From assembly GCA_013215285.1 (NCBI GenBank), contig JABSRD010000001.1:186001-250000 (forward strand): a DNA stretch of 64,000 bases. The letters run 5' to 3'. Both the position numbers and the translations under genes were made by a program. Positions 1 through 64,000 of this stretch are shown here, in pieces (within the stretch, counting starts at the first letter, position 1; each line of letters begins with the position of its first letter). The notes under the pieces were generated by a model that made no database searches, had not been told where the DNA came from, and saw only the letters and a list, made by a program, of their open reading frames with translations. Source of the DNA: Candidatus Nitrosopumilus sp. GTDB taxonomy: Archaea; Thermoproteota; Nitrososphaeria; Nitrososphaerales; Nitrosopumilaceae.

Positions 1-952
1 CTACAACTTTTCCTCTAGATTTCATTCCATCCATCAATGTTAAAAGTTGAGAAACTATTCTTTTTTCAAGCTCACCTGATACCTCATCTCTCTTTGGAGC
101 AATAGAATCAATCTCATCTATGAAAATTATACTAGGTGAATTTTCCTCAGCTTGTGTAAATATTTCTCTGAGTCTTTCTTCACTTTCTCCATAGTGTTTT
201 GCCATTATTTCAGGACCGCTAAGTGAGACGAAATTAGCATTAGTTTCTCCTGCTACTGCTTTTGCAAGTAATGTTTTACCAGTTCCCGGAGGACCATATA
301 GTAAAACTCCTTTCGGTGCCTCTACGCCTATTTTATCAAACAATTCAGGATGTCTCATAGGTAATTCTACCATTTCTCGAATTTTCTTAACCTCGTTTTT
401 TAGACCACCAAGTTCATCATATGTAATTCTTGGAATAGATGCATCAATTATTTTAGTCATTGAACCAAGTTTGAAAACTGTATTTTCAGTAACAATAACC
501 GGTTTTGATGGTTTTGTACTAGTTACAATAAATTGTATTTTTCCACCCATTTGTGTTGGTAATTGAATTGAATCATGAACAGTAAAAACATGATTCTGAA
601 AATTGGCAATCATTACATCATGTAATTGTTCTCCATCGATAGGCAATTTTTCAGTTGGTGATAATGTAATTTGTTCAGCATTAGAAGCTTCAACAGATTT
701 AATGGATATTTTATCTCCAATTCCTGCACCAATATTTAATCTAGTAATTCCATCTATTTTTATAATTCCTGTTCCATATTCTTCAGGAGTTCCTGGCCAA
801 AGTTTTACATGTGTTTTTTTATTATATGTTAACTCTAAGATTTGACCTGTATTCCATTTTTGATCTTCAATTATTTTGGGATCAACAATTGCTTTACCTC
901 TTCCAACATGTTGTTGTGCAATTTCATCTATTTTTAAAATAATTTCATTCAT
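1..952 (-). CDS. CDC48/VCP-family AAA+ ATPase (partial, runs off the window edge)
   Basis: Reverse-strand translation from ATG at 952 gives [26 protein letters not shown]... then [62 protein letters not shown]; Walker A/B of the CDC48 type. Confidence 0.9.
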
Positions 953-979
953 ATTATTACCTCAAAAAATAAGAGGGGT

Positions 980-1477
980 TTATTCAACCTCCACCTTTTT
1001 GCCTTTTGGTTTTTCTTCAACTAGTTTGAAGATCAGTTCTAAAATTCCATTTTTGTAAGAAGCCTTTGCAGAATTCTCATCAACTTTATGTTGTAATGGA
1101 ACTTTTACGTGATACTTCTTTTTGTCATGTTCTGCAGAAAGATCTACAATTTTGTCTTCAACGACAATTTTGACATCAGTTTTTTCAACTCCTGGCATTT
1201 CAACTATGAGTTTTACTACCTTTTCTTTTTCATCAACAATTGTATCAACCATTGGCTCTCTTGTATCAGAAATTGAAAGTTGTTCTGGTTTGATGTTTCC
1301 ATATTCCTGTACAACGGGTTTTCCATCTGGACCAACAGTCATTGTATAACCGTAATAATTTGGACCAGAATCAAAGCTATTGCCCTTGAATTCTTCAAAA
1401 ATGTCATTCATGTTAAAAAAAGAGCTTGACATTTTTTTGAAGAGTCTACCAATTTCACTATCAAAGAAAGTTGTCAT
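980..1477 (-). CDS. Hsp20/alpha-crystallin family small heat shock protein
   Basis: C-terminal VKLIVEMPGVEKTDVKI...YKNGILELIFK resembles an alpha-crystallin domain. Confidence 0.75.
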   Translation of the reverse strand: MTTFFDSEIGRLFKKMSSSFFNMNDIFEEFKGNSFDSGPNYYGYTMTVGPDGKPVVQEYGNIKPEQLSISDTREPMVDTIVDEKEKVVKLIVEMPGVEKTDVKIVVEDKIVDLSAEHDKKKYHVKVPLQHKVDENSAKASYKNGILELIFKLVEEKPKGKKVEVE

Positions 1478-1581
1478 ATTAATCTACTAATTGTAATATA
1501 TATGACATTATATAAAGTTTAGTTAAAAATCATTGATTTCTTACATAATCCTATTATAACTGACATTACATAATAACCTTA

Positions 1582-2247
1582 ATGAGGATTTCAAGCATGT
1601 CAATACCTGAAGTTGTTAAAGAGATCATCACTAGAAATCGCTCAATTTATGATTGTATGAAAATGGATTTGATAAATTATACAGCATTAGCAGTAAAAAT
1701 TCAACCAGAAATTGAAAAAAATTTAGGAAATACTGTTAATCTCAACACAGTTGTAGTTGCAATAAAACGATATGCAGATTCATTTGAAATTAAGGAAGAA
1801 ATCAAAGAAGAGTCAGTTTTGAAAAATGCTCGATTGGTTTTGACTGATGGAATTATGGATATTAAATTTTCAGTAAAGGATTCAAATGAAATGGATCCTA
1901 TGGTAATTTTAGATAAGTTTTCCAAAATAACGAGTGATTATGAGTTTTTTAGACTGTCTGATTCTTTTAGATTTCTTGCTGAAGATATGGAAGACATTAG
2001 AAAAATTTTTAGCAATGTTTCAAACAGAGAAAATTTATTCAGTACGGGTCTTGCAAAGATCAGAATTTCAATACCAACAAATCATAATCAATCAGATGTA
2101 GTTTCTTATGTTGTTGAGGTTTTACATGTAAATGGAATTGAGTTATCAAATGCATTTTTCAGTCAAGATAATATCACTATAATTCTAAATGAAAATGATG
2201 CTGCAAGGGCATATGATATCTTGCATTCAGATATTGTAAGAACCTGA
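1582..2247 (+). CDS. ACT-domain-like regulatory protein, hypothetical
   Basis: ORF with C-terminal ISIPTNHNQSDVVSYVVEVLHVNGIELSNAFFSQDNITIILNENDAARAYDIL, ACT-like. Confidence 0.5.
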   Translation: MRISSMSIPEVVKEIITRNRSIYDCMKMDLINYTALAVKIQPEIEKNLGNTVNLNTVVVAIKRYADSFEIKEEIKEESVLKNARLVLTDGIMDIKFSVKDSNEMDPMVILDKFSKITSDYEFFRLSDSFRFLAEDMEDIRKIFSNVSNRENLFSTGLAKIRISIPTNHNQSDVVSYVVEVLHVNGIELSNAFFSQDNITIILNENDAARAYDILHSDIVRT

Positions 2248-2297
2248 TTATTCTTAGTTTCACTAAATTATTCTTATAGCATATATTCACCTAATTT

Positions 2298-3671
2298 GTG
2301 AAAAAGACACAATTGGCTAGAAATAAGAAAAAAATTGTGATTTTAGGAGGGGGTTTTGCAGGAGTAAAATGTACCAGAAAATTAGAATCTGAATTTGGAA
2401 ATAATTCTGAAATTGAATTAATAATGATAAGTGAAGATAATTTTCTACTATTTACACCAATGTTGCCACAAGTAGCATCTGGTATGATTGAAACCAGGCA
2501 TATTGTTATGCCAATCAGAACTATATGTAAAAAAACAAAATTCTATGAAGGTAGAATTAAAAATATTGATCCTCATGGAAAATTAGTAAATTTATGGGGA
2601 ACTGCAGATAAAAGAAGTATTTCTATACATTATGATTTTCTTGTTGTAGCTCTTGGTAGTGAAACGAATTTTTTTGGAATGGCAGATGTTGAAAAAAATG
2701 CATACACAATGAAAACTCTCAATGATGCAGTACTTTTAAGAAATAGAATAATTGATATGCTTGAACAGGCAGAAAATGAAACAAATCCAATTCTGCGAAA
2801 AAGTTTTTTGAGTTTTGTTGTAGCAGGAGGAGGATTTGCAGGAATTGAAACTGCAGGGGAATTAATGGATCTTCTTTTAGATGCTCGTAAACATTATCAT
2901 ACAATTCGTAAAGAAGATCTCAGAGTTATTGTAATAGAAGCATTACCTATGATCTTACCAGGTTTTAATGAAAAATTAGCAGGATTTGCAAAAGAGAAAA
3001 TGACAGATAGAAAAATTGACATCAGACTAAAAACTGCAATAACTAGTTTTGATGGAAATGAGGTAACAACAAAATTCTTAGTTCAAAATCCAAAAGATCC
3101 AATTGTTGAACCAATTATTGATGTAATAAGAACAAAGACTTTGATCTGGACTGCAGGAGTAACTCCTGTAAATACAATTAAGAGATCATTATTCAAGACA
3201 GATAAAGGTAAAGTGATTGTCAATGATTATCTTGAAGTTCAAGATTTCCCAGGTGTTTTTGCAATAGGAGATTGTGCAATGTTTTTGAATCCAGAAACTA
3301 AAAGACCATTTCCTCCAACTGCACAAATTGCAGAAGCTCAGGCATTAATTGCAGCAAAAAATTTAATCGCACTAATCAAAAATTCAGAAAAAGAAAAATT
3401 TGAATATCATTCAAAGGGACAAATGGCAATTATCGGAAAGAGATCAGGAATCGCTACATTTTTGGGAATGAATATTTCTGGATTTTGGGCATGGTTAATT
3501 TGGAGAAATGTTTACCTTTCAAAAATTCCAACTCTTGATAAAAAAATTAGAGTATTTCTTGATTGGACAATAGATTTGTTCTTTGATAGAGATATCTCTA
3601 GACTAAAACTAATGAAACGTGAAGATGGAAAAGAGTACAAACTACTTGATGAAGTAGATGATGTTTGGTAA
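2298..3671 (+). CDS. Type II NADH dehydrogenase / FAD-dependent oxidoreductase
   Basis: KIVILGGGFAGVKCTRKL and VVAGGGFAGIETAGEL dinucleotide-binding motifs; FAIGDCA motif; GTG start. Confidence 0.85.
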   Translation: MKKTQLARNKKKIVILGGGFAGVKCTRKLESEFGNNSEIELIMISEDNFLLFTPMLPQVASGMIETRHIVMPIRTICKKTKFYEGRIKNIDPHGKLVNLWGTADKRSISIHYDFLVVALGSETNFFGMADVEKNAYTMKTLNDAVLLRNRIIDMLEQAENETNPILRKSFLSFVVAGGGFAGIETAGELMDLLLDARKHYHTIRKEDLRVIVIEALPMILPGFNEKLAGFAKEKMTDRKIDIRLKTAITSFDGNEVTTKFLVQNPKDPIVEPIIDVIRTKTLIWTAGVTPVNTIKRSLFKTDKGKVIVNDYLEVQDFPGVFAIGDCAMFLNPETKRPFPPTAQIAEAQALIAAKNLIALIKNSEKEKFEYHSKGQMAIIGKRSGIATFLGMNISGFWAWLIWRNVYLSKIPTLDKKIRVFLDWTIDLFFDRDISRLKLMKREDGKEYKLLDEVDDVW

Positions 3672-3676
3672 AAAAT

Positions 3677-5185
3677 CTATTTTCGAAGTTTATGAATTAT
3701 GACAACTGGTGCTGCAACATACATTCCTAAATTTAATATTATTAATGAAAGTCCATATCCTAACACTTCAAATTCAGAATCCATATTTACATAATTCAAT
3801 AATGACAAGCTAGAAATCATTGGAGTAATTGCAATCTTTACTGCTTCTTTGAATACTGGATGTTCACGTTCTAAATCAGCAATGATTGGTGAGAATGAAT
3901 AGTAGAATTGATTAAATCCAACCATAAATGCTGTTCCAGATTGTGTTGAAAGTAATGAATTGTTTCTAAGCTCTCTTAATTGTTGTACTTGGGGTGCCAT
4001 TTCTGAACCAAAAGTGGCTGTTGCAATTAGACATCCACCACCTTCTTCAATTGATTCATTTGTAGATGGATCTTTTGAAAATATTTCAAATGAATTAATT
4101 GTTTCATCAAATCTTGAAAGTTGTGAATCAAAATTATCTATTCCGTTACTATAAGCAAATATGTAATATTTTTCAGTATCATAAATTATTACCTCTCTAA
4201 ATTTTACATTGTAATTTTCACCGTTTGAGGAAAAATCTCCTTCTGCATCAGTTACATATGCTTGATTTTCATTTATTGTGATGGTTTTTTGAGAAATAAT
4301 ATTTAATTCTCCTGATTCTATAACTTGCTTTAATGTTTCATTTTTTTCAGAAATTAATTCATCAAGTGATCTTTGATTAGTTTCGTGTACAGTTAAAGAA
4401 ATTACTGGATTCATCACTCCGATTTTTGGCCCAACTGCTACCACAGTAGGAGAATTTTCTTGTGTTTCATCTGGTTCTTGTAGCAACCAGCCTTCAGGAA
4501 CACTAAATGCAATTTCATGTTCTGCACTTTCAAATTTTTGATTTCCAGTTGATTGTGGAGTTGTAGATTGAGTTCGTTCAGGCTCAGATAATTCAAGAAG
4601 ATTTGAAACCTCAGAACGATTTACAACTGTAACCTTTGTAATTTTGACTTGTTCAGAGTCTATTGGCCTATCACTATTTCCAATTTCTACTGCTGTAATT
4701 TTATCCAGTGTTTGAAAACTTTCATCAGTTACAATTCTACCAAATACAGTATATTGTTCATCAAGAAAGTTTGAAGCTTTATCAACTATAAAAAATTGGG
4801 AACCAGCACTATTTGGATCAGCTGATCTTGCCATTGAAACAATTCCACGATTGTGTTTAATTGAATTGAATTCAGCATCTACACTTGTGTTTGGCCCTCC
4901 AGTTCCCCAAGTGTTTGGATCACCATTAATGGTATTAGGATCTCCTCCTTGAATCATAAATCCAGGAATTATTCTATGAAAGATTGTTTCATCATAAAAT
5001 CCAGATTCAGCAAGTCCAATGAAATTATTAACATGATTCGGTGCATCATCAGGGAAGAATTCTATTACAATTTGTCCAAGATTTGTTTCCAGTATGACTA
5101 ATTTTTCATCATACTGTGAAAATGCTTGATTTCCAAAACTTACTAAAAATAATGAAAATGTAATCATCAAAAATAATTTGTTCAA
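3677..5185 (-). CDS. Secreted cyclophilin-type peptidyl-prolyl isomerase with C-terminal extension and CFI-box-like C-terminus
   Basis: FHRIIPGFMIQGGDP..GSQFFIVDK cyclophilin signature; N-terminal signal peptide; C-terminal GGGCLIATATFGSEMAPQVQQLRELRNN. Confidence 0.85.
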   Translation of the reverse strand: MNKLFLMITFSLFLVSFGNQAFSQYDEKLVILETNLGQIVIEFFPDDAPNHVNNFIGLAESGFYDETIFHRIIPGFMIQGGDPNTINGDPNTWGTGGPNTSVDAEFNSIKHNRGIVSMARSADPNSAGSQFFIVDKASNFLDEQYTVFGRIVTDESFQTLDKITAVEIGNSDRPIDSEQVKITKVTVVNRSEVSNLLELSEPERTQSTTPQSTGNQKFESAEHEIAFSVPEGWLLQEPDETQENSPTVVAVGPKIGVMNPVISLTVHETNQRSLDELISEKNETLKQVIESGELNIISQKTITINENQAYVTDAEGDFSSNGENYNVKFREVIIYDTEKYYIFAYSNGIDNFDSQLSRFDETINSFEIFSKDPSTNESIEEGGGCLIATATFGSEMAPQVQQLRELRNNSLLSTQSGTAFMVGFNQFYYSFSPIIADLEREHPVFKEAVKIAITPMISSLSLLNYVNMDSEFEVLGYGLSLIILNLGMYVAAPVVIIHKLRK

Positions 5186-5258
5186 TAATTTTTTTCAAAA
5201 TAGCTCACTTAAAAGCTAATTGTATTAGTTTTTAACAAAGTCAAATAAATTATTTCAT

Positions 5259-5750
5259 ATGCAATCTGATGAAACAATTCAGGCACATTTAGTTTCAGTA
5301 TGGAGAGAATCTAAAAAATTCTTTTCAATTGGTGGAAGAGAAGGTATGCTTATTCTTACTGACAAACATTTGGTATTTGTTCATAAAACAGAATCCAAGA
5401 TGAACTGGTGGAAAGCAATTATTCAAAGACAAGTAATTAATTTTATCAAATCAAAAAATACAATGATTCGTCATGATGGATATAATGAAAAAGACCTCAT
5501 AAATGATTTAGAAAATAAGAAAAATGTGGAAGTGTTATTTGATGATATATCTAGTATTAATTATGAAGAAAAGGTTTGGGGAAGTGCCTTACAATTAGAA
5601 TATAAAAAAGACGGAAAAGAAGAAAAATTTCAGTATGCAATAGCACAAGACTGGGTGAAATATCCCATGAAAGAGCCAACAAAATACATGAAGGTTGATT
5701 GGAAGCCTTTTGTGCAATATATTAAAGACAGACAAAGATTTACGAAGTAA
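5259..5750 (+). CDS. Conserved hypothetical protein (PH/GRAM-like)
   Basis: Intact 163 aa ORF; MLILTDKHLVFVHK motif. Confidence 0.45.
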   Translation: MQSDETIQAHLVSVWRESKKFFSIGGREGMLILTDKHLVFVHKTESKMNWWKAIIQRQVINFIKSKNTMIRHDGYNEKDLINDLENKKNVEVLFDDISSINYEEKVWGSALQLEYKKDGKEEKFQYAIAQDWVKYPMKEPTKYMKVDWKPFVQYIKDRQRFTK

Positions 5751-5752
5751 AA

Positions 5753-6469
5753 TTGGGAAAAGTCTATGCTGTTGGTGTTGGACCAGGTTCATCAAAATAT
5801 GTAACTGAAATTGTAAAGGAAATTATTCAGAATTGTGACATTATAATCGGTTACAAATACACACTAAAAACAATAGAGAATCTAATTGATGGAAAAGAGA
5901 TCTATGAGATTACTATGAGTAATCAAGAAGAATCATATCAAAAAATTATTCCAAAATTAGATGATAAAACATTGGTAATTCCATTTACTGGTGATGTGAA
6001 TTTTTCAGAATCAGAAGTTGTTGATAGATTAATAGAAATTTTTGGTGAAATTGAAATTATTCCAGGAATTAGTTCAATTCAGGTTGCTGCATCAAAAGCA
6101 CAAGTTCCACTTGATAAATCTAAAGTGATCACAATGCATGTAACAACTCCTATTGAAGATAAAAAATTGGAATTGCAAAAAGCATTGATTGATGGTTTTA
6201 GTGTTATTTTAGTACCAAGACCTTGGCCAAAACAACCAGACAAACACTTTATGCCATCTGATATAGCTGTTTATCTTAGAGAACATAATTTTGATACTAC
6301 TAAAATGAAAGTTCATGTTTTTGAGGCAATAACAACTGAAAGTGAAACTAGTTTTATAGGAACTGTAAAAGATTTGGAAGGAAAAGAATTTTCTGATTTA
6401 TCTGTAATGGTGTTTAATCAAACAAGTTTAGACTCATACATGAATTATAGATGGCAATGGGAAAATTAG
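5753..6469 (+). CDS. cbiE: Cobalt-precorrin-7 (C5)-methyltransferase, CbiE-like
   Basis: VYAVGVGPGSSKYVTEIV tetrapyrrole methylase motif and IEIIPGISSIQVAASK; TTG start. Confidence 0.75.
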   Translation: MGKVYAVGVGPGSSKYVTEIVKEIIQNCDIIIGYKYTLKTIENLIDGKEIYEITMSNQEESYQKIIPKLDDKTLVIPFTGDVNFSESEVVDRLIEIFGEIEIIPGISSIQVAASKAQVPLDKSKVITMHVTTPIEDKKLELQKALIDGFSVILVPRPWPKQPDKHFMPSDIAVYLREHNFDTTKMKVHVFEAITTESETSFIGTVKDLEGKEFSDLSVMVFNQTSLDSYMNYRWQWEN

Positions 6470-7398
6470 TTTCCTTGTTGATTATTAGTTGTACCAAAAG
6501 TCAAACTATCTGAACTTGGAAATACATACGCTACAATTTTCATCCATGGATAATCAGGATCATATAATCTATAGAATCCTGCATCACCAAATGTTATGTT
6601 AGTTGATTCTCCTGGTAAAATTTCTTCAGTTAAAATTCTTCCATCAGCTGTAAATGGATCATGACGATCTACATAATTCTCTTTTCCACTAAGAACACTG
6701 TGAGAAACTACATCATCATTAACAATTGTAATAGTACTTCCTGGTTCTACTGATATTCTATCCATTGAAAAATATCGTAATCTTAGGGCACTATCAGAAC
6801 TTTGAGAGATAGTAGCTTCTTGTCTGGCTTGTCCAGCATCAATGTAACTATCTACAAGTCCTTGAGAAGATGAACCTCTAGCAATTCGTATGGTTAATTG
6901 TTCATCTTGAACAGATTCTGAAGTTGTATTAATTTTTGAGAGTGTCGATAATTTTGTTGTGTATATCACTTTGTAAGAATCATCTGAAGTTGTAATTCTA
7001 CCAGTAAAACCATAAACTGCTGCATCTTTACTTTCTTCAACTAGTCTTCCAAAAAAGCTAATTGAAGTATCAAATCCATTTGAACTTTCAATATTTCCAT
7101 TTATTCTAATGTAACGACCTTCTCGTAAAAATTTTCCTTCTAAATCAGATACAACAAACTCTTCATCATTTAATGTAATAAAACCATCTTCAATTACAAA
7201 ATTAATTGTGCTTCCACGTTGTTGTTGAGAAGATAAACCAAGATCAATTTCTGAAATTTTGATAAACTCTTCAGTAACAGCAAATCCTGAACCTTCTAAA
7301 AGAAATGCTTGATTCTCAGATACTTCAGCGTATGATTCATTGATAAAATATCCTGAAAAAATTACAAGTAATGCTAATAATGTTATAGATGACTTCAC
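6466..7398 (-). CDS. Secreted cupredoxin-domain protein
   Basis: Signal peptide; C-terminal EPGSTITIVNDDVVSHSVLSG...FGDAGFYRLYDPDYPWMK, plastocyanin-like. Confidence 0.6.
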   Translation of the reverse strand: MKSSITLLALLVIFSGYFINESYAEVSENQAFLLEGSGFAVTEEFIKISEIDLGLSSQQQRGSTINFVIEDGFITLNDEEFVVSDLEGKFLREGRYIRINGNIESSNGFDTSISFFGRLVEESKDAAVYGFTGRITTSDDSYKVIYTTKLSTLSKINTTSESVQDEQLTIRIARGSSSQGLVDSYIDAGQARQEATISQSSDSALRLRYFSMDRISVEPGSTITIVNDDVVSHSVLSGKENYVDRHDPFTADGRILTEEILPGESTNITFGDAGFYRLYDPDYPWMKIVAYVFPSSDSLTFGTTNNQQGN

Positions 7399-7486
7399 GA
7401 TAATTTAGTCATTTAATTTGGTTTATAATTTACTACTAAATAATTTTAGACTGATTAAGCAAATTCATACATAATCTTAAAAAAAA

Positions 7487-8062
7487 TCAAAATCCAGGCA
7501 TCTCAAGACCTTCTTCTAGGACAAGATTTATCATGTAAAATTCAAGATATCCACCCGCTAAAAGAAGACCTAATACAATTCCAATTTCTATTATTGTTGG
7601 TTTGATGAATTGAACAAGATTAACTTTTTTGATAATAGCTTTAATCAAAATAAAACTTCTAGAGATGCCCAAAGAGTATGCAGTTATTTCTATCAATCCA
7701 AATGGTGATAAGAAGAGAAGGGAGAGTGGTGGAATTCCATCTAATATTGGAGTAGTTGTAGCTATTGTAGCAAATGCAAAGCCTGTAGACCAGGCAGCGA
7801 AAAGTCCCCATACAATCCCAAATCCAGGAATAAACATTGGAAGTGCAATGGTTGTATTATGAGTAAAAATTCCAAATGCATCAATATCTAAAATCAATTC
7901 TTCAAATTCAGACATGAACATATTTGCCTCTTCTTCACTTACAGAAGACATTGAACCAATTTGAAATGCTGCAGCAAAAATTCCTAAAAATATGAAAAAT
8001 AAAATAATTCTAATCCTATTCATATTGCCTTTCTTTTTGAACAATATTTGAGGGTTCGGCAT
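7487..8062 (-). CDS. SpoIIM/DUF95-like membrane protein
   Basis: Multiple hydrophobic segments; IFTHNTTIALPMFIPGFGIVWGL pattern typical of stage II sporulation M-like proteins. Confidence 0.55.
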   Translation of the reverse strand: MPNPQILFKKKGNMNRIRIILFFIFLGIFAAAFQIGSMSSVSEEEANMFMSEFEELILDIDAFGIFTHNTTIALPMFIPGFGIVWGLFAAWSTGFAFATIATTTPILDGIPPLSLLFLSPFGLIEITAYSLGISRSFILIKAIIKKVNLVQFIKPTIIEIGIVLGLLLAGGYLEFYMINLVLEEGLEMPGF

Positions 8063-8101
8063 TAGGCGCAGATTTAATTAAACCAGAAGATATTTTTTGA
8101 T

Positions 8102-9547
8102 ATGAAAAAGGAATTGTCCTTTGCATTAAACTATGCTTTAAACAAAGGATTCCAAATTCATCCAGATGCCTTTAAAATTTTAGAAAATTTAGATGTTAAA
8201 AAATTAGAGAAAATAATAAAAGAAATAGTAAGAGAAAAAACAAAACAAAAATTATTTCAAATTAATCAAGATGATTTAGAAACATATTTGGGGATTAAAG
8301 ATGATCCTGAACTACAAAATGAAATTAAAGTATTATCAGATCCCACCACCAAAATTACATCAGGAGAAGGAGTAAAAGGATACAATGCTTTGTTTTCAAG
8401 TCGTTTTAACAAACTCAAACGGATAATTTCAGATAGACCCGAAGCAAAAAAACTAAAATCCATAGCAACTGCAAAAACTGCAAAAACTGAAGATGATATG
8501 TATGTGTGTGGTCTTGTTACATCAAAAAATAGTGAGAGAAATATTACAAAAATACTACTAGAGGATCCATCAGGCTCGTTTGAAGGTATAATTTTTGATA
8601 ATGAATTACAAAAATCTGCAGGCACACTTCTAACAGATCAATTTGTTATGGCAAGAGTTGGTTTTGGAAAGAATTCAGGATTAATTATTAAAGATCTAAT
8701 TTTACCAGACATTCCAGATCAACCTAAAAACAAATCAGAAACTGAGGTATATGCTGTTTTTCTTTCTGATTTACATATTGGAAGTAAATATTTCATGGAA
8801 GAAGAATTTACTGAGTTTATTTCATGGTTATCTAGTCCCGATCCAGTTGCAAGAAAGATTCGTTTTGTGGTAATAGGTGGGGATATAGTTGACGGGGTTG
8901 GAATATATCCAAATCAGAATAAGGAGTTGGTTTGTCTAACTATTGAGGAGCAATTAAAAAAGGCAGAAGATTTGATTGCCAAAATTCCAAAGAATATGAA
9001 GGTCATAATAATACCTGGTAACCATGATCCTGGAAGAAGAGCATTACCACAACCAGCCATTCCAAAAAAATACAATTCAAATTTGTGGGAAATGGAAAAT
9101 GTGGTTATGGTAGGAAACCCATCAGTAGTCTCGTTAAATGGTGTGAAAGTAATGATGTTTCATGGACAAAGTATTGATGATATTGTAAAGACCACACCGG
9201 GTCTAAGTTATAACAAACCTACAGATGTGATGAAACATCTTCTAAAAGCAAGGCATCTAAGTCCAATTTATGGTAGTCAGACACCCATTGCGCCTGAGAT
9301 GGAAGATCTTTTAGTGATTGAGGATATTCCTGATATTTTTCATGTAGGTCATGTTCATAGAGCACAACTTGATTTGTACAAGGGGATATTATTGGTGAAT
9401 TCTGGTTCATGGCAAAAACAGACTCCTTTTCAGGCTAGTGTTGGGATGGTCCCAAATCCAGGAATTGTAATAATGGTAAATTTAAAAACTTTCCAAGTAT
9501 TCCACCAAAATTATAATTCAAATTTAGACAATATCTTGCAAAGTTAG
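8102..9547 (+). CDS. polB: DNA polymerase II (PolD) small subunit DP1
   Basis: Calcineurin-like phosphoesterase motifs SDLHIGSKYF, GGDIVDGVG, PGNHDPGRRALPQP; FHVGHVHRAQL. Confidence 0.93.
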   Translation: MKKELSFALNYALNKGFQIHPDAFKILENLDVKKLEKIIKEIVREKTKQKLFQINQDDLETYLGIKDDPELQNEIKVLSDPTTKITSGEGVKGYNALFSSRFNKLKRIISDRPEAKKLKSIATAKTAKTEDDMYVCGLVTSKNSERNITKILLEDPSGSFEGIIFDNELQKSAGTLLTDQFVMARVGFGKNSGLIIKDLILPDIPDQPKNKSETEVYAVFLSDLHIGSKYFMEEEFTEFISWLSSPDPVARKIRFVVIGGDIVDGVGIYPNQNKELVCLTIEEQLKKAEDLIAKIPKNMKVIIIPGNHDPGRRALPQPAIPKKYNSNLWEMENVVMVGNPSVVSLNGVKVMMFHGQSIDDIVKTTPGLSYNKPTDVMKHLLKARHLSPIYGSQTPIAPEMEDLLVIEDIPDIFHVGHVHRAQLDLYKGILLVNSGSWQKQTPFQASVGMVPNPGIVIMVNLKTFQVFHQNYNSNLDNILQS

Positions 9548-10732
9548 ATCATCTTTGAAAGTGCTTTTGATCATTTCAGATGATACTGTGAGTTTGTATT
9601 TTTTTGTCCTTCCATGAATTCCTTGGTGAATGAGTCTTCCAGTAATAATTCCAGATAATTCAATGTCACTCAAGATTTGTGTAATTCTTCTTTGAGTGAG
9701 CTCATCTCGTCCAACTGCTTTACAGAGGTTTTTGTATGATGAGTAAATTTCACCAGTTGAAGAACCATTTGCTTTCATAATAGCAAGAATTACTAATTTT
9801 TCATGTAATGGATATGATTTAAGAGAGGTTTCTTCTTTATTTTCTTCAATTTTTTGAGTTGCGTCTCTAACATGCTCAATTGTAACTTTGTCTGATTGTT
9901 GCCGTTCTGCAATCTCTCCTGCAACACGAAGCAAATCAATTGCTCTACGAGCATCACCATGTTCTCCTCCTGCTAGTGCTGCACATAGATTTAGGGCTGG
10001 TTCCTCAACAGAATTTTCTATAAAGGCTTCATTGATTCTTTCTTCTAGAATTTTTTTGATTTGTTCTACATTGTAATTTGTAAAGACAATTTCCTCTTCA
10101 CCTAGACTGCTAATTACTCTAGGATCTAGTTTTTCTTTGAATGTTAGATCATTTGAAATTCCTACCAAAGTCAGAGAACCTTGCTTTAATCTCTCATTTG
10201 CTCTAGTGAGTTGATATAAGATATCTTTGCCTGTTTTTGATACTAATTGTGCAAGATAATCAATCTCATCAATTACAAAAATTGCATTAAGTTTTTCTTG
10301 ATCAATTTTATTGAGTAGCCTTTTGAAAACCTCACTAATTGCTAGACCAGTTGTGGGTAATTCTTTCTCATTTAGGCTCAGTTGTCTGCCTAGACTGACT
10401 AATAATCCATAAAGAGTTGTTTCCTCTTTAGAATTAGAATATACAAGTTTAATTGGAAAATTTGATTTTTCTACTCTTTCTTGAATTTTTGAAAGTACTT
10501 TCTTTACAACTAGTGTTTTTCCAGTTCCAGGTTTTCCATATACTAAAAGATTTGATGGTCTAGAATGTTTTAGAATAGGTAAAAGTGATTGTGCAACTAG
10601 TTCTTGTTCTGAATCTCTATGTAAAATGGTATTTGGAATATGAGTAAAATGAAGAATATCTCTATTTTTAATAATGGATTTTCCACTTTCAGCTGCATCA
10701 AGTAATCTATCTATTGGATCTGACATACTCAC
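9524..10732 (-). CDS. cdc6: Orc1/Cdc6 replication initiator
   Basis: LLVYGKPGTGKTLVVKKVL Walker A, FVIDEIDYLAQ Walker B, C-terminal winged helix; adjacent to origin-like repeats. Confidence 0.93.
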   Translation of the reverse strand: MSMSDPIDRLLDAAESGKSIIKNRDILHFTHIPNTILHRDSEQELVAQSLLPILKHSRPSNLLVYGKPGTGKTLVVKKVLSKIQERVEKSNFPIKLVYSNSKEETTLYGLLVSLGRQLSLNEKELPTTGLAISEVFKRLLNKIDQEKLNAIFVIDEIDYLAQLVSKTGKDILYQLTRANERLKQGSLTLVGISNDLTFKEKLDPRVISSLGEEEIVFTNYNVEQIKKILEERINEAFIENSVEEPALNLCAALAGGEHGDARRAIDLLRVAGEIAERQQSDKVTIEHVRDATQKIEENKEETSLKSYPLHEKLVILAIMKANGSSTGEIYSSYKNLCKAVGRDELTQRRITQILSDIELSGIITGRLIHQGIHGRTKKYKLTVSSEMIKSTFKDDLTLQDIV

Positions 10733-10739
10733 ACACCTT

Positions 10740-11200
10740 TGTTTCCTATCAACACTAACATAATCATAACTACATTAAGAGAGTATAGAATAGAATAGTA
10801 GTTGTAATTTAGTTTGTAATTAATTATTTTTAATTAGTTTTAGATTTTCTTTTTAAAAAAAATAAGAAAAAAGATAGAGTGGAAATATTGGTGTGTGGGT
10901 TGTATCAAAATTAGATGTAAGTTAACATTTTTGTTAAGAAATTTTCTAAAAAGCCTATTTTGACCCTATTATTTCCACTCCAGGTGTTAAGATGGGTGTT
11001 AACATTGTGAATATCCCAAATTTACCCCTTTATTTCCACTCCAGGCATAAAAATATCATAATTTAGGGGGTTAATTGAAAATGATTTGTTAATAACAAAA
11101 ACCATACTAGGCGTGTGTCAGGCAGTCAATATTAACAAATCACTTAGTTAACAAACATTCTCGGATCATTTCAACTGTTAACATCTAATCAATTAGATCT
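10740..11200. other. Candidate chromosomal replication origin (oriC)
   Basis: Non-coding, upstream of cdc6; TATTTCCACTCCAGG at 10970-10984 and 11031-11045 and inverted GAGTGGAAATA at 10877-10887; several TTAACA motifs; flanking AT-rich sequence. Confidence 0.75.
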
Positions 11201-11205
11201 CAAAG

Positions 11206-11595
11206 ATGACTAAAAAACGTATTCGGATAGATATGGAAGACGCAGACGGTGCTCGTTTTGACATCAAAATAGAAGGTAATGTAACAAGAGAAAAGGTTCT
11301 AAAAATATTTGAAATGATGGATTTGATGAATATTGAGGAAGAACAAGAACCAATAAACATGGATTCTGTAGGCTCTAAAATTTGGCATATTGTGGATAAA
11401 TTTTTCCCAATGGGTAAATTTACCTCTACAAATATTCTTGAAAAATATGAAGATGAATATAATGAACCAGTAAAACTTAGTGTAATATCCACATATTTAT
11501 CACGATTTTCTACAAAAGGTAGGGTAGATAGGGTTAGAACAGGTAGAGAATGGACATATCAAACCATTAAGATAGGACAAAAACAACATAACTAA
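11206..11595 (+). CDS. Conserved hypothetical origin-adjacent protein (winged-helix-like C-terminus)
   Basis: Intact ORF; SVISTYLSRFSTKGRVDRVRTGREWTYQTI resembles the end of a wHTH. Confidence 0.55.
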   Translation: MTKKRIRIDMEDADGARFDIKIEGNVTREKVLKIFEMMDLMNIEEEQEPINMDSVGSKIWHIVDKFFPMGKFTSTNILEKYEDEYNEPVKLSVISTYLSRFSTKGRVDRVRTGREWTYQTIKIGQKQHN

Positions 11596-11757
11596 TCAAG
11601 AAATAGTAATTTTTCTTACGATTAATCTATCTTTTCCAAGAATTAACTTAACATATTCCCCTTTTTGAATATCCATAAACTTTCTAAACTGTTTAGGAAT
11701 TGAGATTGTTCCAGCAGAGGTAATTTTTACTAAAACTTCATTCTCTTGTACTGACAC
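11596..11757 (-). CDS. Small AbrB/SpoVT-like DNA-binding protein
   Basis: Not in ORF track; GTG start; (M)SVQENEVLVKITSAGTISIPKQFRKFMDIQKGEYVKLILGKDRLIVRKITIS*, swapped-hairpin AbrB pattern. Confidence 0.65.
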   Translation of the reverse strand: MSVQENEVLVKITSAGTISIPKQFRKFMDIQKGEYVKLILGKDRLIVRKITIS

Positions 11758-11869
11758 ATAATGATTATAATTTAATAATATTTATAATTTATTAAAATAA
11801 TTAATTTATAATAAATAATGAAATATGAATAATTTTAGGTAAAAACCAATAATTTACTCTGAAAAAATA

Positions 11870-12529
11870 TTAAACTACTGTTGGATTAGGTTGAATACCA
11901 TCAACCTTTGAAATACCTTTTTCGGTAATTGAATAAGTGTATGGTTTAGATTCTGTATTTCTTTGAACAAATCCTTCTTCAAATAACTTCTTCATTAGTC
12001 TAGAAGTATGTTCCCTACTCTTCTTCAATGTGATTTGTATGTCACGTGATGTCATATCTTTGTTTGTGATTAAATGTAACACATGATTTGTTGGACTAGA
12101 ATATCCAATATTGGTAATTTCAGGCGTCAAAACTGTTTTTTCAAGTATAACTTCCGGTTGAATAACTTTATCTACAGCCTCCTTTTCTTGGACTTCATTC
12201 TTTGCTAATTTTTCTAAAAATTGTTTTAATTCCAAGTTAGGATCCTCAACCTTTTGCTCAATACCTTGTATTTCAATGGCATCTAGGCGTATTTTCATAT
12301 CAATTAATTGTCTTTCATAGTACTCCAAACGCTCTGATTGTGATACATCATTCATCTCATTCTTAGATTTAATGAGTGGTCTGAGTTTATAGTAACCATA
12401 TAATCCTACTAAACCTATCGAAAATGCAATAATCACACCTAGAATCACTTCAGGTTCAGGAATTTCTATTAACATCACAGATTTTATGCCTGCATTGTGA
12501 TTTATTGTGATTGACCAACATTTTTTCAC
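11870..12529 (-). CDS. Membrane-anchored winged-helix regulator
   Basis: N-terminal TM segment (VILGVIIAFSIGLVGLYGYY), coiled coil, C-terminal wHTH (ITLKKSREHTSRLMKKLFEEGFVQRN). Confidence 0.6.
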   Translation of the reverse strand: MKKCWSITINHNAGIKSVMLIEIPEPEVILGVIIAFSIGLVGLYGYYKLRPLIKSKNEMNDVSQSERLEYYERQLIDMKIRLDAIEIQGIEQKVEDPNLELKQFLEKLAKNEVQEKEAVDKVIQPEVILEKTVLTPEITNIGYSSPTNHVLHLITNKDMTSRDIQITLKKSREHTSRLMKKLFEEGFVQRNTESKPYTYSITEKGISKVDGIQPNPTVV

Positions 12530-12602
12530 ACTTTAGATTAACAATCTCACATCTATTATCACAAACTTATCATCTTGAAGAAGAACTATCTAATCACAAT
12601 CA

Positions 12603-12965
12603 TCACATACTACATGCCTGACGTATCAGCCTATCTATCACACTAATCACTTCATCTTCTCTTTCTGGAAAAATATCACTATCATTAATCACACTAATCT
12701 GTTCAGAAAGTTTGGACATCACATCAATATCATCAGGCAAAAGTATGCCTAAACCACGAAAAAGGATGATTGTGTAGTATAATCCAATTAATTTCTCTCT
12801 AGATTGTCCAACTTGTCTGTAATACGCACCTTTTGAAATTGAAAACTTAGACTCTAAAAGATCCTTCTGATTTAAAATAATTTCAATTTGTCGCTCTGTA
12901 AACAATGATTTTTTGATGATTTGTTGAATAATATTGTTAAAATTTGATTTTTCAATCTCTGTCAT
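12603..12965 (-). CDS. Hypothetical protein
   Basis: Intact 120 aa ORF with HTH-like ERQIEIILNQKDLLESKFSISKGAYYRQVGQSREKL. Confidence 0.45.
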   Translation of the reverse strand: MTEIEKSNFNNIIQQIIKKSLFTERQIEIILNQKDLLESKFSISKGAYYRQVGQSREKLIGLYYTIILFRGLGILLPDDIDVMSKLSEQISVINDSDIFPEREDEVISVIDRLIRQACSM

Positions 12966-13030
12966 AGCTATACAAATCTGTATATTGGTATTCCAATTAA
13001 ACTTTAAAGAGTCATCTACAAACCACCTTT

Positions 13031-13783
13031 ATGGCTGGAAATAAAGTTGAATCATTCCTAAAATCTGAATTAAAAAAGAAAAATGCATTGTTGTTTGTGT
13101 TGATTGATTCTGAAGTATCAAATTTAGAGGCGTCAAGTAAGCTAGCTAAAGATGTAGAAAATATTGGAGCTTCTGCAATACTAGTTGGTGGTTCATCTGC
13201 AACTGATCAAATTGAGATGTCTCAGGTGGTTAAAGGCATCAAAAAAGGCATCAAAATCCCAATTATTTTGTTTCCAGGCAATGTAACTGGAGTTGTTCCA
13301 GACGCTGATGCAATCCTGTTTAGCTCTTTAATGAATTCAGAAAATCCATACTTTATCACACAAGCACAAGCACAAGCTGCTCCAAGTGTTCTAAAATTTG
13401 GTCTAGAACCACTCCCGACTGCTTATTTAGTCATAGGCGATGGAACTTCTGCTTGGTTTGTAGGTTCAGCACGTGGAATTCCTTTTGAAAAACCAAAAAT
13501 TGCTGCAGCATATGCCCTTGCAGCTCAATTCTTTGGTATGCGGTTTGTGTATTTAGAAGCAGGTTCTGGCGCTAAAACCAATGTCACTCCTGAAATGGTT
13601 CAAACAGTTAGACATGCATTTAATGGATTTTTGATAGTGGGAGGAGGAATTAGAGATGTAAAAACTGCTCAAAGTTTGGTAAAAGCAGGAGCTGACGCTT
13701 TAGTTATTGGAACGTTTCTTGAAAAAGGTGGAAGCATCAAAAAACTCGAAGAAATAGCAAAAGTAATTCAAAGAAGTAAGTAA
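13031..13783 (+). CDS. Geranylgeranylglyceryl phosphate synthase
   Basis: TIM-barrel PcrB/GGGPS motifs: ILVGGSSATDQ, IPIILFPGNVTGVVPDADAILFSSLMNS, YLEAGSGAKTNV, LIVGGGIRD. Confidence 0.9.
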   Translation: MAGNKVESFLKSELKKKNALLFVLIDSEVSNLEASSKLAKDVENIGASAILVGGSSATDQIEMSQVVKGIKKGIKIPIILFPGNVTGVVPDADAILFSSLMNSENPYFITQAQAQAAPSVLKFGLEPLPTAYLVIGDGTSAWFVGSARGIPFEKPKIAAAYALAAQFFGMRFVYLEAGSGAKTNVTPEMVQTVRHAFNGFLIVGGGIRDVKTAQSLVKAGADALVIGTFLEKGGSIKKLEEIAKVIQRSK

Positions 13784-13795
13784 TAGAACTGTATT

Positions 13796-16700
13796 ATGTC
13801 TGAAAATGACGCAATTTCTCGAATTAAGGACATTAAGATGCCTAGTTACTATTTTGATTACTATTCACATCTATCAACTGAATCATATACTATTTTTGAG
13901 AGAGCAGCAGAGGCAAAATCAACTTTAGTAGATTCTTCAGGTATTATTGAACCAAAAATTGCATTTGATTTGGCAGATCGAGTTTCCAAAATGCATGATA
14001 TCGATATTGCAGATCCACTTAGAGAATTACTAAAAGTTCATGGAAAAGAACTTACTGCGCTAATTCTCTCAAAAGAGATTGCTTTAGGAAAACATGCTCT
14101 CCCAGATGCCACTTTAGAAGATAAACTAGATCTTGCAGTTCGTGTAGGGTTGGCAATTGTAACTGAGGGAGTAACTATTGCCCCACTTCAAGGAATTAGT
14201 GCAGTAAAGATAAAGAAAAACAAAGATGGAACAGAATACCTTTCAATTTCTATTGCAGGACCAATGCGTTCAGCAGGAGGAACAGAGTCTGCAGTTACTA
14301 TGCTAATTGCAGACCATGTTAGAAAAGCAGTAGGCTTATCAAAATTTCAAGCAAATTCATTTGATGATGAAACAGGTAGATTTGTTGAAGAACTTCGAAT
14401 CTACGAAAGAGAAGCAAGTAGTTTTCAATTTCATATTTTAGATGAAGATATTATACATGTAATTTCTAATCTTCCAGTAGAATTAGATGGTGTAGATACT
14501 GATCCATACGAGGTTGTAAATCATAAAGGAATGACTCGTATCAAAACTGATAGAGTCAGAGGAGGTGCTTTACGCGTATTAAATGATGGATTAATTGGAA
14601 GATCCAAAAAACTTCTCAAAAGAATTGAATTGTATAATCTGGATGGTTGGGAATGGCTTGGCGAACTAAAAGGAGCAATCCAAACAGGTGACAATCAAGA
14701 AGATGCTGCTGCTAAAAGAATGCGTGAGGTAATTACAGGTAGATCAGTACTATCAATGCCTAACAAATTAGGCGGATTTCGGTTAAGATATGGTAGAGCA
14801 TGTAATACTGGCTTTGCTGCAGTGGGAATTCATCCTGTAGTTGGAGAAATTCTTGATCATACAATAGTAGTTGGAACGCAAGTCAAAATTGATCTTCCAG
14901 GAAAAGGAGCAACAGTTGCCTTTGTTGATTCAATTGATACACCAACAGTCCGTCTGAATAATGGAAATGTTGTAAAAATTAGAGATGTTAAACATGGATT
15001 AGAAATTAAAAATGAAATTGAAAAAATACTTCATCTTGGAGATATTTTAATTACATTTGGAGATTTTCTTGAAAATAATGCTCAACTTATTCCATCTGGA
15101 TATGTAGAGGAATTTTGGGTTGAAGAACTAAAACAAAAAATCCAAAAATATGAGCCTGAAGACAAATTTCTAAACCAATTTTTGAATAAAATACCAACAT
15201 TTGATGATGCCCTAAAATTATCTCTTGATTTCCAAATTCCTCTTCATCCACAATATCTGTATTTTTGGGATATGATTTCTTCTCAAGAACTAAGTAAATT
15301 ATTAGAACCAAATAAAATCAGTGAAAAATCCATTGAATATTCAATTGGAACTAAAAAAATTCTTGAAAAGTTGGGAACTCCTCATAAAATTGATAATGAA
15401 ATTATAATTTTGGAAGAACTAGAAGCAAGAATTTTCTTTAATCTATTATTTAGAATAAAACCAACAATTAGTGATTTATCAGTTCCAAAAATTTTATCAA
15501 AATCATCAGGAATTCAAATTAGAAATAAATTCTCAACATCAATTGGTGTTAGAATTGGAAGACCTGAAAAAGCAGCTCCTAGACAAATGAAACCTCCAAC
15601 ACATACTTTGTTTCCAGTTAGTGACAAAGGAGGACCTACAAGAGATCTTCTTAAAGCATCAAGAAATGAACATTTCTTTACAAATCTATTCAACAGACAT
15701 TGTACTCAATGCAATGAACCTTCTATTAGCATAAAATGTCCAAAATGTGGTATAAAAACAACAATCACTTACAGGTGTTCTAACTGTAGAGATATTCTCA
15801 ATGAACCATTTTGTGAAAAATGTAAACGCAAAGCACCATCTTATTCACATAAAGAATTTCCACTCAAAGCAAGACTGCTTTTGGCTCAAGAAAAAATGCG
15901 TTTACGTGCACAAGAACCATTCAAAGGTGTTAAGGAATTAATCAATCAAAATAAAATTGCTGAACCTCTTGAAAAAGGGCTTGTACGCCAAAACTTTGGT
16001 CTTACAGTCTTTAAAGATGGAACCGTTAGATTGGATGCAACTAATTCCCCATTAACTCACTTCAAACCATTATGGATTGGAACAACAATTGAAAAATTAA
16101 AAGAATTAGGCTATTCTCATGATATTGACGGAAATCCTATTGAAAATTTAGATCAAACCATTGAACTTCGTATGCAAGATGTGATAATTCCTTATGAAAG
16201 TGGGAGATATCTTGTTTCAACTTGTAAATACATTGATACACTAATGGAGAAATTTTATGGTAAATCTTCATTTTATAATGTAAAAAATATTGAAGATCTT
16301 CTTGGCCATTTGATAATTGGACTAGCTCCACACACTTCTGTTGGGATTGTCGGACGAATAATTGGATATACTGAAACTCACGTTTGTTTTGCAACTCCAA
16401 ATTGGCATTCTGCAAAAAGAAGAGATGCAGATGGTGATGCAGATTCAATTATGCTTCTAATGGATAGTCTACTTAATTTCTCAAGGCAATTTCTTTCTGA
16501 TAGAATAGGTGGTTTGATGGATGCACCATTACTTATTCAACCACTTGTTTTACCACATGAATCTCAACCACAAGCACACAATCTTGAAGTTACAAAAATA
16601 CTGCCTTTAGAGTTTTTTGAGTCTACTTTACAACAAGTCAAAGCCTCAGATGTAAAATCAGTAGAAATTGTTGAATCACGAATTGATACTGAAAGACAAT

Positions 16701-17173
16701 TTTATGACTATTTCTTTACACATACAACATCATCACTTGTCACTTCAAAATCTCGTAGTGCATATTCTACACTTGGTTCAATGCTTGACAAATTTGATAT
16801 GCAAGTAAGAAACGCAGAATTAATTGATGCAGTAAATCCATCAGAAATTGTTTCCAATGTAATTTCTACTCATCTTGTACCCGATTTAATGGGAAATCTT
16901 AGAGCATATGCTAGGCAGAGCTTTCGGTGTACTGCATGTGGGAAATCATATCGTCGAATGCCTCTTATTCAAACATGTACTTGTTCTCACAAACTAATTG
17001 CTACGATTACCAGAGGCTCAGTAGAAAAATATCTAAAACTTGCAAAGAGACTTGTTGAGAAATATGATGTTGGTGAATATCAAAAAGGACGAATTCAAGC
17101 ACTTTCTGATGAGATAGAGTTAGTATTTGGTAAAAGTAAAGGAGATCAACAACTTCTTACTGATTATTCCTAA
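13796..17173 (+). CDS. polC: DNA polymerase II (PolD) large subunit DP2, no intein seen
   Basis: 1125 aa; SIAGPMRSAGGTESAV, GRACNTGFAAVGIHP, RRDADGDADSIMLLMD, several zinc-finger cysteine clusters. Confidence 0.95.
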   Translation: MSENDAISRIKDIKMPSYYFDYYSHLSTESYTIFERAAEAKSTLVDSSGIIEPKIAFDLADRVSKMHDIDIADPLRELLKVHGKELTALILSKEIALGKHALPDATLEDKLDLAVRVGLAIVTEGVTIAPLQGISAVKIKKNKDGTEYLSISIAGPMRSAGGTESAVTMLIADHVRKAVGLSKFQANSFDDETGRFVEELRIYEREASSFQFHILDEDIIHVISNLPVELDGVDTDPYEVVNHKGMTRIKTDRVRGGALRVLNDGLIGRSKKLLKRIELYNLDGWEWLGELKGAIQTGDNQEDAAAKRMREVITGRSVLSMPNKLGGFRLRYGRACNTGFAAVGIHPVVGEILDHTIVVGTQVKIDLPGKGATVAFVDSIDTPTVRLNNGNVVKIRDVKHGLEIKNEIEKILHLGDILITFGDFLENNAQLIPSGYVEEFWVEELKQKIQKYEPEDKFLNQFLNKIPTFDDALKLSLDFQIPLHPQYLYFWDMISSQELSKLLEPNKISEKSIEYSIGTKKILEKLGTPHKIDNEIIILEELEARIFFNLLFRIKPTISDLSVPKILSKSSGIQIRNKFSTSIGVRIGRPEKAAPRQMKPPTHTLFPVSDKGGPTRDLLKASRNEHFFTNLFNRHCTQCNEPSISIKCPKCGIKTTITYRCSNCRDILNEPFCEKCKRKAPSYSHKEFPLKARLLLAQEKMRLRAQEPFKGVKELINQNKIAEPLEKGLVRQNFGLTVFKDGTVRLDATNSPLTHFKPLWIGTTIEKLKELGYSHDIDGNPIENLDQTIELRMQDVIIPYESGRYLVSTCKYIDTLMEKFYGKSSFYNVKNIEDLLGHLIIGLAPHTSVGIVGRIIGYTETHVCFATPNWHSAKRRDADGDADSIMLLMDSLLNFSRQFLSDRIGGLMDAPLLIQPLVLPHESQPQAHNLEVTKILPLEFFESTLQQVKASDVKSVEIVESRIDTERQFYDYFFTHTTSSLVTSKSRSAYSTLGSMLDKFDMQVRNAELIDAVNPSEIVSNVISTHLVPDLMGNLRAYARQSFRCTACGKSYRRMPLIQTCTCSHKLIATITRGSVEKYLKLAKRLVEKYDVGEYQKGRIQALSDEIELVFGKSKGDQQLLTDYS

Positions 17174-17176
17174 AGA

Positions 17177-18499
17177 TTATCTAAGTTTGACGTATTCGTA
17201 GGCACCTAATTTATTATCAAAACAGAATTTCACTTTTTGATAATCTTTTCTCAAAATTTTAACTTTGGAGAGAATTTTCTTTGGATCCTTCTTTTCAATA
17301 ATTATTTGTTTTATGAAAGATGCAATTTCTTGCATTTCAGATTTTTTCATTCCAAGTCTAGTAATCTCTGAAACTCCCAATCTAATTCCTCCTGGATGGA
17401 AATAGTTTCGTCCAGCTTTGATATCGCCTGGAATAAGTTGTCTATTTACAATAATGTTAGCTTTTTCTAAATCTGATTCAACTTTTCCACCGTCAGAATA
17501 ATCTAAAACATTAACTGCAATCTGATGTGATTGTGTAAATCCTCTACTTTCTCCTAGTACTTTGAAGCCTGCATCACTTAAAGCGTCAGCCAATAATTTT
17601 GCATTTTTTATTACTTGTACAGCATAATCTTTTCCAAATTCTAAAGCTTCTGCAAATGCTACTGCTTTTCCTGCCATGTGATGAATATGATGACTACTTG
17701 TAAGACCTGGAAATGTTGCCTTTTTAATTATCTCTTCATGTTCTTTAGAACCTAAAACAAGTCCACCTTGTGGTCCAAACAATGTTTTGTGAGTACTCAT
17801 AGTCATTGTATCTGCACCTTCCCGTAAAGGATCTTGGAATTTCCCACCACCAATTAATCCTGCAACATGTGCTGCATCATAATTAATATGCATATCATAA
17901 CTTTTTAGAAAATCTGATAATTCCTTGACAGGATGAGGAAATAAAAACAATGAACCACCAAACATTGCCATTTTTGGAAGACGATTAGCTTTTTTCAAAT
18001 CTTTTACTTTTTGCTTTGTTTTATCTACATCAATTGTCATTTCATGAGCATCAAATGGATAGAATTCAATTTCCAATCCATGAACTAAACCTGCAGTTCC
18101 AAAATGCTCTTTTTTACCATGAGAAATATGTCCACCTGCAGGAATAGAAGGTGCTAACATTATATCTCCAGGATTTGTAAAAGCGGAATAAATTACTAAA
18201 TTTGCAACAACTCCAGAAATTGGTCGTACATCAGCAAATTTAGCTTTGAATAATTTTTTAGATAATTTCATACATTCAAGCTCTACATCATCAATGTAGA
18301 CACATCCAGCATACACTCTTTCTCCAGGCCAACCTTCAGCATACCTGTTCCCAAAATCAGAAATTATTGCTTCTCTAACTGCAGGACTAGGAATATTTTC
18401 ACTTGCAATTAATGGAATTGAATTTTCAAACCATTTATGATGTTCTTTTAATTTTGTAAAAATTTTATCATAAGATTCTTTATTTTGTGACTTTGCCAT
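17177..18499 (-). CDS. glyA: Serine hydroxymethyltransferase
   Basis: IPLIASENIPSPAV, NYDAAHVAGLIGGG, MSTHKTLFGPQGG (PLP lysine). Confidence 0.93.
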   Translation of the reverse strand: MAKSQNKESYDKIFTKLKEHHKWFENSIPLIASENIPSPAVREAIISDFGNRYAEGWPGERVYAGCVYIDDVELECMKLSKKLFKAKFADVRPISGVVANLVIYSAFTNPGDIMLAPSIPAGGHISHGKKEHFGTAGLVHGLEIEFYPFDAHEMTIDVDKTKQKVKDLKKANRLPKMAMFGGSLFLFPHPVKELSDFLKSYDMHINYDAAHVAGLIGGGKFQDPLREGADTMTMSTHKTLFGPQGGLVLGSKEHEEIIKKATFPGLTSSHHIHHMAGKAVAFAEALEFGKDYAVQVIKNAKLLADALSDAGFKVLGESRGFTQSHQIAVNVLDYSDGGKVESDLEKANIIVNRQLIPGDIKAGRNYFHPGGIRLGVSEITRLGMKKSEMQEIASFIKQIIIEKKDPKKILSKVKILRKDYQKVKFCFDNKLGAYEYVKLR

Positions 18500-18602
18500 A
18501 TTTCCAAATTTTATTTTACCAATTTAAAAACACCGATACTACATCAAATTTCCACATCTTGATCTGGAAGGTATAAAAGGGGAATCCGGAGTTTTTGCAC
18601 TT

Positions 18603-20276
18603 ATGGGTATGCAAGCTACTTCTAAAGGAAATATGCCTGTTGTAATTCTAAAAGAAGGCGGTACACAAACTAAAGGTAGAGATGCCCAAAAAAATAACAT
18701 TGCAGCAGCCAAAATTATTGCTGAAATTGTTCGTACTAGTCTAGGTCCAAGAGGCATGGATAAAATGCTAGTTGATTCCTTAGGCGATGTTACTATTACA
18801 AATGATGGTGCCACAATTCTCAAAGAAATTGATGTTCAACACCCAGCAGCTAAAATGCTAGTTGAAATTTCTAAGACAACAGATAATGAGGTAGGTGATG
18901 GAACAACTTCTGTAGTTGTTTTAGCAGGAGCTTTACTTGAGTTTGCTGAAGAATTAATTGATCAAGGTGTTCATCCAACAATTATTGTTGATGGTTATAG
19001 AAAGTCTGGAAAAAAAGCAAAACAATTCCTTGAAGAAATTGCAGACACAATTTCTGCAAATGATAAAAATATTCTAACTAAAATTGCAAAAACTTCAATG
19101 CAAACTAAACTTGTTAGACGAGACTCTGCTCAACTTGCAGATCTTGTTGTAAAATCTGTTCTTGCTGTTTCAGAAAAGAATGGTGACAGTTTTGATGTTG
19201 ATATTGATGATATTAAAGTAGAAAAGAAAGCAGGTGGTTCTATTAAGGATTCTACAGTAATTCAAGGAATTGTTCTTGACAAAGAAATTGTTCATGGAGG
19301 TATGCCCAGATCAATTACTGATGCAAAAATTGCATTAATCAATACAGCATTAGAAATCAGTAAAACTGAAACTGATGCTAAAATTAATATTTCAAATCCA
19401 CAACAACTAAAATCATTTCTAGATGAAGAAAATAGAATGCTAAAAACAATGGTTGACAAAGTAATTGGTTCTGGCGCTAATGTAGTTTTGTGTCAAAAAG
19501 GAATTGATGATATGGCTCAACATTATCTAGCAAAAGCAGGAATTATTGCAATTAGAAGAATTAAAGAAAGTGATCTTACAAAACTAGCTAAAGCAACAGG
19601 TGCTAGAATAGTTACAAATCTTGATGATCTCTTTGAAAAAGATTTAGGTAGTGCAGATCTTGTTGAGGAAAGAAAAATTGAAGAAGACAAGTGGGTATTT
19701 GTTGAAGGATGTAAACATCCAAAATCTGTTACCATACTTCTTCGTGCAGGTTCCCAAAGAGTAGTAGATGAAGTTGAACGTTCTGTTCATGATTCATTAA
19801 TGGTTGTAAAAGATGTAATTGAAAATCCTACAATTGTAGCAGGTGGTGGTGCTCCTGAAACTTATGCTGCAACAAAACTAAGAAGTTGGGCAAAATCATT
19901 AGAAGGTAGAGAACAATTAGCTGCAGAAAAATTTGCTGATGCTTTAGAATCTATTCCTTTAGCACTTGCTGAAAATGCTGGAATGGATCCAATTGATACA
20001 CTAACATCTCTTCGTTCAAAACAACAAAGAGGAGAAAAATGGACAGGTATTGATGTCTTGAAAGGAAAAATTGTTAATATGAAATCAAGTGATATTATTG
20101 AACCTCTTGCAGTTAAACTTCAAATTGTATCCGCATCTACTGAAGCTGCATGTATGCTTCTTAGAATAGATGATGTAATTTCTACCCAAAAATCTGCAGG
20201 TGGTCCACCTGGTGGTGGAGAAGGAGGAATGCCACCTGGAATGGGTGGAATGCCTGATATGGGCGGAATGATGTAA
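18603..20276 (+). CDS. Thermosome (group II chaperonin) subunit
   Basis: [45 protein letters not shown]-terminal GGM tail. Confidence 0.97.
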
Positions 20277-20330
20277 ATTATTTTGAAATTTTTTTAAAAC
20301 TTTAATTGATAACTGAATTTACGAACGACA

Positions 20331-20609
20331 TTGAATAAAACATCCTCCAAAATGCTTACTGGTTTCAAATACATTTACCTTGTTGCCTTTTTTGCATTAC
20401 TTGCTGGATTCTTTCATCCTCTAATCACTAACACAAGTTTTGATAGTGTAATTGTTGGAGTTTTAGTATTGTTTGTGGGTCTTGCAGGTGGAGTCTTACT
20501 GTATAGATCTGCTACATCTGAGAATAAAAGAGAAATATTTCTAGGTGGAGGCTTTGCACTAATAGCAATTTCATTATACTATATTTTTCAGCTTACTGGA
20601 CGAGTCTAA
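20331..20609 (+). CDS. Small membrane protein, hypothetical
   Basis: 92 aa with three hydrophobic segments; possible upstream TTG start. Confidence 0.5.
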   Translation: MNKTSSKMLTGFKYIYLVAFFALLAGFFHPLITNTSFDSVIVGVLVLFVGLAGGVLLYRSATSENKREIFLGGGFALIAISLYYIFQLTGRV

Positions 20610-22066
20610 ACATCAAAGTATAGATAAAATTCATGTGGATGTGGTCTAATAGCTATCTCTCGTTGATCTCTTCTTTCTAACTCTATAATTTTATCAACCA
20701 CATCATTTGTGTAAATTGGGAGCAAGAATTTTCTATCACTTTCCAATTCATCTAAAGCTTCACCCAAACTTTTTGGAAGAACACCAATTCCTTTTTTAGC
20801 TCTATCCGATTTAGTCATCTTGAAAATATCATCACGTACTTGATCTCCTGGGTCCATTTTCTTTTTGACTCCATCCATTCCAGCTGCTGTTACTGCAGCA
20901 AATACAAGATATGCATTACTTGAAGGATCAGGTGCTCTAAATTCGAGTCTTTTTAGGTTTGAATATTTTTTTCCAGTAAGATGTTTTGGAACTCTTACAA
21001 TAGCTGAACGATTTCCTGAACTCCATGCAATGTATGCTGGAGCCTCATATCCAGGTACTAATCTATGATATGAATTGGTTGTAGGATTACAAATTGCAGA
21101 TAATGCTTTTGCATGATTAATAATTCCACCACAAAAATATCTTCCAAGTTGACTTAATTCAATTTCATCATCTGGATCATAAAATGCATTTTCGTTATTT
21201 TTCCATAAACTAACATTTACATGCATTCCAGAACCTGAATCCATCGCAATTGGTTTTGGCATCATTGTTGCAACTTTTCCATATTTTTGTGCAACATTTC
21301 TAATTACAAACTTGTAAGTTTGTGCAGCATCTGCAGCATTTGTCAGGTAATCATATTTGATATCAATTTCACATTGTCCAGCAGTTGCAACTTCGTGATG
21401 ATGATTATCACATAATATTCCAAAATCATTATTGAGAATATTTACACATTCATTTCTATATGGTGTAAGTGTATCAGCTGGCGTACTTGGGTAATATCCT
21501 TCTTGTAATCCCATTGGATATCCATCTCCCGTTTGACTCCATGGAGCTTCTTTTGATTCAATTGAATAAGATTGTCCTTTGTATGGAGTTAGAACATCCC
21601 AATGTACTTTATCAAATACAAAAAATTCAACTTCTGGACCCCATGTACTAAAATCAAATCCTTGAGATTTGATATATTTTTCAGCATTTTGAGCAACTCC
21701 TCTAGGATCTCTTGATAATCTTCCTCTATTTCCTCCCCAATAAACATCACAAAGAAGTCTAGCAGTTTTGTTTTCTGTTAGCCAAGGAATTATTGCAAAT
21801 GTATTTGGATCTGGTTTAAGAATCATATCAGAATCATCAATAGTTGCAAAACCAACAATTGATGAACCATCTAATTTAGGTAATCCATCTTTCATTTGAT
21901 CAGGGGTAAACGTATTAGCTGAAATTGTAGTATGATGAAAATGACCTGTGAGACCAGTAAACTGAAGATCAATGAACTGAATACCCTCATGTTCAATTCT
22001 GGCAAAAACTTCGTCAGATGAATATGTTACTTGGATTGCTTTACCGTGACTGACTTTATATGGCAA
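20606..22066 (-). CDS. glnA: Type I glutamine synthetase
   Basis: LDGSSIVGFATIDDSDM, MDSGSGMHVNVSLWK, RLVPGYEAPAYIAWSSGNRSAIVRVP. Confidence 0.95.
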   Translation of the reverse strand: MPYKVSHGKAIQVTYSSDEVFARIEHEGIQFIDLQFTGLTGHFHHTTISANTFTPDQMKDGLPKLDGSSIVGFATIDDSDMILKPDPNTFAIIPWLTENKTARLLCDVYWGGNRGRLSRDPRGVAQNAEKYIKSQGFDFSTWGPEVEFFVFDKVHWDVLTPYKGQSYSIESKEAPWSQTGDGYPMGLQEGYYPSTPADTLTPYRNECVNILNNDFGILCDNHHHEVATAGQCEIDIKYDYLTNAADAAQTYKFVIRNVAQKYGKVATMMPKPIAMDSGSGMHVNVSLWKNNENAFYDPDDEIELSQLGRYFCGGIINHAKALSAICNPTTNSYHRLVPGYEAPAYIAWSSGNRSAIVRVPKHLTGKKYSNLKRLEFRAPDPSSNAYLVFAAVTAAGMDGVKKKMDPGDQVRDDIFKMTKSDRAKKGIGVLPKSLGEALDELESDRKFLLPIYTNDVVDKIIELERRDQREIAIRPHPHEFYLYFDV

Positions 22067-22120
22067 TTTTGTACTTCAATCAAACACAAATACATCCAGC
22101 ATTTAAGGATTAGGTAAGAA

Positions 22121-22678
22121 ATGTCTGAAGCAAATCAAATCGATCTCAATCTTTTACACAATACAGTTTTACGGGAAACTGAGAATGATTTGCTAATAGA
22201 ACTTTCTCCAACTTTTTACAGAAATCTTTCTGATTTTATTGGAAATTTAAGAAAGCAAGAATTTGATGGTGTAGAAAATAAAATCAAAGACACTATGATT
22301 GAAATGGCAATTGAATTGACATCATTGTTAATACATCTTAGACTAGATAAAATTTCAAAATCTTCTAACTTGAAAATTGGAAATCTTTTAGATGAAGAAA
22401 AATTCATTTTAGATTCACAAGAGGAACAAAAAGAAAGAATTGAAATGATTCTTTCTGCTACAATTAATGGAAAATCAAAGTTTTTAGAATCATTAGCTCA
22501 AAATCATAAAACAAAAAAAGTTGTTATAAGATTTCTTAAAGAAGTAGATGAAATAGTGGGTGCAGATCTTGAAAAATATGGTCCTTTCAAGACTGAGGAT
22601 GTAGCTACAATTCCATATGAAAATGCTCAGGCCTTAATTGCCAAAAATGCCGCAACAAAGGTTCGTTGGGAAGATTAG
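22121..22678 (+). CDS. GINS complex subunit (archaeal Gins51/Sld5-like)
   Basis: Helical N-terminal domain and C-terminal KVVIRFLKEVDEIVGADLEKYGPFKTEDVATIPYENAQALI typical of the GINS small domain. Confidence 0.75.
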   Translation: MSEANQIDLNLLHNTVLRETENDLLIELSPTFYRNLSDFIGNLRKQEFDGVENKIKDTMIEMAIELTSLLIHLRLDKISKSSNLKIGNLLDEEKFILDSQEEQKERIEMILSATINGKSKFLESLAQNHKTKKVVIRFLKEVDEIVGADLEKYGPFKTEDVATIPYENAQALIAKNAATKVRWED

Positions 22679-22709
22679 ATAGAAATTACACCTGTTCATT
22701 TCATATTGT

Positions 22710-23024
22710 ATGGCTCATACAGGCGTTGATGTATTTGATTTTTTACTTTACACAATTTATCCTGTAATTGGAATTCTTGTTATTGAAGTAATTAGTCGAT
22801 TAATCAAGGCTCCAAAATGGACTAAATTGTGGGTACAAGCAATTGTATCTATAGGTTTTGGAATTTATTATGGTGCAGGAAGTGTAATTGAAAATGAAGT
22901 CTGGTATATTTTATCTCCACCTAAAAATTTCCCAATGACAGCTATGGTTATGTTTGCTCTTGCTCTTGCACTTCTTTATCAAGGAAAACGTGCAAAAATT
23001 TCTCCCGATAAAAGTCCATACTAA
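22710..23024 (+). CDS. Membrane protein, hypothetical
   Basis: 104 aa, three predicted TM helices. Confidence 0.5.
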   Translation: MAHTGVDVFDFLLYTIYPVIGILVIEVISRLIKAPKWTKLWVQAIVSIGFGIYYGAGSVIENEVWYILSPPKNFPMTAMVMFALALALLYQGKRAKISPDKSPY

Positions 23025-23027
23025 TTT

Positions 23028-23249
23028 CTAAAATCTTCTAAAAAATCGTTTGAGAATATTTGGTTTGTTTGGTCCACCATCACGTATGATTTTTTTTTCA
23101 CTAAATTTTGTTGCTCTAATGAGACTAAGTTTTACACATCTATGTTCTTCTGGAAGTCTATGTTCTGCACAAAATGGATCCTTACAATAATTGCAATGAA
23201 ATGGTAAAACTGTTAAATCGCCACAATAAGCACATTTTTCTGATTCCAC
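23028..23249 (-). CDS. AN1-type zinc finger protein
   Basis: CAYCGDLTVLPFHCNYCKDPFCAEHRLPEEHRC matches the AN1 cysteine/histidine pattern. Confidence 0.85.
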   Translation of the reverse strand: MESEKCAYCGDLTVLPFHCNYCKDPFCAEHRLPEEHRCVKLSLIRATKFSEKKIIRDGGPNKPNILKRFFRRF

Positions 23250-23352
23250 AATTTACTTTACCGTTTTTCTTTTAATAAAGTTGCAGCATCATACTTTTTT
23301 AACGTCTAAACATTTTTACGATGTTGAAATTTAATGTGTTTAAGTGAATTGA

Positions 23353-24093
23353 ATGATAAAAGATAAGGTCGCAATAATAACTGGGGCAAGTAGTGGAATA
23401 GGATTTGCTACTGCATTAGCACTATCAAAAGCAGGCGCTAAAGTTGCAATAGGAGCTAGAAGAGTAGACAAATTGGAAGCCCTTGCAAAAAAGATCTCTG
23501 ATGATGGCGGTGAAGTATTTTATCAAAAATTAGATGTCACACAAAAATTAGAATGTGATAATTTTGCTAAAGCAGTTTTAGAAAAATGGGGCTCTATTGA
23601 TATTCTTGTAAATAATGCAGGCTTGATGCCTCTTAGTTTTTTCAAAAGTCTCAAGATTGATGAATGGGATAGAATGATTGATGTGAACATCAAAGGTGTA
23701 TTGTATTCTACTGCATCAGTAATTTCTCATATGAAAGAAAAAAAATCTGGCCATATTGTGAATATTTCATCTGTAGCTGGAAGAGTTGTTTTTGCTGGTG
23801 GTAGTGTTTATTGTGCAACAAAATATGCCGTCGCAGCATTTAGTGAAGGGTTAAGACAAGAATTTAGTGTACGTTCTAACATTAGAGTAACTAGTATTGA
23901 ACCAGGAGCTGTAGCAACAGAACTTACTGATACAATTACGGATGAATCTTTGAAGGGGTTTGTTGAAAATACAAAAAAGATGCAAGCATTACAAGCTAAT
24001 GACATTGCTAATGCTATTTTGTATGCTGTTGATGCACCATCACATGTTAATGTAAATGAAATTCTAATTCGATCTACAACTCAAGCACTTTAA
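23353..24093 (+). CDS. SDR-family NAD(P)-dependent oxidoreductase
   Basis: AIITGASSGIGFATAL, NNAG, YCATKYAV (YxxxK). Confidence 0.93.
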   Translation: MIKDKVAIITGASSGIGFATALALSKAGAKVAIGARRVDKLEALAKKISDDGGEVFYQKLDVTQKLECDNFAKAVLEKWGSIDILVNNAGLMPLSFFKSLKIDEWDRMIDVNIKGVLYSTASVISHMKEKKSGHIVNISSVAGRVVFAGGSVYCATKYAVAAFSEGLRQEFSVRSNIRVTSIEPGAVATELTDTITDESLKGFVENTKKMQALQANDIANAILYAVDAPSHVNVNEILIRSTTQAL

Positions 24094-24094
24094 A

Positions 24095-25243
24095 TTGACA
24101 AATATTCCACATGTTGTAATTTTGGGTGGAGGATTTGGTGGTCTTGCTGCTGCTAATGAATTAAGAAACTCATTGTCTGCTACAGAAGTGAAAATTACTG
24201 TAATTGACAAAAAAGACTGGTTTATGGTAGGATTTGCAAAGTTATGGATTATTACTGGAACTCGAACTTTTGAAAACTCAATTGGCTCATTAAATGAATT
24301 GTCAAAAAAAGAAATTAATTTCATTAAAAATGAAATTTTAACAATTGATCTCCAAAATAAAAATATAAAAACTAAATTACAAAATATTTCTTATGATTAC
24401 CTAATAATTTCTATGGGAACTATTTTAGCTCCCCAAAAAATTCCTGGATTAATAGAAAATGGATTTAATCTATATGATCATAATCAACTCTCAGAAATTC
24501 ATGATAAACTTGAGTGTATGAATTCTGGAAAAATTGCTATATCTATAATGGGAATGCCTTACAAGTGTCCTCCTGCACCTTTTGAGGCTAGTTTACTAAT
24601 TGATTCCATGCTTAGAAAACGTGGAATACGTGATTCTATACAAATTGATTTTTACAGTCCAGCTCCTATAACTTTGCCCGCAGCTGGTCCTGAAGTGAGT
24701 AAACAAATTTTAGAACTTGTAAATTCTGAAAATATTACTTTTCATAATTCATCTAAAATAAAATCTGTTGAATCTAAAAAATTAATTTTTGAAAACAGTG
24801 AAGCTGATTTTGATTTACTTTTAGCCATTCCTCCACATATTGCACCAAAAGTAATTTATGATTCTGGTTTAGCTAAAGAACCTGGATTTATTCCAATAGA
24901 TAGAGATTGCAAAACATCTTTTGAAAATGTTTTTGCTGTGGGAGATGTAACTATTCTATCAGTTGGAGAAAATATGGCAGTTCCAAAAGCAGGAATTTTT
25001 GCAGAAGGGGAAGGCATCACAGTAGCTAAAAATATTATTTCAAAAATTCAATCAAAAGAAGAAACTGAACTATATGATGGAAAAGGTGGATGTTTTATAG
25101 AATCAGGCAAAGATACAGCTTCTGTTCTTCAAGTTGATATGTTTTCAAATTCAAAACCTTCAACAAATCTTTCAGAATCAACAACTGATAATCTTTCTAA
25201 AAAATTAGAATTTGAAAAAGAAAGATTATCAAAATGGTTATAA
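24095..25243 (+). CDS. FAD/NAD(P)-dependent oxidoreductase (sulfide:quinone oxidoreductase-like)
   Basis: VVILGGGFGGLAAANEL, MGMPYKCPPAPFEASLLID, FAVGDVT; TTG start. Confidence 0.8.
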   Translation: MTNIPHVVILGGGFGGLAAANELRNSLSATEVKITVIDKKDWFMVGFAKLWIITGTRTFENSIGSLNELSKKEINFIKNEILTIDLQNKNIKTKLQNISYDYLIISMGTILAPQKIPGLIENGFNLYDHNQLSEIHDKLECMNSGKIAISIMGMPYKCPPAPFEASLLIDSMLRKRGIRDSIQIDFYSPAPITLPAAGPEVSKQILELVNSENITFHNSSKIKSVESKKLIFENSEADFDLLLAIPPHIAPKVIYDSGLAKEPGFIPIDRDCKTSFENVFAVGDVTILSVGENMAVPKAGIFAEGEGITVAKNIISKIQSKEETELYDGKGGCFIESGKDTASVLQVDMFSNSKPSTNLSESTTDNLSKKLEFEKERLSKWL

Positions 25244-25453
25244 TTCATCTTCGCTATTTTTCTTTTTTGCAAGATGTTCTAAGATAGCTCTTACCCCCAC
25301 ATCCAAATCTTGAGTATTTTTTGACAGATTCAATTTTTCAGGAATATCATTTTTAAAATTTACATCTTCCATTTCGATACTTCTTTTTTGAATACAATCA
25401 AGATGATCTTGATCACTTGCAGAAATTTTATGACAAATACTACAATTTTTCAC
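25238..25453 (-). CDS. Small cysteine-containing hypothetical protein
   Basis: 71 aa, CSICHKISASDQDHLDC. Confidence 0.4.
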   Translation of the reverse strand: MKNCSICHKISASDQDHLDCIQKRSIEMEDVNFKNDIPEKLNLSKNTQDLDVGVRAILEHLAKKKNSEDEL

Positions 25454-25509
25454 ATTTTTTATTTATCAATACAACGATTTAATAATTTCATTTTGTGCCT
25501 CTGAGACAA

Positions 25510-25583
25510 GGGGTTGTAGTCTAGCTTGGTATGATACTAGTCTGGGGGACTAGTGATCGCAGGTTCAAATCCTGCCAATCCCA
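25510..25583 (+). tRNA. tRNA-Pro (anticodon GGG)
   Basis: Cloverleaf by eye: acceptor GGGGTTG/CAATCCC, anticodon stem CTAGT-CTGGGGG-ACTAG, T arm GCAGGTTCAAATCCTGC; discriminator A, no encoded CCA. Confidence 0.88.
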
Positions 25584-25601
25584 TTTTAATTAATGAATTA
25601 A

Positions 25602-26372
25602 CTACACACTTTCTAATTTGAGAATTTTTAATAATTCTTCAAAACTTTCTTTTGATTTTTCCTGTTTGTATCGTTTTAATTCTTCAATAATTTTCTCTTT
25701 AGGTGGATTTTTGTAAATTTTCTGTGTTTTTTTAGCAATTCCTGAACCAATAAAAAATGCTTGAGCAATTGAAGTTACATTTGATGGTCTTCTATTTGTA
25801 CTAGAACTCTCAAAGTCTATTAGTGTAGATTTTATTTTTCCAACTATTACATGTTTTGAGATATTACTTAGTTCACCATGATCAAAATCTATCTGATCTA
25901 ATCTATAACAATCCTCAAGAATTTTTCTAATTGTAGATTTTAATTTTTTTGTACTGCCTACACCTTTTAACGAATTCATCCAATCACTAATTTTCTCACC
26001 TTCGAGATATTCCATTACAAGAAAATTTTTACTGACATCTATCATTTTTGGTCCAACATTTACAGAGTTAACAAGTTTTAACAAAACTGATTCATTTTTC
26101 ATATTGTTTCTTTGCGAATCAGTTCTTCTAATTTTTAATGCAACTTGCGTGTTATTTTTTTTTGCAAGAACAACCACTCCTACATACCCTTTGCCCAAAA
26201 TTGCTAATTTCCCAAGTGAAGTCGGACCCGTAAATGATATAGATTTTATTTTTAATTTCTCTAACTCTTTAATTCTTGATTTGATTTGGCGATTAGTTGC
26301 TCTTGGATATCCAAGAATTTTTGAATATGGTTCTTCAGCAAATTTTTTAATTGAAATAAAGGAGTGCACCAT
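25602..26372 (-). CDS. RIO/Bud32-like protein kinase
   Basis: GKGYVGVVVLAKKNNTQVALKIRR, FLVMEYLEGEKI, DFDHGELSN, STLIDFESSS. Confidence 0.7.
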   Translation of the reverse strand: MVHSFISIKKFAEEPYSKILGYPRATNRQIKSRIKELEKLKIKSISFTGPTSLGKLAILGKGYVGVVVLAKKNNTQVALKIRRTDSQRNNMKNESVLLKLVNSVNVGPKMIDVSKNFLVMEYLEGEKISDWMNSLKGVGSTKKLKSTIRKILEDCYRLDQIDFDHGELSNISKHVIVGKIKSTLIDFESSSTNRRPSNVTSIAQAFFIGSGIAKKTQKIYKNPPKEKIIEELKRYKQEKSKESFEELLKILKLESV

Positions 26373-27678
26373 CTGTTGAAATCAACTCTCCCGCCTCCTC
26401 TTTAATTGATTTGCTCAAATTCTTGTTTCCTATTGAAACCCTAAATCCTTGCTTGAAATCAGCAAGAAGACCTTTTGGCATGCCTGTTTGAAGATTTTTT
26501 TTCAAAAATTCTGACATAAATTTAACTGCATCTGTATGCTTTCTTTTTTTAAGTGAGATTATTTTTCCATTAGTTCCAATCCACATCAATTCAATATTTT
26601 TTAGATTTTTAGAAATGAAACTCTTTGAACTACTTTCTCTGAAAAAATCTGGCCCATTCTTTGAATATGTGTTAGAAATCTTTGTAGATTCTAAGAAAAA
26701 TAAGAGATATGCTTCTTTTAGTTGATCGGTATAAGATTTACTTCTTAGAACGGTAAATCCTCCTAATTCTAGTTGTGTGGATAATGATGAAGTAGCTCTT
26801 TTAATTTGTCCCCATATTACATCAGGGCTTCTAGGTTTAAAATCAAATTTTACTACTAATAAATTATCCCAATACTTTTTTGATACTTTTGATTTTTTAT
26901 TTTTAAATAGATCTAATCTAGGTTTTTCTTTAAAGGCTCTAGAAATTAGAACAAATTTTCCTATATTTTCATCCGAAATTGCCGCAGCTAAATTCCTGTT
27001 ACTATCAATAGGATCAATAATTACTATTGATGTTTCAAATTTCTTTGTAGTTTTTCCTATGATTTGATTTTCTTTTATGTTTGAAATTGATTTTATAAGA
27101 TTTTCAAAATTCTTAAAATTCAAAATTAAAACTTCTGAAACATATCCACTAAAACCTTGCTTTGCAATTTCTGCCCCATAGATTCCATTTGATTTTAGAA
27201 ATGTCTTTAGAATTCTAACTTCATTTCGCATTTTTGATGTTAATGATTTTTTCATGAACTTTGTATGTAACGGAGATCTATCTGCTGCACTTTTCCATTC
27301 TCCAATTTTTACATCATAAAATGGCACAACATTAATTTTAGTATCTTTAATTTTAGCCTCAACATATGGATGCTCAGAATATCTAACATATGGAGAATAT
27401 TTTTTTAATGATTCAAAACCAATTTTTTTTGAAATATTTTCAAATTTTTCTTCCGATGTCGATTTTTCAAATTTAATAAAAATATCTACATCTGCATCTT
27501 TTGATAACCATGTACCTTTCGCAAATGAACCACCAAATTCTAAATCTATTACTTCAGGATATTTTTCAATTTCTTTTTCAACTAATTTTAATGCTAATTC
27601 AGCAATTTGCTTTTTTGATTTTTCTATATTTTGTGAAGGAGTTACTGTTTTAGCAACTTTGGAAATTATTTGTTTCAT
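26347..27678 (-). CDS. cca: CCA tRNA nucleotidyltransferase (class I)
   Basis: EFGGSFAKGTWLSKDADVDIFIKF nucleotidyltransferase motif and archaeal CCA-enzyme architecture. Confidence 0.88.
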   Translation of the reverse strand: MKQIISKVAKTVTPSQNIEKSKKQIAELALKLVEKEIEKYPEVIDLEFGGSFAKGTWLSKDADVDIFIKFEKSTSEEKFENISKKIGFESLKKYSPYVRYSEHPYVEAKIKDTKINVVPFYDVKIGEWKSAADRSPLHTKFMKKSLTSKMRNEVRILKTFLKSNGIYGAEIAKQGFSGYVSEVLILNFKNFENLIKSISNIKENQIIGKTTKKFETSIVIIDPIDSNRNLAAAISDENIGKFVLISRAFKEKPRLDLFKNKKSKVSKKYWDNLLVVKFDFKPRSPDVIWGQIKRATSSLSTQLELGGFTVLRSKSYTDQLKEAYLLFFLESTKISNTYSKNGPDFFRESSSKSFISKNLKNIELMWIGTNGKIISLKKRKHTDAVKFMSEFLKKNLQTGMPKGLLADFKQGFRVSIGNKNLSKSIKEEAGELISTDGALLYFN

Positions 27679-28220
27679 GTTATTGCAGTTATCTCCTCTA
27701 AATCTGAATAAATTGGCCCATTTGGTGTAAGTTCACTTTTTTTCAATTTAATACTGGTTATTTTTTGTATGCCAAAATCCATAGTTTTTCCATTCTCCAA
27801 TTCTTTTGTTATATTTTCAACCTTCTTTTTAATTCTAAATATTGTAATATGAGGTTTAAATGATTTATCTGAAAAAAATTTTAATGGTTCTAACACTTTT
27901 TCAACCTTTTTTGATAATTGGATTAATTTGTTTCCACCATTATCCTCTGTTCCAATCCAAATTATTCGTGGGTGTTTAGATTTAGGAAATACGCCTACTC
28001 CTTTCAAATTTACATCAAAACTTGAAAATTCAATTTTTTGAAGAGCTAGAATTGCTTTTTTTGAACTTTCTTCTGAAATTTCACCTAAGAATTGCAATGT
28101 AAAATGCAAATTTTTTTCTTTGACTGGTTTAGCATCAATGTTAATTGTAGTTTGAAAATTTTTTATTGAATTAATTACTTTGTTATTTGATATTTCAATT
28201 GCTACAAAAACTCGCATCAT
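27675..28220 (-). CDS. thpR: RNA 2',3'-cyclic phosphodiesterase (LigT/ThpR)
   Basis: Two HxT motifs: LHFTLQFLGE and PHITIFRIK. Confidence 0.88.
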   Translation of the reverse strand: MMRVFVAIEISNNKVINSIKNFQTTINIDAKPVKEKNLHFTLQFLGEISEESSKKAILALQKIEFSSFDVNLKGVGVFPKSKHPRIIWIGTEDNGGNKLIQLSKKVEKVLEPLKFFSDKSFKPHITIFRIKKKVENITKELENGKTMDFGIQKITSIKLKKSELTPNGPIYSDLEEITAIT

Positions 28221-28235
28221 AACATTCTTTGAAGT

Positions 28236-28838
28236 ATGTTTATAATAATTTCCGGTAGCTTCATAGAGAAGTTTCTATTTTGTTATGCATTGACAAAACT
28301 AATTGTATGTTTAACTGGTATGCCTGGGGCTGGTAAATCTACTATTGCTGATGGATTAAAACCAAAAGGATATGATATTATCAATATGGGTAATGCTGTT
28401 AGAGAAGAAGCAAAAAAAAGAAATTTGGAATCAACTCGATCAAATCTTGGAAAACTTATGCTTGAGCTTAGAGAAAAAAATGGGCCTGGTGCAATAGCCG
28501 AATTAATAAAACCACAAATAGAATCTTCTAGAGCAAATGTGATATTGATTGATGGAGTAAGATCTAATGACGAAATAAAAGTTCTTAGAACATTTGGTAC
28601 TGTAAAATTACTTGCAATTCATGCATCAACTGATGCCAGATTTGATTTTTTGCAAAAAAGAGGAAGATCAGATGATCCTCAAACAAAAGAACATTTTGAA
28701 GAAAGAGATAATCGTGAATTAGGTGTTGGAATAAGTAATCCAATAGCATTATCTGATGATGCAATATCAAATACTGGTTTGTCAAAAGATGAACTAATTC
28801 AAGCTGCATTCAAAATTATTCAAAGTTGGATAAAATGA
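28236..28838 (+). CDS. UPF0200-type P-loop nucleotide kinase (dephospho-CoA kinase-like)
   Basis: IVCLTGMPGAGKSTIADGL; RGRSDDPQTKEHFEERDNRELG. The actual start may be internal (~28311). Confidence 0.8.
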   Translation: MFIIISGSFIEKFLFCYALTKLIVCLTGMPGAGKSTIADGLKPKGYDIINMGNAVREEAKKRNLESTRSNLGKLMLELREKNGPGAIAELIKPQIESSRANVILIDGVRSNDEIKVLRTFGTVKLLAIHASTDARFDFLQKRGRSDDPQTKEHFEERDNRELGVGISNPIALSDDAISNTGLSKDELIQAAFKIIQSWIK

Positions 28839-29233
28839 AAACACCAAATATTAAATGCAAAATAGAAATATTTTGTTCAATAAATCCTTCTGAAAATTCA
28901 GAAAAAATTAAAAAAGCAATTTCTAATGTTTTTCCATATACAACAATAAAATCTGAAATTTTTTCTATTGTTGCTCAATCAAAAGATCTCAATTCTTTAG
29001 AAAAGATTTATGAAACAATTCATTCACATCAATCTCAAAATATCTATAGACGTAATCTTGAAAAAAATTTAAAAGGTGATTCAACATGGTTTTATCTAAA
29101 TAAACAAGCGGCTTTTGTTGAAAAAATAGTAATTTGTGATGAATCTGACGAATCCCCGCTAGGTCCGATCAAAGTGATTCTTACTTCACCAAATATTGAT
29201 GAAATAATTGATTGGATAATTTTTGAATACTAG
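28826..29233 (+). CDS. UPF0201/RNA-binding exosome-related protein
   Basis: Start overlaps the upstream ORF; KCKIEIFCSINPSENSEKIKKAISNVFP pattern. Confidence 0.65.
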   Translation: MDKMKTPNIKCKIEIFCSINPSENSEKIKKAISNVFPYTTIKSEIFSIVAQSKDLNSLEKIYETIHSHQSQNIYRRNLEKNLKGDSTWFYLNKQAAFVEKIVICDESDESPLGPIKVILTSPNIDEIIDWIIFEY

Positions 29234-29316
29234 GAAATCTAGCTAAGAAAATTCAATCTCTTTTGATTATTTTTTTTAGTTTGAATCTAAAATCAATATT
29301 TTAGAATTATTACTAG

Positions 29317-29676
29317 ATGTTCATAAAATTAGGCATAATTGTAGGTATTGTGATTTTAGGAGGCATGATATTCTCTAATGAAATTGGTAGTTTGTTTCCA
29401 AATACTTCTGCTACTGTAACCGATTCTCTAAAGAGTGATGTATCTAATTTTAGTACTAAAGCTTCAGATTCTGTGGAAAAAAGGATTGATGAATCTATTG
29501 ATAAAATAGCAAATAAAACAAGTGATGCTATTACTGATGAAATTAGTAATGTTGGAAACGATATTTCTAATGAGATTTCTGATGTAAGACAATCAGCTCA
29601 ACAAACTATTACTGAGAAATTTTCTAATTTTAATCCACTTCAATCTATTCAAAATATTTTTACAAATATAATTTAA
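29317..29676 (+). CDS. Membrane-anchored hypothetical protein
   Basis: N-terminal TM plus amphipathic helix (DSVEKRIDESIDKIANKTSDAITDEISN). Confidence 0.45.
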   Translation: MFIKLGIIVGIVILGGMIFSNEIGSLFPNTSATVTDSLKSDVSNFSTKASDSVEKRIDESIDKIANKTSDAITDEISNVGNDISNEISDVRQSAQQTITEKFSNFNPLQSIQNIFTNII

Positions 29677-30401
29677 TTTTCTTTAAACATTGAAACAAAT
29701 TTAGGCAATGCACTTGCACTTGTATTTCTAATTATTAAATCCATTTCTGATGACATTTCTGTTTTTTCAGGATTAATTTCTATTAATATTGCATTATTTT
29801 GTTTTGCATAGATTGGTAAAGTATTTGCTGGTGATACAACAAGAGATGTACCTGCAATTATCATTAAATCACATTGACTTGAAAAAATTATGGCTTTTTG
29901 CCAAACGTCTTGTGGTAATGATTCTCCAAACCAAACAACATCTGGTCTAAGTATGTTACCACATTTACATAAAGGTGGAATTTCAGAAAATTCTGTTATC
30001 ATCTCATCTTTAAAATCACAAACAGAACATTTGATCTTTACAATACTCCCATGTAATTCCAACACTTTTGTACTTCCTGCCTTTTGATGTAGTCCATCAA
30101 TATTTTGTGTCAAAATCACAACTTCAGCATACTTTTCAAGTTCGGCGATTGCTTTATGCCCTAAATTTGGTTGTGCTACAAAGATATTTTTCCTTCTTTC
30201 ATTATACCATTCCCAAACTAGTTTTGGGTTTTTATAAAAAGCATCAATTGTAGCTAATTCCATTGCATTGTAATTTCTCCACAATCCATCTTTACCTCTG
30301 AATGTTGGAATTCCACTCTCTTGTGATATCCCTGCACCTGTTACGAATACAATTTTTTGAATATCTTTAATTTGTTCTATAATTGATTCAAACATTTTCA
30401 T
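29673..30401 (-). CDS. Sir2-family NAD-dependent protein deacylase
   Basis: VFVTGAGISQESGIPTFRG, TQNIDGLHQKAGS, CxxC zinc site, GTSLVVSPA. Confidence 0.95.
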   Translation of the reverse strand: MKMFESIIEQIKDIQKIVFVTGAGISQESGIPTFRGKDGLWRNYNAMELATIDAFYKNPKLVWEWYNERRKNIFVAQPNLGHKAIAELEKYAEVVILTQNIDGLHQKAGSTKVLELHGSIVKIKCSVCDFKDEMITEFSEIPPLCKCGNILRPDVVWFGESLPQDVWQKAIIFSSQCDLMIIAGTSLVVSPANTLPIYAKQNNAILIEINPEKTEMSSEMDLIIRNTSASALPKFVSMFKEN

Positions 30402-31297
30402 TTGATTTCTATTTCTAAATGATCTTTTGCAGTAATTACTGAATTATGAATTTCTTGTGCTTCACTCAAATGCCCAACTTCATCTTTATATCTAGCTGAA
30501 AAATGTGTCAAAATCAAATTTTTCACTTTGGCATTTTTTCCTAAAATTGCAGCTTGTTTTGCAGTAGAATGACATGTATCTACTGCTCTTTGTTTTTCAG
30601 CAGTTAGAAATGTAGAATCAAACACAAGATAATCACATCCTTCAAAAAATTTTTCTAATTCTACAGTAGGCATTGTATCACCTGAAATACCTATTTTTTT
30701 ACCTGGACGTTTTTCTCCTAGTACTTGTTCAGGCTTTATTATTTTCTCATTAATTTTAATTTCATTTCCATTTTGTAATTTATTCCATAATTCTCCTTCA
30801 GGTATGTTTAACTCCTTAGCTTTTTTAACATCAAATCTTCCAGGCTTATCTTTTTCTTCAAACAAATATGAAAATGCTGTAACTGAATGATTTGCTTTAC
30901 ATGCATGTATTAAAAATTTTTTATTCTCAAAGATTTTTCCTTCTTTGATAATATTAATAAAAACAGGAAATGATAATCCAAAATTTAATACTTTGATATT
31001 TGCTGCAATAAATTCTTCAATTCCACTTGGACCAAAAATTTCTAATGTTTCAGTTCGATTTTGCATAGACATTGTTTGTAATAATCCTAAAATTCCTACA
31101 CAATGATCACCATGTAGATGTGTAACAAACATTTTCATTTTTTTATTCCATCCTAAACCTGATTTCATATAGGAAATTTGTGTCGCTTCTCCTGCATCAA
31201 ACATTAGAATTTCTCCTTCTCTTTCTAAACAAATACATGATAATCCTCTATTTTCGGTGGGCTGAGCTGCCGATGTTCCTAAAAATACAAGTTTCAT
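30398..31297 (-). CDS. rnz: Ribonuclease Z
   Basis: FVTHLHGDHCVGILGLLQ, GISGDTMP, HSTAKQAA, LTHFSARY. Confidence 0.95.
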   Translation of the reverse strand: MKLVFLGTSAAQPTENRGLSCICLEREGEILMFDAGEATQISYMKSGLGWNKKMKMFVTHLHGDHCVGILGLLQTMSMQNRTETLEIFGPSGIEEFIAANIKVLNFGLSFPVFINIIKEGKIFENKKFLIHACKANHSVTAFSYLFEEKDKPGRFDVKKAKELNIPEGELWNKLQNGNEIKINEKIIKPEQVLGEKRPGKKIGISGDTMPTVELEKFFEGCDYLVFDSTFLTAEKQRAVDTCHSTAKQAAILGKNAKVKNLILTHFSARYKDEVGHLSEAQEIHNSVITAKDHLEIEIK

Positions 31298-32241
31298 TTT
31301 ATCAAGATTGTTCTTGTCAAGCTTTTATGCCTATAGATATGATATTTTTTTAAGCCGTTTATCTTTGAATTGACATCTAATTCTTTTTTGTACATTATTG
31401 CTACCCTTTTTCGTTTAGGTAGAATTGAGAAAAATTTCTTTAGAATTTCTTGTGGTTTTTCTGATGCTTTAGAGGATGTTCCATATGGTAAATCAGTAAC
31501 AATCCCATCAAATTTTTCAGATATTTTTGTCAATTCTTGAAATTCTGATTTTAAAACCTCTGAGTGATATCCATTTTCTTTGAGATTCGCTTTAGCAATC
31601 TCACACATTTTTTCATCAAAATCTAAACCAATAGCATGAATTCCCATAGATTCTGCCTCTAAGAGAGTTGTTCCAGTACCACAAAATGGATCACATACAG
31701 TTTCTCCTTTTTTTAATCCAATCAAATTTATCATTAACCTTGTTAGCTTCCAATCTAATTCGTGAGGATATTTTTTGCTCTTTTTTGGTCTAATTGCTAC
31801 TTTATCTCGTTTTGAAAATCCAAAAAAGTTTTCATTATTAGTAAAAATTAGATATACTGTAACATCAGGATTTTCTAAATTCACTTTTGCATGAGAGAAT
31901 TTTGATATCATATCCCCCATTGAACTTTCTAATTCTGGAACGTTAAATTGATTTGATGATAAATTAACTATTCTACAAACAAATGTCTTTGCATTTTTTA
32001 AAACTCCTATATTTCCTTCATCTAAAAATAAACCTGACATTTTTCTTAATATTTGTCCAGAAATTTTAACAAATGTTGCTCGCTTTGCAATTTCTTTCCA
32101 ATTTGTTTTTGATTGAATAATTACTAAATTAGAAATTACTTTAGCTTTTGCAAATCTATCATACATTTTTGCTATTGCAATTATTTCATCAGTCGCAAGC
32201 TCTAGATAATCTTTAGATAAAATAAAAAAACTTTCGGGCAT
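31294..32241 (-). CDS. Trm-G10-like tRNA methyltransferase (THUMP + Rossmann)
   Basis: ETVCDPFCGTGTTLLEAESMG; GIVTDLPYGTSS. Confidence 0.88.
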   Translation of the reverse strand: MPESFFILSKDYLELATDEIIAIAKMYDRFAKAKVISNLVIIQSKTNWKEIAKRATFVKISGQILRKMSGLFLDEGNIGVLKNAKTFVCRIVNLSSNQFNVPELESSMGDMISKFSHAKVNLENPDVTVYLIFTNNENFFGFSKRDKVAIRPKKSKKYPHELDWKLTRLMINLIGLKKGETVCDPFCGTGTTLLEAESMGIHAIGLDFDEKMCEIAKANLKENGYHSEVLKSEFQELTKISEKFDGIVTDLPYGTSSKASEKPQEILKKFFSILPKRKRVAIMYKKELDVNSKINGLKKYHIYRHKSLTRTILIK

Positions 32242-33119
32242 TATATTATTGCCTTTGCAATTGTATTAGAAATATCAACTATTGATGTTTTACCTGGAAT
32301 TGTGTTAGTGCTGATAATATTTGTAACTCCAGCTTTTTTTATTTTCTTTTCAGCACCATTCATTAAAAGAGCATGAGTACAAGCAACATACACTCGTTTA
32401 CATTTTTGTTTTTTAAGAAATTTTGTGGCATTGATTATACTTCCACCAGTACTTATCATATCATCAACTAAAATAATATCTCTACCCGACACTTCTACAT
32501 TTTTTGTTTTAATTTGCACTTTGCCTGTTTTTCTGTCCCTTTTTTTCTCTAAAGCAATATACTCTGAGTCAAATTCTTGTGCAAATTCTTGTGCTCTATC
32601 TTTTCCACCTTGATCAGGGGAGACAACTAAAGGATTTGTTAGGCTCAATTTCTTAAAATATTGAACAAGATCTGGGATTGCAGATATATTTTTTGTTTTG
32701 ATAGTAAAGTGTTTGAAACCAATTGTACTGTGAATATCAACAGCAATAATTTTTGATGCACCTGCACCTTTGAATAATTTTCCAAGAACCTTCATGGTGA
32801 CAATTTCACCTGGTAAAAATTCTCTATCTTGTCTTGCATATCCCATATATGGAATTACAGCAATTACTTGAGATGAGTTTTCTTTAGCTTTTGAAATCAA
32901 TGATAATACTTGTAGCAGATTAGTATCAACGGGTGGATAGATTGATTGTACAACAATTGATTTCTTTTTAGATATATTTCCATCAAGTGTAATCTTACTT
33001 TCTCCATCCGCAAAAATTCTTACTTGTGATTTTACAAGATTTGCCTTTAACTTTCCTGATAGCTTTTTTGCTAATTCCTCTGAAGATTTTCCTGCAATTA
33101 CTGATATATTACTCAACAA
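32241..33119 (-). CDS. prs: Ribose-phosphate pyrophosphokinase
   Basis: IPYMGYARQDREF, DIHS, RDIILVDDMISTGGSI. Confidence 0.95.
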   Translation of the reverse strand: MLSNISVIAGKSSEELAKKLSGKLKANLVKSQVRIFADGESKITLDGNISKKKSIVVQSIYPPVDTNLLQVLSLISKAKENSSQVIAVIPYMGYARQDREFLPGEIVTMKVLGKLFKGAGASKIIAVDIHSTIGFKHFTIKTKNISAIPDLVQYFKKLSLTNPLVVSPDQGGKDRAQEFAQEFDSEYIALEKKRDRKTGKVQIKTKNVEVSGRDIILVDDMISTGGSIINATKFLKKQKCKRVYVACTHALLMNGAEKKIKKAGVTNIISTNTIPGKTSIVDISNTIAKAII

Positions 33120-33158
33120 GAAAATATGATTTAATGGGATTCTTAAGTTTTGAGAAAA

Positions 33159-34880
33159 TTAATCTTCCTCTGCTGAACCTTCAGTTTCTTTACCATACTT
33201 CTTAACCACTTGGTTACGAACTTCTTCAAATTCACCAATTTCCCTTGCTTCTCTCTTTTCATCTCCCTGATATACAGTTCTGATAGGCCATGGTATTCTA
33301 ATATCATATTTTTTGAATTCTTCATACATGATTACTCGCATGTCACTTTTCATTTTAAACTGAGTACCATAATCTCTTACAAACACTCTAACTGCAAAAT
33401 CAAGCGCTGAATCATTAAAACTGTTAAATCTTACAACCGGATCACCTACATCTACATGTATTTCTTTATCACATCCACAACTTGGTTTATGTTCATCTAG
33501 ATATGGACATCTTTTTTGTCTAGCTAGGTGATTACCCTGGCCATCCTTAACTTCTTTCATAGCACGTTTACCTATTTTCATTAGAATTGCTTCTACTTGC
33601 ACAGGATCATTTAGATACGAAACTCCAACTTCAACAACTGCAGGAACGAGTTTGAATTCTTTTGTAAAGTTAATTATTTCTTCTGAGACAATTTGTTTTG
33701 TAGGAATAATTGCCAATGACTCATTGAGACCATGTCTGATGTAGGTTACTCTAGGTGTAATTTTGTATACTAGACCATTGTATCCACTTGGTAAAGTTAT
33801 TCTGTCACCCTCTTTGATTACTTTGTCTTTCTTTATCATGATATATGCAAAATAATTCTCCATTGTTTCTTTTAGTGCAAGTCCTATACCAAGTGCCATT
33901 CCACCAGTTGCAGTTGCCAAAACTACCAAGTCTACTCCCCACCATGTAACTACACCAAGCACTGTAGCAAGAAAAATTCCTATTGGTAGAACTTGTTTTG
34001 CAGATTTTGGAACTCCCTCTTTCTGCTTTCTTGCATATCCTGGTGGTCTTGAGCTCGGAATTAGTGGATCATAGTTATTTTGTCTCTTTTGTTCTCGCCA
34101 AATATCTATAGGATAAATTTCGTCTGGCGTAGCACCTGGTTTTAGTTTTTGTCCTGTTTGGTTTTTTCCAGTTATGCAATTTTCATAATATTTTTCATAT
34201 TTTACTTGCTCTGATTTTTTCCACTCTTCAAATGGATCATCTACTAGTTTATCATAACTACCAACAGTTAGACCTCTGGAAGTACGATAATTTTCAAGAA
34301 ATTTTAGACCGCCTTCTGTTTGAATATATTTCTGAAATTCATCATCTTTCATGTCGTAGGGAGTTGTTTGGGGTGGACTCCATTTGAAACATTTGTAGAA
34401 TAAATTATCGTCGTCTGTAAATCCTCGCATGTCATTCCACTGTTCATAATCTTCTCTTTCCAGAATCGATTTGTCACGTTTTGTTAAAGCAATTGGAATT
34501 AGGTGTGATATTGTCCAACCAATTACTAGTATATTGATAGAATCAAGAAGTTTTGCAAATTTTTCAGCACCACCTGATCCATCTTCAATCTCTTCCTCAA
34601 ATAGATCAGCAGTTTGTATGGATACATTAATGGATGATACTAAAGCTATTGCAAGAAATGGTAGTACTGCCTTGCGAACAAATCGAGAACGATGTGGTTT
34701 TGTATAGTTGAATTTTTGCGAAGAAACCCAATGTGAAAATTTACGGTAAACTATTCCAATAATTATCAAACCAATGATTAAAAAAACAAAGGCTAGTTGA
34801 AGAGATTCTGAAGAAGCTAAGAGCTGAGGTATTGTTTCAAATTCTCCTACAGAAATCCCTGTAACCTCGTGCTCAGTCAT
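33159..34880 (-). CDS. MscS-family mechanosensitive channel with large cytoplasmic insert
   Basis: TGGMALGIGLALKETMENYFAYIMI..VIKEGDRITLPSGYNGLVYKITPRVTYIRHG matches the MscS pore/beta domain. Confidence 0.85.
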   Translation of the reverse strand: MTEHEVTGISVGEFETIPQLLASSESLQLAFVFLIIGLIIIGIVYRKFSHWVSSQKFNYTKPHRSRFVRKAVLPFLAIALVSSINVSIQTADLFEEEIEDGSGGAEKFAKLLDSINILVIGWTISHLIPIALTKRDKSILEREDYEQWNDMRGFTDDDNLFYKCFKWSPPQTTPYDMKDDEFQKYIQTEGGLKFLENYRTSRGLTVGSYDKLVDDPFEEWKKSEQVKYEKYYENCITGKNQTGQKLKPGATPDEIYPIDIWREQKRQNNYDPLIPSSRPPGYARKQKEGVPKSAKQVLPIGIFLATVLGVVTWWGVDLVVLATATGGMALGIGLALKETMENYFAYIMIKKDKVIKEGDRITLPSGYNGLVYKITPRVTYIRHGLNESLAIIPTKQIVSEEIINFTKEFKLVPAVVEVGVSYLNDPVQVEAILMKIGKRAMKEVKDGQGNHLARQKRCPYLDEHKPSCGCDKEIHVDVGDPVVRFNSFNDSALDFAVRVFVRDYGTQFKMKSDMRVIMYEEFKKYDIRIPWPIRTVYQGDEKREAREIGEFEEVRNQVVKKYGKETEGSAEED

Positions 34881-35034
34881 ATTTACTCAATTAAATCACA
34901 GTTTAATGTAGAATACAAAGTTAACCACTAGCATCATAATTAGTTAAAATTTGAACCAAATCTCTATTAAATTAAATTTTTTTGTGCGTAAAACTCGTGT
35001 AACCTTTAACAATGGTTAGCCTACTATTTACCAA

Positions 35035-36399
35035 ATGACCTATCAGGAATCAATTTGGAATGATTCACCTTCACTGAAATCCTATACGTTAGCAAATTTC
35101 CGTACACTTCCACAAATTCAGAATTTTTCTGAAGAAACTCAATTTGAGATGGAAGTTGTAGGAAATGTATTACCATTTAAAGCAAATAATTATGTTGTTG
35201 AACAATTAATTGATTGGAATAATATACCAAATGATCCAATCTTTGTTTTGACATTTTCTCAAAAAGGAATGTTAAAACAAGAACATTACAAAAAAATGGA
35301 AACAGCTTTAAAAAATAATTCTGATAAAAAAGAAATAACATCTATTGCAAATGAAATTCGCCTTCAACTAAATCCACATCCTGCAGGTCAAATGGAACTA
35401 AATGTTCCAATGTTAAAAGATGGAACTAAATTATATGGAATGCAACATAAATACAAAGAAACCTGTCTTTTTTTCCCTAGTCAAAGTCAAACTTGTCATG
35501 CATATTGTAGCTTTTGTTTTAGATGGCCACAATTTGTTGGAATGGATGAAATGAAATTTGCAATGCAAGAAGGAGAACAACTGGCTCAATATGTTAAAGA
35601 ACATCCAGAGATTAGTGATGTGCTTTTCACAGGTGGTGATCCAATGATTATGAAAGCAAAAGTTTTCTCAAAATATATTGATACTTTAATTGATGCAAAA
35701 CTTCCAAATCTCAAAACAATCAGAATTGGAACAAAGGCTTTAGCATATTGGCCCTACAAATTTCTAACAGATTCTGATTCTCAAGAAATGTTAGATGTTT
35801 TTAAAAAAATTACAGATAATGGATTACATCTAGCATTTATGGCTCACTTTAATCACTTGAATGAATTATCAACGGTTGCTGTAAAAAATGCAATAAAAGA
35901 AGTAAGAAAAACAGGTGCCCAAATTAGAACACAATCCCCACTTTTAGCACATATCAATGATGATGCAGAAATGTGGGCAAAAATGTGGACTAAACAGGTT
36001 CAGTTGGGATGTATTCCATATTACATGTTTGTAGTTAGAGATACTGGTGCTCAACACTACTTTGGAATTCCTCTTGTACGAGCTTATGATATTTTCAGTA
36101 AGGCATATTCCTCTGTTAGTGGATTAGCAAGAACAGTTCGTGGACCTAGTATGTCTGCAACTCCAGGAAAAGTAATGGTTGTTGGAACTACCGAATTTAA
36201 TGGTCAAAAACTGATTGTTTTGAGATTTTTGCAGGGTAGAAATCCTAATTGGATATATGAACCATTTTTTGCAAAATATGATGAAAATGCAATTTGGTTA
36301 GATGATTTGAAACCTGCACTCACTGAAAAATTCTTCTTTGATGATGAGATGAAGAATTACAAAGGACTCAATCCAATTGAAGATTATCCTGAATCTTAG
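35035..36399 (+). CDS. Radical SAM protein, lysine 2,3-aminomutase (KamA)-like
   Basis: SQTCHAYCSFCFRWPQFVG (CxxxCxxC), LFTGGDPMIM, RIGTKALAYWP. Confidence 0.85.
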   Translation: MTYQESIWNDSPSLKSYTLANFRTLPQIQNFSEETQFEMEVVGNVLPFKANNYVVEQLIDWNNIPNDPIFVLTFSQKGMLKQEHYKKMETALKNNSDKKEITSIANEIRLQLNPHPAGQMELNVPMLKDGTKLYGMQHKYKETCLFFPSQSQTCHAYCSFCFRWPQFVGMDEMKFAMQEGEQLAQYVKEHPEISDVLFTGGDPMIMKAKVFSKYIDTLIDAKLPNLKTIRIGTKALAYWPYKFLTDSDSQEMLDVFKKITDNGLHLAFMAHFNHLNELSTVAVKNAIKEVRKTGAQIRTQSPLLAHINDDAEMWAKMWTKQVQLGCIPYYMFVVRDTGAQHYFGIPLVRAYDIFSKAYSSVSGLARTVRGPSMSATPGKVMVVGTTEFNGQKLIVLRFLQGRNPNWIYEPFFAKYDENAIWLDDLKPALTEKFFFDDEMKNYKGLNPIEDYPES

Positions 36400-36454
36400 T
36401 TGTAATAACCTACAAGTATAGTAAATATTAAAAATTAACTTTGATGGGTAAAAT

Positions 36455-37585
36455 ATGGTAGAAAATAATTATGATATTTTAGGAATCACAGAAGGTTCAA
36501 CTGAAAAGGAAATTCGAGATGCATTTAGACGATTAGCTCTTCAATTTCATTCAGATCGAGGTGGAGAAAATAAACAATTTATCAAAATTAAACAAGCGTA
36601 CGAAGATCTTAAAATCGGTAAAAAATATCCTGAAACAGACTTTGAAAAAATAAAAAATTCAAAGGTATATTCTGATGAAACTGATTCTAATATTAAAAGA
36701 AAAAATCAGATTTTAGGCCAACAATTATCAAAAGAAATGAAAACTGCTGAAGAATGGGCTGCAGCATTAAATAGGTCCAACTTGACTGCAACAAGATTAT
36801 TTGGATCAAAAACTCTTGGTGAAATAGAATTAGAACGAAAAGCAAATGGTGCTTTATCAATTAAAGGAAATTTTATGGCAGGAAGTTTAACTTATGATGG
36901 ACCAGTAATTATGCAGGGAAGTATAACTAGTCCATCATGGGCACAAGAATTTAGAACAAACATACATCTAACTACAGGTGATTTCAAATTTGTTAATCCA
37001 TTAGAAAATAAATATAAAATTGAAAATGGCGCTAAAATTATTGTAGATAATGGAAATATTATAGTTGGAAATATTTTTGGTAGAAAATATAGGGTTGATG
37101 ATCCAGATGGTAAAGTAGGTGTTTATCGAATTCTAGAACATCGAACACACATTTCAGCTCCAAATGGAAAAATAATTTCAGAAAACGTTACCAATACTGT
37201 TTCACTTGATGCTGATACAATTATTGTTCTTAATGTAGAGGATGGTGTAACAATATCTGCACGTGAAATTTTATTTTATGGGGGAAAATTTACTCATGAT
37301 TCTATAATTGAATTAAAACAAGGCGGTTCAATTCGATTTTTTGAAAATTTTTCGATTCAAGGATTAAGTGGTGATGCAATAATCAAACTTGAAAATGGTA
37401 AAAAACTCAGATTGTTTGATCTAAAAACCAAAAAAATTAAAGATTTAGCTGATGAATTTGTACCTAACAAAGAAAATTATAGAAAAGATGCTACATTGGT
37501 TGGTTCTGGATTTACAATTACATATGATATGTTAGATAATCTTTCAAAAAAATCAAACAAAAAAGTAGTTGGGCATCAAAATTAG
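36455..37585 (+). CDS. J-domain protein with large C-terminal beta-rich domain
   Basis: NYDILGITEGSTEKEIRDAFRRLALQFHSDRGG. HPD reads HSD, so cochaperone function is uncertain. Confidence 0.75.
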   Translation: MVENNYDILGITEGSTEKEIRDAFRRLALQFHSDRGGENKQFIKIKQAYEDLKIGKKYPETDFEKIKNSKVYSDETDSNIKRKNQILGQQLSKEMKTAEEWAAALNRSNLTATRLFGSKTLGEIELERKANGALSIKGNFMAGSLTYDGPVIMQGSITSPSWAQEFRTNIHLTTGDFKFVNPLENKYKIENGAKIIVDNGNIIVGNIFGRKYRVDDPDGKVGVYRILEHRTHISAPNGKIISENVTNTVSLDADTIIVLNVEDGVTISAREILFYGGKFTHDSIIELKQGGSIRFFENFSIQGLSGDAIIKLENGKKLRLFDLKTKKIKDLADEFVPNKENYRKDATLVGSGFTITYDMLDNLSKKSNKKVVGHQN

Positions 37586-37705
37586 GCTTTTCTAGAAATT
37601 AATTTATTCTATCTTTATTTTATATCAATATCGAGGCTTTTAGCATAATCTACTGCTGTTTAAACCTAAAATAATAAAAAGAAATTAAAAAGTTTTAGAA
37701 CTAAT

Positions 37706-38023
37706 CTAATCGATTAATTCAGTCCAACCTTTAACGAAGACTGAATTCTTGTAGAGTGGCACTGGTTGTCCAACAGTAAAGTCCATTGGTCTCATCCAAA
37801 AGATTGCTTTTGTTGGGCATACACCGATGCATGCACCATCAGAAATACATCTCTCTGGATAAAATACAAATGCTTTGCCTCTTTTCCAGCCTTCGACTGG
37901 TTTTACTCTAAGGACATCAGGACCAAGTGTTGTACAGATTTCTACACATAGTGCACATCCGATACACATTTGCTCGCTTATGTCTGGAATAATTCCTACT
38001 GGCATAATGTGTTGTGATCCCAT
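37706..38023 (-). CDS. 4Fe-4S ferredoxin
   Basis: CIGCALCVEIC..CISDGACIGVCPTKAI. Confidence 0.92.
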   Translation of the reverse strand: MGSQHIMPVGIIPDISEQMCIGCALCVEICTTLGPDVLRVKPVEGWKRGKAFVFYPERCISDGACIGVCPTKAIFWMRPMDFTVGQPVPLYKNSVFVKGWTELID

Positions 38024-38084
38024 TTGGTCTTTATATTATTTATCTAGAAATATCAAGTTATAACGGTGTTTCAAATTTAATTTT

Positions 38085-38699
38085 TTAAAATTTTATTTTA
38101 AACATTTTTGAATTCATATCATTTTTTTCTAAAACAGAAATTACTAAACCGTCTTCGATTTTTTTAAGAAAGTAAATCCCTGTTTTTTTTGATTTAATAA
38201 TCTGTTTTCCACCTGGTGATAATATCCATTCCATATTTTCTTTTTTTCTTACCATTGCAGATATTACAATGGATGAATTTGTTTCTCTTCCAAGAGATGA
38301 AAGTAACATAATACATGAATTAATGAATATAGCTGATTCAAGATCATCAAACATATTATAAATTCCATTAAATGAATCAATCACAACGAGAAATTTTTCT
38401 TTTGAAATTTTAGTAATGATATCTGATAATTCTTTTATCCAACTTGTTTTATCTGGTTGAAAAATTATTACATTGTCTTTTTTTTGAATCATTCCAGATT
38501 CCACATATCCAGTATAAAGTAAATCCATATCTACAAAAATTATTGGATTTTCAACGGAGTTGATTAATCTATTAAAAAACTCCATTTTATGAAATGGTTC
38601 TGAGCATAAAATTATACTTGGAATGTTTTTTCTAAATTCATTTTTAATATGTGTTAAATTATTATCTAAAACCCACTCAGGACTTTTATCCAACACCAC
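38085..38699 (-). CDS. RecA/KaiC-like ATPase-fold hypothetical protein (no clear Walker A)
   Basis: ORF with FLVVIDSFNGIYNMFDD (Walker B-like). Confidence 0.45.
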   Translation of the reverse strand: MVLDKSPEWVLDNNLTHIKNEFRKNIPSIILCSEPFHKMEFFNRLINSVENPIIFVDMDLLYTGYVESGMIQKKDNVIIFQPDKTSWIKELSDIITKISKEKFLVVIDSFNGIYNMFDDLESAIFINSCIMLLSSLGRETNSSIVISAMVRKKENMEWILSPGGKQIIKSKKTGIYFLKKIEDGLVISVLEKNDMNSKMFKIKF

Positions 38700-38722
38700 T
38701 TTAGCCTTTTACAGATATAATA

Positions 38723-39874
38723 ATGAATTTAGCATCAAAAGATATTTCAAATGATTTTCCAGATTCAGATAAAATCTACCTAAACAATGCATCTGTATCT
38801 CTAATGCCTTCTCAAAGTATTGAAGCCATGAAAGAATTTTTAACCTCATACAATTCAATTGGCCCAGATTCTAAAGAATCAGAATCATTTGTTACTGAAA
38901 AACTGCAAAATGTAAGAAAAATTATCGCAAAAATTATTTCTTGTCAACCAGATGAAGTAATTCTTACTCAAAGTACAACTGATGGAATCAATTTTGTGGC
39001 TAATGGTCTCTCTTTTGAGAATAATTCTAACATTATAATTCGTGGAATGACTCATGAACATCATTCAAACTTTTATCCTTGGATTAAATTAAAAGAAAGA
39101 ATTTCAATAAAAAATCTTATCATCGATAAAAATGGTTTTTTCAAACTAGATAATTTAGAATCATTAATTGACGATAACACAAAATTGGTAACTCTTAGTC
39201 ATGCTCTATACAATACTGGTTCAATATTACCTATAGAAGAAATTGCAAAAATTCTTCAAGACAAAGTTCCATTTTTTATTGATAGTGCACAAACGGTAGG
39301 ATGTATAGGCGAATTTGATGTATCTAAGATCAAATGTGATTTTATGTCATTTAATGGCTCCAAATGGCTTTGTGGTCCTATGGGCACTGGTTTGTTTTAT
39401 TGTAATAGAAAATCAAGTAAATTATTAGAACCTATGACTATAGGTGGAGAATCTGCAATTATTTCTGATAATAACAAACTTGTTTTCAAAGAACTACCAG
39501 ACAAATTTCAAACTGGTTTCAGAAATTATGTTGGAATAGTTGGATTAGAATCATCTGCAAATTATTTGTTAAATTTTGGCATGACAAATATTCGTAAGAA
39601 AAATCAATACTTGTCAAATCTTTTTAGAGAAGAATTATTAAAAATTCCAAAAATTATTTTATATGGTCCAGAAGATCCAAATAAAAGAACTAGTATTGTA
39701 TCTTTTAACATTAAAGGATTTGATTCACAAGATATAGTGAATAAACTTGAGAAACAAAATATCATTTTAGCTGTAAGGGAAATCATGGAAAAAAAGATTG
39801 TACGAGTATCTCCCCATTTTTTTAATACTGAATCTGAAATACTTCAAGTAATTGATGCACTAAAGAAATTATAG
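38723..39874 (+). CDS. Class V aminotransferase (cysteine desulfurase-like)
   Basis: IYLNNASVSLMPSQS, DSAQTVGC, NGSKWLCGPMGTG (PLP lysine). Confidence 0.85.
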   Translation: MNLASKDISNDFPDSDKIYLNNASVSLMPSQSIEAMKEFLTSYNSIGPDSKESESFVTEKLQNVRKIIAKIISCQPDEVILTQSTTDGINFVANGLSFENNSNIIIRGMTHEHHSNFYPWIKLKERISIKNLIIDKNGFFKLDNLESLIDDNTKLVTLSHALYNTGSILPIEEIAKILQDKVPFFIDSAQTVGCIGEFDVSKIKCDFMSFNGSKWLCGPMGTGLFYCNRKSSKLLEPMTIGGESAIISDNNKLVFKELPDKFQTGFRNYVGIVGLESSANYLLNFGMTNIRKKNQYLSNLFREELLKIPKIILYGPEDPNKRTSIVSFNIKGFDSQDIVNKLEKQNIILAVREIMEKKIVRVSPHFFNTESEILQVIDALKKL

Positions 39875-40126
39875 ATTTTCTTGTTCTTCTATTACCATCA
39901 TAGTCAACGTTGACTGAACTTTACTGATTTTTCTGACTTTATTAGTAATGATTGCCCGTAGTTTTTCAGCATCGTTAGAAGATAACTTTAAGACAATATC
40001 ATAAACTCCATAAACCCCTTGAACTTCATATTTGACATCTTCTTCAGCAAGAATTTGTTTGACTTCATTAATGATGGATTCATCTGATCCCAAGTCCGAA
40101 TTCAATAAAACATATGCAGTAGGCAC
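39869..40126 (-). CDS. Lrp/AsnC ligand-binding (RAM) domain protein
   Basis: YEVQGVYGVYDIVLKLSSNDAEKLRAIITNKVRKISKVQSTLTMMV. Confidence 0.85.
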   Translation of the reverse strand: MPTAYVLLNSDLGSDESIINEVKQILAEEDVKYEVQGVYGVYDIVLKLSSNDAEKLRAIITNKVRKISKVQSTLTMMVIEEQENL

Positions 40127-40186
40127 ACGAAATTTTTCATCAAACAGTATTTAACCTTTGATAGTTCAAAAACTGATTAATCACCA

Positions 40187-40843
40187 ATGTGTTTCATTGA
40201 TGTGAAACCAATAGACCTTACACTTACAATATCTGAATCTATTCCAAGTTTCCCTGGTTCTCCAAAACCGCAATTCATTTCTTGGTCTAATCTTAAAGAA
40301 GATGGGTATAATCTTGAATTGTTATTCCTAAGTTCACATACTGGAACTCATCTTGATGCACCATATCATTTTGTTAAAAACGGTCTAAAAATTAACCAAA
40401 TTCCACTTGATCGACTTATTGGAAAAGCAATTTTAATCAAAATAAAAAAGACTAAGAATAATGCTATAACTAAATCAGATATTATTTTATTTGAAAGAAA
40501 GAATGGGAAAATTCCCAATAAATCATCTATCTTCTTTTTTACTGGATGGCAAAAAAATCTACAAAAGAAGAATTATTTCACAGAAAATCCAGGATTGGAT
40601 ATTTCAGCTGCTAAATACATTGCATCAAAAAAAACTAATCTAGTTTGAATTGATTCTCCAAGTATAGATTTGGGTAATGATGAATCATTTAATGTTCATC
40701 ATATTTTTTCAAAAAATAATATTTTGATTGTAGAGAATTTAACAAATTTAAAGAAAATTTCATCAAAGGAATTTAATTTTACAATTCTTCCACTAAAACT
40801 TAAAGATGCCACAGGCTCACCTGTACGGGCAATAGCATCATAA
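40187..40843 (+). pseudogene. Cyclase-family (kynurenine formamidase-like) gene with one in-frame TGA at 40646-40648
   Basis: N-part ...SSHTGTHLDAPYHF...; the same frame continues past TGA as IDSPSIDLGNDESFNVHHIFSKNNILIVENLTNLKKISSKEFNFTILPLKLKDATGSPVRAIAS*. Confidence 0.85.
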
Positions 40844-40898
40844 TTTACCCATACATAATTTCGTAATGCTAAAAATATGGTAAATATTTACATCTAAT

Positions 40899-41408
40899 AT
40901 GAGTAAGCCTGGAAATCTCTGGAGAAAGGTTCATGGAAAAATTATAAAAAAACCAACTAATTTCTCTTGGCTAATTGAAGAAAAATTAGCAGGTTCAGGA
41001 ATTCCCACAAGTTCTGATGAGTTTAATTGGATTGTGAATCAAGGAGTAAAATCAATTGTAACTATGACTGAAAATGCTTTGCCTGATGATTGGGTAAAAA
41101 CTATTAATTATTTGCATGTACCAACTCCTGATCTTACAGCACCTGATATGGATGAAATAGATTTAGCAGTAGAATTTATTCAAGAACAAATTACAAAGAA
41201 TCAGGCAGTAATGGTTCATTGTGCTGCTGGTATGGGGAGAGCTGGAACAATTCTTGCATGTTACTTTGTAAAATACAAAAAATTTTCAGCAGATAAAGCA
41301 ATTAAAAAAATTCGTGATGAAAGACCTGGTTCTATTCAATCAGAAATACAAGAACTAGCTATTGGTTTTTATGAAAAACATGTAAAAAATAGTTTAGACA
41401 AATTCTGA
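40899..41408 (+). CDS. Dual-specificity/tyrosine phosphatase
   Basis: MVHCAAGMGRAGTILACYFV (HCxxGxxR). Confidence 0.93.
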   Translation: MSKPGNLWRKVHGKIIKKPTNFSWLIEEKLAGSGIPTSSDEFNWIVNQGVKSIVTMTENALPDDWVKTINYLHVPTPDLTAPDMDEIDLAVEFIQEQITKNQAVMVHCAAGMGRAGTILACYFVKYKKFSADKAIKKIRDERPGSIQSEIQELAIGFYEKHVKNSLDKF

Positions 41409-41540
41409 AACTAGTTTATCATCAACAACTTTAATTTTCAAAGTTTTATTGTCTGAAAAGATTAAAGTTAATCCACCTTCTGAATCAGGATCTTCAACTT
41501 TTACTAGTTCTGCCATTCTAATTATATCATATTTTCCCAT
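41394..41540 (-). CDS. Small conserved protein, paralog A flanking the element
   Basis: MGKYDIIRMAELVKVEDPDSEGGLTLIFSDNKTLKIKVVDDKLVSEFV*; similar to the 50087-50239 product; converges with and overlaps the phosphatase 3' end. Confidence 0.7.
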   Translation of the reverse strand: MGKYDIIRMAELVKVEDPDSEGGLTLIFSDNKTLKIKVVDDKLVSEFV

Positions 41541-41552
41541 TTCATTTTCACC

Positions 41553-41563
41553 TATTCTGGAAT
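41553..41563 (+). repeat. Candidate attL (TATTCTGGAAT) inside the inverted repeat CCTATTC-TG-GAATAGG (41551-41566)
   Basis: Exact match to 50088-50098. Confidence 0.6.
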
Positions 41564-41632
41564 AGGTAACTTATGACCAATATATCACAATTACTATGAT
41601 ATTACCATGATATTGACTATTTTTAATTCTCA

Positions 41633-41749
41633 GGTACAAGCTCTAGGTACAAGCTATACTACCATTTATCACGGCTCTAGGTACAAGCTATACTACCATT
41701 TATCACGGCTCTAGGTACAAGCTATTTTTACGGTCTAGGTACAAGCTAT
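41633..41749 (+). repeat. Iteron cluster: (CTA)GGTACAAGCT(AT), five copies
   Basis: GGTACAAGCT at 41633; CTAGGTACAAGCTAT at 41643, 41677, 41711 and 41735. Two 34-bp periods also share ACTACCATTTATCACGGCT. Confidence 0.9.
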
Positions 41750-42228
41750 CCTTTTACCTTTATGGTATTCCTATCATTTTCAAAAATCTGTACCATTGGT
41801 TATTTTGTGTGTACCATACCCTGAAACCCCCTACCTACCATACTACACTGTATCACGTAAAATGTACCATAAAAAAAAATGGTAAAATCAAAAAGGTACA
41901 ACTGAGTAACATGTTATCTTTTTTGAGAAAATGATGGTATGATTTTAAAGAAAAATTACCAAAATGATGTAGGGCTGGATATAATCCTGTACAAACAAAA
42001 TTCGCCAAAACCATGAAGTACACCCTACATCTTTCTATAATCACAATCTCATTATTTGATGTTTCGAGGTTAATTTTGTACCATTTTTAAGGTAAATTTT
42101 TTGACACGTAACAGTTATCAATAAAACCCAATTAGTAAAAGTGCCAAAATCATGTATGGGGAAAATTTTATCCAATTTGTAGCCAAATTAATACCCGTTT
42201 CAACTTCTGCTTTTGAGCAGGGGTTCAA

Positions 42229-43326
42229 ATGGCGCTAGTCGATAAAGTCATTCCTCAAAACCGAACCCGAATTGGTGGGATTCTCACGGATCCTGCTAAT
42301 TACCTTGCTAAATCTCTTGAATTATTCAAAATTCATCAAACCCTCAAGGCTCAACATCTAGCAGACGAATTCGGATTATCAAGAGAGCATTGCCAAAGAA
42401 ATTTCATCAGACCATTACTAGATTCCAATCAAATTAAACCAGTTGCAGGATCCAAAGGCTTCTATCAACTCACAGAATCACAAATCGAAAAATCTGATAT
42501 GAAAAAAGAGTTGTATTCTGAATCAGAAATTTTCTCAACTGAATTATTTAAAAATTGGATGCGTAGGAACCGCTCAAAAGATGAATTAGACAAACAAACC
42601 CGATTTGCTAATATTTGTCTAGGTGTAGTAAATCCAAAATTCAAGATTCATCCTGATACGATTAACGCCAATAATTGGATGGGCATTGTATCGAATATTG
42701 TAGATGCAGTTTTAGAAGTAACAACTACAAAAATAGTAAATAAAGAACCTAATTGGTCTACTCGACAAGCAATCAGACATGCCGTAATCTATGGACTAGG
42801 AATTAAAATCTCAAAAGCAGAAGGTAAAGAATTAAGAATTTCAGGCGATAAACCAAAAGCCAAGAATTCAGATTTAGAAATTAGCAAAGAGCAAACTGTA
42901 CTATTCAAAAAGGAATCAAAAAAGCAATCTCTAAAGGATTTTTCAAAAGATGGTGTGAAATTATGGACTGGTTGCAGACCTTCATCTGTTTACATTATTA
43001 GAACTGATGATTTAATTTTCTATGATAGAACAGTTGAATTTGTAGAAGTAAAGGGTGAGCGATTCTTTAAAGATGGTGAAATAAAACTAGCCAAATTATT
43101 ATCCACTTCACTAAGCCCAGAAGTTCAAAAAAATATACAATTCAAATCATACACTCATAGAGCCTGCAAAATTCCAAAACTACACGAATACAAACAAGAT
43201 GAAGATTTTAAAAAATACATTTGGGATGAGGAATTCGTAATTGGACTAGAAAAATATTGGAAGCAAAGAAAATTTGAAAAGAAAATTAATTTGGTGTCCA
43301 GACTGTCACATGTATTTTGGAAATAA
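42229..43326 (+). CDS. wHTH protein resembling a truncated/divergent tyrosine recombinase
   Basis: N-terminal HTH (LADEFGLSREHCQRNFIRPLLDSNQI), SAM-like middle domain, then GVKLWTGCRPSSVYIIRTDDLIFYDRTVEFVEVKGE resembling the box I Arg region; no clear C-terminal HxxR...Y. Confidence 0.5.
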   Translation: MALVDKVIPQNRTRIGGILTDPANYLAKSLELFKIHQTLKAQHLADEFGLSREHCQRNFIRPLLDSNQIKPVAGSKGFYQLTESQIEKSDMKKELYSESEIFSTELFKNWMRRNRSKDELDKQTRFANICLGVVNPKFKIHPDTINANNWMGIVSNIVDAVLEVTTTKIVNKEPNWSTRQAIRHAVIYGLGIKISKAEGKELRISGDKPKAKNSDLEISKEQTVLFKKESKKQSLKDFSKDGVKLWTGCRPSSVYIIRTDDLIFYDRTVEFVEVKGERFFKDGEIKLAKLLSTSLSPEVQKNIQFKSYTHRACKIPKLHEYKQDEDFKKYIWDEEFVIGLEKYWKQRKFEKKINLVSRLSHVFWK

Positions 43327-43435
43327 AGAGGGCGTAAACAAACATTGTGTAAAGACTGGATGCAATAATTTTAAAACATATTCTGATGCAGAACTAATCA
43401 AAGCATACATTTCAATTCTAACTAACCCACTTTAA
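43274..43435 (+). CDS. C2H2-type zinc-finger ORF, overlapping the upstream ORF out of frame
   Basis: +1 frame: LKRKLIWCPDCHMYFGNKEGVNKHCVKTGCNNFKTYSDAELIKAYISILTNPL*; CPxC-x12-H-x-C. Possible TTG start at 43274 or frameshift product. Confidence 0.5.
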   Translation: MKRKLIWCPDCHMYFGNKEGVNKHCVKTGCNNFKTYSDAELIKAYISILTNPL

Positions 43436-43485
43436 ATAACAACACTAGCTCTTCGAGATATTCACTTTTTACCGTACACTATACA

Positions 43486-43599
43486 ATGATAGGAATACTT
43501 ACGAAAGGACACATTGTCACATTTGTGATAGTTGTCGTAGCCGTAGTAGTTGCAGTTATGGTGGCAATACCACAAGTGCAAGCAATCAAGAAAAAATAG
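43486..43599 (+). CDS. Small single-TM protein
   Basis: MIGILTKGHIVTFVIVVVAVVVAVMVAIPQVQAIKKK*, immediately upstream of the MCP candidate. Confidence 0.65.
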   Translation: MIGILTKGHIVTFVIVVVAVVVAVMVAIPQVQAIKKK

Positions 43600-43608
43600 G
43601 TGAACTGA

Positions 43609-44583
43609 ATGGCAACACCGAACGAAAGAACTGAAACTGATTTAATTTTGAAGGACAATGAGCCTTTGAACATTAAAAAACTTGGTTTAGATGGTGCTTA
43701 TCGTTGGTTGAAGTTGACAGTTATTCTCAGCATGACAAACTTGGGCGTAGCCCCTGTTTTCAAAGAGGATGACATTTTGAACTATATCACAGCTGTTGGT
43801 ATAAGACGAAACGGAAAATTCTTCAAATTCAACCTACCTTTGAGATTTGCATACAAACTGCAAACCTCAGACGTTGGAACGCCAGCATTTTACCAAGCAC
43901 CAATCACAACAATTAATGAAACATATGATGCAATTGCAGAGTACACAATACACTTTGCAGAAGACATCTTAAACGAAAATGACATCAGTGCATTACTACA
44001 AACAAAGAATCTCACCAATTTGGAACTAGTAATTTCAACAGGTGATAAAGAGGATATTGCAAGTGTTAATGCACCTACAATCAATTCTGCTAAAGTGGAA
44101 ATTGAAATTAGGGACTTTACAGGTGAAGGAAGAAAAGGTGGAGACATCAACGATTCCAAATCTGAAAACATGACTGACATCACAGAAATTGTTGAAGAAA
44201 TTGACTTGCAAACTGGAAGAACCGACTATGTCAAAAAAGCACAAGAAATTGACATGGTATCAGGATCCAGTATTCTAGTGCATGCAGGACTTGTTTTAGA
44301 TAATGGCGTGGCATCAAATGACCGCGTTACAGGATTTAGAACTTGGAATGTTCCCCCTAGAACAAGTGACTTTGAGAGAAATTTCAAAGGTCTAGTTCGA
44401 GATACAAAAACCAATTATGCATTGGAAAATACCATAAATGGATTTTTCAAAATAAATTGGCAAGAAAAACTCGGTAGACTAGGATTTGTTACAGGTGTTA
44501 AATCAAAAGAGTTGATTCAACTACTAACTAACGGCATTGTCTCAAAAGAGGACACAATCTTACTCTACACCAAATCAGTGTAG
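43609..44583 (+). CDS. Putative double-jelly-roll major capsid protein
   Basis: 324 aa, beta-rich, two-lobed; YRWLKLTVILSMTNLGVAPVFKEDDILNYITAVGIRRNGKFFKFNLPLRFAYKL resembles the PM2 P2-like N-terminal jelly roll. Position and gene context are consistent. Confidence 0.6.
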   Translation: MATPNERTETDLILKDNEPLNIKKLGLDGAYRWLKLTVILSMTNLGVAPVFKEDDILNYITAVGIRRNGKFFKFNLPLRFAYKLQTSDVGTPAFYQAPITTINETYDAIAEYTIHFAEDILNENDISALLQTKNLTNLELVISTGDKEDIASVNAPTINSAKVEIEIRDFTGEGRKGGDINDSKSENMTDITEIVEEIDLQTGRTDYVKKAQEIDMVSGSSILVHAGLVLDNGVASNDRVTGFRTWNVPPRTSDFERNFKGLVRDTKTNYALENTINGFFKINWQEKLGRLGFVTGVKSKELIQLLTNGIVSKEDTILLYTKSV

Positions 44584-44626
44584 AGTGATTCATTTTTTCT
44601 ATCATGAAATAAAAAGATGAAAAAAA

Positions 44627-45583
44627 ATGGGAACACAAAATAATATGATAATAATTGGAGCAATAGGACTAGCCCTAGTTGTAGCACTATTTTTAATATT
44701 TAGAAATTTTGATTTATCAAAAATTGGTGAGGACTTGCAGAAAGGAGTTGACAAGTTTGTTGAAGATACTCAAAAAGGAATAGATTCCTTTGTTGAAGAT
44801 ACTCAAAAAGGATTTGATGAGTTTTTCAATGGAACAGAAGAACAACAACTATCAAAAGAGACTCAGGATATTTTCCAAAGACAAATCGAAGAGAAAGAAC
44901 AGCAGGCAAAAGATGCAGGCTTTGGTTCAGTGGAATCTTTTGAGAGGGCAACTGATACAAACAAGGATCCTACAAAGTTTAACCCTGATGGAATAATCGG
45001 TTATGGCTATCGGAATGTAAATGGTGGAAGGGGAATACCTGATACTCAAGAAAATAGAGATATTCTTGATGATTTGATTAGTGGCAAAGCAACTTTTAAC
45101 TCTGAATCATCTGGGGAAATTTCTAAAGATGCTGAAAATAACTTTGCACGACTAAAACCACGATTAAAAAACAGAACTACAACAGTAAGAGGAACTGCAA
45201 AGTCAAAACTTGATACAAATCAAACTTTCGAGGTATTTGGAACTAATGAAGGAAATAGAAAAGTTACTGGTGTAATTAGAGAAACCCCAAAGGATCCTAG
45301 AAAATTAAGAACCAACTCAAATAATCGACCAACTGAAACTGCTTCACAAAGAGCAAATAGAGTATTCATTGAGCAAGGTAAATTTGTAGATGAGGACAGG
45401 GGTCTAGGTGTAACAAGTGCAAAAGAGAAAACAAAATCTTTCAAATTTGGAACTAACACAGGAAGGGGTTTATCAATTCCAACAAAAGGATTAACCACTC
45501 GTCAAAGAATGCAACAAAGAAAAAAACTTGCAGAAGAAAAAGCAAAAAAAATATTTGATTCAGGGAGTATCAATAATCTTTAG
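44627..45583 (+). CDS. Membrane-anchored, basic, repeat-containing virion-like protein
   Basis: N-terminal TM (MIIIGAIGLALVVALFLIFRNF), KFVEDTQKGIDSFVEDTQKGFDEF repeats, Lys/Arg-rich C-terminus. Confidence 0.6.
   Translation: MGTQNNMIIIGAIGLALVVALFLIFRNFDLSKIGEDLQKGVDKFVEDTQKGIDSFVEDTQKGFDEFFNGTEEQQLSKETQDIFQRQIEEKEQQAKDAGFGSVESFERATDTNKDPTKFNPDGIIGYGYRNVNGGRGIPDTQENRDILDDLISGKATFNSESSGEISKDAENNFARLKPRLKNRTTTVRGTAKSKLDTNQTFEVFGTNEGNRKVTGVIRETPKDPRKLRTNSNNRPTETASQRANRVFIEQGKFVDEDRGLGVTSAKEKTKSFKFGTNTGRGLSIPTKGLTTRQRMQQRKKLAEEKAKKIFDSGSINNL
44756..44812 (+). repeat. 33-bp-period tandem repeat TTTGTTGAAGATACTCAAAAAGGA x2
   Basis: Exact 24-bp copies at 44756-44779 and 44789-44812. Confidence 0.9.
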
Positions 45584-46063
45584 GTGTTTATGATGGCAAT
45601 TCTTGAAGGTGCGGTACTATCAACATTCCTTAACGAATTAGTTAGACGATTCTCTAAAAAATTAGATGAAGTAAAGCCAAAGGATAGACAAATAGTAATT
45701 GTAAAACAGGATCCCAACTCCTTTTTTAAATCTGAACTTGTCAAAGTAAAAACTGACAAGAAAAAATGGACTACAAAAGATAAACCTATCTTACAATTTG
45801 AAAATATTTTAGAAAAAGAATCTATAGTAAAAGAAATTTCAATTATACCTGATAAAAATTTCAAGACTAAAGGGAAATTATTAATCACTGTTGATGATAG
45901 CGAAATATTTCAATCAAAAACATTTGATGCTTTTGAAGATGTTGCTGAACTTGTAATTCCAATTAATAAAACAATTCAACAAAATTCAAAAATAAGATTA
46001 TTCATGATTTCAAAAGATGATGCTGAAATAGGATTAACTGCATTTGTGACATTTGGTGAATAA
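45584..46063 (+). CDS. Virion-like protein with C-terminal domain shared with the 46818 product
   Basis: KGKLLITVDDSEIFQSKTFDAFEDVAELVIPINKTIQQNSKIRLFMISKDDAEIGLTAFVTF. Confidence 0.55.
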   Translation: MFMMAILEGAVLSTFLNELVRRFSKKLDEVKPKDRQIVIVKQDPNSFFKSELVKVKTDKKKWTTKDKPILQFENILEKESIVKEISIIPDKNFKTKGKLLITVDDSEIFQSKTFDAFEDVAELVIPINKTIQQNSKIRLFMISKDDAEIGLTAFVTFGE

Positions 46064-46821
46064 CCATAGCACCACTCATTAGTTCCTTAGATGGTGGCTC
46101 TTTAGGTCATTCTTTTACTGGACTGATAGCAGATACATTACCTGAATTACCTGAATTACCTGAATTACCTGAATTACCTGAAATATTAGGTTTAACACTA
46201 CATCTTGATAGTGCAGATGAATCTAGCATAACCAAAAACAACTCTAATGCTATATCTCAATGGCGTGACACATCAGGGAATGATAACAATGTAAATGATA
46301 ACAATGCAAATCAAAATAATGCAAACTATCAAGCATTACTAATTGAAAATAATCTAAATGGAAAATCAATAATTCGATATGATAGAGTTGATGATTATTT
46401 TCAATTAAATCAAAGAATCACAAACGTAAGAACTATCTTTATTGTATGCAAATTAACAGCGTACACTGACAAACTTAATTTTCTACTGGGTGATACAGAT
46501 TACTACGATTTTCATTCTGGCACTTACGGGGAAATGTTTTCATCATACACATATTCAAATATCAAAGATGGAATCGTACGCATAAATGGTGTTGTTGCAG
46601 CCACTACTGACAAGTTCCCTTTACAGTTTGCGATAATTACAATTAGAACTATAGGAAATGTATCATTTAACACAATCTCCAAAGATAGAAGAAATCAATT
46701 AAACAGGACATGGAACGGCGACCATGCAGAGATATTAGTTTATGATACCCCGTTAACTGATGAGCAAATAACACAGATGGAATCCTATCTTGGTGAAAAG
46801 TGGGGTATTGAAACAATTTGA
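46060..46821 (+). CDS. LamG/concanavalin-like protein with (LPE)5 linker; no canonical start codon
   Basis: Open frame extends 158 codons upstream of the track's ATG at 46534: IAPLISSLDGGSLGHSFTGLIADTLPELPELPELPELPEILGLTLHLDSADESSI...QWRDTSGNDNN...FLLGDTDYYDFHSG...ILVYDTPLTDEQITQMESYLGEKWGI. Confidence 0.7.
   Translation: MTIAPLISSLDGGSLGHSFTGLIADTLPELPELPELPELPEILGLTLHLDSADESSITKNNSNAISQWRDTSGNDNNVNDNNANQNNANYQALLIENNLNGKSIIRYDRVDDYFQLNQRITNVRTIFIVCKLTAYTDKLNFLLGDTDYYDFHSGTYGEMFSSYTYSNIKDGIVRINGVVAATTDKFPLQFAIITIRTIGNVSFNTISKDRRNQLNRTWNGDHAEILVYDTPLTDEQITQMESYLGEKWGIETI
46138..46182 (+). repeat. Perfect 9-bp tandem repeat TTACCTGAA x5
   Basis: Direct reading; encodes (LPE)5. Confidence 0.97.
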
Positions 46822-48365
46822 CTTTTCAAGAACAGTTTTTGGAATCTGCAAAATCTGATTCTAGAAAAAAATCAAAGACACAAATTAAAATTAAAAACCC
46901 TTTAGAAAAAGATATTTTTGTAAACGCTATTAGTTTGGTGGCAGATGTCTATTTTTCTCTAAAGGGAAGATGTGAAATAAAAATTAACAATAATGTTGAA
47001 TTCACGCCAAAAGATAACGCTTTCAAACTCAGAAAAGAGATACTAATTCCATTAGAGAATCAAATTTTAAAACAGAATGGTTCCATTGATATTTCGATTT
47101 GGAATCCTGTAGATGATGATGTGGTTGAACTTTCTGCTCTGGTAATAATTTCAGAACATTCAGGTAACGTAACTATCTCAGGTCAGGCAGTAGATGATAG
47201 TACCATGTTAAAGGGAATTTCAGGCGGTGCTGGAAATGAAGCAGATACTCATGATATTTTTCCATATCAAATTTATCGAGATGAAACTAAAGAATTTCTA
47301 ATCAACACAAAGGGTCGAGAAAATATGCTATTAACTATGGCATCTAGCAATGTATTAGCACCTAAAATCATAAATCATAATTTTACGCCTGAAACAAAGT
47401 CTAATCCATTTCAATTTAAGATTAATTCAAGTGTGGATAATACACCAGATAGTACAAGTGGCGTTAGCAGAATTTATGCCAGCGCTGGACCTGTTAGAAA
47501 TAGAAACTGGAGTACACAAACAGAAGCAGAATGGTATTACGTCACTGAATATCTTAACACTTTACGTGATGTAACTCTAAGTGATAACAAGATACTTGAT
47601 GATGCAACCTATGGTGAATTCGTTGATAAATATCTCTTAATTGATGGACAAGGAATTGCAGACAAGGAACTAAAATTCGATTTTGACTCTACTGGATTTA
47701 GTCAAGATGTAACTAGTGGAGTAATGGCAGTTACTCTAACAAAAATAATAAAATATCAAAGAACACAAACAGCAAAGTATGTTCCAGCCGCTGGCGGCAC
47801 ATTTTTCACTAGAAAAGTCGTTGTCACTCCTTGGACTGCATACACTCCAGTATCTACAAGTTATAGTTACAAATCTGCAACAGTAACGCTACGTTCTAAA
47901 ATAACATTTGAGATTGAAGTGAGTGATGATGTAAACTTTGCAATTTTCAGAAAAATTAAAGATGTAACAAGTAATGGCACATTAACTGTAACCTTTTCTG
48001 AAAAGTACATGAGGATTAAAAGAATTGTTACAGGTGAAAAATTAATAGTAAATTATGGTAGTTCTGGCGGTGTGTCTACTGCTGATTTGTCATACCCTGA
48101 TATTACAAGTGATTATTCAGTGTCTAATCTAATAGACTTGGAAAGTCATGGCGGTACTGCAAGTTTGTCATTTTTACTAAAGGGAGTAAATGATCAATGG
48201 TTTACACTGTTAAAATCATCTGAACTTGATGCAGTAACACAAGGGGAATCAAAATTAATCCGTCATGACATTGCAGGAATCCCGCCATCACAATCAAGAT
48301 TCAAGGCAGTCTTGCAAGTTACAGGTTCTCTAAAAACTGGTGTTACAATAGATTTGGTGGCATAA
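46818..48365 (+). CDS. Large spike/receptor-binding-like structural protein
   Basis: 515 aa beta-rich; TTG start overlaps the upstream TGA; N-terminal domain resembles the C-terminus of the 45584 product. Confidence 0.55.
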   Translation: MTFQEQFLESAKSDSRKKSKTQIKIKNPLEKDIFVNAISLVADVYFSLKGRCEIKINNNVEFTPKDNAFKLRKEILIPLENQILKQNGSIDISIWNPVDDDVVELSALVIISEHSGNVTISGQAVDDSTMLKGISGGAGNEADTHDIFPYQIYRDETKEFLINTKGRENMLLTMASSNVLAPKIINHNFTPETKSNPFQFKINSSVDNTPDSTSGVSRIYASAGPVRNRNWSTQTEAEWYYVTEYLNTLRDVTLSDNKILDDATYGEFVDKYLLIDGQGIADKELKFDFDSTGFSQDVTSGVMAVTLTKIIKYQRTQTAKYVPAAGGTFFTRKVVVTPWTAYTPVSTSYSYKSATVTLRSKITFEIEVSDDVNFAIFRKIKDVTSNGTLTVTFSEKYMRIKRIVTGEKLIVNYGSSGGVSTADLSYPDITSDYSVSNLIDLESHGGTASLSFLLKGVNDQWFTLLKSSELDAVTQGESKLIRHDIAGIPPSQSRFKAVLQVTGSLKTGVTIDLVA

Positions 48366-48596
48366 ATGGATATTGATTTTTTGCCTGATTGGATTTACAC
48401 GTTTTTGGTTTTACCTATTACAATATTATTTCAAAGATACTTTGTAATGTCCTCAAGGGTTACAGTATTGGAAAAAAAAGATTTAATCAATGATGAAAAA
48501 TTTGAGAAACTTTGTAACTCAGTTGATGAACTCACAAAGGAAGTTCATAAATTAGTTGGAACAATGAATGAGCATTTGCGTGTTTCAAGTTCCTAA
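48366..48596 (+). CDS. Small membrane/coiled-coil protein
   Basis: TM WIYTFLVLPITILFQRYFVM followed by coiled coil; holin-like topology. Confidence 0.55.
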   Translation: MDIDFLPDWIYTFLVLPITILFQRYFVMSSRVTVLEKKDLINDEKFEKLCNSVDELTKEVHKLVGTMNEHLRVSSS

Positions 48597-48622
48597 TATA
48601 CAAAATTTCAACTAGATAATTT

Positions 48623-48925
48623 ATGGAAAGCGAAGAATTCCAAAAACACATTTTAGCACGAGTTGAAAAACTTGAGAGAAATGAATCTGCACGAGAACAA
48701 GCAGAAAAAATTTCTAATGGTGAATCAGAAAATCACTTTAACGGTGAAAGGACTTTAGAGTCTGCAACCCAAAGAGTAAAGGCATTTTATCAAAACTACG
48801 ATGAGGGATCCGTTGGTTCTTTGTATGGTTCTGAGATTGATTCATACCATAAAGAGGCAAAAATCATTGAAATGCTGATTGAAAAATACTCTCTGCAACA
48901 ACTATCAAAGGACTTGAGAAAATAA
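48623..48925 (+). CDS. Hypothetical protein
   Basis: 100 aa ORF in the co-directional run. Confidence 0.5.
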   Translation: MESEEFQKHILARVEKLERNESAREQAEKISNGESENHFNGERTLESATQRVKAFYQNYDEGSVGSLYGSEIDSYHKEAKIIEMLIEKYSLQQLSKDLRK

Positions 48926-49140
48926 TGGAAGAGCAAGCAATTACAGCATTGATTGTTACTGTTTTACCAATGTTAGGCGGTCTATTAGTTGCTGTAAAAA
49001 AGTGGTTCAACATATCTGAGAAAATCAAATCAATTAGGATCCTAATGGATTCAGTAGATGATGCACTCAGAGATGATAAAATCACTGAGGGTGAGTTTAG
49101 AACTATCTTTGGAAATTACAAAGTGGTTGTGAACTCCTAG
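48925..49140 (+). CDS. Small membrane protein
   Basis: ITALIVTVLPMLGGLLVAVKKWF; start overlaps the upstream stop. Confidence 0.55.
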   Translation: MEEQAITALIVTVLPMLGGLLVAVKKWFNISEKIKSIRILMDSVDDALRDDKITEGEFRTIFGNYKVVVNS

Positions 49141-49274
49141 TGGCAAAAAGAAAACTTTCTGCTGGAATTCACTATGTAAGAGTGAAAAACTGCTCAGGCA
49201 AAATGTGTGAAAGAAAAGTCAAGGTTCTAAAGAATGGACAATGGCGATTCATGAAAAATACCAAGAAGAGATAA
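49140..49274 (+). CDS. 44-aa very basic protein (candidate nucleoprotein)
   Basis: Not in ORF track; GTG overlapping the upstream TAG: VAKRKLSAGIHYVRVKNCSGKMCERKVKVLKNGQWRFMKNTKKR*. Confidence 0.6.
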   Translation: MAKRKLSAGIHYVRVKNCSGKMCERKVKVLKNGQWRFMKNTKKR

Positions 49275-49289
49275 TCTTCTCTTTTTTTA
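49264..49289 (+). terminator. Hairpin followed by T-tract
   Basis: AGAAGA-GATAA-TCTTCT then CTTTTTTTAT at the end of the structural operon. Confidence 0.55.
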
Positions 49290-49419
49290 TATAGTGCTTA
49301 ATGCTACAATATAGCATAAATAACCCTAAAATTATGAAACTGCCTTTTTTTCCAGTATTGATATTATCAAGTATGGGGACTTTTTAAAAGTCTATGACAT
49401 TCGGAATTAGATATTTTTT

Positions 49420-49764
49420 TTGATTATGTTTGGCATTCATATTAATGATGTTTACATTCCCGCAGACGTAGTTGTTGCAATCACAATACAAAGAAAACAA
49501 ATTAAAATAGTCATCAGATATCGGGCATTTGGTGAATTTGTAAATAATTTAGATAAAAAATTGCTTGACAAAACCACCATCACACATATCAAAATAGGGC
49601 AATTGGAGATAAATGGAGATTACATTTTTTCAAAACGCACAAAACGAGGAATTGGTAAAACACAAAAAATAACTACAACATTTCATTTAACTAGAGTTGG
49701 AGATGACATTAGCATAATTGAACCTCCCTTATTACGTAAAAAGAAAAAACCTCATACATATTAA
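49420..49764 (+). CDS. Hypothetical protein within the element
   Basis: 114 aa intact ORF. Confidence 0.5.
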   Translation: MIMFGIHINDVYIPADVVVAITIQRKQIKIVIRYRAFGEFVNNLDKKLLDKTTITHIKIGQLEINGDYIFSKRTKRGIGKTQKITTTFHLTRVGDDISIIEPPLLRKKKKPHTY

Positions 49765-49866
49765 AAACACATAAGCAAATGATTATATTTTTAAAATATA
49801 TACACACACAAACGCTTACGCGATTGATTTAACGATTTTTAAATATGACTGAATACAATATTCAAT

Positions 49867-49977
49867 ATGTTTGATTATATTGATTTGGAAATATGGTTGA
49901 AAAACAACAATCTTGACCACCTATGTTACATCAAAAACTGTAGGCGATTAATAGAACTCAAGTATATTCAAAATTAG
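49867..49977 (+). CDS. 36-aa hypothetical ORF
   Basis: MFDYIDLEIWLKNNNLDHLCYIKNCRRLIELKYIQN*. Confidence 0.3.
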   Translation: MFDYIDLEIWLKNNNLDHLCYIKNCRRLIELKYIQN

Positions 49978-50086
49978 TTATACCTTGCAAGCCTTACGGC
50001 ATTTAATCACTCTATATTTTTTGAAAAATTTACTAAATATCCAATCTTTTCATAAAATAATTTCTAATTGAATGTCATGTTTAACA

Positions 50087-50239
50087 TTATTCTGGAATTG
50101 ATACGGTCTCAATCTTTCCATCAACTGCTTTGATGAACAAAAATCTGTTATCTTTAATGATAAATGTAATTCCACCTTCTTTATCAGGTTCTTCTACTTC
50201 AAGTATTGGTTGTCCTAGTAAACCATCATATTTTGCCAT
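50087..50239 (-). CDS. Small conserved protein, paralog B flanking the element
   Basis: MAKYDGLLGQPILEVEEPDKEGGITFIIKDNRFLFIKAVDGKIETVSIPE*; same length and pattern as 41394-41540. Confidence 0.7.
   Translation of the reverse strand: MAKYDGLLGQPILEVEEPDKEGGITFIIKDNRFLFIKAVDGKIETVSIPE
50088..50098 (+). repeat. Candidate attR (TATTCTGGAAT), overlapping the 3' end of paralog B
   Basis: Exact match to 41553-41563. Confidence 0.6.
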
Positions 50240-50269
50240 ATTGATTACCCAAAAAAGTTCCTTATATCC

Positions 50270-50806
50270 CTACTTGATTGTAATCTCAATTTCATTGGAA
50301 TTATTTTTGACCTGTCCAACTTCAGTATAGTCATGCTTTTGCCATGATGCAAAAACTTCAGATCCAACTTTGTGTTTGCCTTTTCCTAAATCTGATGCTT
50401 TGAACACAAATTTTTCATTAAAGTCAAATAATTCTTCTCTTACCTCTTCTTCTGAAAGTCTGACAAATGGCTCAAAGTTTTTGGATATCTGAACCCAAAT
50501 TCTTCTATCTTTATGTGGATTAACCAATTTTGGATTTCTTGTCCAAAAAATTGCTGCTTTTCTGTACGTATCAATAGTTTTTCCTAATTCCTTCTTTCTG
50601 AATCCACCTGATGTCAATTTGATACCATATTTCAGCTTGAGTGAAACATCATTATTGTTGTATGATTTTGTCCAATTTGCCTCATTGAATGCCTCTCTGA
50701 TGCCTCCCTCTACTGAAAACTGGACATTAATCTCAATATTTTCATCAACTGTGTATTCATCCTTGGATTTTACTAACTGAATATCTGAAATCTTACTTTC
50801 TGTCAT
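50270..50806 (-). CDS. Conserved hypothetical protein
   Basis: 178 aa beta-rich ORF. Confidence 0.5.
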   Translation of the reverse strand: MTESKISDIQLVKSKDEYTVDENIEINVQFSVEGGIREAFNEANWTKSYNNNDVSLKLKYGIKLTSGGFRKKELGKTIDTYRKAAIFWTRNPKLVNPHKDRRIWVQISKNFEPFVRLSEEEVREELFDFNEKFVFKASDLGKGKHKVGSEVFASWQKHDYTEVGQVKNNSNEIEITIK

Positions 50807-50848
50807 TCTAACTGCTCATAATGATTTATATCCACAATAAGTGTTTTT

Positions 50849-51136
50849 TTGGAATACATGAATGCTCAAGTAATCAGTTCAGAATCAAAAGAAATCAGCA
50901 TTTCTATGAAAAATGCAGATATAGGAATTTTATACGTAATTCAACATGAGCTTTTAAAACAATCAAATGTAGATTTTGCAGGCGTCATTCTCAAACATCC
51001 TCTTACTGATGAAATTTGGATGAAAGTTAATTCTAGCACAAAACCACTAGGAGAATTAAAAAAAGCAGCAGATTCAGCAATTAAAACATCTGAAGAGTTC
51101 AAACAATTGTTTAATTCTAAAATTAAGGTAAATTAG
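50849..51136 (+). CDS. rpoL: DNA-directed RNA polymerase subunit L
   Basis: NADIGILYVIQHELLKQSNVDFAGVILKHPLTDEIWMKV. Confidence 0.85.
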   Translation: MEYMNAQVISSESKEISISMKNADIGILYVIQHELLKQSNVDFAGVILKHPLTDEIWMKVNSSTKPLGELKKAADSAIKTSEEFKQLFNSKIKVN

Positions 51137-51137
51137 A

Positions 51138-51455
51138 TTGAAGTTTTGCCCCAAATGTGAGGTCAAATTAAAAAAAAGTATCTCTGGTCTTCAATGTTCA
51201 AAATGTGGTTATACTGAAGGAGAAAAAGTAAAACAAACAAAAAAAACTATTAGCAAAGAAGAACCAGATTTTTCACTTCTTGCTTTTGAAGGAGATGAAG
51301 GAGAAGAATCATATTCAACAATCAAAATGGATTGTGGAAAATGTGGACATGATCAAGCAATTTGGTGGATGTTTCAAACTAGAAGTGCTGATGAACCTAC
51401 AACACGATTTTATCGTTGTCAGAAATGTAAATACACCTGGCGTGATTACTCATAA
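51138..51455 (+). CDS. Transcription factor S (TFIIS/RPB9-like)
   Basis: N-terminal zinc ribbon and C-terminal CGKCGHDQAIWWMFQTRSADEPTTRFYRCQKCKYTWRDYS. Confidence 0.93.
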   Translation: MKFCPKCEVKLKKSISGLQCSKCGYTEGEKVKQTKKTISKEEPDFSLLAFEGDEGEESYSTIKMDCGKCGHDQAIWWMFQTRSADEPTTRFYRCQKCKYTWRDYS

Positions 51456-51489
51456 CATTTAACTGGAACTTTGAGTCAAGAAAATTGAT

Positions 51490-52236
51490 TTGACTTTTGG
51501 AGCAAAAACAAATGGTTCAGATGATCTTAAAGCAATTATCTCCGCAATTTCTACACTAGTTGAGGAAGCTACTTTTGTTGCAACTGCAGAAGGAATTACT
51601 TTTAGAGGAATGGATCCATCACATGTTGCTTTAATTGATATATCTTGGCCAAATTCTGCATTTGAAAAATATGAATGTGATAGTGATATTAAATTTGGAG
51701 TAAGAATAGATGAATTTTCAAAACTTATCAAAAGAGCAGATAAAAAAGATAGTATTGAAATTAGTATTTCTGAACAAAATATGTTACTTGTAACAGTTGG
51801 TAAAAATAAAAAATATAAAATGCGTTTAATTGAAAGTTCTGCAACTGATACTCCATTACCAAAAATTCCTTATGATACAAAAATTACTTTGTCTTCTTCA
51901 AAATTTGATAAGATTCTTGGTGATGTCCAAGTTGTATCTGACTATTTGACTATTCAAACAATCGATTCAAAAGCAGACTTTTCAGGTAAAGGTGACTCTG
52001 GTGAAGTTGTAATTGATATTGATAAAGATGATGAAGATATTGAAGAAATTTCTTCAAAAGCAGATAGTATCGGCACTTACAGCCTTGAATATCTTAATCC
52101 AGTGATTAAAGCTGTAGGAAGTAACGCAGGCTTGATTACATGTGAATTTTCAAGCGCAAAACCTCTCAGAATTGAATTTAAAGTGGCAAATATTGGTAGA
52201 ATCCACTTTTATTTGGCACCACGCGTAGAAAGTTAA
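51490..52236 (+). CDS. pcn: PCNA sliding clamp
   Basis: TAEGITFRGMDPSHVALIDISWP and PLRIEFKVANIGRIHFYLAPRVE; alternative TTG start. Confidence 0.93.
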   Translation: MTFGAKTNGSDDLKAIISAISTLVEEATFVATAEGITFRGMDPSHVALIDISWPNSAFEKYECDSDIKFGVRIDEFSKLIKRADKKDSIEISISEQNMLLVTVGKNKKYKMRLIESSATDTPLPKIPYDTKITLSSSKFDKILGDVQVVSDYLTIQTIDSKADFSGKGDSGEVVIDIDKDDEDIEEISSKADSIGTYSLEYLNPVIKAVGSNAGLITCEFSSAKPLRIEFKVANIGRIHFYLAPRVES

Positions 52237-52271
52237 AGCATTTAAAGTTCAACTAATTCAAGTATCTTGAA

Positions 52272-53669
52272 ATGCGACTTGTAATAAAATACGGTGGAAC
52301 ATCAATCTCCAATGCAAAAGATATCCAATCTGTTGCTAAATACATTAACTTACAATCAAACAAACATCAAATTTTGGTTGTTTGTTCTGCAATAAGTGGA
52401 ACCACTGATGACCTTATAGAAATATCTGAATCCATAAAAAAAGAAAATAAATCAAAAGCTGAACAACTTGTATCTACAATTACTAATAGACATAAGCAAT
52501 TAGCAAAACAAACAATCAAAAAACCAGATGTTAGAAAAAAATTACTAACAAAGCTGGATTCAGACTTTGTAGAACTCCTTGCATTAATTGATGGAATGGT
52601 ATTACTTGGTGAGGTCACTCCCCGTTCAATGGATTATCTAATTTCATTTGGCGAGAGATTATCAATTCAATTAGTTTCATCTGCACTTAATGATTCTGGA
52701 AAAAAATCAATTCCTCTTACTGGAAAAGAAATAGGAATTGTAACTGATTCTAATTTTGGTGAATCAAAACCCCTTATGGACACAACACGATTAAGAGTCT
52801 CAAAGACAGTAGAAACTTTATTCTCGAAAAAAACAATTCCTGTTGTAGGGGGATTTGCAGGTGCAGATCAGTATGGACATGTAACTACGTTTGGAAGAGG
52901 CGGGTCTGATTATTCTGCAACAACAATTGGTTCTTGTATTAAAGCAAATGAAATTTGGTTAATGAGTGATGTAGATGGATTAATGACTGCAGATCCAAAA
53001 ATTGTCAAAAATGCAAAATTGCTCAAGGAAGTATCTTACATAGAAGCAATTGAAATGGCGCAATTTGGTGCAAAACAGATTCACCCACGAACATTTGAGC
53101 CTCTATTGATGAAAAAAATTCCAATGAAGATAAGAAATTCATTTAATGTAAAAAATGAAGGAACTTTGATAACTGCATCATCATCTGCTAAAAATACTGT
53201 AAAATGTGTAAGTAATATTCAAAATAATGGATTAATCGATATTCAAGGAGGTAGTATGGTTGGAACACCTGGAACTGCAGCTAAAATATTTGCAACATTG
53301 GCAAAAACTGGAATTAATGTAATGATGATTTCCCAAAACCCTTCAGAATCAAGTATTACAATTGTAGTAAAAAATACTGATCTTGATAGGGCAGTCAGTA
53401 TTTTAGAAATGGAATTGTTGGGAAAAATTATTAAAAAACTAGATGTTACTACTGGTGTAGCTATTATTGCATTAATTGGTTCAGGAATGAGAGGAACAAT
53501 TGGAGTAGCATCAAAAGTTTTTGGAGCAATTGAGAAAAACAAAGTTAACGTATCTATGATTACTCAAGGTTCATCTGAGCTTAATCTCGCATTTGTAGTA
53601 AAAAATTCTGATACAAATGTGGCAGTACGGGCTTTGCATAATGCATTTGAACTTGATAAAATTAACTAA
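52272..53669 (+). CDS. Aspartate kinase
   Basis: VIKYGGTSI, TTFGRGGSDYSATTI, C-terminal ACT domains. Confidence 0.95.
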   Translation: MRLVIKYGGTSISNAKDIQSVAKYINLQSNKHQILVVCSAISGTTDDLIEISESIKKENKSKAEQLVSTITNRHKQLAKQTIKKPDVRKKLLTKLDSDFVELLALIDGMVLLGEVTPRSMDYLISFGERLSIQLVSSALNDSGKKSIPLTGKEIGIVTDSNFGESKPLMDTTRLRVSKTVETLFSKKTIPVVGGFAGADQYGHVTTFGRGGSDYSATTIGSCIKANEIWLMSDVDGLMTADPKIVKNAKLLKEVSYIEAIEMAQFGAKQIHPRTFEPLLMKKIPMKIRNSFNVKNEGTLITASSSAKNTVKCVSNIQNNGLIDIQGGSMVGTPGTAAKIFATLAKTGINVMMISQNPSESSITIVVKNTDLDRAVSILEMELLGKIIKKLDVTTGVAIIALIGSGMRGTIGVASKVFGAIEKNKVNVSMITQGSSELNLAFVVKNSDTNVAVRALHNAFELDKIN

Positions 53670-53707
53670 GACAAAATAATTTAAGGGAACAAACTAAATT
53701 AAACTCG

Positions 53708-55171
53708 TTGAAAAAAATTGCAGCTGTTTTAATTATTGGGATTTTTGTAATCAGTATAATTTCCATTTCTTCATTATCTGATCAATTTGTAGATGCAGGT
53801 TCTAGAAAAAAAATTCATTTTACTCAAACTATCACATCTTCCCAAGATCCCGGACAAGGGCACCAAAATCATCAATTGGCACTTATTTTATCACCAAATG
53901 AAGGAACTCTTTATGATGGTTCAATGACATTCACCTCTAGTCAACCTGTTGAAATTGTTGTTTTACATGAAATCAACTCACAGGATGTAAAAGGTCAACC
54001 TACTTGGACTGTTGATGGAAATACTGTTTATGGATTGTCTTTAATTGATTTAGAAGAAAAATCAGGTTCCTTTGAGTTTACAGGAGCAGCTCTTGCACTA
54101 CATTCTTCAAATTCAAAAGAATTCACTACAACTGTAAGTGTTGATGGTTGGATACGAGGACAACCTACCGAAGTAATAATGCAAAAAATTGAATTAGAAA
54201 GAGAAGAACCATCGTTATTACTTTCAAGAACAAATGTTCCAGCAACAATTCCAATGCATCAAGGAATCTATGAGGGTGATGAAGTTCTTTACATCATAAC
54301 TGATGGTAGTGATGAAGATTATGCAAAAACTCTTACAGAAAAACAAGGATGGAATGTTGAACTTGCTCCAGCTATTGCCGATGTACCAAAGATTGTTCTT
54401 CAAAAAATATTTATTTTTAAAAATGGAATTAAAGGAGATGGAATTTATGGATTTCAAAATGAAGTATTTTCTAGTACCCCATCTCAAGAATCAAAATACA
54501 GTGCATTAAATTCTGTAATTGAAGTTACATGGAAAACAGGTCAAAAAGAAATATTATTTGAATCAACAGATGATATTATTTCTGCTGAAGAAAATGGTAG
54601 AATTGAATTTAATGAAACAGAAATTGTTCTTAATACTCCTCAAATTGTTTGGCCTGATGGACAAATGATAGTACGTTCTGATAAAGAAATTACTACTGAA
54701 ACACCATATGGTGGAGGTCAAATAGTTGAAATCAATGAAGATGAACTAACTGTAACCTTTGTGGCTCATCGTGGATGGGGTCCAGATGGTAGAACTATCT
54801 ATTACATTGTAACAGATGCTACTCCTAGTGGTCCTGCCGAAATGATGGGTGTTGCTTCATCACCAGTTTCTGCAAATCTAATTGCTCATTCAGGAGCAGT
54901 TGATCTTTTCCAATTTAAAAATGGCATTAAGGGATCTAGTCCATTAGGTTTCCAAGCAGGAATTGCTGGTGCCGCACTTGGTGATGAAAATTATAGTCCA
55001 ATGTGGAGAATTTATCTAGTTGAATGGAATGATGCAAAATCTGCAAAAATTCTAGAAACCAAGTCTGATATTGACTCATTTCGTGCAGATGATTTGTTAT
55101 TTGTGAGTATTGCACGACCAACTAACAGTGATCATATAGTTAATTGTCCATTTATTGATCCATTTCAATAG
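53708..55171 (+). CDS. Secreted protein with internally duplicated domain
   Basis: Signal peptide; two copies around FKNGIKG. Confidence 0.65.
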   Translation: MKKIAAVLIIGIFVISIISISSLSDQFVDAGSRKKIHFTQTITSSQDPGQGHQNHQLALILSPNEGTLYDGSMTFTSSQPVEIVVLHEINSQDVKGQPTWTVDGNTVYGLSLIDLEEKSGSFEFTGAALALHSSNSKEFTTTVSVDGWIRGQPTEVIMQKIELEREEPSLLLSRTNVPATIPMHQGIYEGDEVLYIITDGSDEDYAKTLTEKQGWNVELAPAIADVPKIVLQKIFIFKNGIKGDGIYGFQNEVFSSTPSQESKYSALNSVIEVTWKTGQKEILFESTDDIISAEENGRIEFNETEIVLNTPQIVWPDGQMIVRSDKEITTETPYGGGQIVEINEDELTVTFVAHRGWGPDGRTIYYIVTDATPSGPAEMMGVASSPVSANLIAHSGAVDLFQFKNGIKGSSPLGFQAGIAGAALGDENYSPMWRIYLVEWNDAKSAKILETKSDIDSFRADDLLFVSIARPTNSDHIVNCPFIDPFQ

Positions 55172-55215
55172 ATCACTAAACGGATAAATTACTTGATAGA
55201 AAATTTGTTTTAAAA

Positions 55216-56010
55216 TTGACTGGTAAACTCTACATTGTTGGTGTTGGTCCTGGCCATCATGATCACATGACATTTCGAGCAAAAGAGGTAATCACTGAAA
55301 GTGACACAATTGTTGGTTATGAAACTTATGTAAATCTAGTTCAAGATCTCATTAAAGATAAAACAGTTTATCGTTATGCAATGACACAAGAAGTTGAAAG
55401 AGCTCATCAATGTATTGATCTTGCCAAATCTGGAAAGATTGTTTCACTTGTATCTAGTGGAGATCCTGGAATTTATGGAATGGCTGGATTAATTTATGAA
55501 ACATTAGCTGAGAGTGGTTGGAATCCTAAAGATGGATTACAAGTTGAAATAATTCCTGGTGTTTCAGCATTAAATTCATGTGCATCTATTGTTGGTTCAC
55601 CATTAATGACTGATTTTGCAGTTGTTAGTATGAGTGATTTGTTAGTTCCATGGGAAATTATTGAAAAACGTGTTGAAGCTGCAGCTCAAGGTGATTTTGT
55701 AATTGTTATTTACAATCCGGCAAGTAAAAAAAGAATTCATCAATTAGAAAAAACTAGACAAATTCTTTTAAAATATAGAAAGTCTACAACTCCTGTTGCA
55801 ATTATCAAGGGAGCATTTAGAGAATCTGAAACAATTGTTATGACTGATTTGAATGATTTACCTAATCATTCAGATACTTTAGGCATGATCAGTACTGTAA
55901 TTATTGGAAATTCATCTACATATACTTACAAAGATTTGATGATAAATCCAAGAGGATACAAATCAAAATATAATTTAGAAGAACAAACTAATCCAGATCT
56001 TAAAGTCTAA
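55216..56010 (+). CDS. cbiH: Precorrin-3B C17-methyltransferase (CbiH/CobJ)
   Basis: LYIVGVGPGHHDHMTFRAKEVI, SSGDPGIYGMAGL, VEIIPGVSALN, VIYNPASKKR. Confidence 0.92.
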   Translation: MTGKLYIVGVGPGHHDHMTFRAKEVITESDTIVGYETYVNLVQDLIKDKTVYRYAMTQEVERAHQCIDLAKSGKIVSLVSSGDPGIYGMAGLIYETLAESGWNPKDGLQVEIIPGVSALNSCASIVGSPLMTDFAVVSMSDLLVPWEIIEKRVEAAAQGDFVIVIYNPASKKRIHQLEKTRQILLKYRKSTTPVAIIKGAFRESETIVMTDLNDLPNHSDTLGMISTVIIGNSSTYTYKDLMINPRGYKSKYNLEEQTNPDLKV

Positions 56011-57095
56011 TAGCTTTTCTTAATTGTTTCAAATAACTCTTCACTAAGATTGAGTTTTTCTCTAATTGGAGAAATTACTTTCACTAAATAATCCCCAACA
56101 GTTTGTTTCAAATCTCCTGGATGTAATTTCTTTTCAGCAAAATCTGTTTCTAATTGATTGTAATTAGTATATGATACATTACCGCCAAATTTTTCAGGTC
56201 TTTCGATATTCATTTCTTTAAACTCATGAAAAATTATTGTTCTTGCAATTTCTAATAGTGGATTATTCTGAATATTTGCTTCTTCACACCATGCTTTGCT
56301 AATCTTTTTCTTTATTTCATTATCAGTATTATGTACAAATACACCTGAATTTGGATCAGATTTACTCATTTTTCCTAATATTTGAGAATCATTAGATTCT
56401 GCTGGTTTTAAAAGCCCTGGTAACAATTTGTGATGAATAGCTACTGGAACTTTCCATTTCATTTTAGGAAAAATTTCTCTTACTAACATGTGTATTTTTC
56501 TTTGATCCATTCCTGAATGTACAATGTCTAAATCAAGTGAATGGATATCAACTGCTTGCATAGGTGGATAAAGTAATTTTGCAAGATCAATTTTTGCTTC
56601 ATCTTCAGTTCTTCCCATAATAGTTAGAGTGCGCATAGTACGTTTTAGTGACATGTGTTTAGTGAATTCAATAAATTCTCTCCAGTATTCTTTTTTTGAA
56701 TCATAAAGTTCAGAACCAAGAACAATGTTTACTCCTGGACATACAAGTTTGAAAGCCTCTGTATAATATTTTGAAACTTTTGAAATAGTTTCCCAATCTC
56801 CACCTAGTTTATCATTAATTAGAGTGTGCCAATCTGCAAGAAAAACTGTACAATTAACACCTGCTTTGATAAAATCATTAATTTTGAAACCAGTACTGAT
56901 TAAACTACCGAGATGTAAAAAACCAGAAATTTCTAAACCAATGTAATGTTTTGGAGATGAGTTTGTCTTAAATAATTCAATTAATTCATCATGTGTTACT
57001 ACTTCTTCAGTTGGTGGTTTTTCAATCAAATTTACCTTTTCTGCAATGTCCAAATCAAAACAACTTTCGAGATCTAAACCTATAAAGTTATTCAA
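56007..57095 (-). CDS. tyrS: Tyrosyl-tRNA synthetase
   Basis: YIGLEISGFLHLGSLIS (HIGH-like), KMSKSDPNSGVFV (KMSKS). Confidence 0.93.
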   Translation of the reverse strand: MNNFIGLDLESCFDLDIAEKVNLIEKPPTEEVVTHDELIELFKTNSSPKHYIGLEISGFLHLGSLISTGFKINDFIKAGVNCTVFLADWHTLINDKLGGDWETISKVSKYYTEAFKLVCPGVNIVLGSELYDSKKEYWREFIEFTKHMSLKRTMRTLTIMGRTEDEAKIDLAKLLYPPMQAVDIHSLDLDIVHSGMDQRKIHMLVREIFPKMKWKVPVAIHHKLLPGLLKPAESNDSQILGKMSKSDPNSGVFVHNTDNEIKKKISKAWCEEANIQNNPLLEIARTIIFHEFKEMNIERPEKFGGNVSYTNYNQLETDFAEKKLHPGDLKQTVGDYLVKVISPIREKLNLSEELFETIKKSY

Positions 57096-57147
57096 AATTT
57101 TTAGCTGGATTTAGAATCTTTGAATAGTAGAAATAATTACAATACAC

Positions 57148-57357
57148 ATGACACTTGAAGAAGGATTAGAATTAATTGAAAATTATAAGAAAGGATTACA
57201 AAAATTCATTGATCTATTACCTGAACAATCTGTCCAATTAGGGCCTGAAATGATCAAAACCCTTTCTATGAACTCAAAAAATGAAATTAAAAACTTGGAA
57301 GCAATTGAAAAAGCGCTTAAAAGACAATCTAAATACGAATCTGGTTTGTCTGAATAA
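57148..57357 (+). CDS. Hypothetical protein
   Basis: 69 aa helical ORF. Confidence 0.45.
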   Translation: MTLEEGLELIENYKKGLQKFIDLLPEQSVQLGPEMIKTLSMNSKNEIKNLEAIEKALKRQSKYESGLSE

Positions 57358-57369
57358 TTTTTTGAATAT

Positions 57370-57558
57370 TTACTTACAATTTTTTTTGTGTTTTCTTAAA
57401 TCATCCGACATGCGAAATTCGGTTCCACATACTCTACATTTCTCTGTTTTCTTGCTATGCGCTTTTTCCTGATGTTTCTTTAATTTGTCAGAATCTGGGA
57501 GAACTGTTCCACATTTTTTACATTTTAATTCATTTGTATTTTTTCCAAAAAATCCCAT
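57370..57558 (-). CDS. Two C2H2 zinc fingers protein
   Basis: CKKCGTVLPDSDKLKKHQEKAH and CRVCGTEFRMSDDLRKHKKNC. Confidence 0.85.
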   Translation of the reverse strand: MGFFGKNTNELKCKKCGTVLPDSDKLKKHQEKAHSKKTEKCRVCGTEFRMSDDLRKHKKNCK

Positions 57559-57651
57559 ATTGAATGTATTTCTACGTACTAAGAATAATAGTTTTTATGA
57601 AAAATCATCATTAAAATGAAATTATCAAAAATATTTTTGATAAATTAATAA

Positions 57652-58236
57652 TTATTCTGATTCATTCAAGCTTTTTCTTGGTTTTATGCTTAGATAAAAT
57701 CCATGAGTGCTAATAATAAAACCTGCCAGAAATATTTTGGTTGCAAAAATTAAATTCCATGGTCTATCTGGATCAGGATAAGCAACTGATAATCTATCAA
57801 TATCTGGAACTTGCCCATTGATTATACCTGCTGTAATTTGTGCATTTAACACTGTAAAGTTGTATAACACTTCATAGAGTGCAATAATTGAAAATCCCAA
57901 CAGCATTAATTGAAGTAGTGACATCTTTGCACCAACAATTTTATCTCCAGCAGTTCTTTTCCAACCAATCCTAGTAACACAATACCACCCAATTATTGTA
58001 GAGAAAAATATCCAAGTTGAAACTCTTGCAAAATTTTCAAAAGGAATAGTTGTATTGTTAATAGCTTCGCCCATTACATAAGTACCATTTTCAATCCATT
58101 CTATTGTTGTAACATACACCCCAAATACTAGGGATGCTATCATGATAAATCCACAAACATAGAAAATGTAAAGATAAACCTTGTAACTCGCATCTTTTTT
58201 TTCAAGATAGCGTGGCTTCATGATGCCGTTTGCCAA
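57652..58236 (-). CDS. Multi-TM membrane protein, unknown
   Basis: 194 aa with ~4 TM helices. Confidence 0.5.
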   Translation of the reverse strand: MANGIMKPRYLEKKDASYKVYLYIFYVCGFIMIASLVFGVYVTTIEWIENGTYVMGEAINNTTIPFENFARVSTWIFFSTIIGWYCVTRIGWKRTAGDKIVGAKMSLLQLMLLGFSIIALYEVLYNFTVLNAQITAGIINGQVPDIDRLSVAYPDPDRPWNLIFATKIFLAGFIISTHGFYLSIKPRKSLNESE

Positions 58237-58288
58237 ATTTTGAAATATAAAAATTCATGTTTTCTCAACGAGATTTATAGACTAGTTA

Positions 58289-59386
58289 TTGAAAGAATTA
58301 CTATTGAAAATTGCAATTAACATTCCTATAGTTGGTAAAGAAGAGATTTCAGCAGTAACTTCTATTCTTAGAAATGGTGCTTTAACCTCATCTGCAAATC
58401 AAGGAGGTAAGCATGTTCAAGATTTTGAAAAGTTAACAGCCTCTTTTGTAAAATCAAAATATGTAATTGCAGTTAATTCGGGTACTGCCGCTTTACAGGC
58501 TGCTCTTTATGCATTAGATATCAAAAACGGTGATGAAGTTTTAATTCCATCATTTACTTTTGTTGCTACTGCAAATGCAGTTGTTTCAACTGGAGCAAAA
58601 CCTATCTTTGTTGACATACTAAAAGAAAATTATACAATAGATCCTGATGATCTAGAAAAAAAGATTACAAAAAAAACTCGTGCAATTATTCCTGTACATC
58701 TTTATGGAAATGTAGCTAATATTGAAAGACTTACTGAAATTTCTAAAAAATATAATCTTCCAATAATTGAAGACTCTGCACAATCTTTAGGTTCAACTTA
58801 CAAAAGAAAACATACTGGAACTTTCTTTGAAATGGGATGTTTTAGTATGTATCCTGCAAAAGTAATGACTTCTGGAGAAGGTGGTTTTATTGTTACAAAC
58901 AACAAAAAACTTAGAGACAAATTATTGATGATTAGAAATCATGGAATGATTCATGGATATGATACAAAAATATTTGGTCTAAACTTAAGATTACCTGAAA
59001 TTAATGCTGCAATTGCAACCATACAAATGAAAAAACTTCCAAATTTTCTAAAATCTAGAAAAAGAAATGCAGAACTTTTATCAAAATTAATTTCTGATCT
59101 TAATGTGGTAATTCCCACTCAACGAAAAAATGAAAATGTTAATTGGTATCTTTATACAATTGCAACTGAAAAACGTGATAAGTTTTTAAAAAAATTGAAT
59201 GAAAAAGGAATTGGTGCTGCATCTTACTACCCTATTCCTGTTCATAAAACTCCATTTTACAAATCAAAAACTAAACTCCCGATTACTGATTGGTCTGCCT
59301 CACATGTAATTTCTTTACCAATTCATCCTAAAGTAACTCAAAAAAATATTGAATTTATTGCTAAAACTATTCGTGATATTTTGTGA
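58289..59386 (+). CDS. DegT/DnrJ/EryC1 family aminotransferase
   Basis: AVNSGTAALQAALYAL, PSFTFVATANAV, EDSAQSLGSTYK, FSMYPAKVMTSGEGG. Confidence 0.93.
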   Translation: MKELLLKIAINIPIVGKEEISAVTSILRNGALTSSANQGGKHVQDFEKLTASFVKSKYVIAVNSGTAALQAALYALDIKNGDEVLIPSFTFVATANAVVSTGAKPIFVDILKENYTIDPDDLEKKITKKTRAIIPVHLYGNVANIERLTEISKKYNLPIIEDSAQSLGSTYKRKHTGTFFEMGCFSMYPAKVMTSGEGGFIVTNNKKLRDKLLMIRNHGMIHGYDTKIFGLNLRLPEINAAIATIQMKKLPNFLKSRKRNAELLSKLISDLNVVIPTQRKNENVNWYLYTIATEKRDKFLKKLNEKGIGAASYYPIPVHKTPFYKSKTKLPITDWSASHVISLPIHPKVTQKNIEFIAKTIRDIL

Positions 59387-59493
59387 ATGTATTAGGCACG
59401 ATTGTCAAATAGCTTTCTAAAACATTTGTTTATTTTTGAGTAATTTTACCAAAATTCAATTTTGTAAATTAATTGAAAACCACATTAGAATTT

Positions 59494-59847
59494 TTAATAG
59501 CCATTTTCTTGTCTTTCTCGATTAATTTTATTTTTCTTTTTGTATTCTTCTACAATATCATTTGGTGTAAGATTTAGTTCAAGTGAAGCCTGAACAACAA
59601 AATGCCAAATATCAATTAATTCTTCTCTTGCCTCTGCTACATCAAATTTAGCTGGTGTTTTCCACCATTTCCAATTTGTTGTTCTTTGTAGCTCTATTGC
59701 TTCATGCATTATTGCAGTAGACAATGCAGATATTCTTCCTTCAGAATCTTTTGGATATCTATCGAGATTCATCATTTCTGATAGGCCTTTTTGAAGTTTG
59801 AATATTGTATCTAATCGATCTATTTTCTCAGAAGTTTCTTGTGACAA
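59494..59847 (-). CDS. Dimeric dUTPase/MazG-like nucleotide pyrophosphohydrolase
   Basis: AIMHEAIELQRTTNWKWWK..EAREELIDIWHFVVQASLEL. Confidence 0.75.
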   Translation of the reverse strand: MSQETSEKIDRLDTIFKLQKGLSEMMNLDRYPKDSEGRISALSTAIMHEAIELQRTTNWKWWKTPAKFDVAEAREELIDIWHFVVQASLELNLTPNDIVEEYKKKNKINRERQENGY

Positions 59848-59886
59848 TGATAAATTAATTTGAGAAATAATTGAACTTAAGTCTTT

Positions 59887-60780
59887 TTAAAATCGGATCA
59901 TTTTTTCATACATCTTGACTCTTTTTGAAATATCTCCATTTTTGATTTTTAGTAATCCATCTAAACCATATCTTTCAACTGCAAATGATCCTAAAACATT
60001 TCCATAAACTACTGCTTTTTTAATTTCAGATAAACTAGTTGATTTTTTACTTGCAAGATATCCTATCATAGCTCCTGCAAAAGAATCACCTGCTCCTGTA
60101 GGATCTACCACATTTTCTAACGAAAAACCTGCTGTTGGAAAAATTACATCATCATAAAACATAAGGGAACCATGTTCACCTTTTTTGATAATTACATATT
60201 TTACTCCCCATTGCATCATCTTTTTTGCACACTTTATCAAATTGAATTCTTTTGTTAGAAGTTTAGCTTCTTCATCATTTATTACGACTGCATCTACAGC
60301 TTTTATCATCTTAATCACTGATTCTCTTTTAGTTGATATCCAAAAATCAATTGTATCGCACATTGAAAATTTTACTTTATCAAATTCTTTGATTAATGCT
60401 GTATTTTGCTCAGGATCATTATTTGCAAGATATACAAATTGAGATTTTCTATAATCATCAGGAACAGTTGGTTTGAAATCAGCAAGTACGTTTAATTCAG
60501 TTTTTAAAGTTAATCTAGTACTTAATGTATTATCATATTTTCCATCATAGCGGAATGTTTTGCCTTCTTTGATAGTTAATCCTTGTAAATCAAGATGTTT
60601 AGATAAAATTTTGTGGTGTTGTTTTGGAAAATCTTTACCAACAACTGCAATTAATCCTGTATTAACAAAATTACTTGCAGAAATTGCTGCAAAAGTTGCT
60701 GCACCACCTAAAACATTTTTTAGAGTTTTTTTTGGAGTTCTAATTGTATCTAATGCTGTAGAACCAAAAACAGTAAGCAT
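59887..60780 (-). CDS. PfkB-family carbohydrate kinase
   Basis: LGGAATFAAISA and VVDPTGAGDSFAGAMIGYL. Confidence 0.93.
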   Translation of the reverse strand: MLTVFGSTALDTIRTPKKTLKNVLGGAATFAAISASNFVNTGLIAVVGKDFPKQHHKILSKHLDLQGLTIKEGKTFRYDGKYDNTLSTRLTLKTELNVLADFKPTVPDDYRKSQFVYLANNDPEQNTALIKEFDKVKFSMCDTIDFWISTKRESVIKMIKAVDAVVINDEEAKLLTKEFNLIKCAKKMMQWGVKYVIIKKGEHGSLMFYDDVIFPTAGFSLENVVDPTGAGDSFAGAMIGYLASKKSTSLSEIKKAVVYGNVLGSFAVERYGLDGLLKIKNGDISKRVKMYEKMIRF

Positions 60781-60791
60781 TTGAGAAGAAA

Positions 60792-61244
60792 TTAATTTTG
60801 ATGTATAAATTCGCTTGCTTGTTCCTCTGTTGGATAATAAACAAATGGAATATCAATAGATGTAATGATTAGATCATATTTTGTTATCCCAGTAATTTTC
60901 ACAGTTTTTGACTCTTCATCAGTATTTGAATTTGTGTGAAAAATTCCATTAACGTAACTGCTATCTAATGGTTGTAATGTGAATGGTTCTAGCTTGCCTT
61001 TTCCCACCATTTCATCATTAGCAATTATAAAGAATTCAGTTTCTCCTGCAGTTAATATCAATAATGAGGGATTTTCAAATCGTAATTCAATATTATAGTT
61101 AGAACCTTTTTCAGTTTCATTTAACAATTCACTATGTGTAATACTTACTTCAATTTGTGATGCAGATGTATATTGCAAATATCCAAAAATACTCATACCT
61201 AGTATGAATAGAACAATTAGACCACCTTTTTTTGATGATTTCAT
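60792..61244 (-). CDS. Membrane-anchored hypothetical protein
   Basis: N-terminal TM, beta-rich ectodomain. Confidence 0.5.
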   Translation of the reverse strand: MKSSKKGGLIVLFILGMSIFGYLQYTSASQIEVSITHSELLNETEKGSNYNIELRFENPSLLILTAGETEFFIIANDEMVGKGKLEPFTLQPLDSSYVNGIFHTNSNTDEESKTVKITGITKYDLIITSIDIPFVYYPTEEQASEFIHQN

Positions 61245-61375
61245 GACTAATTATCATAAAATTACATTTTAACTCATGAGGGAATTAATCACGATAAATT
61301 GTGTAAAAGTTTTGATCTACTCTTAAAGCTCATTAGAGCTAACACAATAAATCAAAATTTAATGATTATTTCTCA

Positions 61376-61855
61376 TTGGCTAAGATAAAACTAAAGCTCG
61401 GAGAAAATGAAATTGAGATTGACTCTAGAGATTTCTATGTTGATAATCAAACACTTGGTGAAGTAATAGATAGCATTTCACAACATTTACCTGAAAATCA
61501 AGCAAAAATAGTCTATGAACCTGTATCTGTAAATCCAACTGAAATAAATCAACCAACACAATCTGGTCTAGAATCTTTGGATAATGCAGAAACATATGAA
61601 CCAGAATTTGATGAGCCCAAATACATTACTTATGAAATTAAATCAAAATTACGAATTTTAGAAACAAGTAGATTCTTTGATTCACCTAGAACTGTGACTG
61701 AAACTGTTCAACAATTAAGAGAATTTGGTTGGGCTACAAGTCCATTGGATGTTTCAAAAGCTTTGGCAAAAATGGCATCAAGCAAAGAGATTTTGAAAAA
61801 TTCTTTTGAAAATAGAACCCATTATTTTGTTGAAGAATCATTAGTTACTAATTAA
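61376..61855 (+). CDS. Hypothetical protein with C-terminal wHTH-like region
   Basis: 159 aa; RTVTETVQQLREFGWATSPLDVSKALAKMASSKEI. Confidence 0.5.
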   Translation: MAKIKLKLGENEIEIDSRDFYVDNQTLGEVIDSISQHLPENQAKIVYEPVSVNPTEINQPTQSGLESLDNAETYEPEFDEPKYITYEIKSKLRILETSRFFDSPRTVTETVQQLREFGWATSPLDVSKALAKMASSKEILKNSFENRTHYFVEESLVTN

Positions 61856-62039
61856 TAATATAATTACACTTTTTACAGTTAGAAAAAATTTCTCCATCTA
61901 AATGATCAAAGTGTGTATTACATTGGTTACACGTATGGTGCATATCAAAATAACCATCCTTTTCTCTTTCCCCTATCTTATTTGATATCAGATCTGTACT
62001 TTTGCATTTTATGCAATGACAACCACATTCAATCTTCAT
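61848..62039 (-). CDS. Zinc-ribbon protein
   Basis: Multiple CxxC motifs. Confidence 0.55.
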   Translation of the reverse strand: MKIECGCHCIKCKSTDLISNKIGEREKDGYFDMHHTCNQCNTHFDHLDGEIFSNCKKCNYIIN

Positions 62040-62085
62040 TATTTATCAGATAATGTATGTATAGTTACAGTACTTATACAAATCA

Positions 62086-62241
62086 TTGGAAAAAAAAAGA
62101 ATCATACCAATAGAAATCGATGATCATTTCAAACTTTTTGGAAAAGAAGCATGGGAAGTAGTTTATGGTGAAAAATGCCCTGTTTGTAATGTCAGAATTG
62201 ATGAATATGGTTTTTGTTCGTGTGGTTCTGGCGGAGATTAA
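62086..62241 (+). CDS. Small zinc-finger-like protein
   Basis: TTG start: LEKKRIIPIEIDDHFKLFGKEAWEVVYGEKCPVCNVRIDEYGFCSCGSGGD*; overlaps the 3' end of the opposite-strand gene. Confidence 0.5.
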   Translation: MEKKRIIPIEIDDHFKLFGKEAWEVVYGEKCPVCNVRIDEYGFCSCGSGGD

Positions 62242-63124
62242 ATTTTCTCATCAATGGCATAGCAAGAATCATCAAAAACCCTATTGCCAATGGAGCAATA
62301 ATTGGAAATTCTGGAATTACAGTGGTTCCAATTATTGAAATTTCTCCTGAAGAATCAGGTTTCATATTAAGCCAAACATGAGTTCCATTATTGAGATATT
62401 TATGAAAGAAAATTTTCTCATCATCAAGAAATACTAGATATGGTTCCCATAACAACTCTAATGGAATTATTACAGTTACAAATTTATCTTTTTCAAGAAC
62501 ATCAAAAATGATACTCTTTGTTAGTTGATCAAAAACAAATTTATCAATATTTGAATGACTTCTAATTTCAACTGCAAATTCAGCATCACCCCATTTTACA
62601 TTTTTTAAAATTTTTGGTTCATTGATAGAATATTCTAAAATCACTTGACATCCATGACATGTTATTCCTTTCTTTTCATCAAAGTAAACAGGTCGTTCAT
62701 TAGTAAAGATCAAATCTACTTCTTCAGGAAAAATGAAAGAAGTTGATTCAAGATATCTGAAACTCCATGTCCACACATTATCTTTTTGCAAAAGTACATG
62801 TTCTAAATCATATTCTATAATGGAATCACTATTAGATGGAAAAATCAATACTCCGATATTGTCTCCAATTACTGAAAATTGTTTCTCTTTTCCTTGCTCA
62901 TTTGTTACTGAAATATTTGAAACAGTTCCATAAATTAATTCAGTTTGATTTGGTAAATTTGATGAAGCAATAACATGTTTGATGTGAACATTTCCATCTG
63001 AATTTATGATAACTTCGACAGATCTTTGATTAGATTTTTCACCAATTGAAATTTGAGCATCAGCTACAGGAACAATGGATATTATCAATAAAATTACTAA
63101 AAATCCGAAAATCTTTGTATTCAT
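62192..63124 (-). CDS. Secreted protein with PEF-type C-terminal TM anchor
   Basis: Signal peptide; C-terminal VIPEFPIIAPLAIGFLMILAMPLMRKFNLR. Confidence 0.65.
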   Translation of the reverse strand: MNTKIFGFLVILLIISIVPVADAQISIGEKSNQRSVEVIINSDGNVHIKHVIASSNLPNQTELIYGTVSNISVTNEQGKEKQFSVIGDNIGVLIFPSNSDSIIEYDLEHVLLQKDNVWTWSFRYLESTSFIFPEEVDLIFTNERPVYFDEKKGITCHGCQVILEYSINEPKILKNVKWGDAEFAVEIRSHSNIDKFVFDQLTKSIIFDVLEKDKFVTVIIPLELLWEPYLVFLDDEKIFFHKYLNNGTHVWLNMKPDSSGEISIIGTTVIPEFPIIAPLAIGFLMILAMPLMRKFNLRQNHTNKNHIHQF

Positions 63125-63601
63125 CTATTCCACAGTTACATGAATCAATGGTGATTTCTCTAAAGGACAATCATTGCCATCCTTGTTAAGATTTACAATT
63201 TTATCTACAACATCCATACCTTCTGTTACTTCACCAAATACTGTGTATTGTCTGTCAAGAAATGTGCTATCAGCTGTTACAATGTAAAATTGTGAACCAG
63301 CACTGTTTGGATCTTGTGATCTAGCCATAGAAACTATGCCTCGTAAATGGGATCTTGAACTAAATTCTGCCTTGATATTATATCCTGGCCCTCCCATGCC
63401 CCATGAACCTTTGTTATCTGTTTTTGTATTTGGGTCGCCCCCCTGAATCATAAATCCAGGAATAACTCTATGGAAGAGAGTTCCATCATAGAATCCAGAT
63501 TTAGCTAATTTTTCAAAATTCCTAACTGTTTCAGGAGCTAATTCCGGTAGAAGTTTAAATGAAATTTTTCCAAAATTGGTTTCAATATTTATAGTAGACA
63601 T
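63125..63601 (-). CDS. Cyclophilin-type peptidyl-prolyl cis-trans isomerase
   Basis: LFHRVIPGFMIQGGDPNTK, SAGSQFYIV. Confidence 0.95.
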   Translation of the reverse strand: MSTINIETNFGKISFKLLPELAPETVRNFEKLAKSGFYDGTLFHRVIPGFMIQGGDPNTKTDNKGSWGMGGPGYNIKAEFSSRSHLRGIVSMARSQDPNSAGSQFYIVTADSTFLDRQYTVFGEVTEGMDVVDKIVNLNKDGNDCPLEKSPLIHVTVE

Positions 63602-63845
63602 TGTAATTACTTTACTTTATTATCATAAGAGTCTTTTGAGAAACTTTTCTGACAATTCTTATAGATACTTAAAGTAAATTGAAAAATTCATAACGATCAG
63701 TACGTTTTTCGTTGATAAATTTATCATATAGTATTAAGAATTTTATTTTTTTCTATTTAATAAAAAATATGAATGTATTAAATATCATAATTTTAAAATT
63801 TCAAAAGTTATAGTGTTATATAGATCAATTAAAATTTAGAATTCG

Positions 63846-64000
63846 TTGAATCGTACAAACCAAAGCACGATAATTAAAGAAGCGATTAATTCTTATCTTG
63901 ACAAAGGGGTAACCGACAAACAGGATATCTATACCAAAGTAGTTGATGAACTTGGTGTACCAAGACCAACTGTAAGAAGAGTTGCAAGAGATCTAAGAAC
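63846..64000 (+). CDS. HTH-containing protein (partial at window edge)
   Basis: TTG start: LNRTNQSTIIKEAINSYLDKGVTDKQDIYTKVVDELGVPRPTVRRVARDLR... Confidence 0.55.
   Translation, partial: MNRTNQSTIIKEAINSYLDKGVTDKQDIYTKVVDELGVPRPTVRRVARDLR

Follow-up and report, generated by a model that had tools for sequence, protein, structure and literature searches.

Proviruses of the STIV group are known from Nitrososphaera (Yutin et al. 2018, PMC5894146; Krupovic et al. 2019, PMC6563490). An ATPase is present in all STIV-group genomes, whereas the Odin group and FLiP, which also have double-jelly-roll (DJR) capsid proteins, are without one (Yutin et al., PMC5894146). The open-access journal literature searched makes no mention of DJR proviruses in Nitrosopumilus, and its thaumarchaeal reports come only from Nitrososphaera. 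The window analyzed here is a stretch of 64,000 nucleotides (bases 186001-250000 of contig C1) from a genome of the genus Nitrosopumilus that is 1.66 Mb long and 99% complete. One of its open reading frames very probably encodes the DJR major capsid protein (MCP) of an integrated tailless icosahedral virus of the STIV lineage, of which the copy in the window would be a deletion derivative.

The capsid gene (43609-44583, forward strand) begins with ATG and encodes 324 amino acids, as the initial annotation had it, and the two features described alongside it were also found in place: a polar linker, GEGRKGGDINDSKSENMTD, at approximately residues 172-190, and a single-transmembrane (TM) peptide of 37 amino acids, MIGILTKGHIVTFVIVVVAVVVAVMVAIPQVQAIKKK, encoded just upstream (43486-43599, forward strand). 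The GC contents of the three codon positions (0.44/0.35/0.31) are skewed as in coding DNA, and the longest open frame in simulated sequence with the composition of the element was no more than 163 codons in 200 trials. The assignment to the DJR capsid proteins is supported by homology and by genomic context. A profile built from the window protein and two of its relatives matched the STIV coat protein (PDB entries 3j31 and 2bbd) with an E-value of 3.4e-7 over positions 11-290; this was the only significant match in PDB, the next having an E-value of 0.24. A profile of five members again matched the STIV coat protein, as two colinear pieces, and the homology spans both jelly rolls at near full length. 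The window protein used as a single query against PDB gave no match, nor did the MCP profiles have a significant match to P2 of PM2 in the whole PDB sequence set. The protein was recognized by no family of Pfam or PHROGs, no relative was found among the INPHARED phage records, and scans of IMG/VR for the MCP, for its motif and for the ATPase also found none; three IMG/VR motif matches were rejected because their contigs carry unrelated genes, and of the eleven motif matches among genome contigs nine are bacterial.

Structure prediction, proposed in the initial annotation as the test of the fold, gave a divided answer. The AlphaFold models, built from alignments of three sequences, are weak overall (pLDDT 45-50), with a first barrel at a pLDDT of about 50-80 and a second half that is not resolved, so that a confident double jelly roll was not obtained; nor did the models show with confidence only one jelly roll or a fold of another kind. 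When compared with PDB by Foldseek, the low-confidence model of the window protein had its best matches to P3 of PRD1, STIV and PR772, and the model of a homologue (G239, below) matched STIV first, with an E-value of 7.8e-7 and a probability of 1.00. Capsid proteins, those of Wip1, STIV and GC1, are among the best matches in predicted viral structures, as is the 62-kDa protein of vaccinia virus. In the DJR reading the second barrel, too, would be a jelly roll.

Homologues of the MCP were identified by whole-genome search in two genomes of the same genus, G143 (two copies) and G425, and in two genomes of the Nitrososphaeraceae, G239 (Nitrososphaeraceae archaeon Centralia_MAG_167) and G254 (2.95 Mb, one contig). 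The window protein has 28% identity over 287 amino acids to the homologue in G239 (E-value 7e-28), 26% to that in G143 (2e-12) and 23% to that in G254 (1e-7). Within the Nitrosopumilaceae the gene is present in three of 250 genomes. A P-loop ATPase of the FtsK/HerA type, the profile of which matches HerA proteins, and a zinc finger precede the MCP in all four related elements. The order in the relatives is ATPase, zinc finger, in some cases a TM protein, and MCP, and the PM2-like gene order proposed in the initial annotation is not supported: the ATPase is absent from the element in the window. In G143 the place of the 37-aa TM peptide is occupied by a TM protein of 107 aa. The same ATPase neighborhood and the match to the STIV coat protein, together with the location of the gene inside an integrated element and its absence from nearly all relatives, argue against the explanation that the protein is a cellular or other secreted beta-sandwich protein and not a capsid protein, an explanation with which the weak models and the lack of a Pfam or PHROG family agree but which is scarcely credible.

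The element that contains the capsid gene comprises 8,535 bp between direct repeats of 11 bp, TATTCTGGAAT, which occur only twice in the window (41553-41563 and 50088-50098), the right copy being at the 3' end of a host gene of 50 aa. In a close relative with an empty site, TATTCTGGAAT is present once, where the 50-aa gene ends; in eight relatives with empty sites the genes of a phosphatase and of proteins of 48, 50 and 178 aa are contiguous. In the genome of the window, 8.5 kb separates the 48-aa gene from the 50-aa gene, as expected of site-specific integration with direct repeats. The 48-aa (41394-41540) and 50-aa (50087-50239) host genes are paralogues, neighbors in the relatives and split here by the element, which abuts the 50-aa gene at its 3' end and has replaced the stop codon of that gene. 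A repeat of 81 nt (41420/50119) was rejected as a pair of long att sites, since it corresponds to these paralogues. Four direct copies of CTAGGTACAAGCTAT lie downstream of the left att repeat and ahead of the integrase remnant (41643-41749, forward strand), against 0.05 copies expected in the window; the genome has no further occurrence of the 13-bp core, and CTAGGTACAAGCTAT was not found in the related elements. These copies are possible binding sites of a recombinase or a replication protein.

From the MCP rightwards, the genes of the element all lie on the forward strand, and homologues of most of them, with the order conserved, are present in G143 and/or G425. The first (44627-45583) encodes a protein of 318 aa with an N-terminal TM segment and a C-terminus that matches a 283-aa protein of G425 (E-value 3e-5), which is probably a membrane-associated virion protein. 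It is followed by a beta-rich protein of 159 aa (45584-46063) that has homologues at the same place in G143 and G425 and is a candidate minor capsid or penton protein. The next frame (46063-46821) is LamG/ConA-like, matching a 263-aa protein of G143 (E-value 9e-5) and, weakly, a virion protein of PHROGs and Laminin_G_3, and its product is probably a surface protein. This frame has approximately 252 open codons and its first ATG, GTG or TTG at 46534; either an unusual start is coupled to the upstream gene or the start codon has been lost. A beta-rich protein of 515 aa (46818-48365), with 32% identity to a 390-aa protein of G143, is a candidate vertex or spike protein. One beta-rich domain is common to the 159-aa protein (45584-46063) and the 515-aa protein, in the latter at the N-terminus (46818-47180), and the two are paralogous in this part; the domain is duplicated in G143 and G425 as well and is a candidate vertex/penton domain. 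Four small proteins of 76, 100, 71 and 44 aa follow (48366-49274), of which the first two have homologues, likewise in conserved order, in the relatives, and the last ORF of the element (114 aa, 49420-49764) has no homologue among the related elements.

To the left of the MCP the element differs from its relatives. An ORF of 365 aa (42229-43326, forward strand) matches a profile of the G239 and G254 integrases with 39.9 bits, a weak similarity that is colinear with positions 78-380 of 512, and represents the N-terminal and middle parts of a divergent tyrosine integrase from which the catalytic C-terminus is missing. A complete integrase is common but not universal in (pro)viruses of the STIV group. 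The 3' end of this ORF overlaps, in another frame, the gene of a 53-aa zinc-finger protein (43274-43435, forward strand, TTG start) that has 48% identity to a zinc finger of G254 (E-value 1e-5) and whose homologues lie between the ATPase and the MCP in the relatives. No ATPase is present in the list of ORFs between 41553 and 50098. The intact relative in G143 is 14,067 bp long, a difference of approximately 5.5 kb from the 8,535 bp in the window, and the distance in G143 from the matching position of the integrase to the zinc finger is also approximately 5.5 kb. The truncated integrase, the overlap with the zinc-finger gene and the agreement of the size difference with this distance make a single deletion the best reading.

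The alternative that the element is a complete small DJR virus, naturally lacking an ATPase and packaging its DNA without one like the Odin group or FLiP, gains from its size of 8.5 kb, which falls within the 7-11 kb of the ATPase-less Odin-group genomes (PMC5894146), and from structural reading frames that are open. It is unlikely nonetheless, given an integrase ORF that breaks off ahead of the catalytic part and overlaps the zinc-finger gene in a different frame, an ATPase in every one of the closest relatives and a size difference that one deletion would explain. The Odin group, here compared by description only, is marked by a group-specific small protein before the MCP, ParB/PD-(D/E)XK nucleases and the natural lack of an ATPase; no such nucleases are among the Pfam hits in the window. 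A deletion is the better fit to the missing ATPase than a natural absence of the Odin type.

By the deletion model, an archaeal virus of the STIV lineage, icosahedral and tailless, would have integrated site-specifically into the Nitrosopumilus chromosome. Judging from its family, the intact virus would have a shell in which MCP trimers form pseudo-hexagonal capsomers, probably an internal membrane beneath the shell, and an FtsK/HerA-type ATPase that pumps DNA in; this virion architecture is attributed to the window virus by analogy. Recombination would then have fused the integrase gene, at its middle, to the zinc-finger gene, at its start, with the loss of approximately 5.5 kb that included the catalytic end of the integrase, regulatory genes and the packaging ATPase. 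Having lost the integrase end and the ATPase, the element should on its own be capable of neither excision nor DNA packaging, and is probably an inactive, dead remnant.

The genome has a single convincing A32-like ATPase, located in a second element of 17.4 kb (C1:14049-31425), approximately 200 kb from the window element; a further, weak match (contig C19, E-value 2e-4) covers only part of the profile in a frame of 621 aa, which is probably a larger HerA-type ATPase. The insertion site of the second element is the 3' end of a tRNA gene, whose anticodon loop was read by eye as TCT (Arg), and 13-bp repeats, CCCTTTGGGCCCG, flank the element. Its genes include an integrase-like ORF, large ORFs of secreted type (1164 and 664 aa), a Rep-like ORF of 518 aa and an ATPase module in the order zinc finger, 237 aa, 109 aa, 135 aa, ATPase, zinc finger; it carries genes that precede the ATPase in G143, and a capsid gene was looked for in it and not found. 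That a single provirus was split into these two elements was considered and rejected, since both are equipped with an integrase, a zinc finger and an att site of their own. Another explanation is a helper-satellite or two-part system in which the window element supplies the capsid and the 17.4-kb element supplies the packaging ATPase and mobility genes; in a marine archaeon, such a system, if real, would amount to a helper-satellite pair or a DJR virus in two parts. The one MCP and the one convincing A32-like ATPase of the genome do stand in different elements, but only a single genome shows this arrangement, the possession by each element of its own integrase and att site speaks against mutual dependence, and the Walker A motif of the ATPase is GMQGSGKIT, with Ile where Ser or Thr is expected (GKI, not GK[ST]), which suggests that the enzyme is inactive. 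A two-part system is accordingly rated as very improbable, and the deletion derivative remains the preferred reading of the window element.

In two other Nitrosopumilus genomes the proviruses contain both the ATPase and the integrase and are candidates for induction. The provirus in G143, a complete Nitrosopumilus genome, is present as two copies of 14,067 bp at unrelated sites (C1:81729-95795 and 1856133-1870199 in the coordinates of that genome), each with TTTTAAAA at each end; the copies are 99.99% identical, with two mismatches, and such near identity at different sites implies recent movement. The finding in Nitrosopumilus extends the tailless icosahedral STIV-like viruses to marine ammonia oxidizers.

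Among the known systems, the PM2 and Odin groups (PMC5894146) have a DJR MCP as the window element does, and the Odin group shares with it the lack of an ATPase, whereas the capsid protein of PM2 is not matched in PDB by the profile of the window MCP. The coat protein of STIV (Turriviridae) resembles most of the window protein at the profile level and is the best solved fold for the G239 homologue, but is so distant that a search with a single sequence misses it, and no turret proteins like those of STIV were recognized in the window element. The proviruses NitGar-E1/E2 and NitEve-E7 (PMC6563490) reside in Nitrososphaera and have a packaging ATPase and an integrase, whereas the window element resides in Nitrosopumilus, has no ATPase and has a truncated integrase; all of them are integrated in a thaumarchaeon and combine a STIV-like DJR MCP with an integrase of the tyrosine type.
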